A stretch of 64,000 nt of DNA from a virus. The stretch covers positions 1 through 64,000 of IMG/VR virus record IMGVR_UViG_3300026538_000054; one strand, 5' to 3'. The notes below the pieces were generated by a model, which worked only from the letters and a program-made list of their open reading frames with translations, had not been told where the DNA came from and searched no databases. Within the stretch, counting starts at the first letter, position 1, and the number at the start of each line of letters is the position of its first letter. The position numbers and the translations under genes are program-made. Shown piece by piece: positions 1-64,000 of this stretch.

Positions 1-717
1 ATGGCCGTCCAGTCTTTAGACCACGACCCCCTGCTTGCTCTTTTCCGGCGCGACTGTGAGCGCACCCGCGCCGTCTATCTCCACGAAAGAGCCGGCTTTC
101 TCCACCGCACGCAAGGCGGTCCTCTCGAAGTCCACCTGGACAGGCCCTGCCCCTGGGATGGCGGCCGCGGCCCGTCAGGGAAGAAGATCAACTCGTCATG
201 GCCCGGCCTCGTGGACTTCGCCTGGAAGAACGGTGTTGATCCGACGGACCTGGTCGCTGCGGCCTTTCTTGGCTGCTCGAACCAAAGGCCGCCTTTGCCC
301 GACATGCTCAAGACGCAGGCCGCCCTGAGCGCGGCCAGGAAGTATCGCGAGGCCCTTCTCGTCAAGTTGACGGGCAGGGCCAGGGCGGACCTTGATCGGC
401 TGGGCGCCAGGCTCTACGCCCAGAGGCGCGCTTACCCGCTTCAGGACGGCGAGCGACAACTTCGCGAGGTGTTGTCACTCGCCTCGTTCTCGCCCTTGAT
501 TGCTTTCTGCGCCGCGCTCGAGGCCGGCGCTACGAACCTGGTTCGGGAGCTCTTTGACGCCGCCTTTCTTGAGTATCTTCCTTCGAGGGCCGAGTGGGCC
601 CGAGTGCTGGGCGACCGATTACCCGACGACTTCCCCGAGCTGGCCGACCTTCTTTCAGGTCGGCTCAGAGAGGGATGGTTCGCGCCTCGCGACAAGGAAC
701 GCACTGATGCTCTCTGA
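1..717 (+). CDS. Hypothetical protein, possibly 5'-truncated
   Basis: Open frame of 238 codons that begins with ATG at the first base of the window, so the true start may lie upstream. The product is mainly helical with scattered Arg/Leu and ends in TGA at 715-717. I recognise no family. Its 3' end overlaps the start of the helicase gene by 11 bases, which implies translational coupling and a role in the same replication operon. Confidence 0.6.
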   Translation: MAVQSLDHDPLLALFRRDCERTRAVYLHERAGFLHRTQGGPLEVHLDRPCPWDGGRGPSGKKINSSWPGLVDFAWKNGVDPTDLVAAAFLGCSNQRPPLPDMLKTQAALSAARKYREALLVKLTGRARADLDRLGARLYAQRRAYPLQDGERQLREVLSLASFSPLIAFCAALEAGATNLVRELFDAAFLEYLPSRAEWARVLGDRLPDDFPELADLLSGRLREGWFAPRDKERTDAL

Positions 718-2383
718 GAAGAAAGGCCGGGGCGGTCAGGTGGAAAGCGCCAAGCTGCGCTACCGACTGCAGAGCGAGCAGAAGGACCAGATGCTTCGCC
801 ACGCCCTCAGGCTGCCCGAGCTCTTCCCGATCGCCAGGGACAGGCTCAAGGATGGACTATTCGACCCGCGCTTCGAGCGGCACTACTTACTGACCCTGGA
901 GTCGGTCTTCGCTTGCGTGGACCGCTACGCAGGCGGCGCTCTGCCCAAGTCGGTGGAGGCCCTCCACGCCATGACGCGGGCGGAGATGGCGGCCAGGCTC
1001 GCCGCCGGCCCGCCAGACCCGGGCATGGCGCAGTTACTGCTGGGCGATGGCGGGCTGCTGGACTTCCTCTTTGACGAGACGTCCGTTCTCGACCACGCCT
1101 GGGGCCGGTCCCTGCTCGTGGACTTCCTGCGCGAGCGATCCGTCTACGACCCCCTCTGCGAGCTGATCGCCACGGTCGGCAGGGCCTCGGTGCCTGAAGG
1201 GCTCGGCCCGTTGCTCGAGCAGGCCCGAAACAGCGACCTGCAACTGGAGGCGCTCAAGGCGACATCAGCCCGTTCGGCGGCGGCGTTCGGCCACAAACTG
1301 CGACCGCTCGACAAGACCTCCACCGGTATTGACTTCCTCGACGACTTCATGGCTGGCGGCGACGCCGCGTCGGAGGTCTACGGCGTACTGGGCGGGTACG
1401 GCAGTGGCAAGACCGCGTTGGCCATTCAGTCGTGTTATGCCAAGTCGCTGCAGTTCCAGTACGAGGCCGACTGCAAGGGCAAGGACTTACAGCACTGTCA
1501 TCTGTTCACGTACGAGGCCGACTACGCCGAGTGCGTCCGACGGTTCTGGGCGCACGCCGCCAGGATCAGGATGGACTCGCCCGGCATGCCCGAGCTCGAG
1601 CCCGAGTTGCTCTCACACACGGGCCAGCTCAGGGAGTACGAGCGTTGTCTCTTCGCCAAGGAGATCGCCAGGGAAGGCATTGATAACTTCCCTGGCGAGT
1701 TCGAGCGACTGCAGGCCGCCCGAGAGTTGATGGCCAGGAACGTGTGGGTGCATGACTACTCGGGCGCAGACGAGAACCGGCAGAGGGGAACGGGCTACGT
1801 CGACGAGATCGTGGCCGAGCTCATGGCCGCTACCAGGGACGGTCGGCCGCCTGGCGCCATCTTCGTCGACTACGCCGGGCTGGCGGCCAAGCGCTACCTG
1901 CTCGCCCGCGGCCGGAGCATGGACGAGCTGCGCCATTACGTCGGCGGCATGCCGGACGAACTCATGCAAAAAGTGACCCGGCCCTTCAACTGCCGGGCCT
2001 GGCTCTACCACCAGCTCTCGGCGGCGGCGAACGCCAAGGGATTCACCAGCACCTTTCGTTACACCGACTCCGCCGAGGCCAAGAACTTCGGCGAGAACGT
2101 CGCGTTCTGCTTCCAGTTGGGCGTCCGGGACAAGGCGACCAACTGCCTGCAGTTTTTCTGCGACAAGACACGAAGAGCCAAAGGCGCGGAGGCCCCGGTC
2201 CTCCTCTATCTCCGAGGCGAGATCAACACCCTGGAGCGGGCGACCGACATGACCATCAACCCCTCCCTGGGAAGGCCCGTCTCCAAGTCCGACGCCTCTT
2301 ACCTGGACATCGCCATACCGCCGCAAGGCGGGCAAAAGAACAAGGCCGCGCCTGATGTTCAGGGCGTGGCCGACCTGGATTGA
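707..2383 (+). CDS. DnaB-like replicative helicase (RecA-fold ATPase)
   Basis: A 558-residue protein. The start is set at the ATG at 707, which overlaps the previous stop, because the in-frame extension upstream to 500 only shadows gene 1. A Walker A motif GGYGSGKT lies at about residues 229-236, preceded by the DnaB-typical STGIDFLDDF context, and a Walker B-like AIFVDYAG at about 384-391. The C-terminal part has a QLSAAANAKG and FFCDKTRRAKG pattern, as in SF4 helicases and related phage proteins. The N-terminal 200 residues are helical, as in primase-interacting domains. The next gene is a primase, so the two probably act together at the phage fork. Confidence 0.85.
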   Translation: MLSEKKGRGGQVESAKLRYRLQSEQKDQMLRHALRLPELFPIARDRLKDGLFDPRFERHYLLTLESVFACVDRYAGGALPKSVEALHAMTRAEMAARLAAGPPDPGMAQLLLGDGGLLDFLFDETSVLDHAWGRSLLVDFLRERSVYDPLCELIATVGRASVPEGLGPLLEQARNSDLQLEALKATSARSAAAFGHKLRPLDKTSTGIDFLDDFMAGGDAASEVYGVLGGYGSGKTALAIQSCYAKSLQFQYEADCKGKDLQHCHLFTYEADYAECVRRFWAHAARIRMDSPGMPELEPELLSHTGQLREYERCLFAKEIAREGIDNFPGEFERLQAARELMARNVWVHDYSGADENRQRGTGYVDEIVAELMAATRDGRPPGAIFVDYAGLAAKRYLLARGRSMDELRHYVGGMPDELMQKVTRPFNCRAWLYHQLSAAANAKGFTSTFRYTDSAEAKNFGENVAFCFQLGVRDKATNCLQFFCDKTRRAKGAEAPVLLYLRGEINTLERATDMTINPSLGRPVSKSDASYLDIAIPPQGGQKNKAAPDVQGVADLD

Positions 2384-3444
2384 CCACCGTGGACGTCCTT
2401 AGGCCTGCGCTTTACTTCGCGCTCCAGTCCCTGTTTCGTCACGTCAAGGTCCTGCGACACGGCGAGCCCTTCGCCGCAGTCAAGACGGCCGACACCTTCT
2501 ACGCGCAGCACGGCTTCACGCTCGATATCTCCGCATGGGGGGAGACGTACGTCGTCTGTTGCCCCTTCTGCAACGACACCAGGAACAGGCTGTACGTTTG
2601 CCACGCCTGGGGCCTTCCCGAGTCCTTCGGCCGGCAGTCCTGGCGGTTCGTCAAGTGCTTCAACGACGACTGCCTGAAAGAGCCTGGTAATAGGCGCTCG
2701 CTCGCCCACATGGTCTTCGAGCAGGCCATGTTCTCCTATGGCAAGAGCGACGTGGTTCTTCAGGCGTCGCCAGGAGCCCCGAAGAGGACATCCGGGCCTG
2801 TCTCCTACCCTGGCGTCTGCTACCCCTTGTCTCAGCTCACAGGGCCTCACCCGGCCAGGCAGTACGTGATCTCACGCGGCCATGACCCTGACGAGCTGTG
2901 GCGACTTTATGGCGTGGCCTGGTGCATGGACGCCTGCTCGCAGGCCCTTGCTCTCGCCTCAGGGAGGTTGATCATCCCGCTGCGCGCCGCCTCGGGCGAC
3001 ATGGTCTCCTGGCAGGCCCGCTACATGGGCGAGACGGACTGGAAGCTCACGCCCAAGTACTACAACTGCCCGGACGCGCCACGATCCGGTTTGCTCTACG
3101 CCCTGGACCGAGCGTCAAGCGCGCCTGTGCTGGTAGTGGTTGAAGGCGTCACGGATGTGTGGCGCTATGGCGATGGCGCCGTCGCCATTTGCGGCAAGGA
3201 GGTCTCCTGCGAACAGGCGACCCTTCTCATCAAACACGCCAGGGATCGTCCGATTGCGATCCTTCTCGACCCTGAGGCCTGGGAGGAGTCGGGAAAGGCC
3301 TTCTCAAGATTGGCCCTGGCCGGCGCGAAGTTTCTTTTCCGGATCAAACTTCGCGCCGGGCCTGATCCCGGCTCTCTTCCACGCCCGCTTCTTCGCGCTA
3401 TTGTCAAGCAGGCCCTTCTCGCGAACTACCCGGAGTTTGCCTGA
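2380..3444 (+). CDS. DnaG-like DNA primase (zinc finger plus TOPRIM)
   Basis: A 354-residue protein. The likely start is TTG at 2380, which overlaps the helicase stop. Cysteines C60, C61, C64, C74, C93 and C98 form an expanded CHC2-like zinc-binding region. A TOPRIM core follows, with the acidic motif LVVVEGVTD (E255) and ILLDPEA (D297). It is shorter than full DnaG and lacks a recognisable helicase-binding C-terminus. It probably makes RNA primers for the phage polymerase encoded just downstream. Confidence 0.8.
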   Translation: MTTVDVLRPALYFALQSLFRHVKVLRHGEPFAAVKTADTFYAQHGFTLDISAWGETYVVCCPFCNDTRNRLYVCHAWGLPESFGRQSWRFVKCFNDDCLKEPGNRRSLAHMVFEQAMFSYGKSDVVLQASPGAPKRTSGPVSYPGVCYPLSQLTGPHPARQYVISRGHDPDELWRLYGVAWCMDACSQALALASGRLIIPLRAASGDMVSWQARYMGETDWKLTPKYYNCPDAPRSGLLYALDRASSAPVLVVVEGVTDVWRYGDGAVAICGKEVSCEQATLLIKHARDRPIAILLDPEAWEESGKAFSRLALAGAKFLFRIKLRAGPDPGSLPRPLLRAIVKQALLANYPEFA

Positions 3445-3475
3445 GTAGGAGATCCACGAGAACAAGGATTGAAAC
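3445..3475 (+). promoter_or_regulatory. 31-base leader element, copy A
   Basis: GTAGGAGATCCACG is followed by AGAACAAGGATTGAAAC and then immediately by the ATG of the DNA polymerase. About 26 of 31 bases match the element at 14479-14509. The AAGG part is placed as a ribosome-binding site. The 3' end GGATTGAAAC is also the usual end of many type I CRISPR repeats, so a solitary foreign-type repeat is an alternative reading. Confidence 0.6.
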
Positions 3476-6400
3476 ATGGACCACCAAAGGCTGATTCCTC
3501 CTATGGAGGAGAATGAGTTGCCGCCGGGCCCCTCCTTTCTCGAGCAGGCCGAGCTCATGGGCGGCGGCAACTCCCTTGTAGAACTGCGACGAGACGTTCT
3601 CTACCGAAACGGGACGTGTCTGAACGTTCGGGTCAAGAAGGCGATCGTCACCGTCTCCTGCATCATCGGGCATCTCTGGGGCGAGGAGCTGCCCAGAGGC
3701 CCCGTCCCGGCTGACGTGATGGTCGTTGGCAAGTGGCCCGGCGATCAGGAGGCCTCGGCCCGAAGAAACCTGACCGGCCCGTCGGGCATCATGCTCTCCG
3801 AGTGTCTGAAAGAAGCCGGCGTCACGGGTGACGTGCAGGGAGGCCTCTACGTCACCAACCTGGTCAAACACCCCAGGGCCGACCCGTCTACGGACCAGGT
3901 CTCCTCCACGCAGTTCAAGGACTGGGCCCCGGTCCTTTCCGACGAGATCGCGCTGGTCAGGCCCAAGCTCATTCTCGCCCTGGGCGCCGAGGCCGCCAAG
4001 GCCGTGCTTGGCGCGAAGACGGCCGTCAAGGACGCGCAGTGCTGCTACTTCGAGCGGCAAGTCAGGGCCTTTGGCGAACATCCCGCCTACGCGGCCAGGG
4101 TCGTGGTGGTGACCCACCCTGCGGCCGTGGTGCGCTCCCCGGAGCAGCGCGCCTTCTTCATGGACGGGCTGCGTTACTTCGCAGGCGCCCTTCAGGGCAA
4201 GGTGCAGGCCAAGGAAGCGCCTGTGGACCATCGCGTGGTCTTTGAAGAGGACGAGCTTGCGCAAGTCGTGGACATGGTGATTCAGCGAGGAGGTCCGTCA
4301 CCCCTCATCGTCGTTGACGCCGAGTGGCACGGCGAGCACCAGTCGGAGAACGGCGCTTACCTACGTACCATCCAGTTCTCCGATCAACCGCGCTTCGGCT
4401 GCTGCGTGGTCTTGAGAGGGCAAGGAGGCGGCCCTGGTTTCTGCCCGTCGATCTCCCGCGCCGTCCCTCACCTGCGCAGGCTGTTGACCTCCTCTCCCGG
4501 AAGAGAAGTGCGCATCGCCGGCCACCATCTGCGTGCCGACATCCCGCGCATTTATCACGAGCTGGACAAGGAGCTGGGGCTGGCCCTGATGCGCCAGTAC
4601 GAGGCCGCCAAGAGCCCGGAGGAGATGCGCACCAGGGGCGGCCACGACACCATGCTCATGGCCCACGCGATCAGGGAGACCGGCTTCGCCGAGGGCTTCA
4701 AGCTGGAGTACGTGGCGCAGTCGCTTTTGGGGATGAAGCGCTGGAACGTCGAGCTGGAGCAGTGGAAGCACGACTACTGCCTCAAGCGAAAGATCCCGCA
4801 GAAACATCTGGAGGGTTATGGCGAGTGTCCTGACGAGGTTTTGCACCTTTACTCGATATACGACGTGGATGGCCCACAGAGGCTGCTCGAGCTCTTCACC
4901 AGGCCCGGCGGGCTTCTCGATGCGGACGAGCACGGCAACTCCTCCTGGTTGCCCTACTGGATCAGCATGCGGGCGCAGCAAGCATGGCTCGAGATCGAGA
5001 TGACTGGCCTCTACACCGACAAGAAGGAGAGAGGCCGAGAGCTCACGGAGACCTATCACCAGGCCGCCGTCGCGCTTCTTCAGGAGCTGAAGGTTGACGC
5101 GAACTGGACTGCGTTCAACCCTGGCAGCCACTTCGACTGTCGGGAGCTGCTTTTCGGCGAGCAGTACGCGGGCCGGAAGGACGACCGGACCAGGCCTCAG
5201 GGCGCGGTGTCGCTCTATCTCACTCCCGTCAGGACCACGGGCAAGCCGCCCAAGAACTGGGAAAAGGTGGTAGCTCGCAATGAGCAAGGGCTTTATACGC
5301 CATCGACTGACAAGGAGGTCCTGGGCATCCTTGCGCCCGGTAACCCCCTGGTGAAGAAGCTGCGCAACTGGCGCTTCCTGAGGCAGGTCACTACCAACTC
5401 TCTCAGGGCCCCTGAGACCGACGATGATGGACTGGTGGTGGAGGGCGATGACGGCGAGCCCTTGCAGCTGGGTGGTCTCCTGGGCTCGGTCCGCAGGGAT
5501 GGCCGGATCTACTCGCACTTCTTCCAGACGCAGGAGACAGGCAGGGCGCGATCCGTTAGGCCCAACCTGATGAACTGTACGAAGAGGAGGGAGAAGGACT
5601 ACAAGAAGATCCTTGGTGCGCACTACAAGTACGCCGTCCGTAGCATGTTCACGGCCACGCCCGTGGCGGAGGGCGAGGACCCCTGGCTGCTTGTGGACTT
5701 CGATCTCAAGGGTGCCGAGCTGATGATGACGGCCATCCAGGCGGCCGATCCCGTCATGCTTGACCATTGCCGTCGCAACAACCTGGATGAGGACGACCCG
5801 AACTATTACGACATCCACTCTGCGACGGCCGTGCGAGCCTTTAAGCTGCCATGCCCGCCTACCAAGAAGGGCCTGGAAGGTATCGGCAGGGAGAACTTGC
5901 GCATAGCCGCCAAGTGCGTTGTCTCAGGCTCCAGGCTCCAGACCACGGCTGGCTGGTTTCTGGTCGACTCGCTAGCGGGCGATCTTCCGCCTGACCAGGG
6001 CCGTCTCCATACCGGTGGCCTGGGAGTAGTCAATCACGTCTCGACGACGCCGGTCGTTGGCGTCTACAACGGCGGCGTCAAGCCGTGTCTGCGGGTCGAG
6101 ACCGAGGACGGCTACTCGCTGGAGAGTACGTACACGCATCGCTACTGGGTCATGGGCCCTGACGGCGACATGGTCTTCAAGCAGGCTGGCGATCTTCGGC
6201 TCGGCGACTGGGTGGTTGTGCGTGACGCGGTCGGCCCCTTCGGCGACGATATTGCGTTCCCGAAGGTCCCCTGCTCGCCCAGGACGAGCTTCAAGCCCGT
6301 CGATTTCCCCGAGGAGTTCACCGAGGACTGGGCCGCCTTCCTGGGCCTTTATATCTCTGAGGGCTGGTCCGATCCGGTGAGCGGCGCGGTGGCGATGCAC

Positions 6401-7882
6401 CTTGCGCGAGAGAAAGACCCCGAGCTGGCGGACTTGACGATCGATTTGTACAGACGCCTGTTCGGGGGCCGACCACGTTTTGAAAGCGCCTTCCCCACTG
6501 GCTACCAGGAGCAGACGCGCTACCTGATTAGTTCTGTGGCTCTCGCTCGGTGGATCTACGCGTTCTGCCCAGGGAAAGCTGAGCAGAAGCGCGTGCCGGA
6601 CTTTGTCTTCCGCTGGCCGGAACGGTTGCTAGCGGTTTTTCTGCGCTGGTTGTTCGAGGGCGACGGCTCGATCACCAGGAACAAGACGTCCTTCAAACCG
6701 CGTTACTCGACGTCCAGCCTGGGCCTGGCTCGCGACGTCCGTACGCTGCTTCTCTCCTTCGGCATCACTTGTCACTTGGTCAAAGAGCGACGAGAGGGAT
6801 ACGACAACGACTATTACGCCATAGAGGTCAAGTCGCATCGGTCGAGGATGCGTTTCGCCGAGAAGATCGGCTGCGTTACGAAGTTGAAGACCGACCGGCT
6901 CAAGGTGACCTCGCGATACCAACGAGACTGCTACCCGATACCAGGGCAGCTCAACCGTCTTTTGGCAGTCATGCCCGGCTTGCGCGGCGTGGCCAGGGAG
7001 AAGTGTCGGGAGTGCATCCGGGAGAACGTGCGCGTCGCGTTCAACCGCGTTCGGCTCGTGATGATTATCAAGTCGGCAGACGAGGCGCTTCTGGACGAGA
7101 ACGGTCGCAAGTCCCTGGCAGCGCTTCGTGAGCTCCATCTGGCTCAGATGACGTTCCAGCAGGTAACGGCGTTGATAGACATAGGCGAGCGGCAGGTTTA
7201 CGACGTTCAGACCACTGACGAGCAGAGGCATATCGTCTCCTATGACGGTCTGTTAACTCATCAAACTTGTCTGTTCGGCCTACTGTACGGACGTGGAGAT
7301 GATGCCGTCGTTCGGGCCGTCAAGGAAGAGGAGGTGGACATCACCGCTGAGGAGGCGGCCACGGTTCGCGAGGGCATCTTTGAGGCCTACGCCGGCTTGT
7401 TGCCCTTCTTCGCGTCGGCACAGAGATGTGTGATCAGGCCTGGGCATATCACGAACTGCTTCGGACGACATCGTCGTTTCCCGATGACGAACGATCGGGA
7501 AGCGCTTGAAAAGATGAAGAGGGAGGCTGCCAACTTCAACATCCAGTCGGGCATCGCCGACCTGGTCAGCCGTTGGATGGACAAGCTCTACTCTTACCCC
7601 GGCCGCTTCTTCTCCGACGGTTCGCCGCGCTATCGCCTGGTGTTGCAGCTGCACGATGCGCTCATGGCCGAGTGCCGGGCCAGCCAACTGAGTTGGTTCT
7701 GCGAGGTCGTCATCCCTTCCACCCTGGCCTCCATCCCCGTCTACCGCTGTGACATGGACGGTAAGCGGCTCTCCGCCGAGCCGTTCCATCTCTCCACCGA
7801 CATCGACGTGCAGTACCGCTGGGGCGAGACGCTCACGCCCGAGTTGGCTGATAAGTTGCATGTTCCGCCCGACCTGATCTAG
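3476..7882 (+). CDS. Family A DNA polymerase with N-terminal UDG-like domain, containing an intein
   Basis: 1468 codons including the intein; the spliced protein would be 1018 residues. Residues about 78-235 look like a uracil-DNA glycosylase superfamily domain: GKWPGDQEA (85-93), TNLVKHPR (127-134), ILALGAEA (166 on) and THPAAV (213-218). A DEDD-type 3'-5' exonuclease domain follows, with D281 and E283 in VVDAEWHG. The family A polymerase domain has motif A DFDLKGAEL from D741, motif B RIAAK continuing as TCLFGLLYG across the intein, and motif C LHDALMAE with D1394. The gene sits downstream of helicase and primase. Fusion of a UDG-like domain to the polymerase suggests scanning or repair of uracil during replication; whether it is active is unknown. 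Confidence 0.9.
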   Translation: MDHQRLIPPMEENELPPGPSFLEQAELMGGGNSLVELRRDVLYRNGTCLNVRVKKAIVTVSCIIGHLWGEELPRGPVPADVMVVGKWPGDQEASARRNLTGPSGIMLSECLKEAGVTGDVQGGLYVTNLVKHPRADPSTDQVSSTQFKDWAPVLSDEIALVRPKLILALGAEAAKAVLGAKTAVKDAQCCYFERQVRAFGEHPAYAARVVVVTHPAAVVRSPEQRAFFMDGLRYFAGALQGKVQAKEAPVDHRVVFEEDELAQVVDMVIQRGGPSPLIVVDAEWHGEHQSENGAYLRTIQFSDQPRFGCCVVLRGQGGGPGFCPSISRAVPHLRRLLTSSPGREVRIAGHHLRADIPRIYHELDKELGLALMRQYEAAKSPEEMRTRGGHDTMLMAHAIRETGFAEGFKLEYVAQSLLGMKRWNVELEQWKHDYCLKRKIPQKHLEGYGECPDEVLHLYSIYDVDGPQRLLELFTRPGGLLDADEHGNSSWLPYWISMRAQQAWLEIEMTGLYTDKKERGRELTETYHQAAVALLQELKVDANWTAFNPGSHFDCRELLFGEQYAGRKDDRTRPQGAVSLYLTPVRTTGKPPKNWEKVVARNEQGLYTPSTDKEVLGILAPGNPLVKKLRNWRFLRQVTTNSLRAPETDDDGLVVEGDDGEPLQLGGLLGSVRRDGRIYSHFFQTQETGRARSVRPNLMNCTKRREKDYKKILGAHYKYAVRSMFTATPVAEGEDPWLLVDFDLKGAELMMTAIQAADPVMLDHCRRNNLDEDDPNYYDIHSATAVRAFKLPCPPTKKGLEGIGRENLRIAAKCVVSGSRLQTTAGWFLVDSLAGDLPPDQGRLHTGGLGVVNHVSTTPVVGVYNGGVKPCLRVETEDGYSLESTYTHRYWVMGPDGDMVFKQAGDLRLGDWVVVRDAVGPFGDDIAFPKVPCSPRTSFKPVDFPEEFTEDWAAFLGLYISEGWSDPVSGAVAMHLAREKDPELADLTIDLYRRLFGGRPRFESAFPTGYQEQTRYLISSVALARWIYAFCPGKAEQKRVPDFVFRWPERLLAVFLRWLFEGDGSITRNKTSFKPRYSTSSLGLARDVRTLLLSFGITCHLVKERREGYDNDYYAIEVKSHRSRMRFAEKIGCVTKLKTDRLKVTSRYQRDCYPIPGQLNRLLAVMPGLRGVAREKCRECIRENVRVAFNRVRLVMIIKSADEALLDENGRKSLAALRELHLAQMTFQQVTALIDIGERQVYDVQTTDEQRHIVSYDGLLTHQTCLFGLLYGRGDDAVVRAVKEEEVDITAEEAATVREGIFEAYAGLLPFFASAQRCVIRPGHITNCFGRHRRFPMTNDREALEKMKREAANFNIQSGIADLVSRWMDKLYSYPGRFFSDGSPRYRLVLQLHDALMAECRASQLSWFCEVVIPSTLASIPVYRCDMDGKRLSAEPFHLSTDIDVQYRWGETLTPELADKLHVPPDLI
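5915..7264 (+). other. Intein with LAGLIDADG homing endonuclease, in polymerase motif B
   Basis: 450 residues (814-1263 of the precursor). It starts with Cys (CVVSGSRL, splicing block A), has a block B-like ESTYTHRYWV, two LAGLIDADG motifs (FLGLYISEGW near 955 and FLRWLFEGDGS near 1055) and ends with block F/G YDVQTT then LLTHQ. The next residue is Thr. Removing the segment restores a standard motif B (RIAAK-TCLFGLLYG), which fixes both borders. The last intein residue is Gln rather than the usual Asn, a known but less common variant. The two dodecapeptide motifs suggest the homing endonuclease may still be functional. Confidence 0.93.
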
Positions 7883-7891
7883 GAGACAATC

Positions 7892-8254
7892 GTGATCGAA
7901 ACGCCCGGCCAGCGCCGGGTCCTGTTACCCGACGACGAGCCTACGCCTGACCAGCTCCCGGTCAACAAGTCGCCCCCGACGGACGAGGATCTCCTGGCCT
8001 ACCAGGACGCGGCCACGCCCGAAAGCGCCGAGTACCTGTCCCTGGCGATCTTTCTCCGACGAACGCGGGCCCTCTTGCCTGACGGCCTGGACCTGCGCGC
8101 GGCGGAGAGAAAGCTCTCTCGCCTAAGTCGAAAATCAGGCCGGCCCGTCAAACGGGCCCCTGATGGAAAGGGCGGGCTGGTCGCCTGCTTCGCCCTCGAA
8201 GTGCTGGTATTCTTTTGCTCTGCGAACGAAAAATCGCGAAAAACTTCTTCTTGA
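7892..8254 (+). CDS. Hypothetical protein
   Basis: 120 codons from GTG at 7892, ten bases after the polymerase stop and preceded by AGGAGA. Acidic, proline-rich N-terminus; basic middle (RAAERKLSRLSRKSGRPVKR). No family recognised. Its position in the replication operon suggests an accessory replication role, which is inference only. Confidence 0.55.
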   Translation: MIETPGQRRVLLPDDEPTPDQLPVNKSPPTDEDLLAYQDAATPESAEYLSLAIFLRRTRALLPDGLDLRAAERKLSRLSRKSGRPVKRAPDGKGGLVACFALEVLVFFCSANEKSRKTSS

Positions 8255-8325
8255 CGCTTTAAGTCATTCTTCCCTCTCTTGCGTGGTATTCTGAACTTCT
8301 GTACAGTTACAACCAAGTTCACGAG

Positions 8326-10035
8326 ATGCTTCCCATGCAGCACCGCAACCCACCTCCCGAGCCTCGCTTTGACTGGGGCCGCGACGCCGACCGAGCCCAG
8401 GGCTCCTTTGGCAACCATCTGCTCAAGGCGGGCATCAACGCCGTCTTGAAGAAGCCGTCCTACACGGCCGGCGAGACGGTGGTCCGTCCCTTCCCGAGCC
8501 TCTCCTACCAGGACGTCAACCAGTTCGAGCCCTACCGCAAGAACGCCCAACTCGACAGTCGCTTCGGCAACTGGATCAGGAAGTACGACTGCGCCTGGAG
8601 CGTCGGCCAGGGCCCGCAGCGCAAGACCTTCCTGACTCACGATCCGGGCTCGGGCAAGCCCTACGACCCCGACGGTACGCCCCTCAACATCCTCTACAAC
8701 GCGATCTACCAGGCCAAGAAGCGCGAGGAGGACATTCGCCGCAACCCGAACTTCGTGATGCTCTTCGAGAGGGAGCGCGATGCGGGCCCGCCCCTCGAGA
8801 GGACCAAGACCGTCTACCTGATCCAGGGCATGGTGATCCTGTCGGACGGCAAGCCGACCTACTCCCACGACCGACCGCCCCTGGGAGGGGGCGGGCCGAC
8901 GTCGCCGTCGTGCATCTTCATGATCTCGGGCGGCAGCCCGATGGGCAGCTTCTCGGCGGGCAACCAGCTCTGCAGCCAGCTCAACGAGGAGAGGCTGGAC
9001 TACCAGGGGCCGGCCGACGACTTCGAGGCCCGTTACGTCCACGGCGACCCGGTGGCCCCGGAGCATGGCCGGTTCTTCCATTTCCGAAAGTCCGGCACGG
9101 CCGTTACGGCCCCCGGCGCCGGGCCAGGCGGCCCCGCCGGCTGGCGAGCGGCCCCGGCCGTACAGCAGGCCGTCCAGGGCGGGCGCCAGCAGGCCCTCCA
9201 GGGCGGCTACGACGTCTGGGTCTCCAACGGCCCTTTGTTCGACAACAGCACGCCCTACATGGGCTCGGCGGAAGACCTGGAGATGATCCGGCAGAAGTGG
9301 ATCTACTGGGAGGACGCGCTGCACTTCCCGGACTACGAGGAGCAGGCCTACTACCTCAACCAGGTCTTCCCGCCCAACGCCATCGTCTACGCCTTCCAGG
9401 GCGCCAAGAGGCACTGGATCAGTGACGAGACCTGGAGGGCGTTCAACGGATCGGTGACCGCTCAGGCCTTGACGCCCGACGCTGTGCGGCAGCCGCAGTT
9501 CGCGCCGCCGACGGCTCAGCAGGGCGCGCCGGCGGGCGGCGGGCAGGGTTGGCGAGGCGCTTCGGCGGCACCTCTCCAGCAGCCGCCGGTGGCGAGGGCT
9601 AGCCAGCCGCAGGTCGCCCCGCAAAAGCAGCAGGCGGCCCCCGGCCAGATGGACATGCAGGCCGAGCTCGACCGGCTGCGCGCCCTCGTCAGGCAGGGCC
9701 AAACTCAGGTCGCGGCGGCCGAGGCTTCGGTGTTACGCGGCCCGAGGGCCCAGGAGCTTGTGGACTTCCCGCCGCGCGACGACATGCCGGCCAGCCCGCT
9801 GGACACCGTCATGGGCGGCGACGAGCCGACGGTCTACCAGGCCGGCCAGCCGGTCCAGATCGGCGGTCACGTCGGTCACCCCGACGGGCGACAGCTCGCG
9901 GTGGACCCGGTGGTGCCCAGGGGAGGCATGCCGGACGAGCCGGCCCCGGTCGAAGGCGATAACAGCGCGCCCGTCTTCTCTCGGCTGGCCGACATGCTGC
10001 GCCAGCGACGCGGCGAACAGCAGCCGCCCAAGTAA
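8326..10035 (+). CDS. Hypothetical protein with Gln/Pro-rich tail; candidate ssDNA-binding protein
   Basis: 569 residues. Residues 1-280 are rich in aromatics and charged residues (FGNWIRKYDCAWSVG). The region from about residue 385 is low-complexity, rich in Gln, Ala and Pro, ending in an acidic stretch and a basic DMLRQRRGEQ tail. Placement between the polymerase and a RecA-like gene, the aromatic content and the disordered tail recall phage single-strand-binding proteins, but I see no diagnostic motif, so this is inference. The 71 bases upstream contain an extended -10-like TGGTATTCT. Confidence 0.55.
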   Translation: MLPMQHRNPPPEPRFDWGRDADRAQGSFGNHLLKAGINAVLKKPSYTAGETVVRPFPSLSYQDVNQFEPYRKNAQLDSRFGNWIRKYDCAWSVGQGPQRKTFLTHDPGSGKPYDPDGTPLNILYNAIYQAKKREEDIRRNPNFVMLFERERDAGPPLERTKTVYLIQGMVILSDGKPTYSHDRPPLGGGGPTSPSCIFMISGGSPMGSFSAGNQLCSQLNEERLDYQGPADDFEARYVHGDPVAPEHGRFFHFRKSGTAVTAPGAGPGGPAGWRAAPAVQQAVQGGRQQALQGGYDVWVSNGPLFDNSTPYMGSAEDLEMIRQKWIYWEDALHFPDYEEQAYYLNQVFPPNAIVYAFQGAKRHWISDETWRAFNGSVTAQALTPDAVRQPQFAPPTAQQGAPAGGGQGWRGASAAPLQQPPVARASQPQVAPQKQQAAPGQMDMQAELDRLRALVRQGQTQVAAAEASVLRGPRAQELVDFPPRDDMPASPLDTVMGGDEPTVYQAGQPVQIGGHVGHPDGRQLAVDPVVPRGGMPDEPAPVEGDNSAPVFSRLADMLRQRRGEQQPPK

Positions 10036-10053
10036 GCCCTCCACGTTCCTGTC

Positions 10054-10078
10054 GGCGAGGCGGCCGGGCCGCCTCGCC
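10054..10078 (+). terminator. Hairpin terminator
   Basis: GGCGAGGCGG and CCGCCTCGCC form a 10-bp GC stem with a 5-base loop, followed by TTTTC. It lies just after the stop at 10035 and before the RecA-like gene. Confidence 0.7.
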
Positions 10079-10106
10079 TTTTCACCCTTGAGCGGAGGGA
10101 GCTCTA

Positions 10107-11423
10107 TTGGCCAAAAAGAAGCAACAAACTGATGAATCGCAGACACCCAAGGGCGCTGATTCTCTGGACGCGGTGTTCCAGGCGGCCCAGAGGGACATGC
10201 GCAAGCACTGGGGTGAGCGGCAGTACGTAGGCGGCGCGGAGGAGAGCAGGCTCTTTTGCCTGGACGCGCCCTTGGCCCTGCAATCACTGCTCGGCCTTCC
10301 GGGCCTGCCTCTGGGCAGGAGCTACGTCTTCGTCGGCGAGCCGGGCTCTTGCAAGAGCGCCGGCATGTACGAGGTCGGCCGCATCTTCAGGCGAGCAGGC
10401 GGCGGCTTCACCCTGATCGAGACCGAGAAGAAGGAGAGTGCTTCTCTTCTCAAGAGCATCTCCGGCTACGACAACCGGAGGCGAGCGGTCTACTACGCCC
10501 GGACCGTGGAGGAGTGGCAGGAGTGCGTGACCGCCAACCTCGACGCCACGCGGAAGATGCTGGCCGAGCACGACCCGCCCAGCGCCTATCCGTGGTTCTT
10601 CATCGTGGACTCGATCGGCGGCGTTACCACGGCCAGCGTCGGCGAGGCGATCGAGTCCGAAGGCGCCGCCAAGTTGGTACAGCCGCAGGCGGCCAACATT
10701 CTCAACACCTACCTGAAGCGGATGGGGCACTGGTTTGACCTGAGCCCGTTCGCCGTCGGGTTCGTGAACCACCTGAAGTTGTCCCCGGACCGCCACGGCA
10801 ACAGAAACGTGCGAAACATGCAGGGCGGCTACGCCCCGCGCTTCCACGAGTCGCTGGAGATTGAGTTTCAGCCGGTTGGCCGGCAGTTCGAGAACCGCTC
10901 ACCCGTCCACGAGCTGGGCCGACGCATCCGGCTCAAGATCTACAAGAACTCGTTGGCCGGCGAGGGGCAGCCCCTGGAAGTGGAGATGCGCTGGTACTTC
11001 GAGGAGCTAGCCGCGGGCGGCCGCATCCAGCGCACCTACTGGGACTGGGAGACCGCCCTGGTGGATCGCCTGCTGGATAGCGACTTGCCCGCCAAGGTGA
11101 GAAAGGAGATCGACGCCCTTGTTGACATCCGGCCCGTCAACAAGGGGAAGTCCGTCTCATTCGCCAGTGAGCGGCTGGGCGTGTCGGAGAAGGAGCCCGT
11201 GAGCGCCAGGAAGTTGGGTTGCCTGATCGAGGCGAACCAGGAGCTGCGCCGCGCTTTGCGGGGCCCGCTCGGTATCCAGGACCGCTTTGTTTTTCAGCCC
11301 GGTGTCGACATCGACGGGCAGAGGCGCGAGGCGGTCCAGAGGATCGTCGCCATTCCGGGCGACGGGCTTGATCTTGCGACCTTGCCCGATGACCCGCAGG
11401 GCATGGAGGGGGCCCGTGCTTGA
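10107..11423 (+). CDS. RecA/UvsX-like recombinase
   Basis: 438 residues from TTG at 10107, with a good ribosome-binding site (GGAGGG at 10094-10099). Walker A GEPGSCKS at residues 77-84, an IETEKKES strand with a candidate catalytic Glu, and Walker B WFFIVDSIGG with D168. A segment with VGFVNHLK may be the DNA-binding loop region. The overall pattern is that of phage RecA/UvsX ATPases that drive strand exchange. It overlaps the next gene. Confidence 0.82.
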   Translation: MAKKKQQTDESQTPKGADSLDAVFQAAQRDMRKHWGERQYVGGAEESRLFCLDAPLALQSLLGLPGLPLGRSYVFVGEPGSCKSAGMYEVGRIFRRAGGGFTLIETEKKESASLLKSISGYDNRRRAVYYARTVEEWQECVTANLDATRKMLAEHDPPSAYPWFFIVDSIGGVTTASVGEAIESEGAAKLVQPQAANILNTYLKRMGHWFDLSPFAVGFVNHLKLSPDRHGNRNVRNMQGGYAPRFHESLEIEFQPVGRQFENRSPVHELGRRIRLKIYKNSLAGEGQPLEVEMRWYFEELAAGGRIQRTYWDWETALVDRLLDSDLPAKVRKEIDALVDIRPVNKGKSVSFASERLGVSEKEPVSARKLGCLIEANQELRRALRGPLGIQDRFVFQPGVDIDGQRREAVQRIVAIPGDGLDLATLPDDPQGMEGARA

Positions 11424-11970
11424 CCAGCCGCGCGAGTATGAGCCGGACGGCCCTGACCTGGGCGAGGTGCAAAAGCGATTTAGCGCCAAGCTGCGCGAGC
11501 AGCGAAAGCACCGGCTGGAGGAGTCGGTGCTCAAGCGGCTCTTCAAGCACCTGGGCCTGGAGGGCATGTCGCCCGACGTCAGGCGGCGGACCAGCGTTCT
11601 TACTGGCGTGCCCCGACTCGGTTTTGCCGCCTTCACGGATCTTTGCCCGCAGTTCCCTTTCCGGTTGGTAGCGCGCCCTACGGGCTGGTTGCACCAACTG
11701 GAGCTGACGGCCCTTCTGTCGCCCGGACTGCTGCGCTCGCGAGGGCGCTTTGACTGGGGCGATCTGCTCGACGAGAACTTCTTGCCGGGCGGCAGCCCGC
11801 CGGCCTTGGTTCTCGGCCCCTGCACGAAGGTGCCGGGCCGTGCCCTGGTGTTCACCCTGGCCAACGGCCTGGAGAGAGGACCGTGTTTTTTTCTGGGCGG
11901 CGAGAAGGAAACGCGATTCGTTCTGCGCTCTCTAATCGCCTTTCTCGACGAGATACGATCGAGTTGGTAG
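11416..11970 (+). CDS. Hypothetical protein
   Basis: 184 residues from GTG at 11416, overlapping the recombinase stop by 8 bases. Charged, coiled-coil-like N-terminus (VQKRFSAKLREQRKHRLEES), then a mixed fold. No family recognised. The coupling suggests a partner of the recombinase. Confidence 0.6.
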   Translation: MLDQPREYEPDGPDLGEVQKRFSAKLREQRKHRLEESVLKRLFKHLGLEGMSPDVRRRTSVLTGVPRLGFAAFTDLCPQFPFRLVARPTGWLHQLELTALLSPGLLRSRGRFDWGDLLDENFLPGGSPPALVLGPCTKVPGRALVFTLANGLERGPCFFLGGEKETRFVLRSLIAFLDEIRSSW

Positions 11971-11973
11971 CTG

Positions 11974-11993
11974 ATTCTTTTCCGGAAAAGAAT
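11974..11993. promoter_or_regulatory. TTTTCCGGAAAA palindrome, 20-bp version
   Basis: ATTCTTTTCC and its exact complement GGAAAAGAAT form a perfect 20-bp palindrome immediately after the stop at 11970. It is the longest member of a family with copies at 21696, 32250, 37809, 56959 and 61101. It directly precedes a CRISPR-repeat-like element. Confidence 0.7.
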
Positions 11994-11996
11994 TGC

Positions 11997-12033
11997 CTAC
12001 CAAAGCCCTCTGTAGCGGGCTAGAAGCTGCAAA
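11997..12033 (+). repeat. Solitary CRISPR-repeat-like element
   Basis: 37 bases with the array-repeat core AAAGCCCTCTGTAGCGGGCT followed by AGAAGCTGCAAA. The GCCC/GGGC stem bases are kept. A truncated second copy begins near 12049 (CTACCAAAGACCTCTG). It lies about 65 bases upstream of the next gene start and in the same sense. Confidence 0.85.
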
Positions 12034-12097
12034 CGGAAAACGAACGCGCTACCAAAGACCTCTGTGTCGTCCAGGACGGCGAGGACGGAAAGCACTC

Positions 12098-13162
12098 GTG
12101 ATCGTGTCCGAACGCAAGAGAACTGGTCTGTACCTCGCCCACGAGAGACGGCTTTTCCTTGATGAGCTGCCTCGACTGGGTTGCGCTTCGGTCGTGGTCA
12201 GATCGCCAGAGGACCTCCTGCTCGACGACGCCCGGTCAGAGAGGTTTCTCAAGACACGCCGTGGTCTCTACCTGGCCCGGTCGGCCTGGGCGTCTCTGGC
12301 CAGGGCCATCCAGCCAGGGCTGAGGCGTCGACTTGAGAGGTTGAGACGGCCCGTCACGCCCAAGGACTGCCTCTTGCGTCGTGGCCGTTCTGAGCTGTTC
12401 CTCAAGGTCTGGAACGACGCGATTAGGTCGCACTTCGCCAACGTCAAGGGGCGCAGCCTCCTGGTCCGGCACGGCCAGGCCCTGACGTCCGTTTCAAACG
12501 ACTACGTCCTTCTGAGCCCCTGGGAGCTGTGGTCGTCCCTGGATGAGCAGGCGGAGCGGCTGGGCCTTTCTTTCTTCGCCGCCTCCCTGACGGGCGTCGA
12601 TCGGCTCTTCTACTGGGCTGCGCCTGAGCAGGGCGAGGACGGGCCGCAGGTCGTTTTTTGCTGCCGCGACGCGCCGAGCGCTCCCTGGAGGGCGATTACG
12701 CTGTGTTACGGTTTGCGGCCCGGCGGTGGTTCTCCCGCGGCTTGCGCGCTTGGCCAGTGGCCCACGGTTGCCGTGCCGCATGATCATCGTTTGAAGTCGA
12801 TCCTGCCGGGCGCTGCGGGCATGCTCGAGCGACCGACTGTGGACGACCTGCCTTCCAGGCTTGAGCGCCTGCAGGGGCAGACGTTCCAACCGTCCCGACG
12901 ATCGGGCCGAAGGCTTCTTCAGTCCTTGACGGGCGCGGGCCCGCTGTATCGACTGGCGCTGGGCCGAGCCTGCGACTGGCTGTGTCGCTCGCCGGCCTTT
13001 CGAGGCGAGGCCGACCTGGAGGACTGCTTTTCTGCGCTTCTGTCTCTGGCGGAACGGGCCGGCGGCAGAGCGCGTTTCCTGTACGAGAGGACGGCCGGCA
13101 AGGTGTTGGCCTCCTGCAACCCAATGGAGGGTGTACCGTGCCTAGAAAGAAGCAGACCATGA
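12098..13162 (+). CDS. Hypothetical protein
   Basis: 354 residues. The open frame extends back to 11993, but that part is the CRISPR-like repeat; GTG at 12098 with GAGGACGG upstream is the better start. Arg/Leu-rich, with repeated LARSAW, LARAIQ and LRRGRSELFLK patterns. No family recognised. The last 25 bases overlap the next gene. Confidence 0.6.
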   Translation: MIVSERKRTGLYLAHERRLFLDELPRLGCASVVVRSPEDLLLDDARSERFLKTRRGLYLARSAWASLARAIQPGLRRRLERLRRPVTPKDCLLRRGRSELFLKVWNDAIRSHFANVKGRSLLVRHGQALTSVSNDYVLLSPWELWSSLDEQAERLGLSFFAASLTGVDRLFYWAAPEQGEDGPQVVFCCRDAPSAPWRAITLCYGLRPGGGSPAACALGQWPTVAVPHDHRLKSILPGAAGMLERPTVDDLPSRLERLQGQTFQPSRRSGRRLLQSLTGAGPLYRLALGRACDWLCRSPAFRGEADLEDCFSALLSLAERAGGRARFLYERTAGKVLASCNPMEGVPCLERSRP

Positions 13163-13983
13163 GCGAGGCGGACCGCCTCAGGCTCGTGGAGCAGTTGACC
13201 CGGGAGCAACAAGAGAAGCTCGACGTTTTGACCGGTCTGGAGGCGGAGAAGAACGCCGGCGAGCTCCGTACCACCTGGTTGTTCGGGCGTGAGCTGGTGG
13301 AGTGCCTGGACGAACACGACAGCGGGCAGTCGTTCATCGAGATCGTGGCCAAGATCGTGGGCTGCGGCCCGGCCATGCTGCGCAAGCGCATCCACTTCGC
13401 CCAGCGCTTCGACGACGAGGAGATCGCCGCTCTCCTCAAGCTCAAGCGGTCCGGCTCCGGCGCCCCCCTCGAGTGGAGTCACGTGGTCCAGGTCCTGCCC
13501 ATCGAGGACAAGGACCAGCGCTGGAACCTGCTACTCACGGCCGCTTCGCAGGGCTGGTCGTCGAAGCGCTTCAAGACCGAGGTGGCCGCGGTCATCCCGA
13601 AGGAGAGGCGCCGCCCCAACAAGGGCCGAACGCCCGAGGTCCCGAAGGAGGTCGACGGAAAGATCTCGGACATCCAGGACCACCTGACGACCTGGACCAA
13701 ACGGGCCGCCCTGTGGGCCGACGAGAAACAGGGCCTGTTGGCGGCCGTGATCAAAGAGCCGGTCGAGCGGCTGAAAGAGGGCTGGGGCGCCAAGCTCACC
13801 AGTATCGCGGCGCAGGCCGAGGCGTTGGAGGGCGTGCTCAGGATGGTGCGAGACCACGCCGTTGAGTCCAAACGACTGCTGGACAAGGCCCTGTCGGATG
13901 GCGCCGCCACCGGGCCCGAAGAGCCCGAGGACAAGGACCCTGTCTCGGCGGACGAGTCGGTCCTTCAGGGCATGTTCTCGTGA
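13138..13983 (+). CDS. Hypothetical helical protein, possible DNA-binding
   Basis: 281 residues from GTG at 13138 (ATG at 13159 is an alternative). Highly helical and charged. The first 140 residues (LFGRELVECLDE, MLRKRIHFAQRF, WSHVVQVLP) loosely resemble the N-terminal helix-turn-helix region seen in DUF1016-like or plasmid partition proteins. The second half is coiled-coil-like. Ends in an acidic tail. Function unknown; the resemblance is weak. Confidence 0.6.
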   Translation: MPRKKQTMSEADRLRLVEQLTREQQEKLDVLTGLEAEKNAGELRTTWLFGRELVECLDEHDSGQSFIEIVAKIVGCGPAMLRKRIHFAQRFDDEEIAALLKLKRSGSGAPLEWSHVVQVLPIEDKDQRWNLLLTAASQGWSSKRFKTEVAAVIPKERRRPNKGRTPEVPKEVDGKISDIQDHLTTWTKRAALWADEKQGLLAAVIKEPVERLKEGWGAKLTSIAAQAEALEGVLRMVRDHAVESKRLLDKALSDGAATGPEEPEDKDPVSADESVLQGMFS

Positions 13984-13998
13984 GGAGGCACTTTCTTT

Positions 13999-14382
13999 AT
14001 GCGATTTGAGGCGTCCTTCGTGGACGTTGAAGCAGCGCTGAAGGCCGGCGAGAAGCCGGCCGACATCATCACCAGCAGGCCGAGCGCGTGGAAGAGCCTG
14101 ACGTCGCCCGTGCCCCTTGACGGGGCTCCGTTGAAGGATGGTCAACTGGGCGACAACTTGGGCGAAGCGGCGCGGGTGCCGCTCTTCCCTTACCTCACGC
14201 GCTTCGACCCGGCCTCCGCCCTGGCCTTCGCTTTTCAGATGGGGCTGGTGGTTGCCAAGCTCGCCCCTGGAGCGAAGGCCTGCCGGGTGTCTCTTGGCCA
14301 GATCGTTCAGGCCCTGCCGCCAGAGGGCGGACAGGGCCCGATGTTCCGGTTCTGGATGGGCGTCGCCCTGGAGATGACCTGA
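13999..14382 (+). CDS. Hypothetical protein
   Basis: 127 residues, ATG at 13999 after GAGGAGGCAC. One hydrophobic stretch (PASALAFAFQMGLVVAKL) may be a core helix rather than a membrane segment. No family recognised. Confidence 0.55.
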   Translation: MRFEASFVDVEAALKAGEKPADIITSRPSAWKSLTSPVPLDGAPLKDGQLGDNLGEAARVPLFPYLTRFDPASALAFAFQMGLVVAKLAPGAKACRVSLGQIVQALPPEGGQGPMFRFWMGVALEMT

Positions 14383-14404
14383 TGGCCGTATCGCTCAACA
14401 GGAA

Positions 14405-14441
14405 GTCGCAGCATTGAGCCCGCCGCAGAGGGCTTTGATAC
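14405..14441 (-). repeat. Solitary CRISPR-repeat-like element, minus strand
   Basis: Read on the minus strand it is a 37-base copy of the array repeat with AAAGCCCTCTGCGGCGGGCT and ending ATGCTGCGAC. It lies between two + strand genes, so it is not in the sense of its neighbours. Confidence 0.85.
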
Positions 14442-14478
14442 GGTGTCCAGCTTACCACCTGTGGTGCCGGTCAAGTCG

Positions 14479-14509
14479 GTAAGAGACCTACGAGAAAAGG
14501 GATTGAAAC
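14479..14509 (+). promoter_or_regulatory. 31-base leader element, copy B
   Basis: GTAAGAGACCTACG then AGAAAAGGGATTGAAAC, four bases before the ATG at 14514. Near-identical to 3445-3475. AAGGG may serve as the ribosome-binding site, but conservation extends well beyond that. Confidence 0.6.
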
Positions 14510-14513
14510 AAGC

Positions 14514-15374
14514 ATGGCTGGGTACTCAGTCAAGAAGGTGCTCGCTATCAGGGACAAGCTCGTCTCCGAGTGGCTGACCGTCGCGGATGGCCACGCGATG
14601 GTTGGCGACGTCTTTCTTGACCTGGTCGCCGTCGCCAAGGAAGTCCTGCCCGGCGGGCCCTTCACCGACGTCCTGCGCCGATCCATGGTCGACCTTCTGG
14701 GCCGTACCGCGGACAAGCAGACCTTTCGCGCAGTCGCCTGGAGGCTGGCCGGCAACCATGAGAGACTTGCCCGCGGGGTGGCCGCCTTGCCCTGGCGAGG
14801 GCAGCGGCACAGGGAATGGTGCCCGTCTCGGTGCGTCCTGGTGGAGGCGACCAGGAAGACCGATAGGAGAAAGGAAGGCGCGGTCCTGACCTGGGAAGTG
14901 CTGGCAGGCACGCCAGCCGGCAGGAAGGTCGGGCGTTACTTCTCCCTGGCTGCGCTGGCCCATTCGAGAAGAGAGTGGGGCTTCGCCAAAAGGCGCGTAC
15001 GGCCGGAGAACCATCCGCCCGAAAAGCCGTTTCTGACCTACGAGCGACCCGAGCAACTCTTTGGCCTGAGGGTCCTGTTGCTCTTTGAGCCCTTGACGTC
15101 GACCCTGGAGTCGCCTGTGCCGGCGGCCATCAAGGGAACGCAGTCCCTCCTGAAGTTCAACAGGCCGCTCCTCGCCATGAGAGCTCGCTACGGTTTCGTC
15201 TGCCCGGAGGGATTCAGTCACCCCTGCCACGTCTGCCCACGCGGTCTTGACGCCTGCCCCGTCGCCTGCCGTCTTCGCAGTTGCGACAGGCGTATCTGCC
15301 CGCAGTGCTCCAGGGAGAGCTGGGTGGCGCCGGACCGGCCGCAGGCTTGCCTCGTTTGTCTTTCAAAGGGATAG
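14514..15374 (+). CDS. Hypothetical protein with C-terminal cysteine cluster
   Basis: 286 residues. The C-terminal 60 residues hold many Cys, including CHVCPRG, CRLRSCDRR, CPQC and CLVC, consistent with two or three zinc or metal sites. The N-terminal 200 residues are basic and unrecognised. Preceded by the conserved 31-base leader it shares with the polymerase, so the two may be co-regulated. Confidence 0.6.
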   Translation: MAGYSVKKVLAIRDKLVSEWLTVADGHAMVGDVFLDLVAVAKEVLPGGPFTDVLRRSMVDLLGRTADKQTFRAVAWRLAGNHERLARGVAALPWRGQRHREWCPSRCVLVEATRKTDRRKEGAVLTWEVLAGTPAGRKVGRYFSLAALAHSRREWGFAKRRVRPENHPPEKPFLTYERPEQLFGLRVLLLFEPLTSTLESPVPAAIKGTQSLLKFNRPLLAMRARYGFVCPEGFSHPCHVCPRGLDACPVACRLRSCDRRICPQCSRESWVAPDRPQACLVCLSKG

Positions 15375-15378
15375 ATCC

Positions 15379-15807
15379 ATGACCTTCATGATGCCCAACA
15401 ACCTGCCTGACGGGACCAACACGAGGATCGACCCCGCTTTCAACCTGCGGTTCTTCTGGCCCAGTGTGGCCAAGAGGCTCATGGACGTCACGGCCAAGGA
15501 GCTGGAGGCGGGGACCATGAGCATGACCGAGGCGAGGGCCACGGCCGCCTTCTGCGGTTTCGCCGCCTGTTGCCTCGACCCGAACCAGGGGTCGCCGGAG
15601 CAAGCGGCGCATTCGTCTGGCTTTCTGTTTTTTGACAAAAGGATCAGAGACGCCGTCCTGGCTCGGTTCGGTCAGATCATGACCGCTTCTCTCTGGTGGC
15701 CCCTGAGAGAAGGCACCCTGCAGGGTGAGTGCCCCGTGGACATCAAAGGCCTTTCTCGTATGAGCGAGAACCTGTTCAACATGCTTTCCGGGAAGGTGAA
15801 GCCTTGA
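15379..15807 (+). CDS. Hypothetical protein
   Basis: 142 residues from ATG at 15379, just after the previous stop. Begins MTFMMPNNLPDGTN and has an Ala-rich helical middle. Its stop overlaps the TTG start of the RuvC-like gene. No family recognised. Confidence 0.55.
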   Translation: MTFMMPNNLPDGTNTRIDPAFNLRFFWPSVAKRLMDVTAKELEAGTMSMTEARATAAFCGFAACCLDPNQGSPEQAAHSSGFLFFDKRIRDAVLARFGQIMTASLWWPLREGTLQGECPVDIKGLSRMSENLFNMLSGKVKP

Positions 15808-16385
15808 GCAACGACTTCCGGCTTGGCTCGTTCGTTCTCGGCGTGGACCCTGGCAAGGACGGCGGCGTCGCCGCACTTCTCCTGGCGGGTGAACCGATGA
15901 TGACGGTCACCGCCATGCCCACACTGGGCAAGTCTGCCGGCGCTGAGATGGACATCCGCGAGCTCAAGCACTGGCTTGACTCCCTGGTCCTGACAGGTTT
16001 TCTCCAGTTGTCTCTGGTCTGCATCGAGAAGCAGTCGTCCAGGCCCCAGCAGAGCTCCACGGCCATGGGCACTTTCTTGCGCGGCTACGGCGAGCTCCTG
16101 GGCGCTTTCAAATGGGCCGGCGCCCCTTTGGTCTTGGCCACGCCTCAGGACTGGAAGGATGACGTCCTGCGTGGGACCAAGAAGGAAAAGGACGACGCGG
16201 TAGCGTATGTGAAGAGGCGCTGGCCTGCGCTGTCTCTCCTCGCCACCGAGAAGTCACGATCGCCTCATGATGGAATGGCCGAGGCCGTCTGCATCGCCGA
16301 ACACGCCCGCACGCTTCTTCTGGGCGGTGGCAAGTCACCAAGAACGAACAAGAAGAACAAGAAAGACGAAGGAGAAGGTCCGTGA
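15804..16385 (+). CDS. RuvC-like Holliday junction resolvase
   Basis: 193 residues, TTG start overlapping the previous stop. RNase H-fold signature of the RuvC family: LGVDPGKDGG with D15, VCIEKQ with E75, and the C-terminal SPHDGMAEA with D156 and E160. Ends with a Lys/Asn-rich tail. Likely resolves branched phage DNA before packaging. Overlaps the next gene by four bases. Confidence 0.8.
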   Translation: MSNDFRLGSFVLGVDPGKDGGVAALLLAGEPMMTVTAMPTLGKSAGAEMDIRELKHWLDSLVLTGFLQLSLVCIEKQSSRPQQSSTAMGTFLRGYGELLGAFKWAGAPLVLATPQDWKDDVLRGTKKEKDDAVAYVKRRWPALSLLATEKSRSPHDGMAEAVCIAEHARTLLLGGGKSPRTNKKNKKDEGEGP

Positions 16386-17002
16386 TACGCAAGCCTGGCT
16401 ACGGGCCAATGGAGAAAGTCAGGGCAGTGCCCCTTCAGGCGCTCAGGCCCGGCGTCGTTTGTCTGGCCGATCTCGCCTGCGAGTACGCGCTGTTTCACCA
16501 CGGGCTATTCTTCACCAAGGGGCATTTGCTCAGGGACCCCATGAGCGACTTCCTTGCCGTCCAGAAGAGGCCCGTCAAGGCCTTTTACATCGATCTGCCA
16601 GCCAAGCTGGTGTCCGGTACGGACGACATCTACGACCGGCGCGTTTTCGGCGTGGAGCTCCCGGCCTGGTCGGCGGTGTTGTCGTTTCTCGGCACCGTCG
16701 CCGCTCTGGGCAGAAAGCAAGGTCGTTACTGGCGCTCCGCCTTGCAGGTGCTCTCCTGCCCCGACCCTCTGGACAAACGCGATGGCCCGCCGTCCGTCGT
16801 CGCCATCTACCTCTTCGGCATCGACGGCCACGACGCCGCCTGGGGCTATTTGCCCGGGCCCAGAGGATCGCCACCTATGGCCTCAAGCGCTCCTCCTCGA
16901 CCCGACACCGTTCGGCTTGCCAAGAGGTTGATCGCGGGCGAGAACGATCCCTTCCAGGAAGACGAGCAGGAAGAGGCTGCCAAGGAGAAAGAGAAGTCAT
17001 GA
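16382..17002 (+). CDS. Hypothetical protein
   Basis: 206 residues, GTG start at 16382 within the RuvC stop. Mixed alpha/beta (VKAFYIDLPAKL, VVAIYLFGIDG) with an acidic, Lys/Glu-rich tail. No family recognised. Overlaps the next gene start (TCATGAG). Confidence 0.55.
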   Translation: MIRKPGYGPMEKVRAVPLQALRPGVVCLADLACEYALFHHGLFFTKGHLLRDPMSDFLAVQKRPVKAFYIDLPAKLVSGTDDIYDRRVFGVELPAWSAVLSFLGTVAALGRKQGRYWRSALQVLSCPDPLDKRDGPPSVVAIYLFGIDGHDAAWGYLPGPRGSPPMASSAPPRPDTVRLAKRLIAGENDPFQEDEQEEAAKEKEKS

Positions 17003-17346
17003 GTAACAGTGCCGCCACCGGTGTCAAGTACCACGCCGTGTTCGTCCCCGACGGCTCACCGCCTGTTGTCACCGAGACGGACGAGCTCCAGTCGGCCCTG
17101 TCAGCCCTGGGCGCCTCCCTCTCCGGCGAGCAGAGGGGCTGGGCGTATCTTTTCAAGGGGGAGAGGATCTACCTCACGGGCGGCGAGCGGCCGTTCGCTC
17201 TCACCCCTGACGGCCCCTCCTTGCCGCTTCTGCCCGAGCCCGCCCCCGAGCAACTTGCTCCTTCCGGCAGGGTCGGCGACGACAAGGCTGACCCTGCCTA
17301 CGCGGCCTTGACACCAGCTTTTTCCTCGCCGCCCAATACACCTTAA
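16999..17346 (+). CDS. Hypothetical protein
   Basis: 115 residues from ATG at 16999, overlapping the preceding stop. The N-terminal 70 residues look folded (YHAVFVPDGSPPVV); the rest is Pro-rich. Its stop codon lies inside the following promoter-like element. No family recognised. Confidence 0.5.
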   Translation: MSNSAATGVKYHAVFVPDGSPPVVTETDELQSALSALGASLSGEQRGWAYLFKGERIYLTGGERPFALTPDGPSLPLLPEPAPEQLAPSGRVGDDKADPAYAALTPAFSSPPNTP

Positions 17347-17380
17347 TTTCTACCTACTAGGTGTCAATATTTCTTGCCGC
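17341..17380 (+). promoter_or_regulatory. Repeated promoter-like element, copy 1
   Basis: CCTTAA at 17341, 18 bases, CAATAT at 17365-17370 preceded by TGT (an extended -10 arrangement), then TCTTGCCGC. The same layout occurs at 42103, 47051, 58535 and 62021. It is followed at once by a hairpin and then the gene at 17447. Confidence 0.65.
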
Positions 17381-17390
17381 CATTTAGCAG

Positions 17391-17416
17391 GGCCTACCGT
17401 GTCGCAACGGTAGGCC
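17391..17416 (+). terminator. Hairpin with T-run between promoter element and gene
   Basis: GGCCTACCGT and ACGGTAGGCC form a perfect 10-bp stem, followed by TCTTTCGTTTTT. It looks like an intrinsic terminator but lies downstream of the promoter-like element, so it may be an attenuator or a 5' untranslated hairpin. Confidence 0.65.
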
Positions 17417-17446
17417 TCTTTCGTTTTTAGGTGATGGAGGAGGAAC

Positions 17447-17656
17447 ATGGACCGGTTGATTGACGGCCTGAAGGTGCAGAGGACCAGGCGTCGGCAGGAC
17501 GGCAAGGTCCTGGTCTATTTCAAGGCTGAGCCAGGGCTGCCGCGCAGAGAGCCGTTGGCCCTGACGGACAGCGAGTACTCCTGTCGGCTTACTTACCTGG
17601 CCCCATCTCCTGACGACGCGGCCGACTCCTCGGCCGGTGATCTCCAGCAGTCGTAG
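17447..17656 (+). CDS. Small basic hypothetical protein
   Basis: 69 residues, ATG at 17447 after GGAGGAGGAAC. N-terminus LKVQRTRRRQDGKVLVYF. It is the first gene after the promoter-like element and hairpin. No family recognised. Confidence 0.55.
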   Translation: MDRLIDGLKVQRTRRRQDGKVLVYFKAEPGLPRREPLALTDSEYSCRLTYLAPSPDDAADSSAGDLQQS

Positions 17657-17716
17657 AGGCGCGATACGATCGCGTCTGTTGCGTCTGGGTTCGTTTCTTT
17701 TTACGGAGGTGAGAAC

Positions 17717-19060
17717 GTGATGCTTACTGACTTGAACATCGAGAACGCGACGACCAGGCTCGAGTCGATGCCTACGGCGCAGGCCGCGACCGGCGGCACG
17801 CTGGCTGACTCCTTGGCCCGCGGCCGCGCCTTGCCGGGCGATGAGTGGCCCCTGGCGCCCGATGACGTTCTGGCCGGTCTCCTGGTCGAGTCGGGCTTGC
17901 GCCCGAGGGCCTCGGGGCTGCAGCACGACGGTTTGTTAATAGCGGCCCGGGCGCGATTCAAGGAGCTCGTGTGCGAGCTGCCGCCCGTTCTCCAGAGGCG
18001 GCTGGACCACGTCTGGCTCGCCGCGCGCGGTTCCCGCGCCGATTATCTGGCCGCCAACTACGTCGCCGTGACGTTCGCCTCGGGCTCTCGCAGCGCGCCG
18101 TTTGCGCCGTGCGGCTGGATGAACGGGCTGGCTGCGGACGAGCTGGCGGTCGCTCTGCGCTCCACTTCCGACGGCTGGTCCGAGGACCGGCAGCGGCTGG
18201 GCCAGGCCTGGTGCCCGCTCCAGCACGCCCGTGCCCTGGTGGTGAGCCGTCGTCGCTGGGCGGGCTCCGGCGGCAAGGCCTCCTGGCGGCTGGACGTCTT
18301 CGGGTTGTGGCAAGACGAGGGCGGCAATTTGCGCATCGGCGGTCACGAGCCGCTGGACCACGACCACTACAAGGACCACCACTATTTCCGGGCCGATGTG
18401 GGAGGCACGGCCCCGACCCCGGCTTACGACCCGCTACAGCTCGTCACCCGTTATCAGGCTTGCTACCAGCAGGCCCTGGACATGCTCTTCCACCTGGAGC
18501 TGACCGGCTCCTACAACGTCCGCGCCCGGAAGTGTCTGAGCTGGCCGCGTATCGCCCTGGGCCTGCCTGCGGGCGAGCACGAAGGGCACGCGGAAAAGGC
18601 CAGGGGCGAAGGCCTCTTCCTGGGGCTGGCCGCCTGGGCCGACAGGCGACTGACTGGCGATCTGCGGGAGAGCGTGGACGAGCCCTCCCATCTCCTGTCG
18701 TCTTTCTACGGTCGACTGGTCAGGAGGTGGGAGTCGGCGATTCAGGACGGCCATCGGTTGACCTCCACGGACATCGAGGCCGCCATGGGACGGGCGGCCT
18801 TCGCGGAGCTCGTACAGGCCTACAGGCGAAGCTGTCTCTTCCGCGCCGACGGGCTCGAGTGGTTGCCTGCGGACCACTATCGGCCCGGTGCCGTCCCCGA
18901 GGGCCGGCTGATGCTGGTGCTCAGGCCTGACCAGCTTGGTCAGGATGGCGACCCGCTTCTGGCCGTCTCGCAGGTCGTCCCCCTGGGCAGGCGCGGCGAG
19001 CTCCAGCCGGTCTTGTGCGGGCGCGTCGGCCGAGTCATCTACGAGATGACCGGCAAGTAA
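17717..19060 (+). CDS. Hypothetical protein
   Basis: 447 residues. GTG at 17717 has the better spacing to GGAGG (17705-17709); ATG at 17720 is also possible. It contains an HDHYKDHHYF histidine/aspartate cluster near residue 216 that could bind metal. The remainder is alpha-helical. No family recognised. Located before the portal gene. Confidence 0.6.
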   Translation: MMLTDLNIENATTRLESMPTAQAATGGTLADSLARGRALPGDEWPLAPDDVLAGLLVESGLRPRASGLQHDGLLIAARARFKELVCELPPVLQRRLDHVWLAARGSRADYLAANYVAVTFASGSRSAPFAPCGWMNGLAADELAVALRSTSDGWSEDRQRLGQAWCPLQHARALVVSRRRWAGSGGKASWRLDVFGLWQDEGGNLRIGGHEPLDHDHYKDHHYFRADVGGTAPTPAYDPLQLVTRYQACYQQALDMLFHLELTGSYNVRARKCLSWPRIALGLPAGEHEGHAEKARGEGLFLGLAAWADRRLTGDLRESVDEPSHLLSSFYGRLVRRWESAIQDGHRLTSTDIEAAMGRAAFAELVQAYRRSCLFRADGLEWLPADHYRPGAVPEGRLMLVLRPDQLGQDGDPLLAVSQVVPLGRRGELQPVLCGRVGRVIYEMTGK

Positions 19061-19141
19061 GCTCCGGCGTAGCTCAGTGGCTCAAGTGGCGTTGGTGCCT
19101 ATCGGTTATCATGCTCGGCCGTACCAGAGGCCGAGGCCGTT

Positions 19142-19735
19142 ATGAGCGAAGGCGCCTATATCGTCGGCAAGAATGGCGATAGCGATAAGCCACCACGGAT
19201 CGTCATCAACCCTGACTTCGACGGCGGCAAGGAGACCATGCCCTCCCGCCCTGTTGTCAGGGACGTTCCTATCGCCTCAACGCCTCAGGGCCGTTCGGGC
19301 GGGCTTAACGCCGGAACGGCCGTCACGGCCGAGGCCTTTGCAAGCCCGCGCGGGCCTTTGCCGTCGCGCGAGCCGGCCCCTCTTCCCGCTGCCCCTATCG
19401 CTTCTCCACCGCCGGCCAAGAAGCATGTTCGCGTCACCTTTGAGCGAGAAGGCAGGGACGGTCGCCCCGGCGATGTCGTCGAGGCCGTCTTCCACGAGGT
19501 GGTCATCCACGACGACGGGCTTTTCCTCACTCTGGTTTATGACCACGAGGGCGGCTCACAGTTCGTCTACCGTCCGGCCTTTACGGACGAGGCGCTGGCC
19601 GTTTGCGTCCACGGCGAGGACAACCGGCCCGATCGCGTCTTCCTTTGCTTCGCTACGGGCTACCGACTACGACATGGTCGGTTCGAGTATCAAGCCTTGA
19701 CGATTGGCGACGGGGCCCTGGTGGAGGGCCGGTAA
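19142..19735 (+). CDS. Hypothetical protein
   Basis: 197 residues from ATG at 19142. Disordered Pro-rich region at residues 40-95, then a beta-rich C-terminal domain (KKHVRVTFERE, EAVFHEVVIHDDG). Its stop overlaps the portal start (TAATG), so it is probably made together with the portal. Confidence 0.6.
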   Translation: MSEGAYIVGKNGDSDKPPRIVINPDFDGGKETMPSRPVVRDVPIASTPQGRSGGLNAGTAVTAEAFASPRGPLPSREPAPLPAAPIASPPPAKKHVRVTFEREGRDGRPGDVVEAVFHEVVIHDDGLFLTLVYDHEGGSQFVYRPAFTDEALAVCVHGEDNRPDRVFLCFATGYRLRHGRFEYQALTIGDGALVEGR

Positions 19736-21615
19736 TGGGGCCGTCTGCTGATCACCAGGGCCCGAACTGGTTGGGCTACGACTCCAGCTTTCCCAACCCG
19801 TGGTCCGATATCGCCAGTCTGCACATGCCGCAGACTATCCAGCGGGCGCTCTACTACTGCGAGTACGTCGCCAACCAGGATGGGACCTACGCCCAGGCCA
19901 TTAACCGGGTGGTCTCCTACTTCGTCACGGAAGTGGATTGGACGGGCGTCGGCGACGACGAGGCCGACAACTGGCGGAAGTTCTTTGACGAGTCCCTGGA
20001 CATCAAGAACTGGTTGGCGGTCATCGGCAAGGACGCAATCACATACGGCAACTCCTTTTTTTCCGTTCTTCCAGGGTTCAAGCGTTACCTGCGATGCTCT
20101 CGTTGCCATCGGTTCGAGGCGCCTTTGCGCGCCGTCGCCGAGGCGAGAGACCGTCTCAAGTACCGATGGAGCGGCTTCAAGTTCCTTGCCCAGTGTCCGG
20201 CCTGCGGCCACGACGGCGAGATGCAGCATGTGGACCGGAGGGTCTTCGACGAGACGTCATGCCGGGTCAAGCGGTGGTCGCCTCACGACATCGAGATCCT
20301 TTGGGACCCCTTCACCGACGACACCCGGTACGTCTGGAAGATCCCGGAGGAGTACCGGCGCGCGATCAGGAAGGGCGACCTCTTCCACCTGGAGAGGGCC
20401 CCCTGGGAGGTCGTCGAGGCGGTCAGGGACAACCAGCACTTCCTCTTTGAAGACGGATTTGTTTACCACATGCGGGAGTGTGCTCTGGCCGGCATGCGCA
20501 ACCGCGGCTGGGGCATCTCGCGGATGCTCTCCAACTTCCGCCAGACCTGGTACGTGCAGGTCCTGAGGAGGTTCAACGAGGCCATCGCCCTCGACTACGT
20601 CATGCCCTTCCGGCTCTTGACACCGGCCCCTGGCGACAAGCAGGCCGGCACGGACCCGCTCACGAACATGAGCGCTGGCGGCAACGTGGCCCGTATCAAC
20701 TCCATGTTGCGACACAGGAAGCGCGACCCGGCCGCCTGGCACGTGTTGCCCTTCGCCCTGCAGTACCAGGCCCTGGGCGGCGAGGCCAAGCAACTGGCCC
20801 CTGTGGAGTTGATCGCGCAGGGCCAGGAGACGCAACTGGCCAATATCGGCATTCCGATCGAGCTGTGGAAGGGCAGTCTGACCATGCAGACCGCCCCGCC
20901 GGCCATTCGCCTTTTCGAGGCGAGTTGGAGCTCCTTGCCGCACGGCCTCAACGGCGCGCTTCGTTTCTTGAAGCGTGCTGTTGCCCGCATCAGGAACTGG
21001 GAGGAGCCGGACGCCTCGCTCGTGCCGCCGACCCATGCGGACGACCTCACGGCGCAACAGGCGATCCTGCAGCTCATGATGGGCGGGCAGGTGTCCCCCA
21101 CCACGGGCCTGCGCGTCTTGCGGCTGCGCTACCGGGACGAAGCGAAGAAGATACTCGACGACCAGAAGTACCAGGCGGAGCTCCAGGCTCGGTCGCAGAA
21201 GGAGATGGAGAGCGCGGCCCAGATGGAACAGATGGCCAGCCAGCCCGGAGGGGCTGGCCCCGGACAGGCGCAAGGGCAAGGAGGCGGCGCTCCCGCGGAT
21301 CAAGGCGCTCAGGGTGCTCAAGGCGGACAGCAGCCTGCCGGGCCCCAGGGGCAGGCCCTTCAGGACGTCGCCTCGAGCCTCAAGATCGACGAGAACTCGC
21401 CTATCACTCCGCAAGAGATGTTCCAGCGCGCCGACACGGCTGCGTCGCAGTTGCTAGGAATGAGCCCGACCCAGCGCAACAGCGAGCTGCGAAAGATCAA
21501 GCAGTCGAACCCGCATATTCATCCCTACGTGGTCGAGCGGCTGGAGGCCAAGCGACGCGAAGCGTCCAACCAGGGGAGAGAGGCGGTCTTGCAACAGCAG
21601 TACGGCGGTGGATGA
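19735..21615 (+). CDS. Phage portal protein with inserted zinc ribbon
   Basis: 626 residues. Order and patterns match portal proteins: an N-terminal helical region (YCEYVANQDGTYAQAINRV), a central wing, a stem region (RMLSNFRQTWYVQVLRR, then LDYVMPFRLL) and a disordered Gln/Gly-rich tail ending in a short helical module. Between residues about 115 and 165 an insertion carries CSRCHRF and CPACGHDG, a zinc ribbon that is unusual for portals. The C-terminal module (LLGMSPTQRNSELRKI, HPYVVERLEAKRR) recurs in the protein at 29078. The portal forms the DNA gate of the capsid. Confidence 0.75.
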   Translation: MGPSADHQGPNWLGYDSSFPNPWSDIASLHMPQTIQRALYYCEYVANQDGTYAQAINRVVSYFVTEVDWTGVGDDEADNWRKFFDESLDIKNWLAVIGKDAITYGNSFFSVLPGFKRYLRCSRCHRFEAPLRAVAEARDRLKYRWSGFKFLAQCPACGHDGEMQHVDRRVFDETSCRVKRWSPHDIEILWDPFTDDTRYVWKIPEEYRRAIRKGDLFHLERAPWEVVEAVRDNQHFLFEDGFVYHMRECALAGMRNRGWGISRMLSNFRQTWYVQVLRRFNEAIALDYVMPFRLLTPAPGDKQAGTDPLTNMSAGGNVARINSMLRHRKRDPAAWHVLPFALQYQALGGEAKQLAPVELIAQGQETQLANIGIPIELWKGSLTMQTAPPAIRLFEASWSSLPHGLNGALRFLKRAVARIRNWEEPDASLVPPTHADDLTAQQAILQLMMGGQVSPTTGLRVLRLRYRDEAKKILDDQKYQAELQARSQKEMESAAQMEQMASQPGGAGPGQAQGQGGGAPADQGAQGAQGGQQPAGPQGQALQDVASSLKIDENSPITPQEMFQRADTAASQLLGMSPTQRNSELRKIKQSNPHIHPYVVERLEAKRREASNQGREAVLQQQYGGG

Positions 21616-21633
21616 CAGGGCCCTGTCATCCAC
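21608..21633. terminator. 26-bp perfect palindrome after portal
   Basis: GTGGATGACAGGG and CCCTGTCATCCAC, overlapping the portal stop codon, followed by ACGTTTTGATTTTCCC. A strong hairpin that probably ends portal transcription. Confidence 0.75.
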
Positions 21634-21695
21634 ACGTTTTGATTTTCCCTTTCTTTGGCACTGTCTGTCTCTCTTTTAGCGCCATACAAAACTTG

Positions 21696-21707
21696 TTTTC
21701 CGGAAAA
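21696..21707. promoter_or_regulatory. TTTTCCGGAAAA palindrome
   Basis: A 12-bp perfect palindrome with near-palindromic flanks, between the portal terminator and an extended -10 promoter near 21750. Confidence 0.6.
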
Positions 21708-21749
21708 GAACGAGTTAGTATGGTTCTGGTCGGTCACATCGGTGCGAAC

Positions 21750-21758
21750 TGGTATACT
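21750..21758 (+). promoter_or_regulatory. Extended -10 promoter
   Basis: TGGTATACT, a TGn plus TATACT -10 box, 66 bases before the gene at 21824. No convincing -35 box. It lies 43 bases after the TTTTCCGGAAAA palindrome, which may be an operator. Confidence 0.45.
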
Positions 21759-21823
21759 GGAAATAGTTTCTTTTCACTTTTTAACCGGTCTGTTTCCGCG
21801 AAGCGCGCCAGGAGGCGGTACGG

Positions 21824-22627
21824 ATGTCGGACAGAAAAGCTCGTCCGGAAGGCGATGCCAGAGAGCTGGGCCTGAGTCGTCAAGAGATCGACGACGAATG
21901 CAACGAAATAAGTGACAAGCTGTCCTCCTCCGCCAGGCGGGAGGTCATTGAGCGCCATGCTCTCGCGGCCTACGGCGACCGGCCGCACTTGCGAGGGACG
22001 AAGCAGGAGCATGCCCGGGCAGTAGCCAAGGCGGCCACAAGGCTTGCCGCGCAGGTCTTTGGCTCAGATGAGTCCCTGACCCTGGGCGAAAGGCGCATGA
22101 ACTGTCTGCACGCCGAGATGGCGGGGCTTCTCCACGAGGCCTTGCTCTTTACCGGCCTGACCGGCGACGTCGAGATGCTGGCCGTCACTGACGACCCTTT
22201 GCTCAACAGGCTCATCTGCCGCCTGACGCCGGCCGTGGCCGACCCCGAGCCGATCCGGCTGGATCGATTGCGCAACCGCGTGGGCTTCAGTCAGGTGGCG
22301 CAGGTAGTCAAACTGGCCGACTTGTGCCACGACATGGGCCTGGCCTTGAGGCTGATACGCGAACCTCGTACGGGCTGCTTCGAGAGGTTGCGTCTGCTCT
22401 CCAGGGAGGTGGAGGTCTTCTTGAAGCTGGAGGCCACCAGCACGCCTCAGGGCTTTCGTGATCTGTGGCGCTGCTCAGAGGTCCGAGAGATCGTCGGCTC
22501 CTTACGGCGTAGCAACAAGAAGTTGACGGGCTATCTCGACGACCTGGATGCGCGCGAGAAGAAACGCGAGGTCCGACGCGTGCTGGCCGAGGCCCTGGAT
22601 ACGGACGAGGAGCTGACGAACTACTAG
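21824..22627 (+). CDS. Hypothetical helical protein
   Basis: 267 residues, almost entirely helical and charged, ending in ALDTDEELTNY. It is the first gene after a terminator and promoter, so it starts a new transcription unit. No family recognised. Confidence 0.55.
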   Translation: MSDRKARPEGDARELGLSRQEIDDECNEISDKLSSSARREVIERHALAAYGDRPHLRGTKQEHARAVAKAATRLAAQVFGSDESLTLGERRMNCLHAEMAGLLHEALLFTGLTGDVEMLAVTDDPLLNRLICRLTPAVADPEPIRLDRLRNRVGFSQVAQVVKLADLCHDMGLALRLIREPRTGCFERLRLLSREVEVFLKLEATSTPQGFRDLWRCSEVREIVGSLRRSNKKLTGYLDDLDAREKKREVRRVLAEALDTDEELTNY

Positions 22628-22689
22628 TCCGTTTCAGCCTGCAACATATGTCACAATGAACACTGCAACTTGCACAAAGGTTAGCAGCA

Positions 22690-22920
22690 ATGGCATTCTA
22701 CGTGAAGAGCAACGATTCAGACATGATTGACGATGGCTGGACGATCGAGGACGAAGACGGCGTGGTGCTCGCGCATGTCGAGACCGAGGGCATGGCCGAT
22801 GTGTTGTTGACCTACCTACTGGGTCAGGCGGTCCCGCCCGGCGGTTGGCCGTCTGACTGCGAGATCGCCGACCTGGCCGAAGACTACGAGGAAGACGAGG
22901 AGGAGGAAGAGGATGATTGA
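22690..22920 (+). CDS. Small acidic hypothetical protein
   Basis: 76 residues. The C-terminus is almost all Asp/Glu (EDYEEDEEEEEDD). Such proteins can act as DNA mimics or inhibitors, but nothing specific is recognisable. It overlaps the start of the MazG-like gene by eight bases. Confidence 0.55.
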   Translation: MAFYVKSNDSDMIDDGWTIEDEDGVVLAHVETEGMADVLLTYLLGQAVPPGGWPSDCEIADLAEDYEEDEEEEEDD

Positions 22921-23272
22921 GCCGGCCCACGAAGTGGTCATCGCGGTCTTCAAGGACCTCTGCGCCCACGCCTATGCCACGGCCAAAGAGAAGGGCTGGT
23001 ACGACCCGCCCAAGACCTTTGGCGAAGAGATGGTCATGCTGCACAGCGAGGTCTCCGAGGCCGTGGAGCTCTACCGCAAGTCGGGCGATCCGGCCCTGGC
23101 GTACCGCTCTCCGGAGGGGAAGCCGGAAGGAGTGCCTGCCGAGCTGGCTGACGTGTTGATCCGTGTTTTTGACCTCTGCGCTCACCACGGTATTGATATC
23201 GGCAAGGCCGTGATCGAGAAGATGTCTTTCAATGAGCGCAGGCCCTATCGCCACGGGAAAAAACTACTGTGA
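22913..23272 (+). CDS. MazG-like nucleotide pyrophosphohydrolase
   Basis: 119 residues. FGEEMVMLHSEVSEAVE supplies the EExxxxxxE metal-binding helix, and ELADVLIRVFDL the second ExxD motif, as in all-alpha NTP pyrophosphatases. The C-terminal KMSFNERRPYRHGKK is typical of small phage MazG-like proteins. It may hydrolyse modified nucleotides or help alter host (p)ppGpp levels. Its stop overlaps the next GTG start. Confidence 0.75.
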   Translation: MIEPAHEVVIAVFKDLCAHAYATAKEKGWYDPPKTFGEEMVMLHSEVSEAVELYRKSGDPALAYRSPEGKPEGVPAELADVLIRVFDLCAHHGIDIGKAVIEKMSFNERRPYRHGKKLL

Positions 23273-23889
23273 CAGGCACCGTTGACCCGTCCTTGCGCGT
23301 CTTGCTGGAATCATGCGGCGAAGAGCCAGGCGAGGCGGTTCACAGGTTGGCTCTTGCTGACTGGCTGGAAGAGATGGGAGGGCGCGATCTTCCAGCCGTC
23401 TTGCGCAAGGAGGCCAGCCCGGACCACAAGGGCCCCCGCCTGGCCCTTGTCCCTTTTGTGGCTTCTATGTCTGGCCCGTCGGTTAGTAGTAAGAAGACCG
23501 TCGTGTCCGTGCGGTGCGCCTACCAGGCGTTTCTTTTTCTGGCCGGCGAGCTGTTTCGCTTTCTTCCCGTCGCCGACGTCAATCTCTACGACTGGCGGCC
23601 CGTCGGTTTTCATGACCTGTTCATGAGCGGAGACCGATGGGTGCTCAACCAGCCTCGGGGCCTTGTGGGCGAGCCTGACGCGCTGATCTGGGAGGACCTG
23701 ATCCGGGCCGCCGGCGCCTCCGTTGACGCTGTTATGGCCACCAGTTGGGTGTTCGACGACCGCGTAAAGGCCATGGTTTGCCGATCCCTGGCGTGTCTCT
23801 ACTACGGTCGGCGCGTCGCGGGGCGGTTGCCGGTGACCTACCCGAACGCCATCTTGCCGATGCTGTTGGAGATCTACCGTGGTGAGTAG
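23269..23889 (+). CDS. TIGR02996-like domain protein
   Basis: 206 residues, GTG start at 23269 in the stop of the MazG-like gene. The N-terminus LLESCGEEPGEAVHRLALADWLEE is the signature of the TIGR02996 repeat-companion domain, which is greatly expanded in Gemmata-type planctomycetes. The C-terminal 150 residues are unrecognised. A marker of host lineage; function unknown. Confidence 0.7.
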   Translation: MTGTVDPSLRVLLESCGEEPGEAVHRLALADWLEEMGGRDLPAVLRKEASPDHKGPRLALVPFVASMSGPSVSSKKTVVSVRCAYQAFLFLAGELFRFLPVADVNLYDWRPVGFHDLFMSGDRWVLNQPRGLVGEPDALIWEDLIRAAGASVDAVMATSWVFDDRVKAMVCRSLACLYYGRRVAGRLPVTYPNAILPMLLEIYRGE

Positions 23890-23919
23890 TCTGGCGCGTC
23901 TGCCTTCGGGGGGTGAAAA

Positions 23920-24099
23920 GTGCCTACTCGTGACCGCGCGTACAACATGAACGCCCCGAAGTGCAAGGCTTGTTACGGCCTTGGCGAGGTGCCGCACCAG
24001 CACTTGATGCTGGTGCGGTGCTTGGTGTGTGACGGGACCGGCAACGTGTCTGAAGGTGACGAAGACGAAGAGGGAGGCCCTGATGGACCTGGTACGTGA
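23920..24099 (+). CDS. Small zinc-finger protein (DnaJ-type CxxCxGxG pair)
   Basis: 59 residues from GTG at 23920. Two motifs, CKACYGLG and CLVCDGTG, form one DnaJ-like zinc module, followed by an acidic Gly-rich tail. It overlaps the next gene. A similar pair is embedded in the protein at 62547. Confidence 0.6.
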   Translation: MPTRDRAYNMNAPKCKACYGLGEVPHQHLMLVRCLVCDGTGNVSEGDEDEEGGPDGPGT

Positions 24100-24547
24100 C
24101 TCGAAGATGACCGATGAGATCGAGGCGGCCGTGCGTTGGTGGGTAAGCGCCTTGCGCAGCCCGCACTTTGACAACGGCGACGCGCTTACGAGCGGCCTCG
24201 CCAGGATGGCCGCCTTACAGGTGAGTGTGTCGGAGGAGGCCCTGGCTACGTTCGGTCGCCTTCTCTCGGAGAGGCTGCCGGCTTTCCTTCGGGCTGGCTG
24301 GTGGGACAAGGCCATCGCCGAAAACTGCCAGTCTCTTGGCTCTGCCGCCCGCGTGCTCGTCTGCGACTACGGCCCTGGCGGTCTTCTGCGCGACTGCGCC
24401 AGCGACGCCGGCGTGTCTGGGCTGCGGTTCCCTTTCAAGACCTGTATGCGTATCAACCCCGGCTGCGTTCAGGTAGGTTGCGGTTACCGAGCGCCGTTCG
24501 AGGTGATACACGGTGACGTTCAGCCACGCCAGGACGACGAACCATGA
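24083..24547 (+). CDS. Conserved hypothetical phage/metagenome protein
   Basis: 154 residues, ATG at 24083 with GAGGGAGGCC upstream. The pattern EIEAAVRWWVSALRSP, FDNGD, then VCDYGPGGLLRDCASDAG resembles a hypothetical family I recall from phage and metagenome sequences; its function is unknown. Last gene before the CRISPR region. Confidence 0.6.
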   Translation: MDLVRDSKMTDEIEAAVRWWVSALRSPHFDNGDALTSGLARMAALQVSVSEEALATFGRLLSERLPAFLRAGWWDKAIAENCQSLGSAARVLVCDYGPGGLLRDCASDAGVSGLRFPFKTCMRINPGCVQVGCGYRAPFEVIHGDVQPRQDDEP

Positions 24548-24616
24548 CCGAGGAGTAATAGTTCTGGCCAACAAGCAGTTTGAGCACCTTTTGGAGGACC
24601 AGTACGATGGCGAACA

Positions 24617-24653
24617 GTCGCAGCATTCAGCCCGCTGCGGAGGGCTTTGGTCC
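24617..24653 (-). repeat. Solitary CRISPR-repeat-like element, minus strand
   Basis: 37 bases, on the minus strand AAAGCCCTCCGCAGCGGGCT with ending ATGCTGCGAC. It lies in the 401-base gap upstream of cas12. That gap (24548-24948) also holds the + strand copy at 24787; I see no supported gene in it. Confidence 0.88.
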
Positions 24654-24786
24654 AGCGGTCATCGTAGCACGTGCTAACTCTGTCGCCCGTCGAAATGAGC
24701 GCTCGCGAGTGGCTGATACAGGTCTGCGAGGCCCACAGGGCCAGGCAGCCATGGCGTCTTGTTGATTCACAGGCAGGTCCTTAACC

Positions 24787-24823
24787 GCGCCAAGGCTCTC
24801 TGCAGCGGACTAAATGCTGCAAA
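24787..24823 (+). repeat. Degenerate CRISPR-repeat-like element upstream of cas12
   Basis: GCGCCAAGGCTCTCTGCAGC then GGACTAAATGCTGC. Diverged in both stem arms (GGCTC and GGACT instead of AGCCC and GGGCT). It lies 126 bases before the cas12 start, in the same sense, so it could be part of its regulatory region. Confidence 0.75.
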
Positions 24824-24948
24824 ACCAATCGGTCCCACCTTTCAGGCCCCCTCTGTTGCTACCGTACATCCGTTCACAGAGTCAGGGCCTGCGCGGCGGC
24901 GCGGTAGCCGCGGCTGGCGATCCGGCCGACCCATGAAGGAGCGCTATC

Positions 24949-26835
24949 TTGAGCGAACAACTTGACGACACGCCCGAACAACCGAACGAGGTCGAAGAGA
25001 CCAAGAAGAGGAAACAACGCAACAAAGGCAAGCACCCGGCCAGGATCTGGAGCGTCTTCTCCAGATACCTGGTCTCGGGGCGTGAGCACTTCGACAAGCA
25101 GGTGCTCCTGGCCCATCGGTTCAGGAACAAGCTCGTGGAGCTGGAGCTCCAGCGGCGCGCCGCCGCCAACGTCGTGATCGCGCAGGCCTCTTCCGAGCTG
25201 CAGCCTTTGATCGACGCCCTGGCCGCCGCTGAGCAGGTTCTCGAAGTCAGTCTTCAAGAGCTGAAGGCCGTGAGGGCCAAGCACAGGAGAAGGGCTGAAA
25301 GCGCGGCGCAACGAGATGCTGTCACCAACGCGAGGACGGCTAGGAACCAGGCCTCCAAGGCCCTCTCTAAAGCCAGGAAGGACGCCTTCGCTTCCGAGGC
25401 GGCGCAGGTCGGCCTCTGGCTTGCGGAGGAGCACCACTTCCAGGCCGTCCTGGCCGCCCGTCATGCTTTCATCAACGACGGCCTCTACTGGCCGACGGCC
25501 ACGGACGTCCAGGACCGTGCGCGCGCCATGCGAAAGGGTGCCCCTCCCGTCTTCAGGCGGTTCGGCGGCGCGGAGCAAGCGGGCCGCATCGCCGTCCAGA
25601 TCCAGAAGAGCACCGACAAGTCCCAGTCTGAGGGCGGCATCACCTTTGAGGAGGCCTTCTCCTGCTCCCACGGCTTCTTCCGGCTGGAGAAGAAGCCAGG
25701 GCGCGACCCTTTGCCAGAGATCGCCGACCAGCCCGACTACAAGTCCAAACGGCAACAGCTCCTGACCTACGCCCGCGCCTGGCTGCGCGTCGGCTCGGAG
25801 GGCAAGGGCGCCAGGGCCAAGCCCTGCTGGGTCGTCGCCGATGTGCTTCTCACCCGGCAGGCCCCCAAGACGGCGCGGATCGTCCAGGTCTACCTGGACC
25901 ACTCGGTGATCGGCGATCGAGAGCGCTGGCGACTCAGCTTGGTGCTCACCAACCAAGAGGGCTGGCCCAAGCCCAACCGGGCCTCGGGCTGCATGGTCGG
26001 TATTGACCTCGGCTGGCGACTGCTCGATACCGGTGAGCTGCGAGTCGCCTACGCCTGCGGCGCCGATGGACAGCACCACGAGCTGCGGCTGCCCGCCTCC
26101 CTGGTCAAGGTCTGGCGCCGGCCCGATCGCATCCAGCAGGAGAGGGACAACCTCTTCAACGACGTCAAGGCGAGGCTCCTTGAGTGGCTCAAAGGGAGGG
26201 AGGACCTTCCCGACTGGCTCAAGGAGCAAGCGGAGCATCTGCATCTCTGGAAGTCATCCACCAGGCTCTCGCGGCTGGTGGATCACTGGGCCGGTCGAGA
26301 TATCAACTGGTCGAGCCAGAGGCGCATCGCCGGGGACGAGGAGATCCTCGCGTCCTTGCGCGGCTGGGTGAAACGCAACCTCCACCTGCGCGACTACCAG
26401 TATCACGAGCGTGAGCAGTTGGCGGCCCATCGTCTTGATGTCTACAGGAAGTGGGCTGACGGTCTGGCCAGGCTCTACCAGACGGCCGTCCTCGAAGACG
26501 CCGACTGGCGAGACCTAGCGCGACTCCCATCGCCTGAAGACGACGCCGTCAACGAGACCGCGCGCTACAACCAACGCATGGCCTCGCCCGGTCTACTGGC
26601 CTCCGTGATCACGAACATGTTCGCGATCACGAGCAGGGTGGAGTGCGCGAACACCACCAGGGAGTGCTGGCGCTGCGGCCATACGGAGGCGTTCGACGCC
26701 GAGGCGCAGTTGATCAGGGTTTGTCCTGGCTGCGGTGATGCGTGCGACCAAGACGAGAGCGCTGCTCGCGTCCTGCTCGCGAGAGGGCAGGCCCTAAACC
26801 AGTCACAAGTCGCCGAAGCTGCGCCAAGTTCTTGA
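24949..26835 (+). CDS. Compact Cas12-family (type V) CRISPR effector, Cas12m-like
   Basis: 628 residues from TTG at 24949, with AAGGAG upstream. The split RuvC nuclease domain is readable: RuvC-I GIDLGWRL with D353, RuvC-II TAVLEDADW with E516, a zinc ribbon CWRC (573-576) and CPGC (592-595), and RuvC-III DQDESAARVLL with D602. The N-terminal 340 residues are basic and partly coiled-coil, consistent with guide-RNA and PAM recognition lobes. It is larger than TnpB and much smaller than Cas12a. The GxDLGWR plus ELRVAYA signature and the size recall Cas12m/V-U1; other small phage Cas12 types are possible. Characterised Cas12m proteins bind rather than cut DNA, although all three acidic residues seem present here. 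No cas1, cas2 or cas4 is nearby; the CRISPR array follows. Confidence 0.85.
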   Translation: MSEQLDDTPEQPNEVEETKKRKQRNKGKHPARIWSVFSRYLVSGREHFDKQVLLAHRFRNKLVELELQRRAAANVVIAQASSELQPLIDALAAAEQVLEVSLQELKAVRAKHRRRAESAAQRDAVTNARTARNQASKALSKARKDAFASEAAQVGLWLAEEHHFQAVLAARHAFINDGLYWPTATDVQDRARAMRKGAPPVFRRFGGAEQAGRIAVQIQKSTDKSQSEGGITFEEAFSCSHGFFRLEKKPGRDPLPEIADQPDYKSKRQQLLTYARAWLRVGSEGKGARAKPCWVVADVLLTRQAPKTARIVQVYLDHSVIGDRERWRLSLVLTNQEGWPKPNRASGCMVGIDLGWRLLDTGELRVAYACGADGQHHELRLPASLVKVWRRPDRIQQERDNLFNDVKARLLEWLKGREDLPDWLKEQAEHLHLWKSSTRLSRLVDHWAGRDINWSSQRRIAGDEEILASLRGWVKRNLHLRDYQYHEREQLAAHRLDVYRKWADGLARLYQTAVLEDADWRDLARLPSPEDDAVNETARYNQRMASPGLLASVITNMFAITSRVECANTTRECWRCGHTEAFDAEAQLIRVCPGCGDACDQDESAARVLLARGQALNQSQVAEAAPSS

Positions 26836-26840
26836 TAGGC

Positions 26841-26894
26841 TGGAACTTGCGTCGCTTTTGAGCCAGAAGTGGCGCTCGCGCGACGCAAGTTCCA
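26841..26894 (+). ncRNA. Long hairpin between cas12 and array, with anti-repeat-like segment
   Basis: TGGAACTTGCGTCGC (26841-26855) and GCGACGCAAGTTCCA (26880-26894) form a perfect 15-bp stem, six bases after the cas12 stop. The segment GTCGCTTTTGAGCC (26851-26864) resembles the reverse complement of the repeat end, GTCGCAGCTTTGAGCC. It could be the cas12 terminator, a leader structure, or part of a tracr-like RNA. Confidence 0.45.
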
Positions 26895-27015
26895 TACTAG
26901 TTAGTGTTTACGGCGGCTACCGTGTAGCAACTTGTCGTAACGGGTCGTCTGGTTGGTAACGCGCTCGCGTGGCTGGTTGTAACCTCTTGTCCTATCGCGT
27001 GCTACGCTACCGAGG

Positions 27016-28304
27016 GTGACAAAGCCCTGTGCAGCGGGCTCAAAGCTGCGACGGGTCGTGAGCCGTCTGCTCGAGACGGTCGGCGATCTGGTGACAAAGC
27101 CCTGTGCAGCGGGCTCAAAGCTGCGACTCGCTCATGGTTGCGTTCCTTTCGGTGGACCCGGTGGTGACAAAGCCCTGTGCAGCGGGCTCAAAGCTGCGAC
27201 TACAAGACCTGGATGACGATCTTCCCCAACGTCCCGCAGTGACAAAGCCCTGTGCAGCGGGCTCAAAGCTGCGACGTTGTCCGGCGGCTTCGGCTCGACC
27301 TGGATGATCTCGTGACAAAGCCCTGTGCAGCGGGCTCAATGCTGCGACGTACTATGTACCGGAAAAGGCTCTCGAGGAGGCCGTGTGACAAAGCCCTGTG
27401 CAGCGGGCTCAAAGCTGCGACGGCGGCTGTCTTCGAGTTCGCCTCCGGGAGGAGATGGTGACAAAGCCCTGTGCAGCGGGCTCAAAGCTGCGACTAATGC
27501 TCCTTTAACAGGCGGAACGCTTCTTCCGCCGTGACAAAGCCCTGTGCAGCGGGCTCAAAGCTGCGACAAACCGTGCCGAAAGGTATCCTCATGTCCGATT
27601 CGTGACAAAGCCCTGTGCAGCGGGCTCAAAGCTGCGACGTGCTGCTCGGGCTGCTCGGGCTGCTTGGGCTGCTTGGGGTGACAAAGCCCTGTGCAGCGGG
27701 CTCAAAGCTGCGACCGGCAAGCTGGACGTTCAGCGAGCGGCCGACGTGATGTGACAAAGCCCTGTGCAGCGGGCTCAAAGCTGCGACTAGCTGGCTGCCT
27801 TGCACGACTGCGCAAATGCCCGGAAGTGACAAAGCCCTGTGCAGCGGGCTCAAAGCTGCGACTGGGTGCGCGTTGACCAGGACAACCGCGAGCTGATCGG
27901 TGACAAAGCCCTGTGCAGCGGGCTCAAAGCTGCGACTCCAGCAACTGGGGCCCAGGCCGACCCTCGGGCACATCGTGACAAAGCCCTGTGCAGCGGGCTC
28001 AAAGCTGCGACGACCGGCGTTCCTCAAGTCGCAACACGGCCTTGCCAGGTGACAAAGCCCTGTGCAGCGGGCTCAAAGCTGCGACGCACATGTGTTCTTT
28101 TGTCCCCTGCTTCGCCACCGTGTAACAAAGCCCTGTGCAGCGGGCTCAAAGCTGCGACGGTTGCTGCCGACCGCTTGGTCGCGGAGGAGGTTCGCGTGCC
28201 AAAGCCCTCCCCAGTGGGCTAAAAGCTGCGACCGCCACTCCGTCACTTGAATGCTGTCGGTCTTTTTGTGCCAAAGCCCTACGCAGCGGGCTACAAGCTG
28301 CAAC
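27016..28304 (+). CRISPR. CRISPR array, 18 repeats, 17 spacers
   Basis: The repeat is 37 bases: GTGACAAAGCCCTGTGCAGC followed by GGGCTCAAAGCTGCGAC. Repeats start at 27016, 27091, 27164, 27239, 27312, 27385, 27458, 27531, 27602, 27678, 27751, 27826, 27900, 27975, 28049, 28122, 28196 and 28268. Fourteen are identical. 27312 has CAATGCTG instead of CAAAGCTG, 28122 starts GTAAC, and the last two are strongly degenerate, which marks the right end as the trailer. Spacers are 34-39 bases. Spacer 1 (27053-27090) matches this same window exactly at 37632-37669. Spacer 9 (27639-27677) is low-complexity. I found no other internal match by eye. The repeat can form an AGCCC/GGGCT stem. The 121 bases between the hairpin and the first repeat are the leader. 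Confidence 0.97.
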
Positions 28305-28335
28305 GACGTGAATCGCTCCCAAACAGGAGTCAGCG

Positions 28336-29052
28336 ATGCCCTTTAAGTCCGAGGCGCAGCGTGGCTGGATGTTTTCAAACCATCCTTCCATGGCCAGGCG
28401 CTGGCAGAAAGAGACGACCTCGGGCAAGAAACTGCCTCGCTACGTCAAGGATAAAGACAGCAAGAAGAGCGCCATGGAGTTGCTGTTCGGCGTGAAGTCG
28501 GCCGAGGACGACGACTCCGAGTCAGGCCCGCCGCCCAACCTGCGAGACGCCGTCGGCTCCGTTACCACGTGCGGCACGTGCAAGCACTTCGACCCCGCTC
28601 AGGCGGCCTGCAGGAAGTACGGTTACCCGGTTGGCGCCGCCATGACCTGTGACGCCTGGGAAGGAAAAGCAAGCCCGTCGATCTCTTTGGGCATGGCCGG
28701 GCCGGCAGCGCCTACTCCCGCGTCCACGCTCGGGATGACATCTCAGGAAGAGACCAAGTCCGCCGCTGACGCAGGCCCCGTCAAGCCCATTCGGCCCGTT
28801 GGCTTCAACAGCGCTTATGGCCCCACGTCTCTCTTCCGTTCTTCCGTAGGGGCCGCTTCTCCTGCGCAAAGAGCAGGCGGTCTTCCTGCTCTACTTGGCC
28901 ACCTGGCGCGCGGCCCGATCGGTCCCTCGTTACCTGCTAATCTGCAACAGGAGCAGAGGCCGGAAGAAGGCCCCGTCACCACGACGAGTGGTGCGCCCCT
29001 GCCTCAGCCGAAACAGCCCGGTCCTTTCCCTTTGCAGGCCCTGCGCGGCTGA
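28336..29052 (+). CDS. Phage structural-type protein with cysteine motif
   Basis: 238 residues. Begins MPFKSEAQRGWMFSNHP, a start common in phage proteins near the portal and prohead genes. A cysteine motif CGTCKHF, CRKYGYPV and MTCDAWEG (residues about 77-109) resembles small iron- or zinc-binding phage modules. The rest is Pro/Ala/Gly-rich and disordered. It starts 31 bases after the last degenerate CRISPR repeat, so that repeat lies in its upstream region. Confidence 0.6.
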   Translation: MPFKSEAQRGWMFSNHPSMARRWQKETTSGKKLPRYVKDKDSKKSAMELLFGVKSAEDDDSESGPPPNLRDAVGSVTTCGTCKHFDPAQAACRKYGYPVGAAMTCDAWEGKASPSISLGMAGPAAPTPASTLGMTSQEETKSAADAGPVKPIRPVGFNSAYGPTSLFRSSVGAASPAQRAGGLPALLGHLARGPIGPSLPANLQQEQRPEEGPVTTTSGAPLPQPKQPGPFPLQALRG

Positions 29053-29077
29053 GGCGCTCGAACAAAAAGGCTATTTC

Positions 29078-30331
29078 ATGAAGACCGAGATCACCGTTGA
29101 CGCCGACCTGGAGCTGGTGCGCGGCGCGTTTCCGGGCGGTGCCTACGCACAGGCTCGTCAGGCCATCCTGGACAAGCGATGCTGCAAGGTCGTGATCAAG
29201 AAGTTGGGCGAAGGCGTCTGGGAGGCGACCTTCCAGGGCACGGGCGTGGACGGCGAAGAAGATCTGGTTGTCTGGCTGGACAGGCTGCCGGAGAAGGTGC
29301 TTGCTCTCTTCGCGGAGCCCGTGCAGATTGACTACCGGGATGAATTGAAGAAGATGGTCGAGGAAGCGAAGTGCCAGGCGGAGGCTGAGGCTCGGTTGAT
29401 GGAGGCGATGGCGACCGGCGCGTTTCCGCCTTACCCGGTCATCATGCCGCTCCTGCCGGCGAGCTACCGGGAGGAAGTGAAGAAGATCCTCGCAGAGCAA
29501 AAGCGGGACCCGGCGGCCTGGACGAAGGTATTGCCTACCGACATCGAGATGAGACCTGGCAGGTCGACGGAACTGCTCCAGCTCGCCGAAACTGCCGAAA
29601 CTTATGCCCAACACCTTCTCGGTATGGGTGGCGACCAGCGAAGCATCGAGCTGCGAAAGCTCCAGCAGTCGGACTCGGTCCTCTATTCCTACGTGGTCGA
29701 GCGACTGGATACCTGGCGACGGGCCGCCACCGGGCTGCAAAACGTGCCAGGTGCCGACCCCAAGGACGAGACGCTTCAGTCGGTCCGCGTGGACGAAAGC
29801 GCCAACTACCTGCTGCCGGGAGAGCGCGCGTTTCTTGTCCCACGGTCGGTTGTTGCGCAGTTTCTGAACTGCCCGTGCGACCGTTGCCGCAGGTTTCTCT
29901 CGTGTCTCGCCGATGTTGCCGCTGTCGCCATCAAGGAAGACTATTGTCGCGTCAGTATCCGGTGTATCGGCGTCAAGTCGACTAACTGGATCGGGGCCAC
30001 CTCGAGCTTCGGCGAGGCGATGTTCGAGCTTCGCGACATGCCTCCCGCTATCCGGGCCCTCTGGGACAGGCCCGTTACCGTGTCCGCGGCCGACGGTTAC
30101 TATCGGCTCTTTGAGGGCGAAGTTGTCCCTGGCAAGGGAGCGTTCGTCCATGCCGCCTGGCTGAGCGCCATCCTCGCCGTGAGTCCGCCCGAGCTTGTGC
30201 TCGGCCGCCCCTTCCGTCCCATCGTCTGCGACGGCCCTGGTCAGTGGTACTACCTCAGTGACGACGGCAGCAAGCACCCCTTTTCGCTGGCGGCAGCGTT
30301 CAAGGCCAGGGCCATTTTCGTCAAGACTTGA
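29078..30331 (+). CDS. Protein carrying the portal C-terminal module
   Basis: 417 residues from ATG at 29078. Residues about 155-215 (YREEVKKILAEQK, HLLGMGGDQRSIELRKLQ, YSYVVERLDTWRRAA) are clearly related to the C-terminal end of the portal at 19735. The C-terminal 170 residues form a separate unrecognised domain with CPCDRCRRF. Probably a virion protein that interacts with the same partner as the portal tail. Confidence 0.6.
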   Translation: MKTEITVDADLELVRGAFPGGAYAQARQAILDKRCCKVVIKKLGEGVWEATFQGTGVDGEEDLVVWLDRLPEKVLALFAEPVQIDYRDELKKMVEEAKCQAEAEARLMEAMATGAFPPYPVIMPLLPASYREEVKKILAEQKRDPAAWTKVLPTDIEMRPGRSTELLQLAETAETYAQHLLGMGGDQRSIELRKLQQSDSVLYSYVVERLDTWRRAATGLQNVPGADPKDETLQSVRVDESANYLLPGERAFLVPRSVVAQFLNCPCDRCRRFLSCLADVAAVAIKEDYCRVSIRCIGVKSTNWIGATSSFGEAMFELRDMPPAIRALWDRPVTVSAADGYYRLFEGEVVPGKGAFVHAAWLSAILAVSPPELVLGRPFRPIVCDGPGQWYYLSDDGSKHPFSLAAAFKARAIFVKT

Positions 30332-30349
30332 CCGTGGAGGACTGCCACC

Positions 30350-31483
30350 ATGCCGCTCGGCCTTCTTGCCATCGGCCTGACCAAGCGGGCCGGGCCTGTG
30401 CGCGCCTTCCTCGGCGGCCTCAATCCATGGAGCTCCAGGCCCGTCGCGCCGCCCGTGCCGACGGGCCTCCCCTACCCGCGCCCGCCGGTAGCCGCCCCCT
30501 TGGTCGCCTCCCCTCCAGGCGGCGCCGGCTCGCCTCTCTCGCCCAGGGTCGCTCCCGGCGTGGCCGAACTGGAGAACCGCCTGGCCGTCATCAGGCGTTA
30601 CCAGGCCCTGCGTGATACAGCGAGGTCGCGAGCCGGTTCGCCGGCCGCCGAGGCTGCGGCGCAGGAGATCGCTGCTCTGCGCGGCTCGCACTCCTGGCTA
30701 CCTACCACCATGGGCCACATTGACGCCGGCCGGCTGGACCCTGCCAGGATGCAAGCGACGGCCGCCAGACATCGTCTGGCCCTGAACCGACTCAACTACG
30801 GGTCCACGCCCCTGAGTGACTTGAGTCACGCCGACACGCCCGGCATCCTGCGGTCGTCTTTGCCTCTCGACGCTCAAGGGCGCTTCCTCTACGAAGGGGC
30901 CCCGGCTATGCTGAACACCGCTAGGGGTGTGCCTAGCCACGTCTCTACGGTTGGCGACTATCGCGCTTTTCTCAAGCAAGTAGAGGCCGGTAACGACGCG
31001 GCCCGAGGGCGAAGCAGTCGCGCCCACGCCAGTGCGCAGCAGGAGCTGAATAACTGGCGGGCGCGCGGGCAGGCTGTTCCAGGGGCGGTGTTGGCCGCCG
31101 GCGCCCCTGTCGGGCTGGGCGCTGCTGCTCTGCTCTCAGGCCGTGGCGCGGCACCTCCCGAAGGCCAGGTCGCGACAGGAGCGAGCGCTGGCGCTGGGCC
31201 GACGACCACCACTGGCGGCGGAGGAGGCGACAGCGGACAGGCCGCGCCGGACGTAGGCGAGGGCGGTGGCGACTGGGGCGGCTCAGCGACGGCCCCTGGA
31301 GCCAAACAGCCTGATAAGCCTTTCCTTCCTCCCAACCTGACCGACCCCTCCAAGTGGCCCTCTTGGGTCGCCCCGGCCGGCGCCGGCCTCCTGGGCACTG
31401 GCGCTCTGGGCCTGGCCGGCTACGGGCTTTACCGTGGACTTCGCAAGCCAAAGAAGGCCCCGGAAGAGGACGAAGACCAGTAG
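30350..31483 (+). CDS. Virion-like protein with C-terminal membrane segment
   Basis: 377 residues, ATG at 30350. Pro-rich N-terminus, helical middle, then Gly-rich linkers. It ends with one hydrophobic helix (PAGAGLLGTGALGLAGYGLY) and a basic, then acidic tail. The same architecture (Pro-rich, Gly-zipper helix, charged tail) recurs at 31518, 50731, 54807 and 61394. Likely an internal virion or DNA-ejection protein; inference. Confidence 0.55.
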   Translation: MPLGLLAIGLTKRAGPVRAFLGGLNPWSSRPVAPPVPTGLPYPRPPVAAPLVASPPGGAGSPLSPRVAPGVAELENRLAVIRRYQALRDTARSRAGSPAAEAAAQEIAALRGSHSWLPTTMGHIDAGRLDPARMQATAARHRLALNRLNYGSTPLSDLSHADTPGILRSSLPLDAQGRFLYEGAPAMLNTARGVPSHVSTVGDYRAFLKQVEAGNDAARGRSSRAHASAQQELNNWRARGQAVPGAVLAAGAPVGLGAAALLSGRGAAPPEGQVATGASAGAGPTTTTGGGGGDSGQAAPDVGEGGGDWGGSATAPGAKQPDKPFLPPNLTDPSKWPSWVAPAGAGLLGTGALGLAGYGLYRGLRKPKKAPEEDEDQ

Positions 31484-31517
31484 GATGGGCGGGCCGCCCC
31501 TGCAATCGGAGCCTTTC

Positions 31518-32237
31518 ATGACCCTGGACATCATCCACCGAATTGCCGATCGGGCCGCGTACGGCCCGATGCGCCTCTGCGACGTCGTCGGCGAGCTGGC
31601 TGTCAAGAGCGCCGCCGCTGGTGCCGGAGCGCGTGTCAACAAGCCCGATCTGACTACGCCTGCCACTAACAACGGTAGGCCTGGCTCCATGTTTGGTCGG
31701 TTCGGGCCGACCTCGGATGCGGCCTTCGTCTCTGTCGACCCGCATGTCAGCTCGTATGTCACTCCAGCCCCTCCCGGTGCCGCTTCTCACCCCGAGGTGC
31801 GCGTTAGTCCGCCCGTGAACGAGATGGGCGTGCCCCACCCGACGCCACCTCCCCAGCCTGGCGGCCCGCTGCAGACGTTGCTCTCCAATCCGCTCTACAC
31901 GGGCGCGGGCGGGGCCGCTCTCGGCGCTGGAGCGGGTGCCCTGGGCGGCGGTATGCGAGGTGCTCTGCGTGGTGCGGCCACGGGCGCCGGCGCCGGGCTG
32001 GGCCTGCACTACGGCGGTGACCTGGGCGAGCGTTACATCGGCGGCCCTCATGGCCGATACCTCGGTATGGGCGCGGGAGCGCTGGGTGGCGGTCTGGCTG
32101 GCCGCATGGCCTCTGGCCTTCTGCCAGGCGGCGATGACGACGAGGAAGACGACCCGCGAGCCAGGCGGCTCAGGAAGCGGTCCTTCGTGGAGGACCTGGC
32201 TGACAGGGCGGCCGCTGCCTCGGCTGGCGTGAAGTGA
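31518..32237 (+). CDS. Gly-zipper membrane-active virion-like protein
   Basis: 239 residues from ATG at 31518. After a Pro-rich region, residues 130-205 are Gly/Ala-rich with repeated GAGAGALGGG and ALRGAATGAGAGLG patterns, as in Gly-zipper transmembrane proteins. A DDDEEDD cluster and a basic helix follow. The protein encoded at 61394 has a closely similar segment (ALRGIATGGGAALG). Confidence 0.55.
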   Translation: MTLDIIHRIADRAAYGPMRLCDVVGELAVKSAAAGAGARVNKPDLTTPATNNGRPGSMFGRFGPTSDAAFVSVDPHVSSYVTPAPPGAASHPEVRVSPPVNEMGVPHPTPPPQPGGPLQTLLSNPLYTGAGGAALGAGAGALGGGMRGALRGAATGAGAGLGLHYGGDLGERYIGGPHGRYLGMGAGALGGGLAGRMASGLLPGGDDDEEDDPRARRLRKRSFVEDLADRAAAASAGVK

Positions 32238-32249
32238 GGATTGGAATTC

Positions 32250-32261
32250 TTTTCCGGAAAA
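32250..32261. promoter_or_regulatory. TTTTCCGGAAAA palindrome
   Basis: A 12-bp perfect palindrome in the 30-base gap before the deaminase ATG at 32268. An open frame from TTG at 32241 runs through it, but the ATG is the better start, leaving the palindrome in the untranslated region. Confidence 0.6.
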
Positions 32262-32267
32262 CGCTAT

Positions 32268-32750
32268 ATGGCCCGTGGTGCTGCTTGGTGGGACCGGTTC
32301 TTCCTGGGCATGGCGCAGTACGTCTCGACGGCGTCTAAAGACCCCAGCACGAAGGCTGGCGCCGTGGTTGTGGATGACAAACGCAGGGTCGTAAGTGTCG
32401 GCTACAACGGCTTCGCACGCGGCGTGGTTGACGACCCTGCACGCTACACTAATCGCGAGCTCAAGTACAAAATGATCCTGCACGCTGAGCGCAACGCGCT
32501 ACTGTTTGCCGGCCGATCGCTTGAGAACTGCGTCCTCTACACCTGGCCGTTCATGACCTGCTCCGTCTGCGCGGCGATGGTCATCCAGACCGGTATCGTT
32601 CGGTGTGTCGCCCCTCCCATACCTGACCATCTGCAAGCTCGCTGGGGCGAGGACATGGCCCTGGCCGCGACCATGCTCCGCGAGGCCGGCGTCAGTCTGG
32701 TCGTTTATGAGGGGGAGATCAACGAGCGCAAGGACTGTTGCAGCACGTAG
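32268..32750 (+). CDS. dCMP/cytidine deaminase-like enzyme
   Basis: 160 residues. Typical deaminase order: KDPSTKAGAVVVDD, VSVGYNGFARG, the zinc ligand and catalytic Glu in LHAERNAL, and the second zinc site FMTCSVCAAMVIQTG, where the usual Pro-Cys is Thr-Cys. It probably makes dUMP from dCMP for phage thymidylate supply. The 3' end overlaps a CRISPR-like repeat at 32742. Confidence 0.8.
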   Translation: MARGAAWWDRFFLGMAQYVSTASKDPSTKAGAVVVDDKRRVVSVGYNGFARGVVDDPARYTNRELKYKMILHAERNALLFAGRSLENCVLYTWPFMTCSVCAAMVIQTGIVRCVAPPIPDHLQARWGEDMALAATMLREAGVSLVVYEGEINERKDCCST

Positions 32751-32778
32751 CCCTCTGCAGCGGGCTGAAAGCTGCGAC
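32742..32778 (+). repeat. Solitary CRISPR-repeat-like element
   Basis: TAGCCCTCTGCAGCGGGCT followed by GAAAGCTGCGAC; the 5' third is diverged. It overlaps the last nine bases of the deaminase gene, including its stop. Confidence 0.8.
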
Positions 32779-32801
32779 GTCGAGGTGATGACGCCAGGAC
32801 A

Positions 32802-33167
32802 TCACCTCCTTGGTGCTGGCGTGAGGCTGATCCGCGGCGTGCCGTAGTCGCCCTCGGCCGTCCCTCTTAGTCTGCCGTTCAGGCGGACGGACCACTTGTG
32901 CTCCCAGCCATTCTCGCCGAGCTTGCTCGTCACTTTTAGGACGCCGTCCTTGAGCGACCAGCGGCCCGTATACCACGCTCCGTCGATCTCTCTGCTGCAC
33001 TCATACTTGCCGTCTGCGTGGAAGGTCACCTGGTAGTCCTGTGTGCCCCAGATGAGTACGTACTCGCCCTGCAGCCTAATAGGCTTCGTCGCGGGCACCG
33101 GTGCGCTCCATCCAGGGAACAAAGTCGAACCCGTCACGACTGTTGCCAACAAGATTGCGTTTCGCAT
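32802..33167 (-). CDS. Small exported protein
   Basis: 121 residues on the minus strand. N-terminal signal peptide (MRNAILLATVVTGSTLFPGWS, likely cleavage after SAPVPA), then a beta-rich domain (YQVTFHADGKYECSR, GRWSLKDGVLKVTS) like lipocalin-type or META-like exported proteins of planctomycetes. It stands alone against a + strand region and is bracketed by CRISPR-like repeats at 32742 and 33198, which gives it the look of an inserted cargo gene (moron). Confidence 0.6.
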   Translation of the reverse strand: MRNAILLATVVTGSTLFPGWSAPVPATKPIRLQGEYVLIWGTQDYQVTFHADGKYECSREIDGAWYTGRWSLKDGVLKVTSKLGENGWEHKWSVRLNGRLRGTAEGDYGTPRISLTPAPRR

Positions 33168-33197
33168 GGCTTCGCATTGCTCTGACAGGGAAGTGGT

Positions 33198-33234
33198 GTC
33201 GTAGCTTTTAGCCCGCTACGGAGGGCTTCGGCAC
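33198..33234 (-). repeat. Solitary CRISPR-repeat-like element, minus strand
   Basis: On the minus strand: GAAGCCCTCCGTAGCGGGCT then AAAAGCTACGAC. It lies 31 bases upstream of the leftward exported-protein gene and in its sense. Confidence 0.85.
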
Positions 33235-33280
33235 TCTCGGTATCGTAGCATGCCCGGTAGCCCTTTTTCCGGAGACCTTT

Positions 33281-34144
33281 ATGGCTGTGTTCATGGAGCT
33301 CGGCAAGCATGTTGCCGATATGGATCAGGACTGTTACGTCCGGTTGACGGCGCTTCAGAAGATCTCTGGCGACGATCGTGAGCCGCGGACGTACGCGAGG
33401 ACCGTGTCCGGCAAGGCCGCCATGAAGCGGTTGGAAGCGGAGCTGGGCCTGCGCCAGGAGGAGCTCTTCCGGATCGGCAAGGGCGGCGCCAAGTACGCCC
33501 ACCTGCGCGTTGTCGAGCTGCTCGTCAACTGGTGGGGAAAGAGCGACAAGGTCAAGCCGGGGTTCGTCTCTTACTGCAGGCAGCGAATCGCGGACCTACT
33601 GGCCGCCCGAAGCGGCGACCCTGAAGCGAAGTCCCGCGCGAGCGCCCAGACGGCGGCCTTTCAAGAGAGCCAGAAGAAGCTGCACACCTGGCACGGGATC
33701 GGCTTTCACACGGCTAGCGGTTACTTCTACGCCGACGAGATGTGCCGACCCTACGGCAGGCGGCTCGACGACTTTCTGGCTACCCAGGAGGGGCGAGCCG
33801 TTCTGGAGCAGACCTCCAAGAGGTCGAACAGGCCCGTGGCCGACCTGGTGCGGCTCGCCCCTGACGGCGTGAATCGTTTGGTCCACGGGGTGGTGGGCGT
33901 GGCGCTTGCCCACTGGCTGGACGTCGAGTTCTTCGTCTACTGCCAGGACTGGCTGATCCGGCACGGCCTCAACGTCCTGTCGCCCCGAAACGGCGCTCCG
34001 GTCTACGACGAGCTTCACGGTCGAATTGACGCCCTGGAAGAGCAGGCCTGGCAGGCGGCGCAGGAGTTTGCCAGGCTTCGTCGAGATCTGGACATTGCCG
34101 CCGCGTGTATTGAGTACTGCGACGCCAGGCTTCGGCGGTCCTGA
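33281..34144 (+). CDS. KilA-N domain protein (possibly tandem)
   Basis: 287 residues. Residues about 145-225 match the KilA-N pattern: GYFYADEMCRPYGRRLDDFL, APDGVNRLVHGVVGVALAHWL, then EFFVYCQDWL. Residues about 18-105 (VRLTALQKISG, KYAHLRVVELLVNWWG, FVSYCRQRI) look like a second, degenerate copy. A short coiled coil ends the protein. KilA-N domains bind DNA and are common in phage regulators. A half TTTTCCGG site lies just upstream at 33264. Confidence 0.7.
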   Translation: MAVFMELGKHVADMDQDCYVRLTALQKISGDDREPRTYARTVSGKAAMKRLEAELGLRQEELFRIGKGGAKYAHLRVVELLVNWWGKSDKVKPGFVSYCRQRIADLLAARSGDPEAKSRASAQTAAFQESQKKLHTWHGIGFHTASGYFYADEMCRPYGRRLDDFLATQEGRAVLEQTSKRSNRPVADLVRLAPDGVNRLVHGVVGVALAHWLDVEFFVYCQDWLIRHGLNVLSPRNGAPVYDELHGRIDALEEQAWQAAQEFARLRRDLDIAAACIEYCDARLRRS

Positions 34145-34173
34145 ACGGCCCTGAGTATCTGACCTATTACCCG

Positions 34174-34214
34174 GCGGTCGGTGGTGACTGGTTGTTCCAG
34201 TCACCACCGACCGC
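34174..34214 (+). terminator. Strong intrinsic terminator
   Basis: GCGGTCGGTGGTGACTGG and CCAGTCACCACCGACCGC pair perfectly over 18 bp, followed by TTTGTTTTTTG. It ends the KilA-N transcript. Confidence 0.85.
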
Positions 34215-34235
34215 TTTGTTTTTTGAGGTAGTGTT

Positions 34236-35543
34236 ATGTTTCGTGTACGAAGCAGGCGGCTGGGCGTTGAGTGCTTGAGCGAGCGCGTCGTTCCCGCCGC
34301 CATGACCTGGGGCGGTGGCAGCATGCTTGACGCTTCCGTTCTGAGAACAGACAACTGGGCTGGTGGTGTGGTGCCGGGCGCGAATGACAGTGTCACGATC
34401 GGCGTGAGCGATCATCCGCCCTGGGTCCCGGCCGGCTGGCCTGTCACCTGGGGGGCGTTAAGCCTGGCGTCTAACGCCGTCATTCACGATACCGGGTTGT
34501 TAATCATTACCGGGGCTGGCGTCGCGGGCGACTATCCTAGCGTCATTTCCGGCAGCGTCGATTTCCATTACCAGGGACCGCCGAAAGGCCCTGCCCCTGG
34601 CAGGATTGAAGAGAACGGAGTGTTGGCGTTCGAGTCCAGGGGCGCGCTCTGGAACTCGGGCGGGATCGGTGACGGGACCGGACTGGGAACTGTCATTATC
34701 GATACTGGCGGGACGTTAGAGGCTCGCTCGAACGCCGTGGGCTTCAACTGGTGTGATGTCGTTGTCGGCTACAACGGCAAGCTAAACTTAACCAGCTTGA
34801 ACGCCAACCTGCTAACGACGGTTACGGATATAACGATTGAGAATAATGGGCAGCTTAACTTCACCAGCACTGACACGGGACAGGGCGCGCGAGGCGGCTT
34901 GGCGGGTGATGGGCGGGTATTCCTGACGGACGACGGCGTGATCATGAACCAGGCCAGGGTTGCTCCCGGTCAGGGGGTTGGCTGGTTGACGCTCAACGTA
35001 AAGTTGACCATTTCGGGTGGCAACTATACGGTTGACACCGAAAGCTATAGTAAGCACTCCGGTGCCGATCTGATCTTCACCCAAGACGTCTATCAGGACG
35101 GCGGTGCCATGCACCTGCACGGCCGTTGTGACGCCATCTGGTACGACGACGGCGGGATCTTCAAGTTTGAGTTGGGAGATCACCCAACTATCTGCGGCAC
35201 GCTCACGATTGACGACGGCGGCGTGTTGAGCTTCGACCAGTGCGGCAATGAGTCGAAGGTCATCGGCGACCTGATCTTCACCGAGGGCACGTACAACTTG
35301 CCCCTCGGTGACGCGGCGATGGTCCCAAAGCTCCACGTTACCGGCAGCGCGACGTTTGGGTCGAACGAGTTCGGCCCGACCGCCTGCCTGAACTGGTTCG
35401 TCCCGCCGAACCAGACCGCGCCCGCCAACGCCGTCGAGTTCTTCCTGTGCGACGGGACGGTCACGGGCACTCTGGGCGAGCTGCAAGTGCAGCGGTTCCT
35501 GACTGTCGCGGTTGTTAACGGTCAGACGCGCTTCTCGATTTGA
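34236..35543 (+). CDS. Beta-helix surface-type protein with planctomycete N-terminus
   Basis: 435 residues. It begins FRVRSRRLGVECLSERVVPA, which resembles the RLxVExLExRxVPA start of many exported planctomycete proteins. The rest is a repetitive beta-helix with G-T-L, N-G-Q-L-N-F and G-G-V-L-S-F rungs like autotransporter passenger or adhesin domains. Codon and residue use (many Thr, Asn, Gly) differ from its neighbours. It may be a host-derived surface protein or a phage receptor-binding protein. Confidence 0.6.
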   Translation: MFRVRSRRLGVECLSERVVPAAMTWGGGSMLDASVLRTDNWAGGVVPGANDSVTIGVSDHPPWVPAGWPVTWGALSLASNAVIHDTGLLIITGAGVAGDYPSVISGSVDFHYQGPPKGPAPGRIEENGVLAFESRGALWNSGGIGDGTGLGTVIIDTGGTLEARSNAVGFNWCDVVVGYNGKLNLTSLNANLLTTVTDITIENNGQLNFTSTDTGQGARGGLAGDGRVFLTDDGVIMNQARVAPGQGVGWLTLNVKLTISGGNYTVDTESYSKHSGADLIFTQDVYQDGGAMHLHGRCDAIWYDDGGIFKFELGDHPTICGTLTIDDGGVLSFDQCGNESKVIGDLIFTEGTYNLPLGDAAMVPKLHVTGSATFGSNEFGPTACLNWFVPPNQTAPANAVEFFLCDGTVTGTLGELQVQRFLTVAVVNGQTRFSI

Positions 35544-35635
35544 CATATTCGGACCGCCACGAAAGCAACCATGTTTCTCAGCAATTCTCAGCAACAAGGC
35601 CGCTGAGAAGGCCTTCATCTCTGATGGTAGCAACC

Positions 35636-35857
35636 ATGTCAGACTTTGATGTCTTGTATTGCTCGAGCGTCGTCTTCTGCTCCGCCCTGGTTGCCGCGAT
35701 TGTCATCGGCCCCTGGGAACCAGTTCTTCGCTTTTTCGGGCTTCGTCGATCGGCGTGGGCCCTCGGCAAGGTCCGAGGGCTTTGCTGGGCCGCGGCCGCT
35801 CTGGCCGCGGTGTTCTTTCTCGTCTGGCTCGTGCGGCTAATCTTTTTCGGGAGTTAA
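35636..35857 (+). CDS. Small two-helix membrane protein (holin-like size)
   Basis: 73 residues from ATG at 35636, chosen because the open frame upstream runs through a hairpin. Two hydrophobic helices (VVFCSALVAAIVIG and LCWAAAALAAVFFLVWLV) separated by a basic loop. The size fits a holin, but no lysin gene is seen nearby. Confidence 0.5.
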   Translation: MSDFDVLYCSSVVFCSALVAAIVIGPWEPVLRFFGLRRSAWALGKVRGLCWAAAALAAVFFLVWLVRLIFFGS

Positions 35858-35862
35858 CGGTC

Positions 35863-36345
35863 ATGTCAACCAAGGCCAGTCAAGAAGTCGTCATCATCGA
35901 GGCTGAGATCGCCGTCTCCAGGGCGAAGGGGAGGTGCCCCTGGCCCAGCCAGTCCTTCCCGAACGGCTTTGAGTTCTTCTTTGAGCGGCTCCAGATCAAG
36001 CGCATCGAGAAGTGCGCGTACCCCGCGGACCAGGGCCTCGCGGTGCTCAGTCCCTGCGAGGACGACGACTGCGTCACCATCCTGGTCGACGAACCGGCCC
36101 GCCTGGGCGGCGTGCTCCGGCGCTACTACGACCAGGAACGTGCCGAGCTGCGTGTTCCCGGTCGTCTCTGCACTATCTGGCTGGGGGTGAGTCAGTTCAA
36201 GCTCATGGACCTGCTCCAGTCGCAGGCCCCCGAGGCCATCACGGAGGCCCTTGCCCTGGCCGTCCTCGCCCGCAACTACACCACCATCACCGCGCAGGTC
36301 CAGGGTGGGAAGTACACGGAACGGAGAGCGCAGGCCCCGGCGTGA
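35863..36345 (+). CDS. Hypothetical protein
   Basis: 160 residues from ATG at 35863. Mixed alpha/beta (CVTILVDEPARLGG, RLCTIWLGVSQFKL), ending in a basic tail. No family recognised. Confidence 0.5.
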   Translation: MSTKASQEVVIIEAEIAVSRAKGRCPWPSQSFPNGFEFFFERLQIKRIEKCAYPADQGLAVLSPCEDDDCVTILVDEPARLGGVLRRYYDQERAELRVPGRLCTIWLGVSQFKLMDLLQSQAPEAITEALALAVLARNYTTITAQVQGGKYTERRAQAPA

Positions 36346-36385
36346 CCAAGTGCTGTTTCCTTGCTCTTGTGCGGAGGCACTGATC

Positions 36386-36856
36386 TTGAAAGCCGCATCG
36401 ACGGTGTCGCCGGAGTATCGAGAACTGGCCCTGGCAGCACTTGAGCGGGCGGCCGGGCCATTGACCTGGCTGGCGCTGGCGCAACTGGCGTGCGTCGCCG
36501 ACGTCTCGAGCGCCTATCTCGAGTTCGCGGCGGCCCTGAGGGAGTTGGCGGCCTCCGGCCAGGCCCTGAGACAAGGAGGCCCGGCGGGTGATCTTTTCAG
36601 ACGGGTTGATCAACCAACTCAGCTCGGCGACAAAAGACCCGGTCGGCTGGCCCGTGCCCTCACGAACCTGCGAATCAAGCATGGGCTTTCTCAGGAGCAG
36701 GCGGCCTTGCAGCTTGGCTGGCCGCCCACGCGGGTCGTCAGGCTTGAAAATTCGCCCGACGACGAACAGAAGTTGGGTGAGCTCAAGACCTACGCTCGCG
36801 CGCTAGGTAGAGACTTGTTCGTTGCCTTCGCCGTTGCTGTGGGCGAGGCGGACTAG
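36386..36856 (+). CDS. Transcriptional regulator with XRE-type helix-turn-helix
   Basis: 156 residues from TTG at 36386, with GGAGG seven bases upstream. Residues about 86-150 read LARALTNLRIKHGLSQEQAA then LGWPPTRVVRLENSPDD, a classic XRE/Cro-like helix-turn-helix. The N-terminal 80 residues form a separate helical domain (LALAQLACVADVSSAYLEFA) that may sense or dimerise. It is followed by repeats and a 40-bp palindrome. Confidence 0.75.
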   Translation: MKAASTVSPEYRELALAALERAAGPLTWLALAQLACVADVSSAYLEFAAALRELAASGQALRQGGPAGDLFRRVDQPTQLGDKRPGRLARALTNLRIKHGLSQEQAALQLGWPPTRVVRLENSPDDEQKLGELKTYARALGRDLFVAFAVAVGEAD

Positions 36857-36862
36857 CTCGTG

Positions 36863-36899
36863 TAATGCTGGCCCTCTGCAGCGGGCTGAATGCTGCAAA
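36863..36899 (+). repeat. Solitary CRISPR-repeat-like element
   Basis: GGCCCTCTGCAGCGGGCT followed by GAATGCTGCAAA; the 5' part is diverged. Begins seven bases after the regulator stop. The ATGCTGCAAAA end is repeated once immediately after. Confidence 0.8.
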
Positions 36900-36933
36900 A
36901 ATGCTGCAAAAAGAAATGGGCCGAGCGCCAAGC

Positions 36934-36973
36934 AGAGACAAGGCCGGTGGCAATTGCCACCGGCCTTGTCTCT
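36934..36973. terminator. 40-bp perfect palindrome, copy 1
   Basis: AGAGACAAGGCCGGTGGCAA followed by its exact reverse complement, then TTCTCTT. A bidirectional terminator or cruciform between the regulator and the repeat cluster. Confidence 0.75.
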
Positions 36974-37030
36974 TTCTCTTAGCTATCGAGCCGCGTGCGC
37001 CTTTCCCATGCGGGTGTTATGCTGTAGGCC

Positions 37031-37204
37031 GTACCAGAGCCATACGCAGCGGGCTAAAAGCTGCGAAGGATGGCGACCTGTGTCAAAGCCCTGCGCAGCG
37101 GGCTGAATGCTGCGAGAGGATGTCCCACTCCCTGGCCACGGTGGGTGACAAAGCCCTTTGCAGCGGGCTTAAAGCTGCGACGCAGCGGGGTAAGTGCTGT
37201 AACA
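37031..37204 (+). repeat. Cluster of three CRISPR-like repeats plus one fragment
   Basis: Copies at 37031-37067, 37080-37116 and 37145-37181, and a truncated one (GCAGCGGGGTAAGTGCTG) at 37183-37204. The copy at 37145 (GTGACAAAGCCCTTTGCAGC) is close to the array consensus. Intervals are only 12 and 28 bases, too short for normal spacers. The cluster lies directly upstream of the gene that array spacer 1 matches. Confidence 0.85.
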
Positions 37205-37223
37205 GCCGAAGGATGAGCGAACC

Positions 37224-37724
37224 ATGTCCGAACACGAGTTGCTGCGCTCCATCAATCAACGCCTCGCACACATAGGCCGCTCGACGGACGCTATCGCCTC
37301 GGCTGTCTTCCTTATCGTGCGAAAGTTGCTCGATGAGGAGCAAGGTGGCCTGTCGCCCGAAGACGCCGCCAAAGTGCTCGCCCGACTGACGGCCCACGAC
37401 CAAGCTCTCGAGGACATCGTCGCCGAGCAAACCGACGAGAGCTCTTCCACGCTCGGCAAACACCACTCAGTAGCGAGAACCGCGATGGCTATTCCGCAAG
37501 CCTTGCAGGACATCTTGGCCAAGATTGACGCCGACACCAGCGCCCTGGCCGCGGTGGTCCTGGACCTGCGCAACAAGATCAGCACGGGCATGTCCCAGGA
37601 GGACGTGGTCGCCGTACAGACCACCCTGGGTCAGATCGCCGACCGTCTCGAGCAGACGGCTCACGACCCCAACGCGCCGGTGCCGCCCGGCCCTCAACCG
37701 GTCTTCGCCGGCCGCAAGCCGTAA
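37224..37724 (+). CDS. Coiled-coil phage protein, target of array spacer 1
   Basis: 166 residues from ATG at 37224. Two similar helical modules, IASAVFLIVRKLLDEEQGG and LAAVVLDLRNKISTGMS, each followed by a coiled-coil helix, with a PNAPVPPGP tail. Similar short coiled-coil proteins occur beside phage tail and virion genes. The gene is framed by two 40-bp perfect palindromes, preceded by a CRISPR-repeat cluster, and contains the exact protospacer of spacer 1 at codons about 137-149. Confidence 0.65.
   Translation: MSEHELLRSINQRLAHIGRSTDAIASAVFLIVRKLLDEEQGGLSPEDAAKVLARLTAHDQALEDIVAEQTDESSSTLGKHHSVARTAMAIPQALQDILAKIDADTSALAAVVLDLRNKISTGMSQEDVVAVQTTLGQIADRLEQTAHDPNAPVPPGPQPVFAGRKP
37632..37669 (-). 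other. Protospacer matching array spacer 1 (38 of 38)
   Basis: The minus strand from 37669 to 37632 is identical to spacer 1 at 27053-27090 (starts GGGTCGTGAGCCGTC, ends GGTCGGCGATCTG). The five bases 5' of the protospacer on that strand are CGTTG, so TTG is adjacent, as expected for T-rich type V PAMs. The 3' flank (ACCCAG) differs from the repeat, so the array itself is distinguishable from the target. Confidence 0.95.
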
Positions 37725-37808
37725 GGCGGCCAAGAGATCACGTTGTTCGGTAGGTGGTCGGAACGAGCCGAGTGCCCCTCACGGGGAGTCGGCTCGTTTC
37801 GTTTTCCC

Positions 37809-37820
37809 TTTTCCGGAAAA
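37809..37820. promoter_or_regulatory. TTTTCCGGAAAA palindrome
   Basis: Perfect 12-bp palindrome in the gap between the + and - gene blocks. A half-site AACGGAAAA follows at about 37890. The rest of 37821-37925 shows imperfect GGCCTA/TAGCC repeats and no gene. Confidence 0.6.
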
Positions 37821-37925
37821 CGTTTTGTCGCGTGCGTGTTAACCTGGCGACAGGCCTACTCGGCGGCCTAATAGCCGAGAAGTAGCCTAGAACGGAAAAA
37901 GAAACGAGCTAATAGCTAAAAGAAA

Positions 37926-37989
37926 AACGTACCAGGCCACCCGTATACGGGTGGCCTGGTACGTTACTCGTTGACGTTCGTCAACGAGT
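37926..37989. terminator. 40-bp perfect palindrome, copy 2, plus adjacent hairpin
   Basis: AACGTACCAGGCCACCCGTA followed by its exact reverse complement (37926-37965), then ACTCGTTGACG/CGTCAACGAGT (37966-37989), an 11-bp stem. These separate converging transcription units. Confidence 0.75.
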
Positions 37990-38091
37990 GGCCAGGTCAC
38001 GAATAGCCGCGACCAGAACGGTCGCGAAAAACACCATCGCCATGAAGGCGATGGTCATACCTCTTGTCCAGCTCATTTTTTTTTTACTCAT
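37981..38091 (-). CDS. Small single-pass membrane protein
   Basis: 36 residues. ATG at 38091 overlaps the stop of the upstream gene (TAATG). Basic N-terminus MSKKKMSWTRG, then one hydrophobic helix (MTIAFMAMVFFATVLVAAI). It ends the leftward operon. Confidence 0.5.
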   Translation of the reverse strand: MSKKKMSWTRGMTIAFMAMVFFATVLVAAIRDLATR

Positions 38092-38312
38092 TACCCGAAC
38101 ACGCAGACGGCGCTCGGGGTCCTTTCCATCCGAACCTGCTGCTCGCGGATGCGGTAGGTGAACCGCTCCACCCCAAAGACGACGCAATCGTCAGTTTGCG
38201 TCGTCGACCTGCCGCCGGCACAGGCGAGGACGCTCGCCAGCGCATCTTCTCGGCTGGCAAAGACGGCGAGGCCTCCCCCGCCGTTCCAGCTCACCACCCA
38301 GACAGATCTCAT
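38091..38312 (-). CDS. Small hypothetical protein
   Basis: 73 residues from ATG at 38312, which overlaps the stop of the next gene upstream. WVVSWNGGGGLAVFASREDA suggests a short beta-alpha fold. It has the same style as the neighbouring 57-residue protein. Confidence 0.55.
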   Translation of the reverse strand: MRSVWVVSWNGGGGLAVFASREDALASVLACAGGRSTTQTDDCVVFGVERFTYRIREQQVRMERTPSAVCVFG

Positions 38313-38482
38313 CGCAGCTCCTCGACCATCTCCCCGTCGCCCCACCATCCCCGGTCGTTGGGGTGGTCGCTCAGGTACGCTTGGGCCTCCGCGCGGGTGC
38401 GGAAGGCGACACCGAGGTGCTGCGATCCGGCGTGCCCGCCGTCGGTGGAACAGTGGGTGTGGACAGGCACGTAAACTATCAT
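38309..38482 (-). CDS. Small hypothetical protein
   Basis: 57 residues from ATG at 38482, with GGAGGAGGAT upstream. VYVPVHTHCSTDGG, then AFRTRAEAQAYLSDHP. Start and stop both overlap neighbouring genes, giving a tight chain of small leftward genes. Confidence 0.55.
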   Translation of the reverse strand: MIVYVPVHTHCSTDGGHAGSQHLGVAFRTRAEAQAYLSDHPNDRGWWGDGEMVEELR

Positions 38483-38931
38483 TGACTATCCTCCTCCTTC
38501 CGCACGGTGTAGCGCGCGAGCCGCGGGAGCGCGGCTCGCATGTCTTCCAGGCCGTACTCCTGGCCTCGCGGCGGCGCGCCGCTGAACTCGACGGCCGTTA
38601 CGCTGGCGGCCTCTGCGGCCAGGTTCAGCGGGACGTTCCCGGAGGACGTGCTTGCCGCGCACGTCCTCCGGGCGGGCGTCCCCGGTGATCAACTGGATGT
38701 GCCAGTCCTCCGGCGCCGACGGCAGCAGGCCGTCGGCGTACGAGGAGGACTGGTCCCGGGGGTCCAGCGGGTCCTCCTCGTACGCGAGGACCACTTTGTC
38801 CGCCTCGACACGAGCGAGGCGACGAATATCGGGGCGTCGTGTTCCGGCTCGCACGGCAGGGCAACATAGGCGAGCTTCTTCTCGGCCGCCAGCTTCTCGG
38901 CCGCGAAGAAGATCGGATCGGTTTTCTTCAT
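38479..38931 (-). pseudogene. Frameshifted hypothetical gene (two compensating shifts)
   Basis: Coding sense continues through three frame segments: MKKTDPIFFAAEKLAAEKK to PIFVASLV in one frame, then EADKVVLAYEEDP to EDVRGKHVL from about 38815 in a second, then NVPLNLAAEAASVTAVEF to RKEEDSQ from about 38645 back in the first. The final stop overlaps the next ATG, as in an intact operon. Either two small indels have broken the gene or there are two sequencing errors. Confidence 0.65.
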
Positions 38932-38970
38932 CTCTCTCGCTCCTTGCCCCTTGGGGCGGGCTTTCGCATC

Positions 38971-39441
38971 TCACTCCACGTCCGGCCCCTCGGACCGAAC
39001 ACCATCGTCGGCGCAGATCACCAGCCGGCAAATAAAGGCCTGCAGCGGCCAGTCGCCCGCATACTTCAGGTCACCCGCCCGTGGTGGTAAGAGTTCTCGC
39101 CCCAGCCATTCATGCGCCTCGGCGGCCATCTCCCGCCACGACTCCGCTCGTCCACAGAGCCAGGCGACCAGGTGGCCCATGACCGCCGCGTCCACCCCTG
39201 GCCCATTCGCCTTGTGGTTGGCGAGGTCGAAGAGAAGGCCTGCGCCCCGTCTTCTTTCCTCCGCGCCAGCCAGCCGCCCAGCCTCCTTGTCCCTGGCGAA
39301 GGCCTCTGCCGCAGCCCGGCCAGCGCGCCGGTGCGAGGACGGATCGGCGCGCTTCTCCCGTATGAACGCCTCGCCGGCGAGGACGTGAGCGACCACGCGA
39401 AAGGCCACGGCGCGAGGGACCAGGTGCGGCGGGTCAATCAT
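38971..39441 (-). CDS. Hypothetical protein
   Basis: 156 residues. ATG at 39441 (MIDPPHLVPRAVAF) is preferred over the upstream start because AAGAGA precedes it. Helical, with FDLANHKANGPGVDAAVMGH and AEAHEWLGREL. No family recognised. Confidence 0.55.
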   Translation of the reverse strand: MIDPPHLVPRAVAFRVVAHVLAGEAFIREKRADPSSHRRAGRAAAEAFARDKEAGRLAGAEERRRGAGLLFDLANHKANGPGVDAAVMGHLVAWLCGRAESWREMAAEAHEWLGRELLPPRAGDLKYAGDWPLQAFICRLVICADDGVRSEGPDVE

Positions 39442-39548
39442 GATTTTTCTCTTGGCGCCGGGCGCTGTCCCGGCTAACATCTCATTAGTCGAGGCCGAAT
39501 TGAAGCGAGGCCTTCAGCAGTCTCGGAAAACCCCTCCTCGACTTTTCC

Positions 39549-39574
39549 CGCTCCGGCAATCTCTTGCCGGAGCG
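39549..39574 (-). terminator. Hairpin terminator
   Basis: CGCTCCGGCAA and TTGCCGGAGCG, an 11-bp stem with a four-base loop. Read leftward it is followed by GGAAAAGTCG. It follows the gene that ends at 39584. Confidence 0.7.
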
Positions 39575-39583
39575 GCCCCGTTT

Positions 39584-40981
39584 CTACTCCTCGTAGCCGC
39601 ACCCGCGGGGCAGCCGCCCGACTTGCGATAGTGGTAAGCGCCAGCAACGGTTCTTGGCGTCCCATCGCGCTCCGTTGATGGCCTTGATGGCCTCTCTGAC
39701 CGGGTAGGTGTTGCCGGTCACGGTGACCATCGGGTCGGCCTTCCGCGCCGCCGCCTTGGTCTTGCGGCTAACCGCTTTCTGTTCGGCCTCTGCCTTCTCC
39801 TTCTTCGCCGACTCCAAAGCGCCGGCCAGCTCGGCCGCGATGTCCGTGCGGTGGCTGTACTGCTCCCACCCCCGCTTTTGTTCGGCGGCGAGCTCGTTGG
39901 CCGCCTCTTGCCCGATCGCCTCGATGGCCGTAGGCAGCCAATCGGCCAGGGCGGTCTCGTAAGCGGCATTCCTCTCAGCCGTGATACGTCGGGCGACCGC
40001 CGCCAGTACCTCGTGGTAACTATCCAGGGTCGCGGCGTCACCAGACTCGACGTAGGCCGTTGACGCGGTCTTGGCGGCCTCGTCGCAGCCCGCCATCCTG
40101 ACGGCGGCCTCCGTGCAGCCCTCCGTCACGAGCGCGGCCCTGTCAGCCTGGTACGCCTCGACGGTCTCCTGTTCGCGCGCCCGACGGACGGCGATGGCGG
40201 CCTGAGCAGCCTCGATGACCGGCAGCAGGGAGACCGGGACGTAGTAGTGGTCCTGGTGGTCGTCGTAACTGCGGTGAGACAGGTGACCGACCACGCCACC
40301 GTCCGGCAGATCAGCGATGTAGCGCACGTTGCCGGAGCGGAACTTCGCGTCCCGCTCGTCGCTTAGCACTCGCCAGGCGCTGGCGGGTATCAGGCCCTCG
40401 GGGAGGGAGTAGATGTGATGCTGCGCTGAGACGGCGCTCCACGTCGCCTCGATCGCCTTCTTCTTGGCGGCGGCCTCATCCTCGGCCGACCGCTTCGCCG
40501 TCTCATCGGTCTCCCGTTCTTTCCGCTCCTTGTCCGTCTCCTCGACGGGAACGGCGACCCAGCGGCTGTACTTGCCTGGCCCATCCGGGTATTCGGCCCA
40601 GGCGTCCATGTCCTCGATGGCGTCGCTGCTCACGTAGCGCAGCGCGGATGACTCGCTGACCACGAACATGCCGCCCCACTTCTTGGAGCGGAAGATCTCG
40701 CCCAGCTTTCGCCGCTCGTCACGTCGGTTGCCCTGGATACCGTCGCCCGGCCGCGGGATGCGCTTGTGCTTGCGGGCGGGGGCATCATGCTCCGCCCGAA
40801 CGACGTGCCCCGTCTCGGGGACGACCACGACGGCCTGATCGGTCTTTCGCAGGATGCGACTCTCGACGGCACGCCCGGCGTCGGCCAGGGCGTCGGCGGC
40901 GACCAGACGACTGACGGGGTCGCTCAAGTCGAAGGTCATGGTCCCGACGGTGAGAGTCAAGGAGATGGTCTCTATGGACAT
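39584..40981 (-). CDS. Large accessory protein with C-terminal GARWD-type module
   Basis: 465 residues from ATG at 40981, with AAGGAAAT upstream; the longer open frame to 41398 is a shadow. Central charged coiled coil (KERKERETDETAKRSAEDE). The C-terminal 35 residues, VTVTGNTYPVREAIKAINGA then RWDAKNRCWRLP, are a recurrent phage module in which a YPVKxxLK helix precedes GARWD...W. No enzymatic motif seen. Confidence 0.6.
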   Translation of the reverse strand: MSIETISLTLTVGTMTFDLSDPVSRLVAADALADAGRAVESRILRKTDQAVVVVPETGHVVRAEHDAPARKHKRIPRPGDGIQGNRRDERRKLGEIFRSKKWGGMFVVSESSALRYVSSDAIEDMDAWAEYPDGPGKYSRWVAVPVEETDKERKERETDETAKRSAEDEAAAKKKAIEATWSAVSAQHHIYSLPEGLIPASAWRVLSDERDAKFRSGNVRYIADLPDGGVVGHLSHRSYDDHQDHYYVPVSLLPVIEAAQAAIAVRRAREQETVEAYQADRAALVTEGCTEAAVRMAGCDEAAKTASTAYVESGDAATLDSYHEVLAAVARRITAERNAAYETALADWLPTAIEAIGQEAANELAAEQKRGWEQYSHRTDIAAELAGALESAKKEKAEAEQKAVSRKTKAAARKADPMVTVTGNTYPVREAIKAINGARWDAKNRCWRLPLSQVGRLPRGCGYEE

Positions 40982-41037
40982 TGATATTTCCTTTCTTGCC
41001 GGGGAGAACAGGCCCCGGCGGCAGGGTGGCAAAAGAC

Positions 41038-41238
41038 TCAAAGCAGAAACTCGTTGAAAAGGGAACTGGACGCCAGTTTGGTCCTGGTCGCCGGGACCGT
41101 CGCTCTGTGACCGGGATAGGCCCCGCGGCGACGCTCCACCAGCAAGTCCTCTCCGGCACGTACCGCGGCGGCCTCTGCAACCTGCCCCGCATCCTCCAGG
41201 TGATCGGCCAGGGCGATTCGGGCGAGGGTTAGGCGTAT
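41038..41238 (-). pseudogene. Open frame with TIGR02996-like motif and no normal start
   Basis: Minus-strand frame with IRLTLARIALADHLEDAG then QVAEAAAVRAGEDLLVERR, similar to the LALADWLEE signature of TIGR02996 domains. The only starts are ATA at 41238 or CTG at 41259, so it is a remnant or is translated by reinitiation after the gene that ends at 41229. Confidence 0.4.
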
Positions 41239-41648
41239 CGCGCCCGGAGGGCCGTGCAGGCCGCGTAAGTCGCCTCGAAGTCATCGCGCTGCATGGCTGC
41301 GACCACCTCGTCATCCGTGGCCATGCCAACGAAACCGCGGTCGCTCCAGTTCGCCGTAAATCGTCGCATGCGTACGCGGCACGCCTCGGGGCAGTCAAGC
41401 GGACCGATGACGCGCTTCACGGCCGAGGCCGGCACTCTCACGCCCTCGAACAGCGCAACGCTCGGCTGAGCGAAAATCTCGCGCTTCCACTTCTCGATCA
41501 ACCTCGAGGTGCGCTTGCCGCCGTCGTCGTAGTAATAGGTCACTTTTCGGCCGGGCTCGACGACCGGCGCGCCGTCGCTGGCAGCCTGGACCGTTCCGTA
41601 GCCGTCGCCGTAGCCTTGATGCAACTCCACCATCAACAGCGTGGTCAT
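41229..41648 (-). CDS. Hypothetical protein
   Basis: 139 residues on the minus strand. Beta-rich start (TTLLMVELHQGYGDGYGTV), VTYYYDDGGKRTSR, then a CPEACRVRMRRF segment. No family recognised. Confidence 0.55.
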   Translation of the reverse strand: MTTLLMVELHQGYGDGYGTVQAASDGAPVVEPGRKVTYYYDDGGKRTSRLIEKWKREIFAQPSVALFEGVRVPASAVKRVIGPLDCPEACRVRMRRFTANWSDRGFVGMATDDEVVAAMQRDDFEATYAACTALRARYA

Positions 41649-41660
41649 GGTCGCCTCCTG

Positions 41661-42029
41661 TTAATCACCGGCGGCCAATCGGCCGAAGTGGTGTCCGAGC
41701 TGATCGCTCGCCGGGGGCGGGGCGCTCCCGTCCGCCTCATGCCCCACCACGACGCCCTCGAACCGCCAGTAGCCCGCGTACTCGATGCTGCCGTGGTACT
41801 GGCTGTACTCGGGGTCGTCATCCGTGTTCACCGGCCCCAGATCGGCGGTGATCTCCACCAGCGGCACAGGGCCGTCCCGCCCCGCGAAGCAAGACACGGG
41901 AACTCGCTCCCCCACTGCCGGCCGAATGACTTCGCCTGCCGTATCCACCTGGATGGCCCATGTACGCCATCGAACCTTCGCCCCGACAGGGACCGGTTCT
42001 TTCGTGTACGTTGCCACAACATCGCTCAT
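41661..42029 (-). CDS. Hypothetical protein
   Basis: 122 residues from ATG at 42029. Beta-rich (VRWRTWAIQVDTAGEV, PLVEITADLGPVNTDD). It is the first gene after the leftward promoter-like element at 42103-42142. No family recognised. Confidence 0.55.
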   Translation of the reverse strand: MSDVVATYTKEPVPVGAKVRWRTWAIQVDTAGEVIRPAVGERVPVSCFAGRDGPVPLVEITADLGPVNTDDDPEYSQYHGSIEYAGYWRFEGVVVGHEADGSAPPPASDQLGHHFGRLAAGD

Positions 42030-42102
42030 GCTTTCTCTCCTTGACTGTACCTAACTATACCGCGCTGAAATCCGGCGCCAAGCCCGGCCTGGCAGGTAAA
42101 GA

Positions 42103-42142
42103 GCGGCAAGAGATATTGACATCTTTTTGGTAGGAATTAAGC
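42103..42142 (-). promoter_or_regulatory. Repeated promoter-like element, copy 2 (leftward)
   Basis: On the minus strand: GCTTAA (42142-42137), 18 bases, CAATAT (42118-42113) preceded by TGT, then CTCTTGCCGC. A GC-rich hairpin region and then the gene at 42029 follow. Same layout as 17341, 47051, 58535 and 62021. Confidence 0.7.
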
Positions 42143-42144
42143 AG

Positions 42145-42174
42145 CCAGCCCACCCCTGACCAGGGGTGGGCTGG
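42145..42174. terminator. Hairpin terminator
   Basis: CCAGCCCACCCCTG and CAGGGGTGGGCTGG, a perfect 14-bp stem with a two-base centre. It ends the P63C transcript (gene stop at 42232) just before the next promoter element. Confidence 0.75.
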
Positions 42175-42231
42175 TGCGTTTCCTGCTTCGTGTCCGATCT
42201 GTCTTGTACTGGCGTGCCCAGACAAGAAGAC

Positions 42232-43278
42232 CTATTCTTTCTGCGCCGGCAGCAGATCGAGCTGGACTTTATGCCCACGCTTGGGGTAGGCGCGGTTGAC
42301 CATTTGCATCAGGTGGTCCCAAGAGTCGGCAGCGCGCATCAAACCGATCATCGCGTAGAGGTGTTGGGCAAGCGCCGGGTGTCCGACATCATCCGTGAAC
42401 CACTGGTGGTGCTTCGCTTCCCTGCCGCCGCGATCGGTCTTCGGGTTCTTCTTTTCCAGCTCTTCCAGCACTCCAGGAGCAAGGCGGGCATACACCAGGT
42501 CCTTGGTGTAGTTCGCCACGCACTGCGGTCGGTTGACCTTCATGCCCTTCCACTCCCACTTGCGCAGGCGGAAGATTTCCTTGTAGAAGTCATCCGGGAA
42601 CCGCTTCGCCCAGGCGGCGAACTCCTTGCGCAAGAACGCGTCAAGGATCGCCTGGAGGGCCTGTCGGTCGCGGATCTCTTGGTAGCCCGTCGCCTCATCG
42701 ACCAGCGCGATGATAGCGACGTGAGCCAGAGCACGTATCAGCATGTACGCCTTTTCGGCGGTCTGCTTCTGTGAGTCGGTCAGCACGCCAGCGTCCTTGG
42801 CCTTGAGCCAGACATCGCAGATGCGGGGGACCAACTCGGCCTTGAATCCGTAAGCCGTGCGGCCTCCGTGTTGCGGAACGTACTCGATCGGCTCAGTCAG
42901 CGACGCCGCTAAGTCTATGTCGATAAAGGGCTTGAGGTTGTCAGCCATCAAGAAATTGGGGAGTTTAGCGACGCCCTCCGACGAGGGCTCCGCGCCCGTC
43001 TTCTGTTTCGACGGGCCGCTGCCGGTGGTGTGGCGCCCTAGCGCAGCCGACATACCACGTTGCGAGACGACCCGAATGCCGCTCTTGAGGACGGCACAGG
43101 GAATGACTGCATCGCCGATGGTCAGATTGCCTTCGTGAGTCGCCTCAGGTGGCCCCCAGCGAGCGGCCGCGCCCTTCTTGGCGATTTTCTTCCTTTGTTC
43201 TTCCGACAGTTTCGCCGCTCGCGCACGGCCGCCCTTCGACGGGTCAGGGACGCCAGGTGGCTTCTTTTCCGCACTCAT
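42232..43278 (-). CDS. P63C domain protein, paralogue 1
   Basis: 348 residues. Basic N-terminus with a KKIAKKGAAARWG motif. The P63C region follows: CAVLKSGIRVVSQRGM, LPNFLMADNLKPFI, YGFKAELVPRICDVWL, ALAHVAIIALVDEATGYQE, FYKEIFRLRKW and KHHQWFTDDVGHPALAQHL. P63C proteins are common in phages and mobile elements and their role is unknown. It has a textbook promoter with operator-like repeats. A second paralogue is at 53552. Confidence 0.85.
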   Translation of the reverse strand: MSAEKKPPGVPDPSKGGRARAAKLSEEQRKKIAKKGAAARWGPPEATHEGNLTIGDAVIPCAVLKSGIRVVSQRGMSAALGRHTTGSGPSKQKTGAEPSSEGVAKLPNFLMADNLKPFIDIDLAASLTEPIEYVPQHGGRTAYGFKAELVPRICDVWLKAKDAGVLTDSQKQTAEKAYMLIRALAHVAIIALVDEATGYQEIRDRQALQAILDAFLRKEFAAWAKRFPDDFYKEIFRLRKWEWKGMKVNRPQCVANYTKDLVYARLAPGVLEELEKKNPKTDRGGREAKHHQWFTDDVGHPALAQHLYAMIGLMRAADSWDHLMQMVNRAYPKRGHKVQLDLLPAQKE

Positions 43279-43310
43279 GACGCATCTCCTTCATGACAGG
43301 TGATGATCAC

Positions 43311-43359
43311 ATTATCTCCTTGCTCGGCAAGTATGTCAAGGGTAATTTATGCTTGCCGA
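43311..43359 (-). promoter_or_regulatory. Sigma-70-type promoter with inverted-repeat operator
   Basis: On the minus strand: TTGACA (43339-43334), 17 bases, GATAAT (43316-43311). TCGGCAAG (43324-43331) and CTTGCCGA (43352-43359) form an 8-bp inverted repeat that brackets the -35 box, a likely repressor site. It drives the P63C gene 33 bases downstream. The remaining 43360-43604 holds only GCGACGCC repeats and no supported gene. Confidence 0.75.
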
Positions 43360-43604
43360 TCAGGCTGTGGTCGATGGAGACCGGGCGGTAGCCTCAAAGT
43401 GGTGAAGCGCGGTAGTCAGCAGCGAACCGCCGATTTGGTGGCCGGCCTAGAACGCAAAGCTAATGCCTACAAGAACTTGCGCGGCAACAGCAGGAGCTCG
43501 CGGCACCTGCTCGATTGACTAAGTAAGCGACGCCGTTAAGTCGCTGGCTGCAAAGGACTTGCGGCTGCCAGCACCCCAAAAACAGGGTAGTTTAGCGACG
43601 CCGA

Positions 43605-44933
43605 TCAGGGCGCTCGCTGCTGCCCGCCGGCCGCCTGCCTTGACGCTTCCATCAGCCGCTGCGCGCGTGCCTCAATGGCAGCCAGCGTCTCGTCGCTCAT
43701 ATGGCTACGCCTGATGCCTTCGGCCGCCCGCTCCGCCGGCGGGCCTGTTCGCTTGACCGCCTCGCCAATCTGCCGGGCATGCTCCCGAATCACCTCCGGC
43801 GGTATCTCTTCCCCCGACGTGGCCGCGCTAGACGCCACGCCGAGGAGGCGCCCCAGGGCCGTGGCCGGTTCGCGAACGGCTCGTTGAATGTCTTCGTGGC
43901 CCCTGGCGTCCCGGTACATCGCCCTGGCGGCCGGTCCGTGTTGGACGACCAGGCCAGCGGCCTCCGGGGCCGCCGCTCGGTACACCTCTCTAAGCCTGTC
44001 GCGGGTGCCTTGTGGCATTCTTTCGCGCATGAGCCCGAGTTGATCTCTCGCCTCGCCCAGCCCGTAGAGGTCGAGCAAGGTGCTTCGCCCGATGTCGGCG
44101 GGGTCAGCCATGAACCTTTCCCTGGTGTCCGCCCAGGCCTTGCCGGCCACGTTTCGGTAGAAGTGCGGCGGCAGCTTCTTGGCCGAGCTGCGCATGGCCA
44201 GGGTGCTCATCAGGCCCAGGGGTGATGTGCTGCGCAAGGCGTCCCAGCCGGCCGCCAGATAAGGGCCGTGCGATTGCCGCCAGCTCTCCGGGAACACCGC
44301 CGGGCCTTTTTGCCCGTGCTCGTATTGCCCGTGGCGAAAAGCGCCGACGAGAGCGTGCCGGAAGGCGCTTCGGTGAAAGTCGCCCACGGCAGTGTCATCA
44401 CCGCCAGCCCAGGAAGGGGCGTAACTGCCGTATGCCGCCATCGCAGGCCCCATGGCCGACGTGGCCATCACCGAGGTCTTGAATGGCTCTCGGTCAGCCT
44501 CCGGGACCTGCAGGTAGTCGGCCATCCTGTCACCGGCCCGGTTGGCGGCCTGGTAGGCCCCTGTTGCCGCCGAGTAAGCCGCCGAGCCCAGGCCCACCGC
44601 CGGTAGAAGAGCGAACGGTAATCTCACGGCGTTGGCCAGTCGGGGGTTGTTCTTCCTGATCCAGGGGTCGAAGACCGGCGTGGTGGCGAACCTGAGAGAG
44701 GAGCGCAACGGCTTGTCCGCGAAGTTCTCTCCAGGTTTCAGGCCGGCCATGGACCGCAGGTGGGACAGCACAGGCCCTGGCTTCTTGGGCGCTGGCTCTT
44801 CCTCTTCGTCCTCGTCGGCCTCGAGCGGCTTGAGCGCAGTTGGCAACGGAGCGGCCGTCTTGATCAACCGTTTGATCAGCTCGGGCGGTTCGAGAAAGGA
44901 CCTGAGGCCCAGGACTTCGGCGGCGGTCTTCAC
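43605..44933 (-). CDS. Virion-like helical protein
   Basis: 442 residues, GTG start at 44933. Starts KTAAEVLGLR, a decapeptide also found near the C-terminus of the protein at 59317. Acidic linker (EADEDEEEEPAPKKPGP), then long helices with Gly/Ala-rich hydrophobic stretches (LPFALLPAVGLGSAAYSAAT). Probably a structural or ejection protein. Confidence 0.55.
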   Translation of the reverse strand: MKTAAEVLGLRSFLEPPELIKRLIKTAAPLPTALKPLEADEDEEEEPAPKKPGPVLSHLRSMAGLKPGENFADKPLRSSLRFATTPVFDPWIRKNNPRLANAVRLPFALLPAVGLGSAAYSAATGAYQAANRAGDRMADYLQVPEADREPFKTSVMATSAMGPAMAAYGSYAPSWAGGDDTAVGDFHRSAFRHALVGAFRHGQYEHGQKGPAVFPESWRQSHGPYLAAGWDALRSTSPLGLMSTLAMRSSAKKLPPHFYRNVAGKAWADTRERFMADPADIGRSTLLDLYGLGEARDQLGLMRERMPQGTRDRLREVYRAAAPEAAGLVVQHGPAARAMYRDARGHEDIQRAVREPATALGRLLGVASSAATSGEEIPPEVIREHARQIGEAVKRTGPPAERAAEGIRRSHMSDETLAAIEARAQRLMEASRQAAGGQQRAP

Positions 44934-44935
44934 GA

Positions 44936-45394
44936 TCAGGCTCGCTGACTAGCAAGGAGGATGGCGAGCGGGCTGCGGGGTGCAGAGGCTTGTTTCTTCT
45001 TGCCCTTGTCCTCTTTGGGCTTCTTCTCTTCCTCGGCGTCATCGTCGTCTATCGGCCGCTTGTTGCCTCGGGCCTTGTCCCACATCGCGCCCCAGAGGCT
45101 TCGCGGGTAGGACCAGGAAAAGCCCGGCTCGCCTCTGGTGTCGAAACCGAGGCCGCCCAACTGCGGCGGCGCCACGCGCAGCCCTAAGTCTCTGTCGCCG
45201 ATTCGCGCGCCGACGTAGGGATGCGGGATCAGGCCAAGCGCGTGGCTGTAGCCAGCCTCCAGGCCCATGGGGAACTTCTCAGGGTCGCCGAGCAAGTAGC
45301 GCCCGCCGCCCCAGGAGATCACGGCCTCTTTCTCCATCTGTACGGAGAACCACGCCGCCTTCTCTGCCAGCCGCTCGATGATGTCGTTCTGCAC
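44936..45394 (-). CDS. Hypothetical virion-like protein
   Basis: 152 residues. N-terminal amphipathic helix (DIIERLAEKAAWFSVQMEKEA) similar in style to the start of 31518. Gly/Pro-rich middle and a long acidic/basic tail (DDDDAEEEKKPKEDKGKKK). No family recognised. Confidence 0.5.
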   Translation of the reverse strand: MQNDIIERLAEKAAWFSVQMEKEAVISWGGGRYLLGDPEKFPMGLEAGYSHALGLIPHPYVGARIGDRDLGLRVAPPQLGGLGFDTRGEPGFSWSYPRSLWGAMWDKARGNKRPIDDDDAEEEKKPKEDKGKKKQASAPRSPLAILLASQRA

Positions 45395-45453
45395 GTCGCG
45401 TCCTCTTGAGCCTGCTGATTGTACGCTCTCGCCGATAGCTAAAAAGAAAGACG

Positions 45454-45477
45454 CCAGGGCCCCGCAAGGGGCCCTGG
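45454..45477 (-). terminator. Hairpin terminator
   Basis: CCAGGGCCCC and GGGGCCCTGG, a 10-bp stem with loop GCAA, 12 bases after the stop at 45490. Read leftward it is followed by CGTCTTTCTTTTT. Confidence 0.8.
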
Positions 45478-45489
45478 GTCGTTGCTCGA

Positions 45490-45864
45490 TCAGGGCGTCA
45501 ACGTTTCTTTCAGGCGCTTGCGCGCCCTCTCGGTCAGTTCTCGGGCCGCCTCGTTGCCCGCGGCCTCACCCTCCACCTCGATGATGATGGCGGCCTTTAT
45601 CTTGCTCAGGGTATCCCGGCCGTACTCGGCTACTAGCTCGTCCGTCAACTGGTCAACGACCCGCCAGGTCTGTTCCTTCGCCGCCTGGCTCTTCTTGTCC
45701 CACCCGCCTGCCTCTTCCTGGGTCAGTCGGTGAGTGTGTTCGACGCTGACGACCTTGATGTCGAATTGGATGGGCGCTCTGAAGACCGGGCCGCTGTGGG
45801 GCGCGACCATGGCGAACAGCACAACCAGGGCGATGGCGAACAGCGCGCAGATGATCTTCTTCAT
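45490..45864 (-). CDS. Small exported or membrane-anchored protein, cassette member 1
   Basis: 124 residues from ATG at 45864 (MKKIICALFAIALVVLFAMV, a signal peptide or anchor). The mature part is charged and helical (QTWRVVDQLTDELVAEYG). It is one of three leftward exported proteins in a row, each with its own hairpin terminator. Confidence 0.6.
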   Translation of the reverse strand: MKKIICALFAIALVVLFAMVAPHSGPVFRAPIQFDIKVVSVEHTHRLTQEEAGGWDKKSQAAKEQTWRVVDQLTDELVAEYGRDTLSKIKAAIIIEVEGEAAGNEAARELTERARKRLKETLTP

Positions 45865-45886
45865 GGTTCTGATCCGGAAAAGAAAC

Positions 45887-45908
45887 GGCCGGAGCACATG
45901 CTCTGGCC
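45887..45908 (-). terminator. Hairpin between cassette members 1 and 2
   Basis: GGCCGGAGC and GCTCTGGCC with loop ACAT. It closely resembles the hairpin at 46466. The flanking GTTGGTTGACTTAGTCGG is also repeated after cassette member 3. Confidence 0.7.
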
Positions 45909-45955
45909 TGGGAGGTGGAAACAGGTTGTTGGTTGACTTAGTCGGTCTACTCGGC

Positions 45956-46441
45956 CTACTCTTGCAGCCAGTTGATCAGTTTTTTGGCCGCTTCCCTGCC
46001 CTCCGCGTGTTCTGGGTGGGGCGAAGTCGCGATCAATTGCAGCCCGTACCACAGCCGGACCGTGTTCATTTGCTCTCTCGCCCGTTGACCGGCAGGGCCC
46101 TGTTGCGCGCAGTAGTTGTCAACCATAACCGTCACCTCCCGGATCGCCTCCCTGGCTTCGTCGTCGATATCGGCCCTGGTCTTGTCTTTGGCCATGCGCC
46201 ACAGCTTGTCCAGGGCGTCGGCGAGACTGTCCTTGTAGAGCGCGTCGAGGGTCAGCTCGTTCGGCCGTTTTCTCTTCCCAGCCGCCTTCCCGGCTCCACC
46301 GGCGGCGGCCTTCTCGGTCAGGACGGAGGTGGTCGGGCCGGAGCGAACCGAGCGTTCGCTGTCGTCCTGGTCGCGCTTGACACCGCCACAACCGACGGAC
46401 AAGGCCAGCAGACCGACCAGGACGAAAATGAGATTCTTCAT
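45956..46441 (-). CDS. Small lipoprotein, cassette member 2
   Basis: 161 residues. MKNLIFVLVGLLALSVGCGG has a signal peptide with a lipobox (LSVGC). Basic linker, then a helical domain (ADALDKLWRMAKDKTRADID). It starts GGAGAAGGAAAATGAAGAA, the same leader as member 3. Confidence 0.65.
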   Translation of the reverse strand: MKNLIFVLVGLLALSVGCGGVKRDQDDSERSVRSGPTTSVLTEKAAAGGAGKAAGKRKRPNELTLDALYKDSLADALDKLWRMAKDKTRADIDDEAREAIREVTVMVDNYCAQQGPAGQRAREQMNTVRLWYGLQLIATSPHPEHAEGREAAKKLINWLQE

Positions 46442-46465
46442 TTTCCTTCTCCATAAAATGAGAAC

Positions 46466-46487
46466 GGTCGGAGCGCGTGCTCCGACC
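46466..46487 (-). terminator. Hairpin between cassette members 2 and 3
   Basis: GGTCGGAGC and GCTCCGACC with loop GCGT, a 9-bp stem. Confidence 0.75.
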
Positions 46488-46541
46488 TTCTGCTTGCGAC
46501 TTTGTTGGTTGACTTAGTCGGCCTGGGCGGCTGTTACGCGG

Positions 46542-47006
46542 TTACTTCGCCGCCTGCCCGCCGGCGAAGACCATGACGCGTGGCCCCGAGAGCGGACCGC
46601 AGACGGCCAGTTGCGGTTGTCGAACGGCTTCGCGGCCGGTGTAAGGCCCGAACTCGTGGTACTGCGCAAAGCGCGTCCGCTCTCGATTGTCCCTTTCGGC
46701 GACGGCATCCGGCGCGAAGTAGGCCGCGATGTCGGGGGACGGCCACAGCCCCGGCGCCGCGTCAATGGTCCAGTGGCGGGCTTCGTTTTCGTCCCTTTCA
46801 GCGGTAGCGGCCTCAAGGCTCTTGAGCTTGTCCAGCAGGTCATACGCCTTGAGGGACCTGGCGATCTTGGCGTCGCTCTCCGCTTTTCCCTTCACCCAGG
46901 CCTCGTGCTGCTTCCTATCGTGCTCGTCGATGTGGCGAGCGAGCGCCATGGCGAGGACGCCACCGATGCCCGACATGGCCACCAACACGGTCAGAAACTT
47001 CTTCAT
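46542..47006 (-). CDS. Small exported or membrane-anchored protein, cassette member 3
   Basis: 154 residues, MKKFLTVLVAMSGIGGVLAM signal or anchor, then a charged helix and a compact C-terminal region. It is the first gene after the promoter-like element at 47059-47088 and shares its ribosome-binding region with member 2. Confidence 0.6.
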   Translation of the reverse strand: MKKFLTVLVAMSGIGGVLAMALARHIDEHDRKQHEAWVKGKAESDAKIARSLKAYDLLDKLKSLEAATAERDENEARHWTIDAAPGLWPSPDIAAYFAPDAVAERDNRERTRFAQYHEFGPYTGREAVRQPQLAVCGPLSGPRVMVFAGGQAAK

Positions 47007-47029
47007 TTTCCTTCTCCCGAAGTGGAACC

Positions 47030-47088
47030 AGAGGTCTGAGCTAGACCTCTCTCAGGAGATATTGACACAAAAACTATCCGAATTAAGC
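47030..47088 (-). promoter_or_regulatory. Repeated promoter-like element, copy 3 (leftward), with hairpin
   Basis: On the minus strand: GCTTAA (47088-47083), 18 bases, CAATAT (47064-47059) preceded by TGT, then CTCCTG. A perfect 8-bp hairpin AGAGGTCT/AGACCTCT (47050-47030) follows, then the gene at 47006. Confidence 0.65.
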
Positions 47089-47165
47089 AGTTGCCGGCGC
47101 TCTGGTTTGTCGCGCGGAAGTCGCCTAATGTGACCGGGATCGCCCTTCATGCCCGGAGAGACCAG

Positions 47166-47264
47166 ATGACTACCGAACGCGAAGGCCCCGTCGGACTGTG
47201 GCATCCGCCGAGCGGCGAGGGCAAATCAGATACTGGCCTGGACGTCTCAGTTAGTTTGGCATAG
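47166..47264 (+). CDS. Very short open frame, doubtful
   Basis: 32 codons from ATG at 47166, nine bases after CGGAGAGA: starts MTTEREGPVGLWHPPSG. It has a plausible ribosome-binding site and no homology I know. It could be a leader peptide for the module at 47331 or chance. Confidence 0.25.
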   Translation: MTTEREGPVGLWHPPSGEGKSDTGLDVSVSLA

Positions 47265-47273
47265 AACTTGCTA
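47256..47273 (+). promoter_or_regulatory. Putative sigma-54 (-24/-12) promoter
   Basis: TTGGCATAGAACTTGCTA: GG and GC are separated by exactly ten bases as in the TGGCAC-N5-TTGC consensus. It lies 58 bases before the gene at 47331. Confidence 0.55.
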
Positions 47274-47330
47274 TGAGGCGCGTCGCGCACCGCTTGATTT
47301 TGACCGGAGGGTCCGGTACAAAGGTGGAAC

Positions 47331-47762
47331 ATGGCGAAAGACAGCGAAAGCCGCCGTGAGGGTCTGCTTGTTCAGGCCGTCAACCCCGTGGACGGCAAGA
47401 CCTGCACAGTCCAGATTTCTCACGCTCGTATGCAGACGGTGGCGACAAGGGGCCTGATCCACGCAAGCGAATGCGGATACATCGTGCCGGCGATCCTGAG
47501 AGGACCGACGGCGATTTTTGAGGGCCTTCGTCGAGAGGAGGACGAAGACCAGTGGGGCGTGGGGTGGCGATGTTACTGCGGCGTGCCGTCCTGCAGCTAC
47601 AGAAAAGACGGCACGAAGGGGCCGTCTTACCCTGGTCAGGTGTACTTGGTATTTGTGAACTCGGACGGAGTGGCCTATAACTGGCGGTGGGAGAAAGCGG
47701 ACGAAGACAACCAGAAGTTGCCGGTTGGCCACGCGGATAGGTTTAAGAGGCGTTTACTATGA
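47331..47762 (+). CDS. Toxin-like protein of a two-gene module
   Basis: 143 residues. The pattern VPAILRGPTAIFEGLRREED, WRCYCGVPS and YLVFVNSDGVAYNWRWEKAD resembles, from memory, a family of small proteins in planctomycetes and other environmental bacteria that pair with DUF2283-like partners. Its stop overlaps the next start (TATGA). The toxin role is inferred only from this arrangement and size. Confidence 0.55.
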   Translation: MAKDSESRREGLLVQAVNPVDGKTCTVQISHARMQTVATRGLIHASECGYIVPAILRGPTAIFEGLRREEDEDQWGVGWRCYCGVPSCSYRKDGTKGPSYPGQVYLVFVNSDGVAYNWRWEKADEDNQKLPVGHADRFKRRLL

Positions 47763-48187
47763 ATACGGTTTCGGAGAACGATTTCGCCACGAAGGTTATG
47801 TCATTGGTTAACCCGGAAGAGCCGTTCAAGCCCGTTGCGACCTACGACCGGGATGGAGACTGCATCGAGTTCCTGATGCGGCCTGATGCGTTCTACGCCG
47901 AGCGGGTGGACGACCTCGTGACCGTCTACTACAGCCAGGACACGAAGGAAGTCATCGGTTCCCTGATCAAGGGGGTCTCCGGTTTCTGCGCCAACGTCTT
48001 GAAGAAATTGCCGGGCTTCCGGATCGATATCATCGACGGGCGCGTGAAGCTGGTTCATATCTTCCGCGCGAAGCTCTGGTCAAGCGAACGCGACCCCGTC
48101 GCCGGCAAGACCGTGACCTACCGCAAGTTGATTGAGGCGGCCGAGGAGTCGGAGCTCGATGTCGAAGCCGAGAGCTGCGTCAGTTGA
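47759..48187 (+). CDS. Partner of toxin-like gene (DUF2283-like)
   Basis: 142 residues, overlapping the upstream gene by four bases. YDRDGDCIEFLMRPDAFYAE and VYYSQDTKEVIGSLIKGVS recall DUF2283 antitoxin-type folds. The rest is unrecognised. Confidence 0.55.
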   Translation: MNTVSENDFATKVMSLVNPEEPFKPVATYDRDGDCIEFLMRPDAFYAERVDDLVTVYYSQDTKEVIGSLIKGVSGFCANVLKKLPGFRIDIIDGRVKLVHIFRAKLWSSERDPVAGKTVTYRKLIEAAEESELDVEAESCVS

Positions 48188-48216
48188 TCCCGCCCGTTTG
48201 ATTTTCCGCAACAACA

Positions 48217-48252
48217 CGAGACGACGGAGGAAGATATTCCTCCGTCGTCTCG
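48217..48252 (+). terminator. Strong hairpin terminator
   Basis: CGAGACGACGGAGGAA and TTCCTCCGTCGTCTCG, a 16-bp perfect stem with loop GATA. Ends the two-gene module. 48253-48412 holds no gene. Confidence 0.8.
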
Positions 48253-48412
48253 CTTCCGGTCTCGGGACCGGCTGAGGGTGACTGACCCCTCCCCTTTCTT
48301 CCGCTCCCGTGCCTTGTCACCCCTCCTGAATTTCCTTGCTTGTCGGACGAATACCGTCTAGTCTGGTCTGGTAGGGTCTCGTTTCTTCTTGCGCCTGGAA
48401 AGAGGAGGACGG

Positions 48413-50329
48413 ATGGGCGGTCTTCGTGCGGTAACCAGGGCGGGGGTCGTGGCGGTCTTCTGTCTGGTGGTGGGGGGAGTAGGCGTTTTCAACCTGTTGT
48501 CCTGGTCTGCACCGGCGGCCACAGAGATCGTGCTGCCTGGTCAAGCGGCGGCTGTTGCGCGGAAAGGGCTACCGGTCCAGCTGACCGGCGCGCTGCTTCG
48601 CGAAGGTATGAGGCTCATCCCGTGGGCGTCGTTGTTGGAAGTTAACGCCCGCGCGAACTTCACAGTTCGGCTTCAGTCGCTAGGAGTGACCGGCCAGTTT
48701 GAGGTGTCTACGGGACAGTCGGATGACGAACGAGCGCTAGTCGAGGCCGGCAAACGGTTTAAGAGCGAAACCAACGCCATCCTCAAGCAGCAGCTCCTGG
48801 TCATGATCGACACGCTGAAGGAGCAGAAGGAGCGCAACCGCTTGCTCAGGGAGCAGACGCGAGTTGCCCAGCATCTTCTTGACCTCCAGATACGCGCCTT
48901 CGATTACCAGAAGTGGGTTCAGGAAGAAGCCATTTTGCGCAAGAAGGAGTACAGCGTCCCAGTTGACAAGTTAGTGGTCGTCGTGGCGGACTTTTCCAGC
49001 GGCAATCAGGACGAGGGGCGCGAGGTCGCCGACGAGATCGCCCACCACTTGACTGAGCTGTCCCGAAACGGCCTGGACATCCATGTTCTCAATGGCGAGA
49101 TACGGCCGGGCGTCGCGGTGCGAAGCGAGGAGATGGCCCGTGATATTGGCCGGCACTTCCCTGGGACCGACTTCGTCGTGGTCTGGGGCTCGATGTCGCC
49201 ACGCACCGTCGGCCGCTACCGCCCGCATCTGACTTGCGTGCAGTACGTCAAGGGCGCCAAGGCCGCCAGCGTCACCACGTCGATAAACCTTGACCCCGGC
49301 GAGCTGCCGGAGAAGGGCAAGGCGGAGGCTTACCAGCGGGCGTGTTACGAGCGGCTGATCGGCGCGACCTGTGCCGCCATCCCGAGTCTCTACGCGGCCT
49401 ACCAGATCAGACGGGACAAGGTGCCGCAACTGAGCGGTATCTTCAAACTGCTCGGTGACGAACAGCCGGAGACCAAGCAACTAAAGGCGAAGCTCTTGCC
49501 ATTGACCCGGTGGGCCAAGGTCAGTTCGGCTCTGAAGGCCACCCGGTTGTGCCGACTCTCTGACATCTCCTCGGATCGGCCGTTCCCGCTCCGTGTGGTC
49601 AACGAGAAGGATGGCAGCCTTATGGCCCTGGTCACGGATGAGAAGGGCGAACCGCGCAAGTTCTACAACGAGGCGTCGAAGAAACAGGAGTACGTGTACG
49701 TCGACGTGCTTGAGACGACGGTGAGTCAGTTCATCAGGTTCCTGAACGCGAGCGGCGGCAACAAGAAGGGAGGCGGTCACGACTGGCTCTATATGAAGTC
49801 GGACGTCCCGCACTGGGACATTGCCGAGGAGAAAGGGACTTTTATCGAGCGGCCAGATGCTAAGCGCAAGGAGGGGATCGTCCGCGGTCGGCTGCCTGTC
49901 ACCAACATGAGCTGGTTCGGGGCGGTTGCTTACTGCGAGTGGGCCGGCAAGTCGCTGCCGCGTAGAGAGGAGTGGCAGGCTGCCGCCGAGCCTCAGGGCG
50001 GCGGAGAGTTTCCGTGGGGCAAGGACGGAGCTAGTTTTGCCAGGCTTTGCAACGCGGGCAACCGTGACTACCACCTCCACGGCGGCTCGCGCCCTCGTGA
50101 CTGCAGTCGTGTGGGCTGCTTCGACATGGCCGGCAACGTGGCCGAGTGGTGCGCGGACTGGTTTGACGAGAAGGCGGGCAAGCGCATGGTCATGGGAGGG
50201 CACTGCGAGGACACCGAGGTCGCCAACGTCAAGATTACGGCGAAAAAAGGCGAGTACCAGACAAACTACGACTGGAAGATCGGCTTCCGCGGGGTCGTGC
50301 GTATCCCGGTCGATCTCGGGCAGGACTGA
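48413..50329 (+). CDS. Membrane-anchored protein with FGE-sulfatase (C-type-lectin-like) domain
   Basis: 638 residues from ATG at 48413, with AGAGGAGGA upstream. One N-terminal membrane helix (AGVVAVFCLVVGGVGVFNLL), a coiled-coil region, a central domain with VVVVADFSSGNQDEGRE, and a C-terminal FGE-sulfatase/SUMF1-like domain: VYVDVLETTVSQFIRFLN, PVTNMSWFGAVAYCEWAG, LPRREEWQAAA, GCFDMAGNVAEWC and a final GFRGVVRI. Such domains are used in Gemmata signalling and surface proteins and in phage ligand-binding proteins. No reverse transcriptase is visible, so it is not obviously a diversity-generating-retroelement target. Confidence 0.75.
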   Translation: MGGLRAVTRAGVVAVFCLVVGGVGVFNLLSWSAPAATEIVLPGQAAAVARKGLPVQLTGALLREGMRLIPWASLLEVNARANFTVRLQSLGVTGQFEVSTGQSDDERALVEAGKRFKSETNAILKQQLLVMIDTLKEQKERNRLLREQTRVAQHLLDLQIRAFDYQKWVQEEAILRKKEYSVPVDKLVVVVADFSSGNQDEGREVADEIAHHLTELSRNGLDIHVLNGEIRPGVAVRSEEMARDIGRHFPGTDFVVVWGSMSPRTVGRYRPHLTCVQYVKGAKAASVTTSINLDPGELPEKGKAEAYQRACYERLIGATCAAIPSLYAAYQIRRDKVPQLSGIFKLLGDEQPETKQLKAKLLPLTRWAKVSSALKATRLCRLSDISSDRPFPLRVVNEKDGSLMALVTDEKGEPRKFYNEASKKQEYVYVDVLETTVSQFIRFLNASGGNKKGGGHDWLYMKSDVPHWDIAEEKGTFIERPDAKRKEGIVRGRLPVTNMSWFGAVAYCEWAGKSLPRREEWQAAAEPQGGGEFPWGKDGASFARLCNAGNRDYHLHGGSRPRDCSRVGCFDMAGNVAEWCADWFDEKAGKRMVMGGHCEDTEVANVKITAKKGEYQTNYDWKIGFRGVVRIPVDLGQD

Positions 50330-50345
50330 TACCAGGAGAGGCTAG

Positions 50346-50672
50346 ATGTCTGTTGAGCACCAAGCCAGCCAGGGCGTGACGTCGCAGCCCGCCAGCCCGC
50401 CTGTCGCACCTCCGACCGATAGACAGGCCGGGTCCCAGCCGATTTGGCAGTGCTACACGCCCGGCTCGGTCAGGGCCTTTGGGGACATGCGGTTTATCGC
50501 CGGCCTTCTGATGGGCATGGGTGTAGTCGGCACCGCGGCTGTAGTCGCGAAATTTTTCGGTTACGCTCCCTACCTGCCGCCCTGGCTCGGCCTTGCGGGA
50601 CCGGTTCTCTATTTCGTCGGTTGGTGGCTTAACAGCCGTGCTCGACGTGAATTGCAGTCTCCGCAAGGTTGA
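50346..50672 (+). CDS. Small two-helix membrane protein
   Basis: 108 residues, 16 bases after the FGE gene and preceded by AGGAGAGG. Pro/Gln-rich N-terminus, then two helices (FIAGLLMGMGVVGTAAVVA and PPWLGLAGPVLYFVGWW) and a basic C-terminus. Possibly holin-like or a partner of the membrane-anchored FGE protein. Confidence 0.55.
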   Translation: MSVEHQASQGVTSQPASPPVAPPTDRQAGSQPIWQCYTPGSVRAFGDMRFIAGLLMGMGVVGTAAVVAKFFGYAPYLPPWLGLAGPVLYFVGWWLNSRARRELQSPQG

Positions 50673-50693
50673 CAATTCGGTTGTTATCTGCTC

Positions 50694-50732
50694 ATGATCT
50701 CCCCTGGCCCTTCTCTTACCAGGGGAGATCAT
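50694..50732 (+). promoter_or_regulatory. Hairpin that sequesters the ribosome-binding site and start codon
   Basis: ATGATCTCCCCTGG (50694-50707) pairs perfectly with CCAGGGGAGATCAT (50719-50732). The second arm contains AGGGGAG and the first two bases of the ATG of the next gene. A TTGACA lies at 50669. Translation of the large protein would be blocked unless the helix is opened. Confidence 0.7.
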
Positions 50733-53253
50733 GGAGAGCCTCGGTCTCGCGAAATACGCCGCCGACTACTACCGCCGCACCGTACCTGATGCTTTCAGCT
50801 CCGGCCTCGACGACTTCACCGCCGGCTTCGTGCAGTGCTGCTGGGACGAGGACCTCGACGACGAGGAGATGGTAGATCGCATGGTCAAGGCCGCCATGGC
50901 CGACCCGGAGGTCGCTAGCGAGTTCGCGAAAGAGTGTGCCAAGTTCGAGCTGATGGAGAAGCAGGCCGATGGTGTCGGCGCGGCTGTCGCTAAAGGCATT
51001 GGCAGTTGGCTGGCGCCCGCCGGGAGGAGACTGAATGCTCTCAACCCGTTCAGCAGAGGCGCTCGGCCTCCGGTGCCGCACGCTCCCGTGCCGCCAGCGC
51101 CACACGTTCCTGTGCCGCCAGTCGGACAGGCTGCCGGGCAAGCGGCCGGTCATGGCGCGGCCCAGGCGGCGGGCCACGCCGGCGGCGACGCGTTGTCGCA
51201 TCTCCTTTCTGGGCCTGTCGCCTCTGCCGCTCCGCAGCGAACTTACGCGCAGATGTTGAGCGGCAACCCGTTGGCGCGCGGGACGGGCAGGGCGCTTGGC
51301 TATGGGGCCGGCGCGGTTAGCGCTGTGGGCGGTGCCGCTCTAACCGGTCAAATGGTTGCCCCTGGAACCTACCAGCGCTTGACCGAGAGCGACCAGCAGC
51401 GCACCCTCAGAGAAGGCGGCGAGCGCGCGCAGACTCAAGCTCTGCAACAAGACCAACGTCGGCAATTCGGTGAAACGCTGGCGGGCGAGCTGGAGCACGG
51501 CTTCGCAGGCGGCGAGGGCCTGCGCCCTGTCAACCGAGGCATGAACCTCACCGCCCACGGGAACATGCGTTCAGACACGCCATCGGGCTACGCTCTCCTT
51601 GATGCCGGCGACCAGGGCGGCTGGCTGGGCCGCTATCGCCAGAACCTGCCGGAGCAAGACCGGGCGTCCTTTGATCGCACCGCTCCCTATATCGCCGCCA
51701 TCAGGCAGGACCCACGGCTCGTTCAGCTTCTCGCGACCAACCCGACGGGCGCGGCCGGCCAGACTTTCACGCAGGCCCTTGCGCACGGCGCCGTCGAGTC
51801 AGGTAACAGGACCGGCCTCATGGGCGCCAGGCGCAACCCGACGCAGTTTGTCAATCAGCTTCGTGAGCAGTTCCTGCCCGGCGCTCCCGCTCTCGCTTCT
51901 CTCCCCCTGGATCGAGAAGCGATCGGCAAGACCATGGACGCCCCTGTCCCGCAGGGCATAACGGACGCCCAGCTCACGACCTACTTGCAACAACAAGGCT
52001 TCAATCCCGACGCCTTCCGACAGCTCCCTCCTCAGCAGCAGCAACAGCCCGGTCAGACAGGCCAGCCTGACCCTCAACGACAAATCCGTGCCGGTCAGCT
52101 CGTCAACCAGGAGAGCCAGACCTTGCAGACGGCGCTGGGAGGCCCACGCACCCCGGAGGCCATGCGCAACGCCGTCACCACGCTGCAAGACCCGGCTGCG
52201 TTCGAGAGCTATCACCAAGGGCTGGAAAACCTGGAGCAACAAGTTGCCTCCCAGGCGGGCAGGATCTCCCGAGACCGCGCGCTCTACATGACGGATCAAA
52301 TCAGGCACGCGCGCAGCATTGCCGCCATGGCCAGGGCCCAGGGCGTCACGGGACAGCCGATCGTCTCGCTGAACCATTTGCAGGCCAGGCTCAACTCCGC
52401 CGACATGCGGGACCCCGTGGTCCAGACCGCCCTGGACAACATCAAAAAAGACCCCGAGTTCGCGCGCCAGGCCCGCGCCTTCGAGGCGCAATACCCTGAT
52501 GTACACGAGCCGACCGGTAACTTGCTGGAAGACATCTGGGGCCAGGCCGGCAAGGCCTTTGGCGGCTGGGGCAGGACCATGCTCCTGGGCGGCATGGGCC
52601 TGGGCCTCTTCGGCATGCTTTCCGGCCTGACCGGCCAGACCTCCGGGATGGGCATGTGGGGGCCGCTCCTGGGCGGCGTCGGCCTCGCTGGTCTCGCCGC
52701 CACGGGCGGCTCGCAGCAAGGTGCCGGCAACTTGATGGGCGGCCTGGGGAGCCTCTTCGGCATGGGCCAGGCCCCGCAAGGCTTCTCGCCCTTGCAGGCC
52801 CCGCCCGCTCCTGCTCAGCCTGCTCCGGCGCAACCAGCCCCCGCCGCGGGCGCTGCTCCTCCCGCTGCCGCCGGTAACGCGCCTGCGCCTACCCAGCAGG
52901 AGACGGCCGAGCAGAGAACGCAGCGTACGCAACAGACCAGGGCGCGAGTCTCCGAGTTGGTGGGCTCCGGCCGTCCCGCGGATGTTGAGCGTGGCTCGCA
53001 GATGTTCGCCGACATGTTGGTCAGTGACATGCCCGACCGGGCCAGGGAGCTCGTCGATCGGGAGACGCAGTTTAGAATGGCCACCCCGAAGATGATCGCT
53101 GAGCGCTCGGGCGGCGCCCTCACCGAGCAGGAAGCGACCATGCTCCAGCGCAACCTGGTCCCGGTCCTGACCGCCCTTCGGAAGAAGCTCGGCATGCCGA
53201 GCAAGTTCGTCCCTAACCGCTTCATGCCCGGCGGCACGTGGTCGCAGGAGTAG
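50731..53253 (+). CDS. Large virion-like protein (candidate DNA-ejection protein)
   Basis: 840 residues. An acidic helical N-terminus (DDFTAGFVQCCWDEDLDDEE), Pro/His/Ala-rich linker, helical Gln-rich middle, a Gly/Met-rich hydrophobic stretch of about 60 residues (MLLGGMGLGLFGMLSGLTG and more), an Ala/Pro linker and a helical C-terminal domain. Length, low complexity and a membrane-spanning stretch suggest an internal virion protein that enters the host envelope. No enzymatic motif seen. Confidence 0.6.
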   Translation: MESLGLAKYAADYYRRTVPDAFSSGLDDFTAGFVQCCWDEDLDDEEMVDRMVKAAMADPEVASEFAKECAKFELMEKQADGVGAAVAKGIGSWLAPAGRRLNALNPFSRGARPPVPHAPVPPAPHVPVPPVGQAAGQAAGHGAAQAAGHAGGDALSHLLSGPVASAAPQRTYAQMLSGNPLARGTGRALGYGAGAVSAVGGAALTGQMVAPGTYQRLTESDQQRTLREGGERAQTQALQQDQRRQFGETLAGELEHGFAGGEGLRPVNRGMNLTAHGNMRSDTPSGYALLDAGDQGGWLGRYRQNLPEQDRASFDRTAPYIAAIRQDPRLVQLLATNPTGAAGQTFTQALAHGAVESGNRTGLMGARRNPTQFVNQLREQFLPGAPALASLPLDREAIGKTMDAPVPQGITDAQLTTYLQQQGFNPDAFRQLPPQQQQQPGQTGQPDPQRQIRAGQLVNQESQTLQTALGGPRTPEAMRNAVTTLQDPAAFESYHQGLENLEQQVASQAGRISRDRALYMTDQIRHARSIAAMARAQGVTGQPIVSLNHLQARLNSADMRDPVVQTALDNIKKDPEFARQARAFEAQYPDVHEPTGNLLEDIWGQAGKAFGGWGRTMLLGGMGLGLFGMLSGLTGQTSGMGMWGPLLGGVGLAGLAATGGSQQGAGNLMGGLGSLFGMGQAPQGFSPLQAPPAPAQPAPAQPAPAAGAAPPAAAGNAPAPTQQETAEQRTQRTQQTRARVSELVGSGRPADVERGSQMFADMLVSDMPDRARELVDRETQFRMATPKMIAERSGGALTEQEATMLQRNLVPVLTALRKKLGMPSKFVPNRFMPGGTWSQE

Positions 53254-53290
53254 TAAGCACGTCCCACAGCTCCAAGCAGACGTCTTCGCT

Positions 53291-53327
53291 GAGCTCTAGC
53301 GCCACCTACCTGGCGGTACTAGAGCTC
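53291..53327 (+). terminator. Hairpin terminator
   Basis: GAGCTCTAG and CTAGAGCTC, extended by GCCA/TGGC inside. It follows the stop at 53253. 53328-53551 contains GCTTAGCCTAAGC and GTCAGCC repeats but no gene. Confidence 0.65.
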
Positions 53328-53551
53328 TTGTCGTTCAGTGCCTTCTTCTCCTTTTTGCCAGCCGCTACACTAAGCATTTCCGATCTGATTTTTCGTCGTA
53401 AGCCAGTCGCTGATAAGGACTTTCGTCCGCGATACCAGTCTTTTGACCCGACGGATTTGTTGCCTGTCAGCCAGGCGCTGCGTAGCATAGTCATGCTTAG
53501 CCTAAGCACAGCCTGTCAGCCTACTTGGCGACTTAAAAGAGGAGATTGTTG

Positions 53552-54601
53552 GTGGAAAAAGTCATCGCTAAAGACGCTCCCTCACTGAGTGACGGAGCCA
53601 GGGGAGGCAAGAAGCGCGCGGAGGTCTTGACGGCCGAGCAGCGCAAGGCGATTGCCAGGCAGGCCGCGGAAGCTCGCTGGTGCAGCAAACTGCCTGTCGC
53701 CACCCACACGGGGACCATCAAGCTGGCGGACAGGGAGATTGCCTGTGCGGTCCTGGAGACGGGCCAGCGTGTCTTAACGCAGGAATCTTTCCTGGCGCTT
53801 ATCGGCCGATCGATCAAGCAGCGGGGCGGGCAGACCGTGGTTTTGTCCGAGGGCCTACCTCCCTTCCTGGCGGCAGACAACCTCTACGCGTTCATCTCGG
53901 ACGACTTACGGCGCGCCGCCACGCCCATCCATTTTTGCGCGCCGGCGACTGATGAGGGTCGCGGGCACCATCCTCGTCGCGCCTACGGTTACGATGCCAA
54001 CCTGTTGCCGATGGTCTGCGAGGTCTACCTGTCCGCCCGAGATGCCGGGAAGGCAACGCTGCAGCAATCGCACATTGTCGCCGCCTGTGATCTGCTCATG
54101 CGCGGCCTGGCCCGTGTCGGCATCACTGCGCTGGTAGACGAGGCCACGGGGTTCCAGGACTGCCGCGCCCGCGACGCGCTGGCCAAGATCCTGGAGGCGT
54201 TCGTTGCCAAGGCCTTGCGGCCCTGGGTCAAGACCTTCCCGCCCGAGTTCTACAAGGAAATGTTCCGGCTTCGTGGGCTGCCCTTCGCTGAGACGGTTCA
54301 GGGGCCGCGGTACATCGGACACCTGACCAACAACCTGGTCTACAAGCGCCTTGCGCCGGGCCTGCGCGAGGAGCTGGTCAGTAGGAACCCGGTCGGTGAC
54401 GACGGTCGTCGGAAGGCCAAGCACCACCAGTGGCTGACGCGGGACATCGGTCACCCCAAGCTCCTGGAGCACTTGCGAATCGTCACGTTGTTCATGCAGG
54501 CCTCCAAGGACTGGACCTCGTTTCAGCAGCAACTCGACATCGTCTTGCCGATCCTCTCCGCCGACGAGGAGCCGAAACCGAGCAAAAAGAAGAAGGCCTG
54601 A
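53552..54601 (+). CDS. P63C domain protein, paralogue 2
   Basis: 349 residues from GTG at 53552, seven bases after GAGGAGA; TTG at 53546 and 53549 are less well spaced. Same blocks as the protein at 42232: CAVLETGQRVLTQE, LPPFLAADNLYAFI, YGYDANLLPMVCEVYL, GLARVGITALVDEATGFQD, FYKEMFRLRGL and KHHQWLTRDIGHPKLLEHL. The N-terminal KAIARQAAEARW motif is shared too. Confidence 0.82.
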   Translation: MEKVIAKDAPSLSDGARGGKKRAEVLTAEQRKAIARQAAEARWCSKLPVATHTGTIKLADREIACAVLETGQRVLTQESFLALIGRSIKQRGGQTVVLSEGLPPFLAADNLYAFISDDLRRAATPIHFCAPATDEGRGHHPRRAYGYDANLLPMVCEVYLSARDAGKATLQQSHIVAACDLLMRGLARVGITALVDEATGFQDCRARDALAKILEAFVAKALRPWVKTFPPEFYKEMFRLRGLPFAETVQGPRYIGHLTNNLVYKRLAPGLREELVSRNPVGDDGRRKAKHHQWLTRDIGHPKLLEHLRIVTLFMQASKDWTSFQQQLDIVLPILSADEEPKPSKKKKA

Positions 54602-54657
54602 GAGTCACGTCCCACAGCGTCGACTAACCTGTCGCTGTGCGAGGTAAGATGGCAGCG

Positions 54658-54767
54658 GTTCCAAAGCCCTGTGTAGCGGGCTAAAAGCTGCAACCGGTAG
54701 ACGGGGTGGCGCGAGAGCCACGGCTCGGCCGTGCCAAAGCCCTCTGCAGCGGGCTGAAAGCTACAAA
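54658..54767 (+). repeat. Two-repeat mini-CRISPR array
   Basis: Repeats at 54658-54694 (GTTCCAAAGCCCTGTGTAGC start) and 54731-54767 (GTGCCAAAGCCCTCTGCAGC start), period 73 bp with a 36-base spacer (54695-54730). The period equals that of the main array. It lies 39 bases before the gene at 54807 and in its sense. Confidence 0.88.
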
Positions 54768-54806
54768 AAATCTGCAACATGCCGCGGATACCGCCAAGAG
54801 GCTCCA

Positions 54807-56297
54807 ATGCCATCTATCAGACACCAGGGGCCTCTTCTCCTTGGCGCCTCCCGCGCCTTTCACAAGATCGCCGCTCCTCTCTCTGACGACAACCTGGTGC
54901 AAACGGCCAGAGATCACGGCGGCGAGTACCTGGGCGAGATGGCACGGCGCCTGGTCGCCCAGGGCATGCGCGACCAGGTGCAACAGGCCCTTGATCAGTC
55001 CGTGTTCGCATCGGGCATCAACTCGACGAGGGAGAAGCGCCTGCGCCTTAACCAGCTCCTGGTACGGGCCTACCACAGCCCGACGTCCAGGATGCTGGCC
55101 GGCCTGGGCCCTTCTCTTTCAGGCGCCCCTGCCAAGAGAGAGGCCACCGCTCCGGCCGCCTCGCAAGGCGCCGCCATCACCGCGGGAGGGCAAGCTCCTG
55201 CGCCCGCTCCTTTGGTCACAGGCCCCCTCTCTCAGCCGCAAACACAGCAGCCGCTCAAGGACCACTCGCCCGAGCGCATCTACTCCGAGGGCGTGCCGGA
55301 AAGACAACCAACCACGCAGCGGGAGCTCATGCAGGACCGGCAAGCTCTTCAGCCTTCGAGGGAGGTCCGCGAACAGACGCCCGGCAGTGCGGCCGACCTT
55401 TATCACGACTACGCCAACTGGGCCGAAGAGAACCTCGGCAAGTCCATGGGCCTGGAGACCGCCTGGGGCCTCGTCCCCTTACTGGGCGGCGCGCCTGACG
55501 TCGCGAAGGGCATGGCGGCCATGGATGAGGGCCGTCGCTGGGACGCGATGCGCCACTACGGCATGGGCCTTCTCGGCACCATCCCTGGCGCGAAGTTGTT
55601 GACCCGAGGAGGCATGGGACTAACCGCCGGCATGCGCGCCGCTCAGGTGGCTGGTCGAGTTGCTCAAACGGCCAGTCACGTAGCGCCTGTGGTCACGGCT
55701 GGCGCGCGTGGTCTGCAAGCCGTCGAGCATGCCGCCCCTGCCGTGGCCTCGGCCGCCGCTCCGTCGCTAACTCGCAGGGTCGCCACGACCACGGGCCGTG
55801 TGGTTGGTCAGACCGCCGGTCAGATTGCTGCCGGCGGCGCCATCGGCGCCGGCGCCGCGTTGGGAGAGTCCATCGAGAACGCAGGCACTCTAAGGCAGTC
55901 GCTTGCCACGGCGGACCAAGCAGAGCGGTCACGTGCTCAGGCCTTCCTCGACCAGGTCAACAAGAGGCGTGCTTATCTCAACTCCCTGGTGCCAGGGGTC
56001 AACATCGGGGCCCAGGCCCCCGCCACCCTGGAGGCCGTCTCTCAGCCCGGTGCGCTTTCGCGTTTTTCCACCGAGGCCGATCTCCACGAACTGGCCGCCC
56101 ATCCTGCCTGGCAAGAGACTGTCAGGCGACACACCCCCGGCTGGGGCGGCGCTGCCAGCAGAGAAAGTCTTCTGGGGCACGTGTCCCAGAACCTTGGCTT
56201 CGATCTCTCCAGGCCTGTTGCGCCACAGGCCGCTCCCGCTGCGCCGGCGGCCCCTGCGCCAGCTCCTGCCCCGACGCCCACGCCGCCTGCGCCTTGA
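54807..56297 (+). CDS. Virion-like protein
   Basis: 496 residues from ATG at 54807. Helical N-terminus, a Pro/Gln linker, then an Ala/Gly-rich helical core (MGLETAWGLVPLLGGAPDVA, GAIGAGAALGES) and an Ala/Pro tail. The middle resembles hydrophobic segments of toxin-carrying or ejection proteins. No enzymatic motif seen. Confidence 0.55.
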   Translation: MPSIRHQGPLLLGASRAFHKIAAPLSDDNLVQTARDHGGEYLGEMARRLVAQGMRDQVQQALDQSVFASGINSTREKRLRLNQLLVRAYHSPTSRMLAGLGPSLSGAPAKREATAPAASQGAAITAGGQAPAPAPLVTGPLSQPQTQQPLKDHSPERIYSEGVPERQPTTQRELMQDRQALQPSREVREQTPGSAADLYHDYANWAEENLGKSMGLETAWGLVPLLGGAPDVAKGMAAMDEGRRWDAMRHYGMGLLGTIPGAKLLTRGGMGLTAGMRAAQVAGRVAQTASHVAPVVTAGARGLQAVEHAAPAVASAAAPSLTRRVATTTGRVVGQTAGQIAAGGAIGAGAALGESIENAGTLRQSLATADQAERSRAQAFLDQVNKRRAYLNSLVPGVNIGAQAPATLEAVSQPGALSRFSTEADLHELAAHPAWQETVRRHTPGWGGAASRESLLGHVSQNLGFDLSRPVAPQAAPAAPAAPAPAPAPTPTPPAP

Positions 56298-56394
56298 GCG
56301 CGATTCGTTTACATCAGGTTCGCTCAGATACAATCAAGGGCCGACACGGCCTGGCGGCCGCGCTGTCTTTTTTGGCCGCAAGGCGAGTTGAAAT

Positions 56395-56817
56395 ATGAGC
56401 ATGTTGGTGGAAAGACCGGAGAAACTGATCCAGGTCCTCGAGCAAAGTCGCGACATCCTGCGGGAGATCCGAGACGGCATAGGCGGTGCTCCGCAGGAGC
56501 GCCCGGCTGATAACGGGCCTGACTTGTGGCTCTCGATCGAGCAGGCGGCGAAGCACGCTGCTCTCTCGCCTACCACGCTGCGTCGGGCCATCAAGCAAGG
56601 CCTTCTCGACGCCAAGAACGTCTCTTTGGGCAAGAAGCGCCCGACCTATCGGGTCACCATGCGACAGCTCAACAACTTCATCGAGAACGGAGGCGCCCCG
56701 GCGGACGAGCGCGTGCTCGAGTACCGGAGCCGCCACCTCCCTGAGCTGGCCCATGAGAACGGCGACGTGCTCGACGCCGACGTGGATGTCGAGACGAACT
56801 CAGGTGACCCGTCGTGA
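56395..56817 (+). CDS. Helix-turn-helix protein, excisionase-like
   Basis: 140 residues. Residues about 45-100, LWLSIEQAAKHAALSPTTLR then RAIKQGLLDAKN and PTYRVTMRQLNNFIEN, are a HTH_17/MerR-type fold as in excisionases. It faces the integrase gene across a repeat-rich gap, which supports a role in excision control. Confidence 0.65.
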   Translation: MSMLVERPEKLIQVLEQSRDILREIRDGIGGAPQERPADNGPDLWLSIEQAAKHAALSPTTLRRAIKQGLLDAKNVSLGKKRPTYRVTMRQLNNFIENGGAPADERVLEYRSRHLPELAHENGDVLDADVDVETNSGDPS

Positions 56818-56820
56818 TCG

Positions 56821-56930
56821 GTTGCGGCATCCAGCCCGCCGCACAGGGCTTTGACACACGGTGAGACTGGGCGTAGCGTCATCGGTTCACGATGTTGCAG
56901 CTTTCAGCCCGCTGCAGAGGGCTTTGGAAC
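56821..56930 (-). repeat. Two-repeat mini-CRISPR array, minus strand
   Basis: Copies at 56894-56930 and 56821-56857, both minus strand, period 73 bp, spacer 36 bases (56858-56893). It lies four bases after the excisionase-like gene and antisense to it, so it cannot be its promoter. Confidence 0.88.
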
Positions 56931-56958
56931 AACGGCTAGATTATCAACAGGGAAGTTC

Positions 56959-56970
56959 TTTTCCGGAAAA
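56959..56970. promoter_or_regulatory. TTTTCCGGAAAA palindrome
   Basis: Perfect 12-bp palindrome between the minus-strand mini-array and the solitary repeat at 57069. The gap also holds a GGGGCGGCCGG/CCGGCCGCTC inverted repeat (57025-57066). Confidence 0.6.
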
Positions 56971-57068
56971 CGTGTTGTAGGCCCCGAAAATTCCTCTCCT
57001 GGGCGCGTATAAGAATAGTAGGGAGGGGCGGCCGGGTAAGGCCGGGACGGACCTGCCGGCCGCTCTTC

Positions 57069-57105
57069 CCATCTAAGCCCTGTGCAGCGGGCTCAATGCT
57101 GCAAA
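57069..57105 (+). repeat. Solitary CRISPR-repeat-like element
   Basis: TAAGCCCTGTGCAGCGGGCT followed by CAATGCTGCAAA. Very close to the array consensus, including the CAATG variant seen in array repeat 5. It faces the 3' end of the integrase gene. Confidence 0.88.
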
Positions 57106-57118
57106 GCGTTGTCGAATA

Positions 57119-58249
57119 TCAGCGACCCATCCTCTCTTTCTCGTCGGCCTTTTTCAGCGCTTCCGCAGCCAGGTCGCCCGCCCGCGAGACGTCCTCGGCG
57201 CTCAGGTGCAAGTAGTGCTTGGCCATGGTCAGGCTGGTCCAGCCGCCCAGAAGCTGCAACTGCGGCCCGGTGGCCCCGCCTCTGGCCGCCTGGGTCAGGA
57301 TCGTGTGTCTGCTGGAGTAGGCCACGAGTTGTTCGCCGTCTTTTTCTTCCACGCTCGCTCTTTCTCTCAGCCGCCGAAACCAGACGCAGAAGTAGTCCTT
57401 GGTCCAGCGACCGCCCTCGGAGTTGGGAAAGAGCGGCAGGCTCTCCACTCCCGGTCGCTTCTTCTCCAGCCAGACGATCATCTTCATGAGCGGCGCGGGC
57501 AGGCTGATCACCCTGGGCGCCTTGGCCTTGGTCGTCCTGGCCGTCTTGTGCTGCCTGAGGATCAGGAGCCGCTTCTCTTTATCCAGCATCGAGCGCTGCG
57601 CCGTTCTCATCTCCCCCGGCCGCATGCTGGTGAGCCGCAGCGCGTAAAGGGCGATCTTCTGCTCGGGCGCCTTGCAGGCCGCGAGTAGCCTGCGAAACTC
57701 CTCGTTGGTCATGAGCCTGGACCTCGGCTCGGCGGACAGCCTCTTGACGCCGGCGGCCGGGCCGTCGTCGGCGAGCAGCTCGGCCTCTTTCCAGCCCCAG
57801 CGCCAGAGCCTTCGCAGCGCCCTGATCACGTTGTTGACCGTGGCCGGCTTGTACTTCTCGGCCATGTCGTTTCGCAGCTTGAGCACGTCCGCCTTCTTGA
57901 CCCTCCCCACGCGCCAGCCCTTCCAGGCCCTGAGGGCGTAGCGGAACTGCTCCTTGTAGAACTCGTAGGTCCTTTCCGCCTTCGTGGCCTTGACGTCGTC
58001 GAGGAAGAGATCAACGAGCTTGGTCAGGGGCATGTTGGCCCCTTCTCGTCCTCCCTGCGCCTGTCGGCCCTGGAGCTTCGCCAGGGCCTTGGCCGCCTCC
58101 GCCTCGGTGTCCGCCAGGAAGGTCCTCTCCTTGCCGGCGTCGGTGTACCAGCCGTCTCTCCAGAAGAAAGGCTTCGCTCTTCGGGGCACGCGCCACCTCT
58201 TTTCCGGCCCTAACCTGTCCGATCTCGTCTGATCAACTAAAACTGACAC
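57119..58249 (-). CDS. int: Tyrosine recombinase (integrase)
   Basis: 376 residues on the minus strand; GTG at 58249 is the longest start and may be slightly too long. An N-terminal KPFFWRDGWYTDAGK segment, a SAM-like core-binding domain (residues about 75-160) and a catalytic domain with R210 (TSMRPGEM), K235, R314 and H315 in YSSRHT (Tyr replaces the usual first His), W337 and the nucleophile Y346 in MAKHYLHL. It suggests a temperate phage or integrated element. Repeats upstream form a candidate attP. Confidence 0.85.
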   Translation of the reverse strand: MSVLVDQTRSDRLGPEKRWRVPRRAKPFFWRDGWYTDAGKERTFLADTEAEAAKALAKLQGRQAQGGREGANMPLTKLVDLFLDDVKATKAERTYEFYKEQFRYALRAWKGWRVGRVKKADVLKLRNDMAEKYKPATVNNVIRALRRLWRWGWKEAELLADDGPAAGVKRLSAEPRSRLMTNEEFRRLLAACKAPEQKIALYALRLTSMRPGEMRTAQRSMLDKEKRLLILRQHKTARTTKAKAPRVISLPAPLMKMIVWLEKKRPGVESLPLFPNSEGGRWTKDYFCVWFRRLRERASVEEKDGEQLVAYSSRHTILTQAARGGATGPQLQLLGGWTSLTMAKHYLHLSAEDVSRAGDLAAEALKKADEKERMGR

Positions 58250-58517
58250 GAAAACTGACAGGGGTCTGTTTCACATTACCCATCTCCAACAGCCGTAAGA
58301 GGTTGCGACCTGGAAAGACAAGAAAGCTCGCACGCCTGGCACATGGGCGAGCGCTGTTCCAACGCCTTCACCTCTTCTGCGCCTTAGCTCAGCTAATGCC
58401 TTTCATCGCAACCACTTACGGCAACCAAGTCAACGAGCGACACGCTCGATGACGGTGCTTTTCTTACCTGATTGCGACTCGTTTGACCACGGGAAAACTG
58501 ACAGGAAAACTGACACC
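58237..58517. other. Candidate attP region with integrase arm-type repeats
   Basis: GAAAACTGACA-type repeats occur in pairs at 58237-58262 and 58493-58517. Between them GCCGTAAGAGGTTGCGA (58292-58308) and TCGCAACCACTTACGGC (58406-58422) form a 17-bp inverted repeat with one mismatch. Paired arm repeats flanking core-like sites beside int is the usual attP layout. No gene is seen in 58250-58534. Confidence 0.5.
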
Positions 58518-58534
58518 ACCCTGGCAGGTATTAA

Positions 58535-58574
58535 GCTAAAATCTCTCCTGAAACGTGTCAATATCTCTTGCCGC
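58535..58574 (+). promoter_or_regulatory. Repeated promoter-like element, copy 4
   Basis: GCTAAA (58535-58540), 18 bases, CAATAT (58559-58564) preceded by TGT, then CTCTTGCCGC. It lies 36 bases before the gene at 58611. Confidence 0.7.
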
Positions 58575-58610
58575 TCTTTAGCCAGCGGTTACTGTTCCGC
58601 GTACGGAGAG

Positions 58611-58880
58611 ATGTCCATGAGCGACGAGACGAAGACCGTGGCGCCCCTGACGAACGCCAAGCCCGAGACCAGGCCGCTGACCCCGTTCGTACTTCGCTGT
58701 CCCTGCTGTAACGAGGAGAAAGCCAGCTTCGCGCTGTTCCTCGGCAACCTGGGCGACGGCGAAGAAATGCAATGCCAGGAGTGCGACCATACCGTCAACC
58801 TGGATGATGTGAGGGACCTCATCGATCGTTGGTCGGTGTTTCTGGCCTGGCTGGCGTTGTTGCCGGCCGGGAAGGGTTGA
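58611..58880 (+). CDS. Small zinc-ribbon protein
   Basis: 89 residues from ATG at 58611, with CGGAGAG upstream. CPCC and CQEC (residues about 31-56) form a zinc ribbon. The C-terminal helix is hydrophobic. First gene after promoter-like element 4. Confidence 0.6.
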   Translation: MSMSDETKTVAPLTNAKPETRPLTPFVLRCPCCNEEKASFALFLGNLGDGEEMQCQECDHTVNLDDVRDLIDRWSVFLAWLALLPAGKG

Positions 58881-58908
58881 GCGCAGTGCGTAGAAAGGAG
58901 TGTGTGCG

Positions 58909-59166
58909 ATGTTGATCCGTCTGGTGTTGCCGCCCGAGAAGGCGACATTCGCCTGCGTCAAGAAGCTGCCTGGTCTGGATGGTCTGAAGCTCGACGCAAA
59001 GTACGGCCTGGTGCCGATCGGCGGACATGGCTACGTGGTGAGAGCGAAAGGCCCGCCCGAGAACGTCAAGCCGCGGGTCAGCCCGGAGATCCAGAGTTGG
59101 TATCCGGGCCCGCAAGTCTCACCCGTCGGTGAGAAGAAAGGCGAGGGCACAGTATGTCGATCGTGA
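58909..59166 (+). CDS. Small hypothetical protein
   Basis: 85 residues, ATG at 58909 after AAAGGAG. Beta-rich (IRLVLPPEKATFACVKKL). A 15-codon frame starting at 59154 overlaps its end and is probably not real. Confidence 0.5.
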   Translation: MLIRLVLPPEKATFACVKKLPGLDGLKLDAKYGLVPIGGHGYVVRAKGPPENVKPRVSPEIQSWYPGPQVSPVGEKKGEGTVCRS

Positions 59167-59213
59167 AGATACAAGTGACGGCCGAGGACATCGCCACTTG
59201 AGCACCGGCAACG

Positions 59214-59243
59214 CCACAGCGATCCCTGGGGGGATCGCTGTGG
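59214..59243 (+). terminator. Strong intrinsic terminator
   Basis: CCACAGCGATCCC and GGGATCGCTGTGG, a 13-bp stem with a four-base loop, followed by TATTTTCTTCCTTTT. Confidence 0.85.
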
Positions 59244-59251
59244 TATTTTCT

Positions 59252-59288
59252 TCCTTTTAGCCCTCTACAGCGGGCTAAAAGCTGCGAC
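59252..59288 (+). repeat. Solitary CRISPR-repeat-like element
   Basis: TTAGCCCTCTACAGCGGGCT followed by AAAAGCTGCGAC. Its 5' bases merge with the T-run of the terminator. It lies 28 bases upstream of the gene at 59317 and in its sense. Confidence 0.85.
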
Positions 59289-59316
59289 ATGGACGTGAAC
59301 AACGAGTACCGCCAAG

Positions 59317-61029
59317 ATGCTTGCCCTTGACGATCCTGACCTGCGCGCCTTTATCGCGCGCACTGCTGCCTCGACCTACTCGCTTGGCAAGGAGGCGGTC
59401 TCCCTGGTCAAGAAGGGAGGCACGCCCGAGACGACCCACGCCCTGGCCGGCAGGCTCTACCTCTCCCGCTCGGGGTGGCTGCTGCTCAGCGTCCCCAACG
59501 CCCTGGTGCGAGGCGCCTTCGACGCCCTGGACGAGCCAGGATTGGAGCTGCCTTCGGGTCACAATGGTGGACGACTAAACTCTCACATCTCTGTTATTTC
59601 GCCCCGCGAGATGGAGAAGGCGAACCTTGACCCTGAGGCCGTGTCCGAACGCGGACACTCGTTCCACTACACCCTGGGCCCGATCCGCACGGTCAGGCCG
59701 AAGAACTGGGAAGAGATCGAGCGTGTCTGGTACATCCAGGTCAAATCGCCTGAGCTGGAGAAGTTGCGTTTGTCCTACGGTCTCTCGGCCAGGCCTAATA
59801 ACGACAAATTCGATCTGCATTGTACGATAGCGGTAAGGCGCCGAGGTGTTCTACGAAGTAATACCGAAGTCAAGAAGGAGGCTGCTACGGACAGAGCGAC
59901 GCGTGGAGAGCGCGTGTTCACCAGTATGGTCCCGCGCGCTGCGTTGGCTTACGTTCGGCGGCATGGGTTGCTGGGTGGCAAGGCCCTCATGGACCGGCCG
60001 GACGCTCTGGCCGCTGCGGCCAGCAGTAGAGGGCTTAGCACGGGCGAACTCAGGGCTGATATCCAGCGCACCCTGGACGGCTGGAAGAGGGGTGAGGCTG
60101 GCGGGCCGAATGTCTTTTTCCATCTCCCGCCTGACGAGACGCAGTTTCCGGACAATCACCCCTTCAGGAAGCATGACCTGGTGCCGGTGAGGGTTCGGTT
60201 CGACGAGCTTGTGCGCGACGCTCCGGACACCAGGGTCTACGGCATGGAGCTGGAGCCCTACGACCCTGCCAGGCACGTCACAGGCATGGAGCGGCACCGC
60301 TATCTGAAGCCTGACGAAGTGGATACCTTTCTCAGCAAGTCTCCGCGGGACCTCTGGGCCAACTACGCCGACCCTGACAAGAGCGGCTACTACGCCCCCA
60401 ACGTACCGCACGCTTCGCTGCACACGCCGGACGGCACCGTGCCGGCGAGATATCTGGACTTTCCCGATGAGCTTGATGAGGGGCCCAGGCTGCCAACGGC
60501 GCTTAGAGGCTTGAAGTCCGCGGGCGCTTCTTCACCGGTCGAGAAGGCCAAGGAGCTTCTCGCCTCCTGGGGTGATGACGCGCCGTCCATCTACCTTCAC
60601 CAGACCGACAAGAAGGCCTGGCTGATGGTCGGCGACTGGCATGAGAGCGAGTCGGTCAAGAAGTGGTGTGAGGAGCTGGAGAAAGCCCTGCCCGGCTACG
60701 AACTACAGTGCGAGAGCGAGGCCCAGCCCGTGTCCGTGAAACCAGGGAAAGAGAAGGACGGCTGGCTGCGTGTGAAGACCGCTGCCGAGGTGCTGGGCCT
60801 CAGGGTCACCCGTGTCGCTCTTGGCCTGCCACATGCTCTTGCTTGTTTGAGCGGGTGCAGCGAATCGCCCGCCCAGGAAGACAAACCGCCCGACATCTAC
60901 GACAAGACGGAGGCGTTGAAGCACCCGACCACCGCGGCGGATGAGCCACCGCCACCGGCCGACGAAGACGAGTCGCCCGCCGAAGAGCTCTTTGAGGACC
61001 TCGAAGACCTTGACGACGCTGTGAGATAA
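59317..61029 (+). CDS. Multidomain protein with N-terminal 2H-phosphoesterase-like domain
   Basis: 570 residues from ATG at 59317. Residues 40-180 contain two HxS/T motifs, SHISVI (H90) and LHCTIAV (H168), the hallmark of 2H phosphoesterases, which cleave cyclic or 2',5'-linked nucleotides. A central domain (residues about 260-385; NVFFHLPPDETQFPDN, RHVTGMERHRYLKPDEVD) is unrecognised. The C-terminus repeats the KTAAEVLGLR decapeptide of the protein at 43605 and ends in a long acidic tail. It may act on nucleotide signals in the host; inference. Confidence 0.6.
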   Translation: MLALDDPDLRAFIARTAASTYSLGKEAVSLVKKGGTPETTHALAGRLYLSRSGWLLLSVPNALVRGAFDALDEPGLELPSGHNGGRLNSHISVISPREMEKANLDPEAVSERGHSFHYTLGPIRTVRPKNWEEIERVWYIQVKSPELEKLRLSYGLSARPNNDKFDLHCTIAVRRRGVLRSNTEVKKEAATDRATRGERVFTSMVPRAALAYVRRHGLLGGKALMDRPDALAAAASSRGLSTGELRADIQRTLDGWKRGEAGGPNVFFHLPPDETQFPDNHPFRKHDLVPVRVRFDELVRDAPDTRVYGMELEPYDPARHVTGMERHRYLKPDEVDTFLSKSPRDLWANYADPDKSGYYAPNVPHASLHTPDGTVPARYLDFPDELDEGPRLPTALRGLKSAGASSPVEKAKELLASWGDDAPSIYLHQTDKKAWLMVGDWHESESVKKWCEELEKALPGYELQCESEAQPVSVKPGKEKDGWLRVKTAAEVLGLRVTRVALGLPHALACLSGCSESPAQEDKPPDIYDKTEALKHPTTAADEPPPPADEDESPAEELFEDLEDLDDAVR

Positions 61030-61051
61030 GCGAGTTCTTTTACGGCCTCGG

Positions 61052-61163
61052 CAACAAGGCCGCCAGAGAGGCCTGCGTGTAGGATAGCGACCGGAAACTG
61101 TTTTCCGGAAAAGATTGGCTTCCCTCGCTAGTCTACACACAGGCCTCTCTGGCGGCCTTGTTG
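61052..61163. repeat. 112-bp element with 31-bp inverted terminal repeats
   Basis: The left arm 61052-61082 (CAACAAGGCCGCCAGAGAGG start) and right arm 61133-61163 are inverse complements at 30 of 31 positions. A TTTTCCGGAAAA palindrome (61101-61112) sits in the centre. It looks like a MITE or a large cruciform. Related fragments are near 35591 and 61333. Confidence 0.65.
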
Positions 61164-61207
61164 TCAGGAACGGAAAAGCAGCTTACGGTGCTGCTACGAT
61201 GACCGCT

Positions 61208-61315
61208 AGACCAAAGCCCTCCGCAATGGGCTAAAAGCTGCGACGGAGGCGGGAATACGCGACGACGCGACGTTCTACTTGCCAAAGCCCTCTGTAGCGG
61301 GCTAAAAGCTGCAAT
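61208..61315 (+). repeat. Two-repeat mini-CRISPR array
   Basis: Repeats at 61208-61244 (AAAGCCCTCCGCAATGGGCT core) and 61279-61315 (AAAGCCCTCTGTAGCGGGCT core), period 71 bp with a 34-base spacer (61245-61278). It lies 78 bases before the gene at 61394. Confidence 0.88.
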
Positions 61316-61393
61316 GTTAGGTGGCGCCTGTGTGGCCTTCCCGGCGGCCCGGTTGCCAGGGACGGAAAAGATCGACTCTAGAGGGGCACGCTC

Positions 61394-61993
61394 GTGAAGT
61401 CGCATCACGCTCCGGTCGTCATGGTCCCTGTCGGTGGCGAGGACGCTCCTGTGTGCCCGCACTGCGGCCAGGTCATCTCTCCTCAGGACGTCTACCGAGA
61501 CAAGCGTGGTTGGACGTTTCACCGTCCTTGCTTCCGCGCCGGCAAGGGCTCGGTGCTCCTGGAAGAGCCAAGGCCTTCCGGCCTTCCCTCCCTGGAGAAA
61601 GAGGCCAGCAATCCGTCTCTGGCCAGGCCCAGAGCGTTGAACGCGCTGGACGACACGGACAGGGTGCGTCGAAACCTGCTCACGCTTGGCTCAGCACAGC
61701 CGCCGGGCACTCTGCCTTCCGCACCGAGTTTTCTCACCCCTGGAGTGGTTCTTCCCGCTGCCGGCGCTGCGGGAGGCGCTCTGCTCTCAGGCGGCGATGA
61801 GGACGAAGAGGCGGAACGACGCATCCCGGCCAGGCTGCGCGGGGCGCTTCGCGGTATTGCGACCGGAGGCGGTGCCGCGCTGGGGCAGCACCTGGCCGGC
61901 GAGGCGACAGGTGGTGACCTGGGCTCTCGCGCGGGCGGCGGCCTTGCAGGGGGCGCCCTGGCCCTTCTTCTTTCCAGGGCGATACCGAAATGA
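61394..61993 (+). CDS. Zinc-finger and Gly-zipper membrane protein
   Basis: 199 residues from GTG at 61394. CPHCGQ with FHRPC (residues about 21-46) is a short zinc-binding segment. The C-terminal 75 residues (ARLRGALRGIATGGGAALG, GGGLAGGALALLLSRAIPK) are Gly-zipper helices like those at 31518. Likely virion-associated. Confidence 0.55.
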   Translation: MKSHHAPVVMVPVGGEDAPVCPHCGQVISPQDVYRDKRGWTFHRPCFRAGKGSVLLEEPRPSGLPSLEKEASNPSLARPRALNALDDTDRVRRNLLTLGSAQPPGTLPSAPSFLTPGVVLPAAGAAGGALLSGGDEDEEAERRIPARLRGALRGIATGGGAALGQHLAGEATGGDLGSRAGGGLAGGALALLLSRAIPK

Positions 61994-62020
61994 GACCAGC
62001 ACAGGTGCTCATTCCGACCA

Positions 62021-62060
62021 GCTAAAAAACGACCGAAAAGGTGTCAATATCTCTTGCCGC
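62021..62060 (+). promoter_or_regulatory. Repeated promoter-like element, copy 5
   Basis: GCTAAA (62021-62026), 18 bases, CAATAT (62045-62050) preceded by TGT, then CTCTTGCCGC. A short CCGG/CCGG hairpin with TTTTT follows (62058-62084), then the gene at 62106. Confidence 0.7.
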
Positions 62061-62105
62061 CGGTCTATCTCAGGCCGGCTTTTTCGTTTCATGCAAGAGG
62101 TGGAC

Positions 62106-62531
62106 ATGATCTTCCTGGACCGATCCGCGCTGGACCACGTCAAGTTCGCCCGCGTCATCGCTGTTCACAGGATCGTCCCGCCGGTCTATGAAGAGATTAG
62201 CGAGGGCCGTGTAACCTCCACGGGCTACCGCGTGGAGTGGCAGTCCTTCCGGGCCTCGGTGCTCCGGGGAGAACAGCCCGCTCCGCCCGAGGGCTGGCGG
62301 CCCCTCTGGGCGCGTCTGGTCGAGAAGATACGCCGGGCCCTGGCCTCCTCCGAGGCGCACGAGGCCGTCGCCCAACTGGTCTACGAAAGCGGCCTGGAGC
62401 GACTGGATGGCCCCCTGGTCGCTCCGCCTGCCGATCCCGACGAAGAGGCGCAGGGCCTCTTCGCCTGCGCCATCGCCGACCGGCCGTCCCACGGCCCCGT
62501 GGAGGCCCTGCGGAAGTTGATCTGGGCCTGA
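62106..62531 (+). CDS. Hypothetical protein
   Basis: 141 residues. ATG at 62106 is preferred over ATG at 62091 because AGAGG lies between them. Helical (EWQSFRASVLRGEQ, ARLVEKIRRALASSEAHEAV). No family recognised. Confidence 0.55.
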   Translation: MIFLDRSALDHVKFARVIAVHRIVPPVYEEISEGRVTSTGYRVEWQSFRASVLRGEQPAPPEGWRPLWARLVEKIRRALASSEAHEAVAQLVYESGLERLDGPLVAPPADPDEEAQGLFACAIADRPSHGPVEALRKLIWA

Positions 62532-62546
62532 TAGGAGAAGTAGCAC

Positions 62547-63338
62547 GTGCCCGAAGAGGAATGGCTGCTGCCCGTCGGGGCGCTGGAGAAGCTGAACTAC
62601 GTGTCGCCGAAGTCATCGTTCAGGAAGCTGCGACTCTTCGCCTGCGCGTGCTTTGCCGCAGTGGACATTCCTCTGTGCGAGGCGGAAGAGAGCCAGATCG
62701 ACTTCGGCGAACAGGCCGCGGAGTCGCCGAATACCTGCTTCGGCATCAATATGCGATTCGAGTGGCTCGCCTGGCGCGAGGCGAACAACAAGCCGACAGG
62801 AGGTACACAACTACCGTGCATCCATGATGATCCGCTTAGCGCCGCGGAAGAGTCGCTTTTCGATTCCGCCTCCCTTGTCGCAGCCGTGCTGGATTGCCCA
62901 GCGACTGGCCACCTGTACGCCGAGAAGATTACCTCCAGGCTCAGGTCCCTGGTGTGGGACCTCTTCGGCAACCCGTTCCGGCCCGTGGAGATCAGGAAGA
63001 AGTGCCGGCGTTGTGCAGGCGTCGGCAGGTACAAGACAGTCGTCTATGTCGGCGACGGGAAAAGCGGGAGGATGGATCGCCACTGCCAGGCCTGCCGGGG
63101 CGTCGGGTGGTTTCAGCCTGACTGGCGCTCCTCTCGCGTGATCTCTCTGGCACAGCCGGCCTACGACGAGCGACTCCCTTCAAGAGAACTGGACACGGCA
63201 CGGCTCTTTGTCCTCTCCGACGCCATGGAGGAAGAGGCCGACGCGAGCCTTGATATCAGACTGCTCGAGCACCTACGCTCACCAGGGCCGCACTACCGCG
63301 GGTGCTGGGCCCTGGACCTCATCCTGGGAAAGGAGTGA
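62547..63338 (+). CDS. Gemmata-type paralogous family protein with inserted zinc module
   Basis: 263 residues, GTG start at 62547. EEEWL, FRKLRLFACACFAAV, WDLFGNPFRP and LEHLRSPGPHYRGCWALDLI are the conserved blocks of a family highly expanded in Gemmataceae. A CRRCAGVG and CQACRGVG pair (DnaJ-like zinc module) is inserted after the GNPFRP block. Function unknown; strong host marker. Confidence 0.75.
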   Translation: MPEEEWLLPVGALEKLNYVSPKSSFRKLRLFACACFAAVDIPLCEAEESQIDFGEQAAESPNTCFGINMRFEWLAWREANNKPTGGTQLPCIHDDPLSAAEESLFDSASLVAAVLDCPATGHLYAEKITSRLRSLVWDLFGNPFRPVEIRKKCRRCAGVGRYKTVVYVGDGKSGRMDRHCQACRGVGWFQPDWRSSRVISLAQPAYDERLPSRELDTARLFVLSDAMEEEADASLDIRLLEHLRSPGPHYRGCWALDLILGKE

Positions 63339-63344
63339 TTTCTT

Positions 63345-63992
63345 GTGACCGAGCAGGAATGGCTGAATAGCAACAACCCTCATGCGATGTTGGTCTGGAT
63401 GAAGCAAGAGGGGCGGGCTGTTAGCCTGCGCACGTTGCGGCTGTTTGCCGCGGGCTGTGCGAGGAACGTCAATCCGCCTCGCGGAAGCAGCCTTATCGCC
63501 CAGGGCTTGAGCGTGGCGGAGCGTTACGCCGACCGTCAGGCCACCGCTCGTGAGCTTGCAAACGCCTCGCTTCAAATGCCCAAGGGCTGTATCCAGGGTA
63601 GGGCCCTGTGGGGCAATAGAGAACTGTGGGCGGGAGTGGAGGACATTCTGTGGTATCGCAGCTCAATGGGGCTGATGGACGCCTTCTTGTTGCGGGATCT
63701 GGTTGGCAATCCGTTCAGGCCCTGGTTGAGCGAGCCCGCGACGGTGAACGAACTTGATGCCCGTCCCGGCGCGCAGATTTTTCTTTACCGCTGGTCGCAC
63801 GCCAACGACCATCTGGCCTGGTGCCTGGCGGATGTTTGTTACGAGAAGAACGACTGGAGGTCCTTGCCCGTCATCGCTGACGCCCTCGAGGACAACGGCT
63901 GCGAGGCCGCAGACGTCCTGACGCACCTTCGGTCCCCCGGCCCTCACGCCAGGGGATGCTGGGCCCTGGACCTGGTCCTTGGAAAGTGGTGA
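63345..63992 (+). CDS. Gemmata-type paralogous family protein
   Basis: 215 residues, GTG start. EQEWLNSNNPHAMLVWM, LRTLRLFAAGCARNV, LVGNPFRPWL, LPVIADALEDNGCEA and LRSPGPHARGCWALDLVLGK match the blocks of the upstream gene, without the zinc insertion. Adjacent paralogues suggest tandem duplication or capture from the host. Confidence 0.75.
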   Translation: MTEQEWLNSNNPHAMLVWMKQEGRAVSLRTLRLFAAGCARNVNPPRGSSLIAQGLSVAERYADRQATARELANASLQMPKGCIQGRALWGNRELWAGVEDILWYRSSMGLMDAFLLRDLVGNPFRPWLSEPATVNELDARPGAQIFLYRWSHANDHLAWCLADVCYEKNDWRSLPVIADALEDNGCEAADVLTHLRSPGPHARGCWALDLVLGKW

Positions 63993-64000
63993 GAGAGAGG

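Follow-up and report, generated by a model that had tools for sequence, protein, structure and literature searches.

The window analyzed here, a stretch of 64,000 nucleotides, belongs to a 199,122-bp contig that carries both a CRISPR array and a gene matched by the first spacer of that array. The features on which the analysis turns are listed below.

24949 to 26835, plus strand: cas12m-like type V-M effector gene, 628 aa, with a D-E-D RuvC site and a zinc ribbon (C573/C576/C592/C595)
27000 to 27008, plus strand: extended -10 of the array leader, TGCTACGCT, a motif match only
27016 to 28304, plus strand: CRISPR array with 17 spacers of 34 to 39 nt between 18 repeats, each of 37 nt
27053 to 27090, plus strand: spacer 1, 38 nt, self-matching, between two perfect 37-nt repeats, predicted to fold as a whole-length hairpin
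28086 to 28121, plus strand: spacer 15, matching at 34/36 bases an insertion sequence that lies on the phage contig beyond the window
36934 to 36973, plus strand: terminator-like hairpin preceding the 37224 unit
37031 to 37181, plus strand: three handle-like repeats in the 37224 leader, with intervals of 12 and 28 nt (called a mini-array in an earlier note on this DNA)
37224 to 37724, plus strand: target gene 37224, 166 aa, a predicted all-helical orphan in a single-gene unit
37632 to 37669, minus strand: spacer 1 protospacer, codons 136 to 148 of the 166 of gene 37224
37670 to 37672, minus strand: candidate PAM, the 5'-TTG flank of the protospacer
37781 to 37822, plus strand: terminator-like hairpins downstream of gene 37224

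The protein encoded at 24949 matched the PADLOC profile Cas12u1 (V-U1) at 4.9e-75 and, in a phmmer search, the Cas12m of PDB entry 23vw at 2.8e-52. Foldseek analysis of its medium-confidence structural model placed Cas12m2 or Cas12m at all of ranks 1 to 4 (8hhl, 2.6e-22), with TM scores of 0.40 to 0.48. The RuvC residues align as D-E-D with those of Meiothermus silvanus Cas12m and of phage relatives, and the protein is approximately 30% identical to characterized Cas12m proteins. As in other type V-M systems, there is a single protein of suitable size (628 aa, compared with approximately 500 to 700 aa), a RuvC site of a known type (D-E-D), and an adjoining array with a stem-plus-pseudoknot repeat. 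By profile, sequence, and predicted fold, the effector is a phage-encoded type V-M Cas12m.

The array starts 180 nt downstream of the cas12m-like gene. Its repeat contains the pairings AGCCC/GGGCT and GCAGC/GCTGC and ends in GAC, giving a stem plus pseudoknot. This is the layout of the Cas12m handle (PMC10442227), and comparison with the repeats of relatives showed that it is common to this repeat and other Cas12m repeats. The last two repeats, at 28196 and 28268, are degenerate (6 mismatches each), and the extended -10 precedes the first repeat; spacer 1 is therefore leader-proximal, as had been proposed earlier. A consensus sigma-70 scan revealed no full promoters around the region, the extended -10 having come from a separate positional test, and no Rfam families were detected in the window.

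Comparison of spacer 1 (GGGTCGTGAGCCGTCTGCTCGAGACGGTCGGCGATCTG, 38 nt) with the whole 199-kb contig reproduced the match reported in the earlier note: minus-strand positions 37669 to 37632 are identical to the spacer at 38 of 38 bases, and the second-best match reaches 25/38. An exact match to a 38-mer among approximately 4e5 positions is expected by chance about 5e-18 times, and the match is thus not a chance event. The self-match is genuine and nonrandom, and spacer 1 has the properties of a self-targeting spacer, namely, a match to the carrier genome that lies outside the array and exceeds chance. Both flanks of the protospacer also proved to be as previously described. On the 5' side, the protospacer is preceded by GCGTTG, with TTG at positions -3 to -1; on the 3' side, it is followed by ACCC, where the repeat has GTGA.

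Such a match could have arisen if the array and the protospacer belonged to two different phage variants that metagenomic assembly had fused into a single contig. The draft assembly does consist of multiple contigs, and one base of the window deviates from the contig (position 38798, G in the window and A in the contig), but this is the sole difference in 64,000 bases and lies away from both loci. Moreover, the contig ends share a 100-bp exact direct repeat, and once the ends are joined, a 472-aa transposase frame reads across them without interruption. This frame belongs to an insertion sequence and crosses the contig junction (reverse complement, positions ~1 to 900 and 198494 to 199022). 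The ends make it very probable that the contig represents a complete circular molecule, and the intactness of the transposase frame across the closure makes gross misjoining unlikely. The flanks are unrelated on both sides of the match, which argues against a repeat-induced join. We consider an assembly mixture very unlikely.

Positions 3476 to 7882 of the window encode a UDG-DNA polymerase A fusion split by a LAGLIDADG intein, and a DnaB-like helicase is also encoded on the contig. The nearest named phage by effector is Virus Rctr197k, with a genome of 197 kb. We read the contig as a large phage that was binned alongside a bacterial genome, with the bacterium of the bin as a candidate host only. 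Cas1 was absent from both the phage and the rest of the binned genome, which suggests that the spacer was gained via help in trans or by recombination. Recombination between the repeats at 37031 to 37181 and the main array was considered as a source of spacer 1 and was rejected, since no handles flank the protospacer.

An exact self-match would be lethal if the effector cut its target. However, the Cas12m proteins tested so far, with D-E-D, H-D-D, or N-D-D sites, obstruct transcription by binding PAM-flanked targets and leave double-stranded DNA uncut, and MsCas12m processes pre-crRNA while cleaving neither DNA nor RNA (PMC11013384). The PAM of MmCas12m2 and GoCas12m is TTN, with which the TTG flank agrees, but some orthologs use C-rich PAMs. 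Silencing by GoCas12m works from within a coding region (PMC11013384), and silencing by Cas12m2 works even from a site in the 3'-UTR (PMC10442227). For the phage effector, binding without cleavage, a TTN-type PAM, and silencing from inside or 3' of genes are taken from these published orthologs. The PAM-side data from the phage itself are TTG at one protospacer and AATC at the partial match of spacer 15. Among the four PAM-reading residues of Cas12m2, only Trp152 and Gln197 appear to be kept and Tyr141 and Asn156 are apparently replaced by Ala and Thr, respectively, in an alignment read by eye with the Mycobacterium lentiflavum ortholog as a stand-in for Cas12m2.

By analogy with orthologs that are approximately 30% identical, the effector probably grips DNA without cutting it. 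A noncleaving effector was among the options raised earlier, and the family assignment lends it good support: the protein is a Cas12m, and the tested orthologs lack double-stranded DNA cleavage. Because those orthologs, including D-E-D ones, bind but do not cut, the "suicide" paradox is largely gone. Another of the earlier options, that the phage endures a dangerous self-target through some unknown mechanism, becomes needless given a binding-only effector family. One could still suppose that this effector does cut and that the self-target is protected otherwise, by an anti-CRISPR, DNA modification, or a lack of expression. D-E-D is the canonical nuclease triad, and the authors of the Cas12m2 study suggested that clades 3 and 4 might hydrolyze DNA (PMC10442227). 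Nevertheless, D-E-D orthologs tested later gave no double-stranded DNA cleavage (PMC11013384), and we regard a cutting effector as highly improbable.

The target gene passes as coding by its coding score. It has no PHROG assignment, its DUF4795 match fell under the cutoff, and searches of IMG/VR, phage and plasmid records, and family genomes yielded no usable relatives, only a single 32% match. A single-sequence model of its protein is all-helical, with a pLDDT of 48, and is uninformative. From the sequence, crRNA 1 would pair with the plus (coding) strand of 37224 at codons 136 to 148. An effector bound at the protospacer would halt 37224 transcripts before the stop codon, with no other gene affected.

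The self-match might also be harmless for a reason that lies in the spacer. Folding of spacer 1 gave one hairpin over nucleotides 1 to 37, with a minimum free energy of -21.7 kcal/mol (z = -3.48), and none of 200 shuffled sequences was as stable. It is the most stable fold among the 17 spacers, and only 0.44% of the TTN-flanked 38-mers in the phage fold equally stably. The predicted unpaired probability of the seed is 0.14 at full length. These values suggest that the spacer 1 guide could be self-sequestered: in the folded RNA, the seed would be hidden and the 3' end perhaps protected from trimming, which would keep crRNA 1 from ever forming an R-loop and make the self-match tolerable. The hairpin was, however, spotted post hoc, and the seeds of spacers 4 and 6 are about as closed. 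In addition, the seed opens (unpaired probability of 0.77) in a guide trimmed to 20 nt, about the usual length of trimmed Cas12m crRNAs. An inert guide is accordingly an unlikely explanation, and the hairpin is a lead rather than a result, with crRNA 1 trimming deciding between an active and an inactive guide.

When all 17 spacers were compared with the phage genome, a check proposed in the earlier note, an exact match was obtained for 1 of the 17 and a near-match (34/36) for spacer 15. The spacer 15 site lies just 5' of the transposase in the insertion sequence, its 5' flank is CAATC rather than TTN, and its two mismatches are PAM-distal. Spacer 15 was rejected on these grounds as a second self-target and is better read, from its matching site, as an anti-transposon (anti-IS) spacer. 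The 17 spacers gave short chance matches only against the other 106 contigs of the bin (5.39 Mb, 107 contigs). In searches of IMG/VR, of phage and plasmid records, and of as many as 392 family genomes, matches to the array were of low complexity (spacer 9) or at chance level, and no sister phages with the spacer 1 site were found in these collections.

Handle-like elements are not confined to the array. We found 44 further Cas12m-handle-like pseudoknots scattered over both strands of the phage. Every one of the 44 is intergenic, compared with 12% at random, with genes predicted by a crude gene caller built for this analysis. Those in the window are given below.

12004, 14408(-), 24620(-), 24794, 32749, 33201(-), 35588(-), 36870, 37038, 37087, 37152, 37852, 54665, 54738, 56824(-), 56897(-), 57076, 59259, 61215, 61286: dispersed handles, with the minus strand marked (-)
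24787 to 24823, plus strand: degenerate handle-like repeat, with the cas12m start codon approximately 129 nt downstream

The handle helices covary, with 97.8% pairing and 16 double-change cells versus 2.7 in shuffles, in a set of copies that were collected by similarity, which favors pairing. A -10-like hexamer was present at the expected place in 14 of 34 cases (first-in-cluster handles plus the array leader), versus 5.9% of random intergenic sites. These hexamers often begin exactly 20 nt before the handle, and the -10 of the array leader has the same spacing. Used as guides against the phage, the 3' flanks of the 44 handles gave no excess of matches over random 18-mers, with or without TTN. 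No dispersed handle copies were found elsewhere in IMG/VR, the phage and plasmid records, or the family genomes (up to 392). The IMG/VR phage G416 (152,857 bp) encodes two Cas12m proteins and has arrays as well as a similar scatter of 33 handles, 32 of them intergenic. A separate small group of solitary handles goes with the second Cas12m of G416, and one of these handles lies directly before the start of a gene. The dispersed handles may be Racr-like decoy RNAs (PMC10651486), leaders for Cas12m action on phage mRNAs, or decayed arrays, and they may be a more novel feature than the self-match. A broader proposal, that Cas12m is a genome-wide, binding-only self-regulator in which crRNA 1 represses 37224 by design and handles before genes, including cas12m, are bound or processed to tune mRNAs, seems to us quite unlikely.

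Selection might instead maintain crRNA 1 either to dampen 37224 at some point during infection or, as homotypic exclusion, to silence the copy carried by incoming sister phages. The protospacer is intact with a TTG flank, the target is a self-contained unit with a handle-bearing leader and terminators, and the effector family is noncleaving. Carriers of known viral mini-arrays have a mutated or deleted copy of the target (PMC6858448), whereas this phage keeps an intact one, so the escape of the carrier copy that marks interviral exclusion is not seen. Self-targeting spacers have also been recorded in type IV systems of plasmids, according to work cited in PMC11656645. Against this, only 1 of the 17 spacers is self-matching, 37224 has no relatives or known role, and the guide is predicted to be hairpinned. 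Furthermore, none of 52 spacers in two other Cas12m phages matched its own genome (0/40 intervals in G416 and 0/12 in Virus Rctr197k). The recurrent or conserved match expected of regulatory self-targeting was thus not observed, and self-matching appears to be sporadic rather than a trait of Cas12m phages. The earlier reading of the match as deliberate silencing of a phage gene is weakened by this lack of recurrence, by handle flanks that supply no guides, and by a hairpin that could disable the spacer. RNA-guided silencing of 37224 is possible, but purposeful regulation is a minority reading that we consider fairly unlikely.

The simplest account, and the one that we moderately favor, is accidental capture: the newest spacer would derive from the phage itself or from a sister phage and be tolerated, at low cost, by a binding-only Cas12m. 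The type V-M system of the phage would hold a 38-nt piece of its own genome or of a near-identical sister genome, most likely captured by chance, with adaptation occurring in trans or by recombination. Cas12m would cut the array into single crRNAs and then bind PAM-flanked DNA as a roadblock without cleavage, making the self-match survivable. The maximal effect would be lower transcription of the single-gene unit 37224, with the block falling approximately 80% of the way through the gene, and the low cost of spacer 1 would account for its persistence. The parts of this explanation that are directly observed are the exact match, the closure of the contig, and, for the effector, its family and D-E-D residues. 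We infer the production of crRNA 1 and its binding at the 37224 site, the origin of the spacer, and its low cost.

The system resembles those of MmCas12m2, GoCas12m, and MsCas12m in effector size, RuvC and zinc-ribbon layout, and predicted fold, as well as in its stem-plus-pseudoknot repeat ending in GAC, gene-adjacent array, and lack of adaptation genes. It differs from these type V-M relatives in residing on a 199-kb phage, in its approximately 30% identity, in its self-matching newest spacer, and in its dozens of scattered handles. Virus Rctr197k (KX853510), a phage of about the same size, encodes a distant Cas12m (30%) next to an array, but none of its 12 extracted spacers self-matches and its repeat sequence is different. 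At 19281 to 19535, Virus Rctr197k has a second array with another repeat, beside a transposase-like (TnpB/Cas12-like) gene. The mini-arrays of SPV1 and SPV2 (PMC6858448) likewise provide a virus with spacers against its own kind of virus. However, those arrays lack cas genes and the carrier copy is mutated or deleted, whereas the phage described here keeps its own copy intact with TTG and brings its own, probably noncleaving, effector. Cellular self-targeting spacers (PMC6990116) share the exact self-match of an array spacer; in those cutting systems, survival depends on repair, mutation, or anti-CRISPRs, whereas here the effector class alone would suffice. The dispersed handles recall the solitary repeat units of Racrs (PMC10651486), which are also single phage repeats that often lie right after a promoter. 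Racrs inhibit a host system and show no association with cas genes, whereas these phages encode the cognate effector.

What is new is the combination: an intact self-target for a CRISPR system that is carried by a phage and probably only binds DNA; in earlier viral arrays, the carrier copy escaped (PMC6858448). In the literature considered here, viral CRISPR arrays spare their carrier. The intact, PAM-flanked self-target of this phage, which brings its own probably noncutting Cas12, represents a natural setting where self-targeting may carry little cost. The system permits a direct test of whether self-spacers, normally ruled out, become permissible in CRISPR systems limited to binding. It likewise permits testing of whether phages can turn binding-only CRISPR on their own genes.

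Follow-up and report, generated by a model that had tools for sequence, protein, structure and literature searches.

Putative solo crRNA units of a phage type V-M CRISPR system: dispersed pseudoknot repeats and a repeat cluster in the probable leader of a self-matched gene

The three repeats and repeat fragment that precede a 166-residue orphan gene form one of many such sites along a 199-kb contig, which also carries a Cas12m effector gene and a CRISPR array. The window analysed here is a stretch of 64,000 nucleotides of viral DNA (IMG/VR record IMGVR_UViG_3300026538_000054, positions 1 to 64,000), the features of which are collected in Table 1. It would seem that the cluster, lying in the leader of the 166-residue gene, is best explained as a short mini-array in partial decay, belonging to a set of solo crRNA units and mini-arrays that the phage's own V-M system has throughout the genome, a reading that we put a little short of an even chance.

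The contig holding the window, C51, is 199,122 bp long and was found in a bin of 107 contigs and 5.39 Mb. Its two ends overlap by 100 identical bases, suggesting that the assembly is circular, though the frame of an IS4-like transposase, identified by reading its translation, sits at that end and the assembly may instead have broken inside an IS element. Judged by its gene content C51 is a phage. It encodes a terminase large subunit (E 6e-39; identity to the closest terminases among the IMG/VR matches is about 50%), a DnaB-like helicase and an SbcC-like protein. A protein of 1834 residues (window coordinates 67877-73381) contains RNA polymerase beta-subunit stretches together with a stretch that matches a thymidylate-synthase PHROG and is possibly an intein, and a protein of 1468 residues (3476-7882) joins uracil-DNA glycosylase and DNA polymerase A domains with an intein that has a LAGLIDADG domain. 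A simple gene call gave 222 genes and left 11% of C51 intergenic. The window also encodes a 646-residue protein with a sulfatase-modifying-factor (FGE) domain (48389-50329).

The effector of 628 residues matches PADLOC Cas12u1 over residues 45-614 (E 5e-75) and the Cas12m of PDB entry 23vw (E 3e-52), with which its RuvC motif I and last RuvC motif align; on these matches it is assigned to subtype V-M. Cas12m proteins bind DNA next to a PAM without cleaving it, and their pre-crRNA is trimmed within the repeats independently of RuvC (PMC11013384). The array, which adjoins cas12m, has 16 spacers, and its repeat, GTGACAAAGCCCTGTGCAGCGGGCTCAAAGCTGCGAC, folds into the Cas12m stem-plus-pseudoknot scaffold as an H-type pseudoknot in which AGCCC/GGGCT is crossed by TGCAGC/GCTGCG. 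Neither Cas1 nor a second Cas12m was found in any contig of the host bin. Searches of viral contig and genome contig collections with the single protein gave no Cas12m relatives, and tblastn of named phages gave one, from Virus Rctr197k (30% identity over 91%). The leader of cas12m itself contains an extended -10 motif followed by a pseudoknot with the geometry of the element, its pairs counted by eye with no tool, and this suggests self-regulation.

Searching the bin for the core motif of the repeat with up to three mismatches gave 57 matches, all on C51, while the reversed pattern gave none. Dispersed, diverged copies on C51 number at least 46 (47 listed places minus 144609, a poor partial match, with the 16 uniform array repeats left out). 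They cover most of the contig, occur on both strands and are almost all intergenic; about ten either run a few bases into the end of a called gene or come that close to a stop codon. At several places two repeats stand together with the 71-73 nt period of the array itself (54658/54731, 56894/56821, 61208/61279 and 88352/88424). Two neighbouring genes outside the window with a common terminator module (window coordinates 73420-73560 and 74040-74200) differ in that only one has the element between its stop codon and the terminator, a pair that resembles an occupied site beside a vacant one.

A general host repeat was ruled out, as the core was absent from the other 106 contigs of the bin and, with up to one mismatch, from 397 other genomes of the phylum. 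Elsewhere the element pattern gave three isolated, chance-like matches in bacterial genomes. A pseudoknot module common to related phages that lack Cas12m was rejected as well: in the six contigs compared, those of five terminase relatives and of Rctr197k, the core element is lacking and there is at most one promoter-plus-pseudoknot per contig. A 40-kb IMG/VR contig, L078, has one handle-like pseudoknot with a GCGGC/GCCGC second helix (9113-9139), which is a possible solitary repeat unit.

The crRNA of Cas12m2 has a stem and a six-pair pseudoknot helix that ends at -3; A(-2) takes part in a G.A pair, and C(-1) is contacted base-specifically (PMC10442227). The phage repeat shows the same plan, with stem 1, the pseudoknot helix, the G.A pair at its base and C(-1). 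To count pairs, 40 dispersed copies picked by sequence only were used, and copies selected partly for their pairing were left out. In these, 97.5% of cells are paired and double changes occur at five pairs, in 22 cells; the sixth pseudoknot pair, for example, is U-A in 19 copies, C-G in 14 and U-G in 6. None of 500 shuffles reached the observed pairing values, and the signal was lost when the partner was slid by one to three columns; these counts include related copies more than once and are strong, yet give no formal probability. The unpaired T(-25), which our own alignment places where Cas12m2 has its flipped-out base, is invariant in the 39 copies that were counted. Of these, 33-34 keep A(-11), A(-10) and A(-2) and 26 keep C(-1), while the bases flanking the unit are not conserved at either side. 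Position -24 is C in most dispersed copies, as against G in the array and in Cas12m2. More distant versions of the pseudoknot, AGGCC/GGCCT with CTCAGC/GCTGAG or CTCGGC/GCCGAG, are found at 35585, 37845, 164223 and 165245, and stems are broken at 61208, 28196, 54731 and 37031. From the shared 37-nt boundaries and the agreement at paired and key unpaired positions, the scattered copies appear to belong to the V-M system.

Many of the copies also have a promoter motif at a fixed distance. Of the 35 leading copies, those that do not closely follow another repeat, 11 have a TANNNT ending at exactly 7 nt in front, as against 0-4 at other offsets and none for the 28 tandem repeats. Offset 2, with four motifs, includes the three AGGCC variants, in which the unit boundary is shifted. 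The chance of 11 in 35 at offset 7 is about 2e-17 against an intergenic background of 0.5% per position, or about 5e-16 allowing for 25 offsets, though independence is reduced by common ancestry; upstream of the motif there is no conservation save in two pairs of copies. The 11 comprise the first repeat of the array (27016) and ten dispersed copies, the reported cluster among them, and ten of the 11 motifs have the extended -10 form TGNTANNNT. With an extended -10 motif exactly 7 nt upstream, transcription should start at the repeat. The copies at 164223 and 165245 agree at 17-19 of 20 positions in each window between -40 and the end of the handle, with unrelated sequence on both flanks, and those at 24617 and 61208 have promoter and handle in common and diverge from the end of the handle. 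Promoter and handle thus stay constant and are duplicated as a unit, and the sequence downstream changes.

Table 1. Positions in the window of the effector gene, array, repeats, promoters and related features
Position	Strand	Feature	Remarks
11997..12033	+	Dispersed repeat	
14405..14441	-	Dispersed repeat	Promoter at -7
24617..24653	-	Dispersed repeat with promoter	Antisense to 3' side of preceding gene
24787..24823	+	Dispersed repeat	Upstream of cas12m
24878..24914	+	Element-like pseudoknot in cas12m leader	Stem 2 6/6, stem 1 4/5 pairs; downstream of TGCTACCGT at 24857-24865
24949..26835	+	Cas12m (V-M / V-U1) effector	628 aa, TTG start; PADLOC Cas12u1 and PDB 23vw matches
27000..27008	+	Extended -10 motif TGCTACGCT	Ends 7 nt before first array repeat
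27016..28304	+	CRISPR array	16 near-identical repeats, then two diverged (28196, 28268)
27053..27090	+	Spacer 1, self-matching	Leader-proximal, after leader-side first repeat
32742..32778	+	Dispersed repeat	Overlaps stop codon
33198..33234	-	Dispersed repeat	Promoter at -7
35585..35621	-	Variant pseudoknot	AGGCC/GGCCT with CTCAGC/GCTGAG
36863..36899	+	Dispersed repeat	In 3' UTR of HTH gene, before terminator
36934..36973	+	Strong intrinsic-terminator-like hairpin	Isolates cluster from upstream HTH gene
37015..37023	+	Extended -10 promoter motif TGTTATGCT	Ends 7 nt before repeat 1
37031..37067	+	Cluster repeat 1, 37 nt	Stem 1 4/5 pairs (one broken)
37080..37116	+	Cluster repeat 2, 37 nt	Pseudoknot fully paired
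37117..37144	+	Second cluster interval, 28 nt	Suffices for 17-bp Cas12m guide
37145..37181	+	Cluster repeat 3, 37 nt	Fully paired; 2/37 positions differ from array repeat
37182..37204	+	Repeat fragment	Without 5' arm of stem 1
37224..37724	+	166-aa orphan gene	Starts 20 nt after fragment; holds spacer 1 protospacer
37632..37669	-	Spacer 1 protospacer	38/38, PAM TTG
37845..37881	+	Variant pseudoknot, after TGTTAACCT	AGGCC/GGCCT with CTCGGC/GCCGAG
54658..54767	+	Two-repeat mini-array with promoter	Repeats at 54658, 54731; period 73
56821..56930	-	Two-repeat mini-array with promoter	Repeats at 56894, 56821; period 73
57069..57105	+	Dispersed repeat	
59252..59288	+	Dispersed repeat	Directly 3' of terminator-like hairpin
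61208..61315	+	Two-repeat mini-array with promoter	Repeats at 61208, 61279; period 71
11978, 21696, 32250, 37809, 56959, 61101		TTTTCCGGAAAA palindrome	Seven more on C51

At the cluster itself, the arrangement described in the sequence-only reading, three full repeats and a fragment within 174 bases just before the gene, was confirmed, as were intervals of 12 nt (37068-37079) and 28 nt (37117-37144) and a protospacer for spacer 1 in the body of the gene that follows. That the repeats lie in an mRNA leader is probably also right: the terminator-like hairpin at 36934-36973 and TGTTATGCT at 37015-37023 come before them, no motif comparable to TGTTATGCT was found between 37031 and 37224, and transcription is predicted to begin with repeat 1, at about 37030-37031. 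The proposal that these are effector-binding RNA elements agrees with the structure: the repeats look like such elements, the pseudoknot of the Cas12m2 crRNA (PMC10442227) being kept by compensatory changes. The intervals had been thought too short for standard guides. This holds for the first, which at 12 nt is doubtful, but not for the second, which would be usable given that the Cas12m2 heteroduplex has 17 bp (PMC10442227); a target for the 28-nt interval was not found on C51. Minimum-energy folding of the 193-nt leader gave a stability not above that of shuffles (z 0.48) and is uninformative here because the element is a pseudoknot, which the program cannot form. Rfam gave only sub-threshold matches, the nearest on the terminator palindrome and none a family match on the three repeats. 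The 166-residue protein is without a PHROG or phage homologue and has a weak, sub-threshold match to DUF4795 in Pfam.

Spacer 1 is a perfect reverse complement of its protospacer, and the sequence 5′ of the latter is CGTTG, giving a TTG PAM that fits the TTN of Cas12m2 (PMC10442227). Repeats upstream and a protospacer within had been taken to link this gene to the CRISPR system in two ways. A same-strand element, however, lies in the upstream gap of 20 of the 222 called genes, so that repeats would stand before a self-matched gene by chance with a probability of about 9% (0.09), and the double link is not evidence of a designed one. The cluster is thus not a special site.

Besides spacer 1, spacer 15 (28086-28121) has a 34/36 match just 5′ of the IS4-like transposase frame near the end of C51 (window coordinates -32039 to -32004), with the flank CAATC, that is, ATC rather than TTN. 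Searched as one continuous natural stretch, the array region matched nothing convincingly elsewhere in the bin and, in named phages, gave only low-complexity matches, from one low-complexity spacer; the first 20 nt of spacer 1 are absent from viral contigs. For the dispersed guides and mini-array spacers C51 was the search scope, and no convincing target was found there. Their TTN-flanked seed matches show a slight excess (p ~0.06-0.1) when judged against intergenic controls, shuffled controls overstating it as intergenic guides resemble one another, and this is largely the result of one guide on the repeated TTTTCCGGAAAA palindrome. The palindrome, with 13 occurrences on C51, at least several of them intergenic, is a second dispersed motif of the phage.

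If the cluster is a mini-array, then RNA would start from the extended -10 promoter at the first base of the repeat and fold into the two-stem pseudoknot, which Cas12m would bind, trimming the RNA inside the repeats; the sequence 3′ of each repeat would then serve as guide. Each unit would in this way yield a complex of Cas12m and crRNA that blocks transcription at the DNA it binds and leaves that DNA uncut, and where a unit doubles as an mRNA leader, as at the cluster, binding and trimming by Cas12m may in addition lower or tune expression of the downstream gene, here that of the 166-residue protein. Several points speak against the mini-array reading, namely the 12-nt first interval, the broken pair in repeat 1, the C at -24, the lack of convincing guide targets on C51, the absence of scattered copies from Rctr197k and, although the program cannot form pseudoknots, the folding stability of the leader, which is no greater than that of shuffles.

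A role in cis, in which Cas12m binds and trims the handles in the leader to control translation or stability of the 166-residue gene and the flanks are not guides, is rather less probable, though it fits the position of the cluster, inside a probable leader behind a terminator and promoter and 20 nt before a start codon. The 20 genes with a same-strand element upstream, the element-like pseudoknot in the leader of cas12m and the RuvC-independent trimming of pre-crRNA by Cas12m (PMC11013384) would all fit it. It is also close to the sequence-only reading, which suggested effector-binding elements in the mRNA leader. As the main role of the repeats such regulation is not supported. Six of the 11 promoter-bearing first repeats point into the 3′ end of a gene on the opposite strand, and aimed in this way they are not leaders of that gene; most promoter-bearing copies are not before a co-oriented gene, and stop codons precede several copies. 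The degraded state of repeat 1 and of the fragment is, moreover, unlike what would be expected of leader sites under selection.

It is also unlikely that the copies are decoys of the kind of solitary repeat units (SRUs) or RNA anti-CRISPRs, which would occupy the Cas12m of competing plasmids or phages, or that of the phage itself, with the guide irrelevant. Their anatomy is that of SRUs, typically solitary repeats directly 3′ of a predicted promoter in viral intergenic sequence (PMC10651486), the guides are unconserved and variable in length with no targets found on C51, and V-M systems are common on plasmids (PMC11656645). Decoys would, however, inhibit the phage's own Cas12m and array too, the host bin has no second Cas12m that was found, and tens of copies together with two-repeat arrays that have 36-nt spacers exceed what a decoy needs. 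Relics, either pieces of an old array or a passive intergenic repeat spread by recombination and now functionless, are improbable as an account of the class, for although the copies are diverged, restricted to one replicon and in places broken in their stems (61208, 28196, 54731 and 37031), compensatory changes in the pseudoknot, conserved unpaired bases at effector-contact positions and exact promoter spacing would be unexpected in relics; single sites, the cluster for instance, may nevertheless be decaying.

Returning to solo crRNA units and mini-arrays, a further step would be a distributed network of guide RNAs, in which a promoter-plus-handle cassette has multiplied to tens of sites, the DNA downstream of each serves as guide, and Cas12m times or silences genes that belong to the phage itself, to sister phages or to the host. 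We regard this as a speculative extension with a low probability. If the units were expressed and loaded, the phage would use a natural CRISPR-interference protein as a regulator with many guides. The CRISPR parts known from phages so far are arrays, mini-arrays and solitary decoy repeats, and what is noteworthy here is that one phage genome combines effector and array with tens of free-standing handles, which are conserved in structure and in many cases bear promoters. The cassette structure, fixed in promoter and handle and varying downstream, bears on the origin of solo crRNA genes. In the open-access literature searched, which includes V-M systems of phages or plasmids (PMC11656645), a genome-wide handle set together with its cognate effector was not found.

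The phage system resembles the described V-M systems (MmCas12m2, GoCas12m and MsCas12m) in effector family, in a single effector adjoining the array, in the 37-nt stem-plus-pseudoknot repeat and in the TTN-type PAM; those systems have one array, whereas the phage has tens of diverged, scattered scaffolds, many with their own promoter. SRUs or Racr (Camara-Wilpert 2023, PMC10651486) are, like the promoter-bearing phage copies, single viral intergenic repeats directly 3′ of a promoter. They are, however, solitary, without partial repeats or cas genes nearby, whereas the phage encodes the cognate effector beside an array, its copies number at least 46 and are partly in tandem, and the cluster consists of three repeats and a fragment on a contig with cas12m and array.

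The mini-arrays of SPV1 and SPV2 (Medvedeva 2019, PMC6858448) likewise lie in viral intergenic sequence and have one or two spacers of normal length and a promoter-bearing leader. The sites at 54658/54731, 56894/56821 and 61208/61279 share these properties, the cluster with its 12 and 28 nt only partly. SPV1 and SPV2 depend on host cas genes, with host-type repeats and with spacers against related viruses, while here the effector is viral, the bin is without Cas1 or a matching repeat and no convincing targets of the dispersed guides were found on C51. In CreR and CreA (reviewed in PMC12737573) crRNA-like RNAs with a stand-alone repeat guide an effector to silence genes of their own genome, as is proposed here; these are type I and V-A, found in cells, one per locus and with partial matches to promoters, whereas no such matches were demonstrated for the phage.

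The one other phage comparable in having Cas12m is Rctr197k (KX853510), a 197-kb phage with a Cas12m relative and an array repeat of the same scaffold plan, which differs in having no repeat copies outside its array. Its Cas12m relative is annotated as transposase-like and lies beside the main array, and a second annotated CRISPR adjoins another transposase-like protein (L037, 6574-6828 and 13792-15306).

Follow-up and report, generated by a model that had tools for sequence, protein, structure and literature searches.

A pair of repeats at positions 54658 to 54767 of the window, by which we mean the whole 64,000-nucleotide stretch of DNA analysed here, belongs to a family of about 47 dispersed repeats on one phage contig that are very likely crRNA scaffolds for the Cas12m protein encoded by the same phage. 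Our preferred reading, to which we give a probability of roughly 0.45, is that this mini-array and the other dispersed repeats are single-guide crRNA units for the phage's own, putatively DNA-binding Cas12m.

A repeat pair of the Cas12m array family

The window is part of a 199,122-base contig (C51) within a 5.39-Mb genome assembly, and the contig is circular, since its ends share an exact overlap of 100 bases. It encodes an integrase (57119-58189) and an excisionase-like protein; ORF 3476-7882 (1468 aa) matches a uracil-DNA glycosylase domain, a family A DNA polymerase and an intein with LAGLIDADG, and further matches were to a major head protein and a baseplate wedge. Together these genes point to the genome of a tailed phage, perhaps with phage-plasmid status. 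No tRNA genes were found on the contig, and some of the phage proteins have what we take to be a planctomycete look. Repeat and head-protein searches found no relatives of the phage: the major head protein drew no match from IMG/VR or from 197 further genomes of the family to which the host belongs, and a search of IMG/VR and genome contigs with the repeat pattern gave no match. Every clear repeat match in the whole assembly sat on the phage contig, which was also the only source of matches when the host and 60 related genomes were searched.

The cas12m ORF directly precedes the main CRISPR array, whose final two repeats have diverged. In an alignment, the RuvC motifs GIDLGW, VLED and DQD were conserved and the zinc ribbon was present. 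The phage protein is 29% identical to the effector of pMESIL02, whose host species, Allomeiothermus (Meiothermus) silvanus, has a characterised Cas12m (PMC11013384), and 30% identical to that of Virus Rctr197k. Cas12m proteins, the D-E-D types included, bind DNA without cutting it and need no tracrRNA, and cutting of pre-crRNA has been demonstrated for MsCas12m (PMC11013384, PMC10442227); RNA is cleaved by Cas12m at its own repeat (PMC11013384). By analogy, the phage Cas12m is inferred to be a DNA-binding, non-cutting protein that processes its crRNA. The locus has the make-up of type V-M: a single compact Cas12m/V-U1 effector, an adjoining array with 36-37-nt repeats and unique spacers, and a pseudoknot scaffold derived from the 3' end of the repeat. 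Cas1 was not found in the genome assembly, and a search of the host genome and 397 others from the same phylum turned up no second Cas12m.

Both repeats of the pair at 54658/54731 match the repeat family of the main array. With a matrix built from this family they reach PWM scores of about 52 bits, and the best score anywhere in five Markov simulations of the contig was 7.9, which rules out chance similarity; a known Rfam element was ruled out by a scan of the window in which no family reached its threshold. The original prediction had placed the repeats correctly: they start 73 bases apart, they enclose exactly 36 bases, and 39 bases separate the end of repeat 2 from the ATG at 54807. Its claim that the pair shares the period of the main array was borne out as well, since the array spacings range from 71 to 76 and 73 is the commonest. 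All 11 pairs are formed in repeat 1, one of them as G-U, and a single S2 pair is broken in repeat 2 (C-A); an extra TCTGCAAC lies at about 54772, 3' of repeat 2. The proposal of a two-repeat guide array was thus partly upheld, by the repeat family, the period and the complete pseudoknot of repeat 1. Since all pairs of the repeat 1 pseudoknot are kept, a crRNA with the 36-base segment as its guide could arise. A sigma-70 scan of the region near the pair found no promoter, which counts against the guide-unit reading. Two further points found no support. The pair is not an isolated mini-array but part of a set of about 47 repeats dispersed over the contig, and the label of virion gene for the downstream ORF is unsupported, as PHROGs and a tblastn search against phages gave this ORF no match, and its one Pfam match, to the minor capsid family MCPVI (E 0.014), fell short of the threshold.

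Table 1 Positions of the Cas12m locus, its repeats and related features in the window
Feature	Position	Strand	Remarks
cas12m (type V-M / V-U1 effector)	24949..26835	+	628 aa; PADLOC Cas12u1 4.9e-75; PDB 23vw Cas12m 2.8e-52
Main CRISPR array	27016..28304	+	18 repeats of 37 nt, spacers 34-39 nt
Array spacer 1	27053..27090	+	38/38 match to own phage
Array spacer 15	28086..28121	+	34/36 match to own phage at contig position 938 (window orientation), intergenic
Self-protospacer of array spacer 1	37632..37669	-	inside ORF 37224-37724; 5' flank GTTG
Mini-array, repeat 1	54658..54694	+	GTTCCAAAGCCCTGTGTAGCGGGCTAAAAGCTGCAAC; PWM 52.1; Cas12m-type crRNA scaffold, intact
Repeat 1, stem S1	54665-54669 with 54678-54682
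Repeat 1, stem S2	54672-54677 with 54687-54692
Spacer-like segment (candidate guide)	54695..54730	+	36 nt
Mini-array, repeat 2	54731..54767	+	GTGCCAAAGCCCTCTGCAGCGGGCTGAAAGCTACAAA; PWM 52.4
Downstream ORF	54807..56297	+	496 aa
Solo repeat	11997..12033	+	followed by a truncated second copy
Solo repeat	14405..14441	-
Solo repeat	24617..24653	-	upstream of cas12m, antisense to it
Solo repeat	24787..24823	+	125 nt upstream of cas12m
Solo repeat	32742..32778	+
Solo repeat	33198..33234	-
Solo repeat	35585..35621	-	GGCC-type S1, CTCAGC/GCTGAG S2
Solo repeat	36863..36899	+	S2 3' strand duplicated
Three-repeat mini-cluster	37031..37181	+	repeats at 37031, 37080, 37145; spacings 49 and 65; ends 42 nt before ORF 37224
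Solo repeat	37845..37881	+	GGCC-type
Second mini-array	56821..56930	-	56821-56857, 56894-56930; 73-nt spacing
Solo repeat	57069..57105	+
Solo repeat	59252..59288	+	28 nt before ORF 59317
Weakest solo repeat	61045..61081	-	score 15.9; GGCC-type
Mini-array	61208..61315	+	61208-61244, 61279-61315; 71-nt spacing

Pseudoknot scaffolds between the genes of two phages

Besides the 18 array repeats, a PWM scan detected the 47 dispersed copies across the contig on both strands, and simulated contig sequence contained 0 chance copies. A simple gene caller predicted 211 genes on the contig (84.5% coding), and the dispersed copies were essentially all intergenic; the exception is the copy at contig position 121832, which runs into a questionable 50-codon ORF, and a few more reach up to 13 bases into the end of a predicted gene. 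Between codirectional genes, 30 of 39 copies were in sense orientation and 9 were antisense, and many copies ended 16-64 nt 5' of a start codon. Same-strand neighbours were spaced by 44, 49, 53, 58, 64, 65, 68, 71, 72, 73 and 73 bases, with none between 74 and 160; the full spacing of 73 was kept by 54658/54731 and 56821/56894, and 71 was found at 61208/61279. Such spacings, which do not exceed the usual period of the array, are expected of repeat-spacer units with shortening spacers. Some spacers of clustered repeats are 7, 12 or 16 nt long, shorter than the 17 nt of heteroduplex at which Cas12m reportedly works best, and this counts against the guide-unit reading. Directly after several solo repeats there is a second S2 3' strand, e.g. 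TGCTGCAAAAATGCTGCAAAA (window 36863-36912, 35585 and 37845; contig 6741, 121090 and 149837), and this duplicated strand could be an alternative pairing partner.

The fold of the scaffold was examined in a gap-free alignment of 47 distinct copies, in which S1 occupies columns 8-12/21-25 and S2 columns 15-20/30-35. The two interleaved helices were paired in 97.7% of 517 cells, leaving 12 unpaired across the dispersed copies, compared with 90.1% after shuffling (0 of 500 shuffles were as high), and pairing was at most 45% when the alignment was slid as a control. Changes on both sides of a pair were found in 46 cells against 7.9 expected. Compensatory examples are GCAGC/GCTGC, GCGGC/GCCGC and CTCAGC/GCTGAG in S2, and AGCCC/GGGCT and AGGCC/GGCCT in S1. 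In the Cas12m crRNA described in PMC10442227, the pseudoknot joins -22..-17 to -8..-3 and is stacked on a stem, and the 5' end (-36..-30) is disordered; S2 of the phage repeats pairs -23..-18 with -8..-3, in agreement with this geometry. Diversity among the dispersed copies was 0.62 in the first six positions and 0.09-0.28 in the stems, and the loop positions 13 and 25, with 0.56 and 0.71, were near random. Drift has thus affected positions for which no need by the effector is reported. The near-random state of the free loop positions indicates that the copies are old, yet their stems pair, and we read the scaffold as having been under selection after or during dispersal.

An alignment search for Cas12m relatives yielded two viral and three genomic loci. 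One of the viral loci lies on an IMG/VR contig of 152,857 bases, which encodes a Cas12m 32% identical to that of the first phage and has a different repeat of its own in 79 copies on both strands, as an array beside the effector, another uniform array and many degenerate clusters. These copies are essentially intergenic as well, with one gene-end overlap of 5 bases and one of 2, and 25 of 54 lie between convergent genes. The geometry is the same: S1 of 5 pairs, a 2-base loop, S2 of 6 pairs and a 4-base loop. S2 was paired in 378 of 384 cells, above the shuffled maximum of 368; S1 pairing was not above that of shuffles. By tblastn, the two phages have only Cas12m and one small protein in common, and the second phage is unrelated and presents an independent case. 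It has two Cas12m-like genes (G605:C1:8799-10439 and 57415-59082), and the array that we found adjoins the 57415 gene. In Virus Rctr197k and plasmid pMESIL02 no dispersed copies were found and the repeats occur in arrays only, which counts against the guide-unit reading; Rctr197k also has a second, different CRISPR array (L051:14574-14828) beside another transposase-like protein.

Targets and competing explanations

As a check, the original prediction had proposed to search phage and host genomes with the 36-base segment. The phage itself, the host genome and 50,697 phage records gave no target, and an exact search of IMG/VR with the first 20 bases of the segment found none either, so that the unit consists of two CRISPR repeats of a known family at array spacing with one spacer that matches no virus or mobile element within these scopes. 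The host-genome search of solo repeats covered 54602-54806 and the cluster at contig position 121090-121949. Array spacers 1 and 15 both match the phage that carries them (Table 1); the match of spacer 15 is exact over its first 20 bases, has the 5' flank AATC and lies outside the window. Such self-matching spacers could be tolerated, or used, by a non-cutting effector. The ORF that holds the exact target of spacer 1 is preceded by the three-repeat mini-cluster. The remaining array spacers had no match beyond chance on phage or host, and against phage records the best matches of the array spacers were to a low-complexity GGGCTGCT stretch. Guide starts of the solo repeats gave 9 matches of 12 bases on the phage, compared with 6.5 +/- 5.5 for random intergenic 20-mers; an apparent excess of self-targets over a shuffled-guide control (9 vs 1.45) vanished against these 20-mers. 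Several of the self-matches involve the gene-start sequence ATGAGCGA.

Guide use of the dispersed scaffolds, as we infer it, would proceed as follows. The copies would be transcribed with or between phage genes, each scaffold would be bound by Cas12m and its transcript trimmed, and the 17-20 bases 3' of the scaffold would then guide a complex that binds DNA but does not cut it. On this view every solo repeat or mini-array would be expressed alongside the surrounding genes, supply one guide and block transcription of its target, which could be a gene of the phage itself or a competing element; for the pair at 54658/54731, the 36-base segment would fill the role of guide. We favour this reading because selection on the scaffold implies binding, and a bound scaffold turns the sequence that follows it into a guide. 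The presence of cas12m and a canonical array on the same phage argues for it, as does the second, unrelated Cas12m phage with the same layout and another repeat, and the 9 antisense copies among the 39 between codirectional genes argue against it, as do the lack of solo-guide targets on the phage above the random level and the lack of a phage or host target for the 36-base segment in the searches described. The copies could instead be relics, that is, leftovers of older arrays or units recombined into gene borders, with eroding spacers and no product now, whose paired changes date from active arrays. We consider this unlikely, though a serious contender: spacings that run down from a ceiling at the array period, truncated copies and duplicated half-strands, the diverged last two repeats of the main array, the several degenerate arrays beside uniform ones in the second phage and the absence of found targets all speak for it. 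Both the ceiling on the spacings and the missing targets would follow from it, but the preserved stems would not, since decay in place should hit stems and loops equally fast, whereas the free positions within the repeat are randomised and only 12 of 517 pair cells are broken.

Cis-acting RNA elements, in which Cas12m or another protein would bind the pseudoknot in an mRNA and control processing, stability or translation of the neighbouring gene, would fit the predominance of sense copies between codirectional genes of C51, the many copies that end shortly before a start codon and the reported cleavage of RNA by Cas12m at its own repeat (PMC11013384). A leader is not expected between convergent genes, where nearly half of the 54 copies of the second phage lie, and this weakens a leader-type element; the 9 antisense copies in C51 speak against it too, and the array period would have no reason to be an upper bound. 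We hold this explanation to be distinctly improbable. About equally so, or slightly more, is the idea of decoys or competitors, in which RNAs from solo repeats would load Cas12m without a useful guide and, like Racr, damp the phage's own system or block a host or rival Cas12m. Solitary repeat units in phages do inhibit matching systems, type V-A included (PMC10651486), and here conservation covers the scaffold but does not extend to the segment downstream. The described units, however, mostly match a host system and often lack nearby cas genes, whereas this phage owns the effector, neither the host nor the 397 other genomes of its phylum offered another Cas12m, and 47 copies are far above the apparent need. 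Many short intergenic repeats on both strands of a circular replicon might also be DNA-level repeats such as iterons, partition sites or packaging sites. This we find hardly credible, because two interleaved, covarying helices are a signature of RNA and disfavour repeats that act as DNA, and the repeat is identical in family to the CRISPR array beside cas12m.

Other short repeats were also noted in the window. GTARGAGAYCYACGAGAAMARGGATTGAAAC occurs in single copies at 3445-3475 and 14479-14509, just 5' of gene starts. Its end resembles type I/III CRISPR repeats, so the two copies may act as solitary repeat units directed at a system of the host; alternatively, they may be a leader common to both genes that includes a ribosome-binding site. 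GTGTCAATATNTCTTGCCGC occurs five times, at 17361, 58555 and 62041 (+), at 42103 (-) and at contig position 109165 (window orientation); three of the five copies are 50-86 bases ahead of a predicted gene start, and it is possibly a phage promoter or regulator site.

Relation to known systems

Type V-M systems, mini-arrays, solitary repeat units and CreR-type regulators are already known (PMC11656645, PMC8616872, PMC10651486, PMC12737573). With type V-M CRISPR-Cas12m (PMC10442227, PMC11013384) the phage locus shares the effector family, a pseudoknot scaffold of about 30 nt, repeats of 36-37 nt, spacers of 34-39 nt and the lack of a detected adaptation gene, whereas the repeats of the pMESIL02 and Rctr197k loci lie in arrays by the effector only and about 47 are dispersed here. 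Viral mini-CRISPR arrays, reviewed in PMC11656645 and PMC8616872, likewise occur in virus genomes and consist of a single spacer, or a few, flanked by two repeats; they use the repeat and effector of the host and mostly match related viruses, whereas here the repeat belongs with an effector encoded by the phage itself and the searches gave no target. Solitary repeat units, the source of Racr anti-CRISPR RNAs, are also single repeats in phage genomes (PMC10651486). This phage differs in that it encodes the matching effector and array itself and has tens of copies, and the host genome yielded neither another Cas12m nor Cas1, nor any system to match. In CreR / CreA, a crRNA-like RNA has a guide that directs a Cas effector to repress a gene (PMC12737573). 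A solo repeat upstream of cas12m, present here and in a Nitrospirae genome (L075), where it is the only one and lies a few hundred bases from the gene, is similar to this arrangement, but the upstream region of the phage cas12m contained no matching target: apart from itself, the solo repeat at 24787 had no guide-start match of at least 7 bases in 24424-25123. With most subscription journals outside the search, no literature report of tens of dispersed scaffolds matching a phage's own effector was found, and this absence hints that such dispersed scaffolds may be new. Array finders would miss most dispersed units because they seek clustered, near-identical repeats.

A wider proposal, which we regard as doubtful, is that large phages with a non-cutting Cas12m have turned the array inside out into dozens of single-guide units in gene gaps, where guides would be produced along with the neighbouring genes; together the units would act as a programmed network that blocks transcription of genes of the phage, the host or a rival. 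Even if the dispersed repeats are relics, they are a record of the movement and decay of arrays in phages and provide natural variants of the Cas12m scaffold, 47 from one genome and 64 from another. If the scaffolds are used, these phages would run a genome-wide set of guide RNAs with a DNA-binding CRISPR effector and no conventional array, which would be a new CRISPR genome layout and a possible path from immunity to gene regulation.
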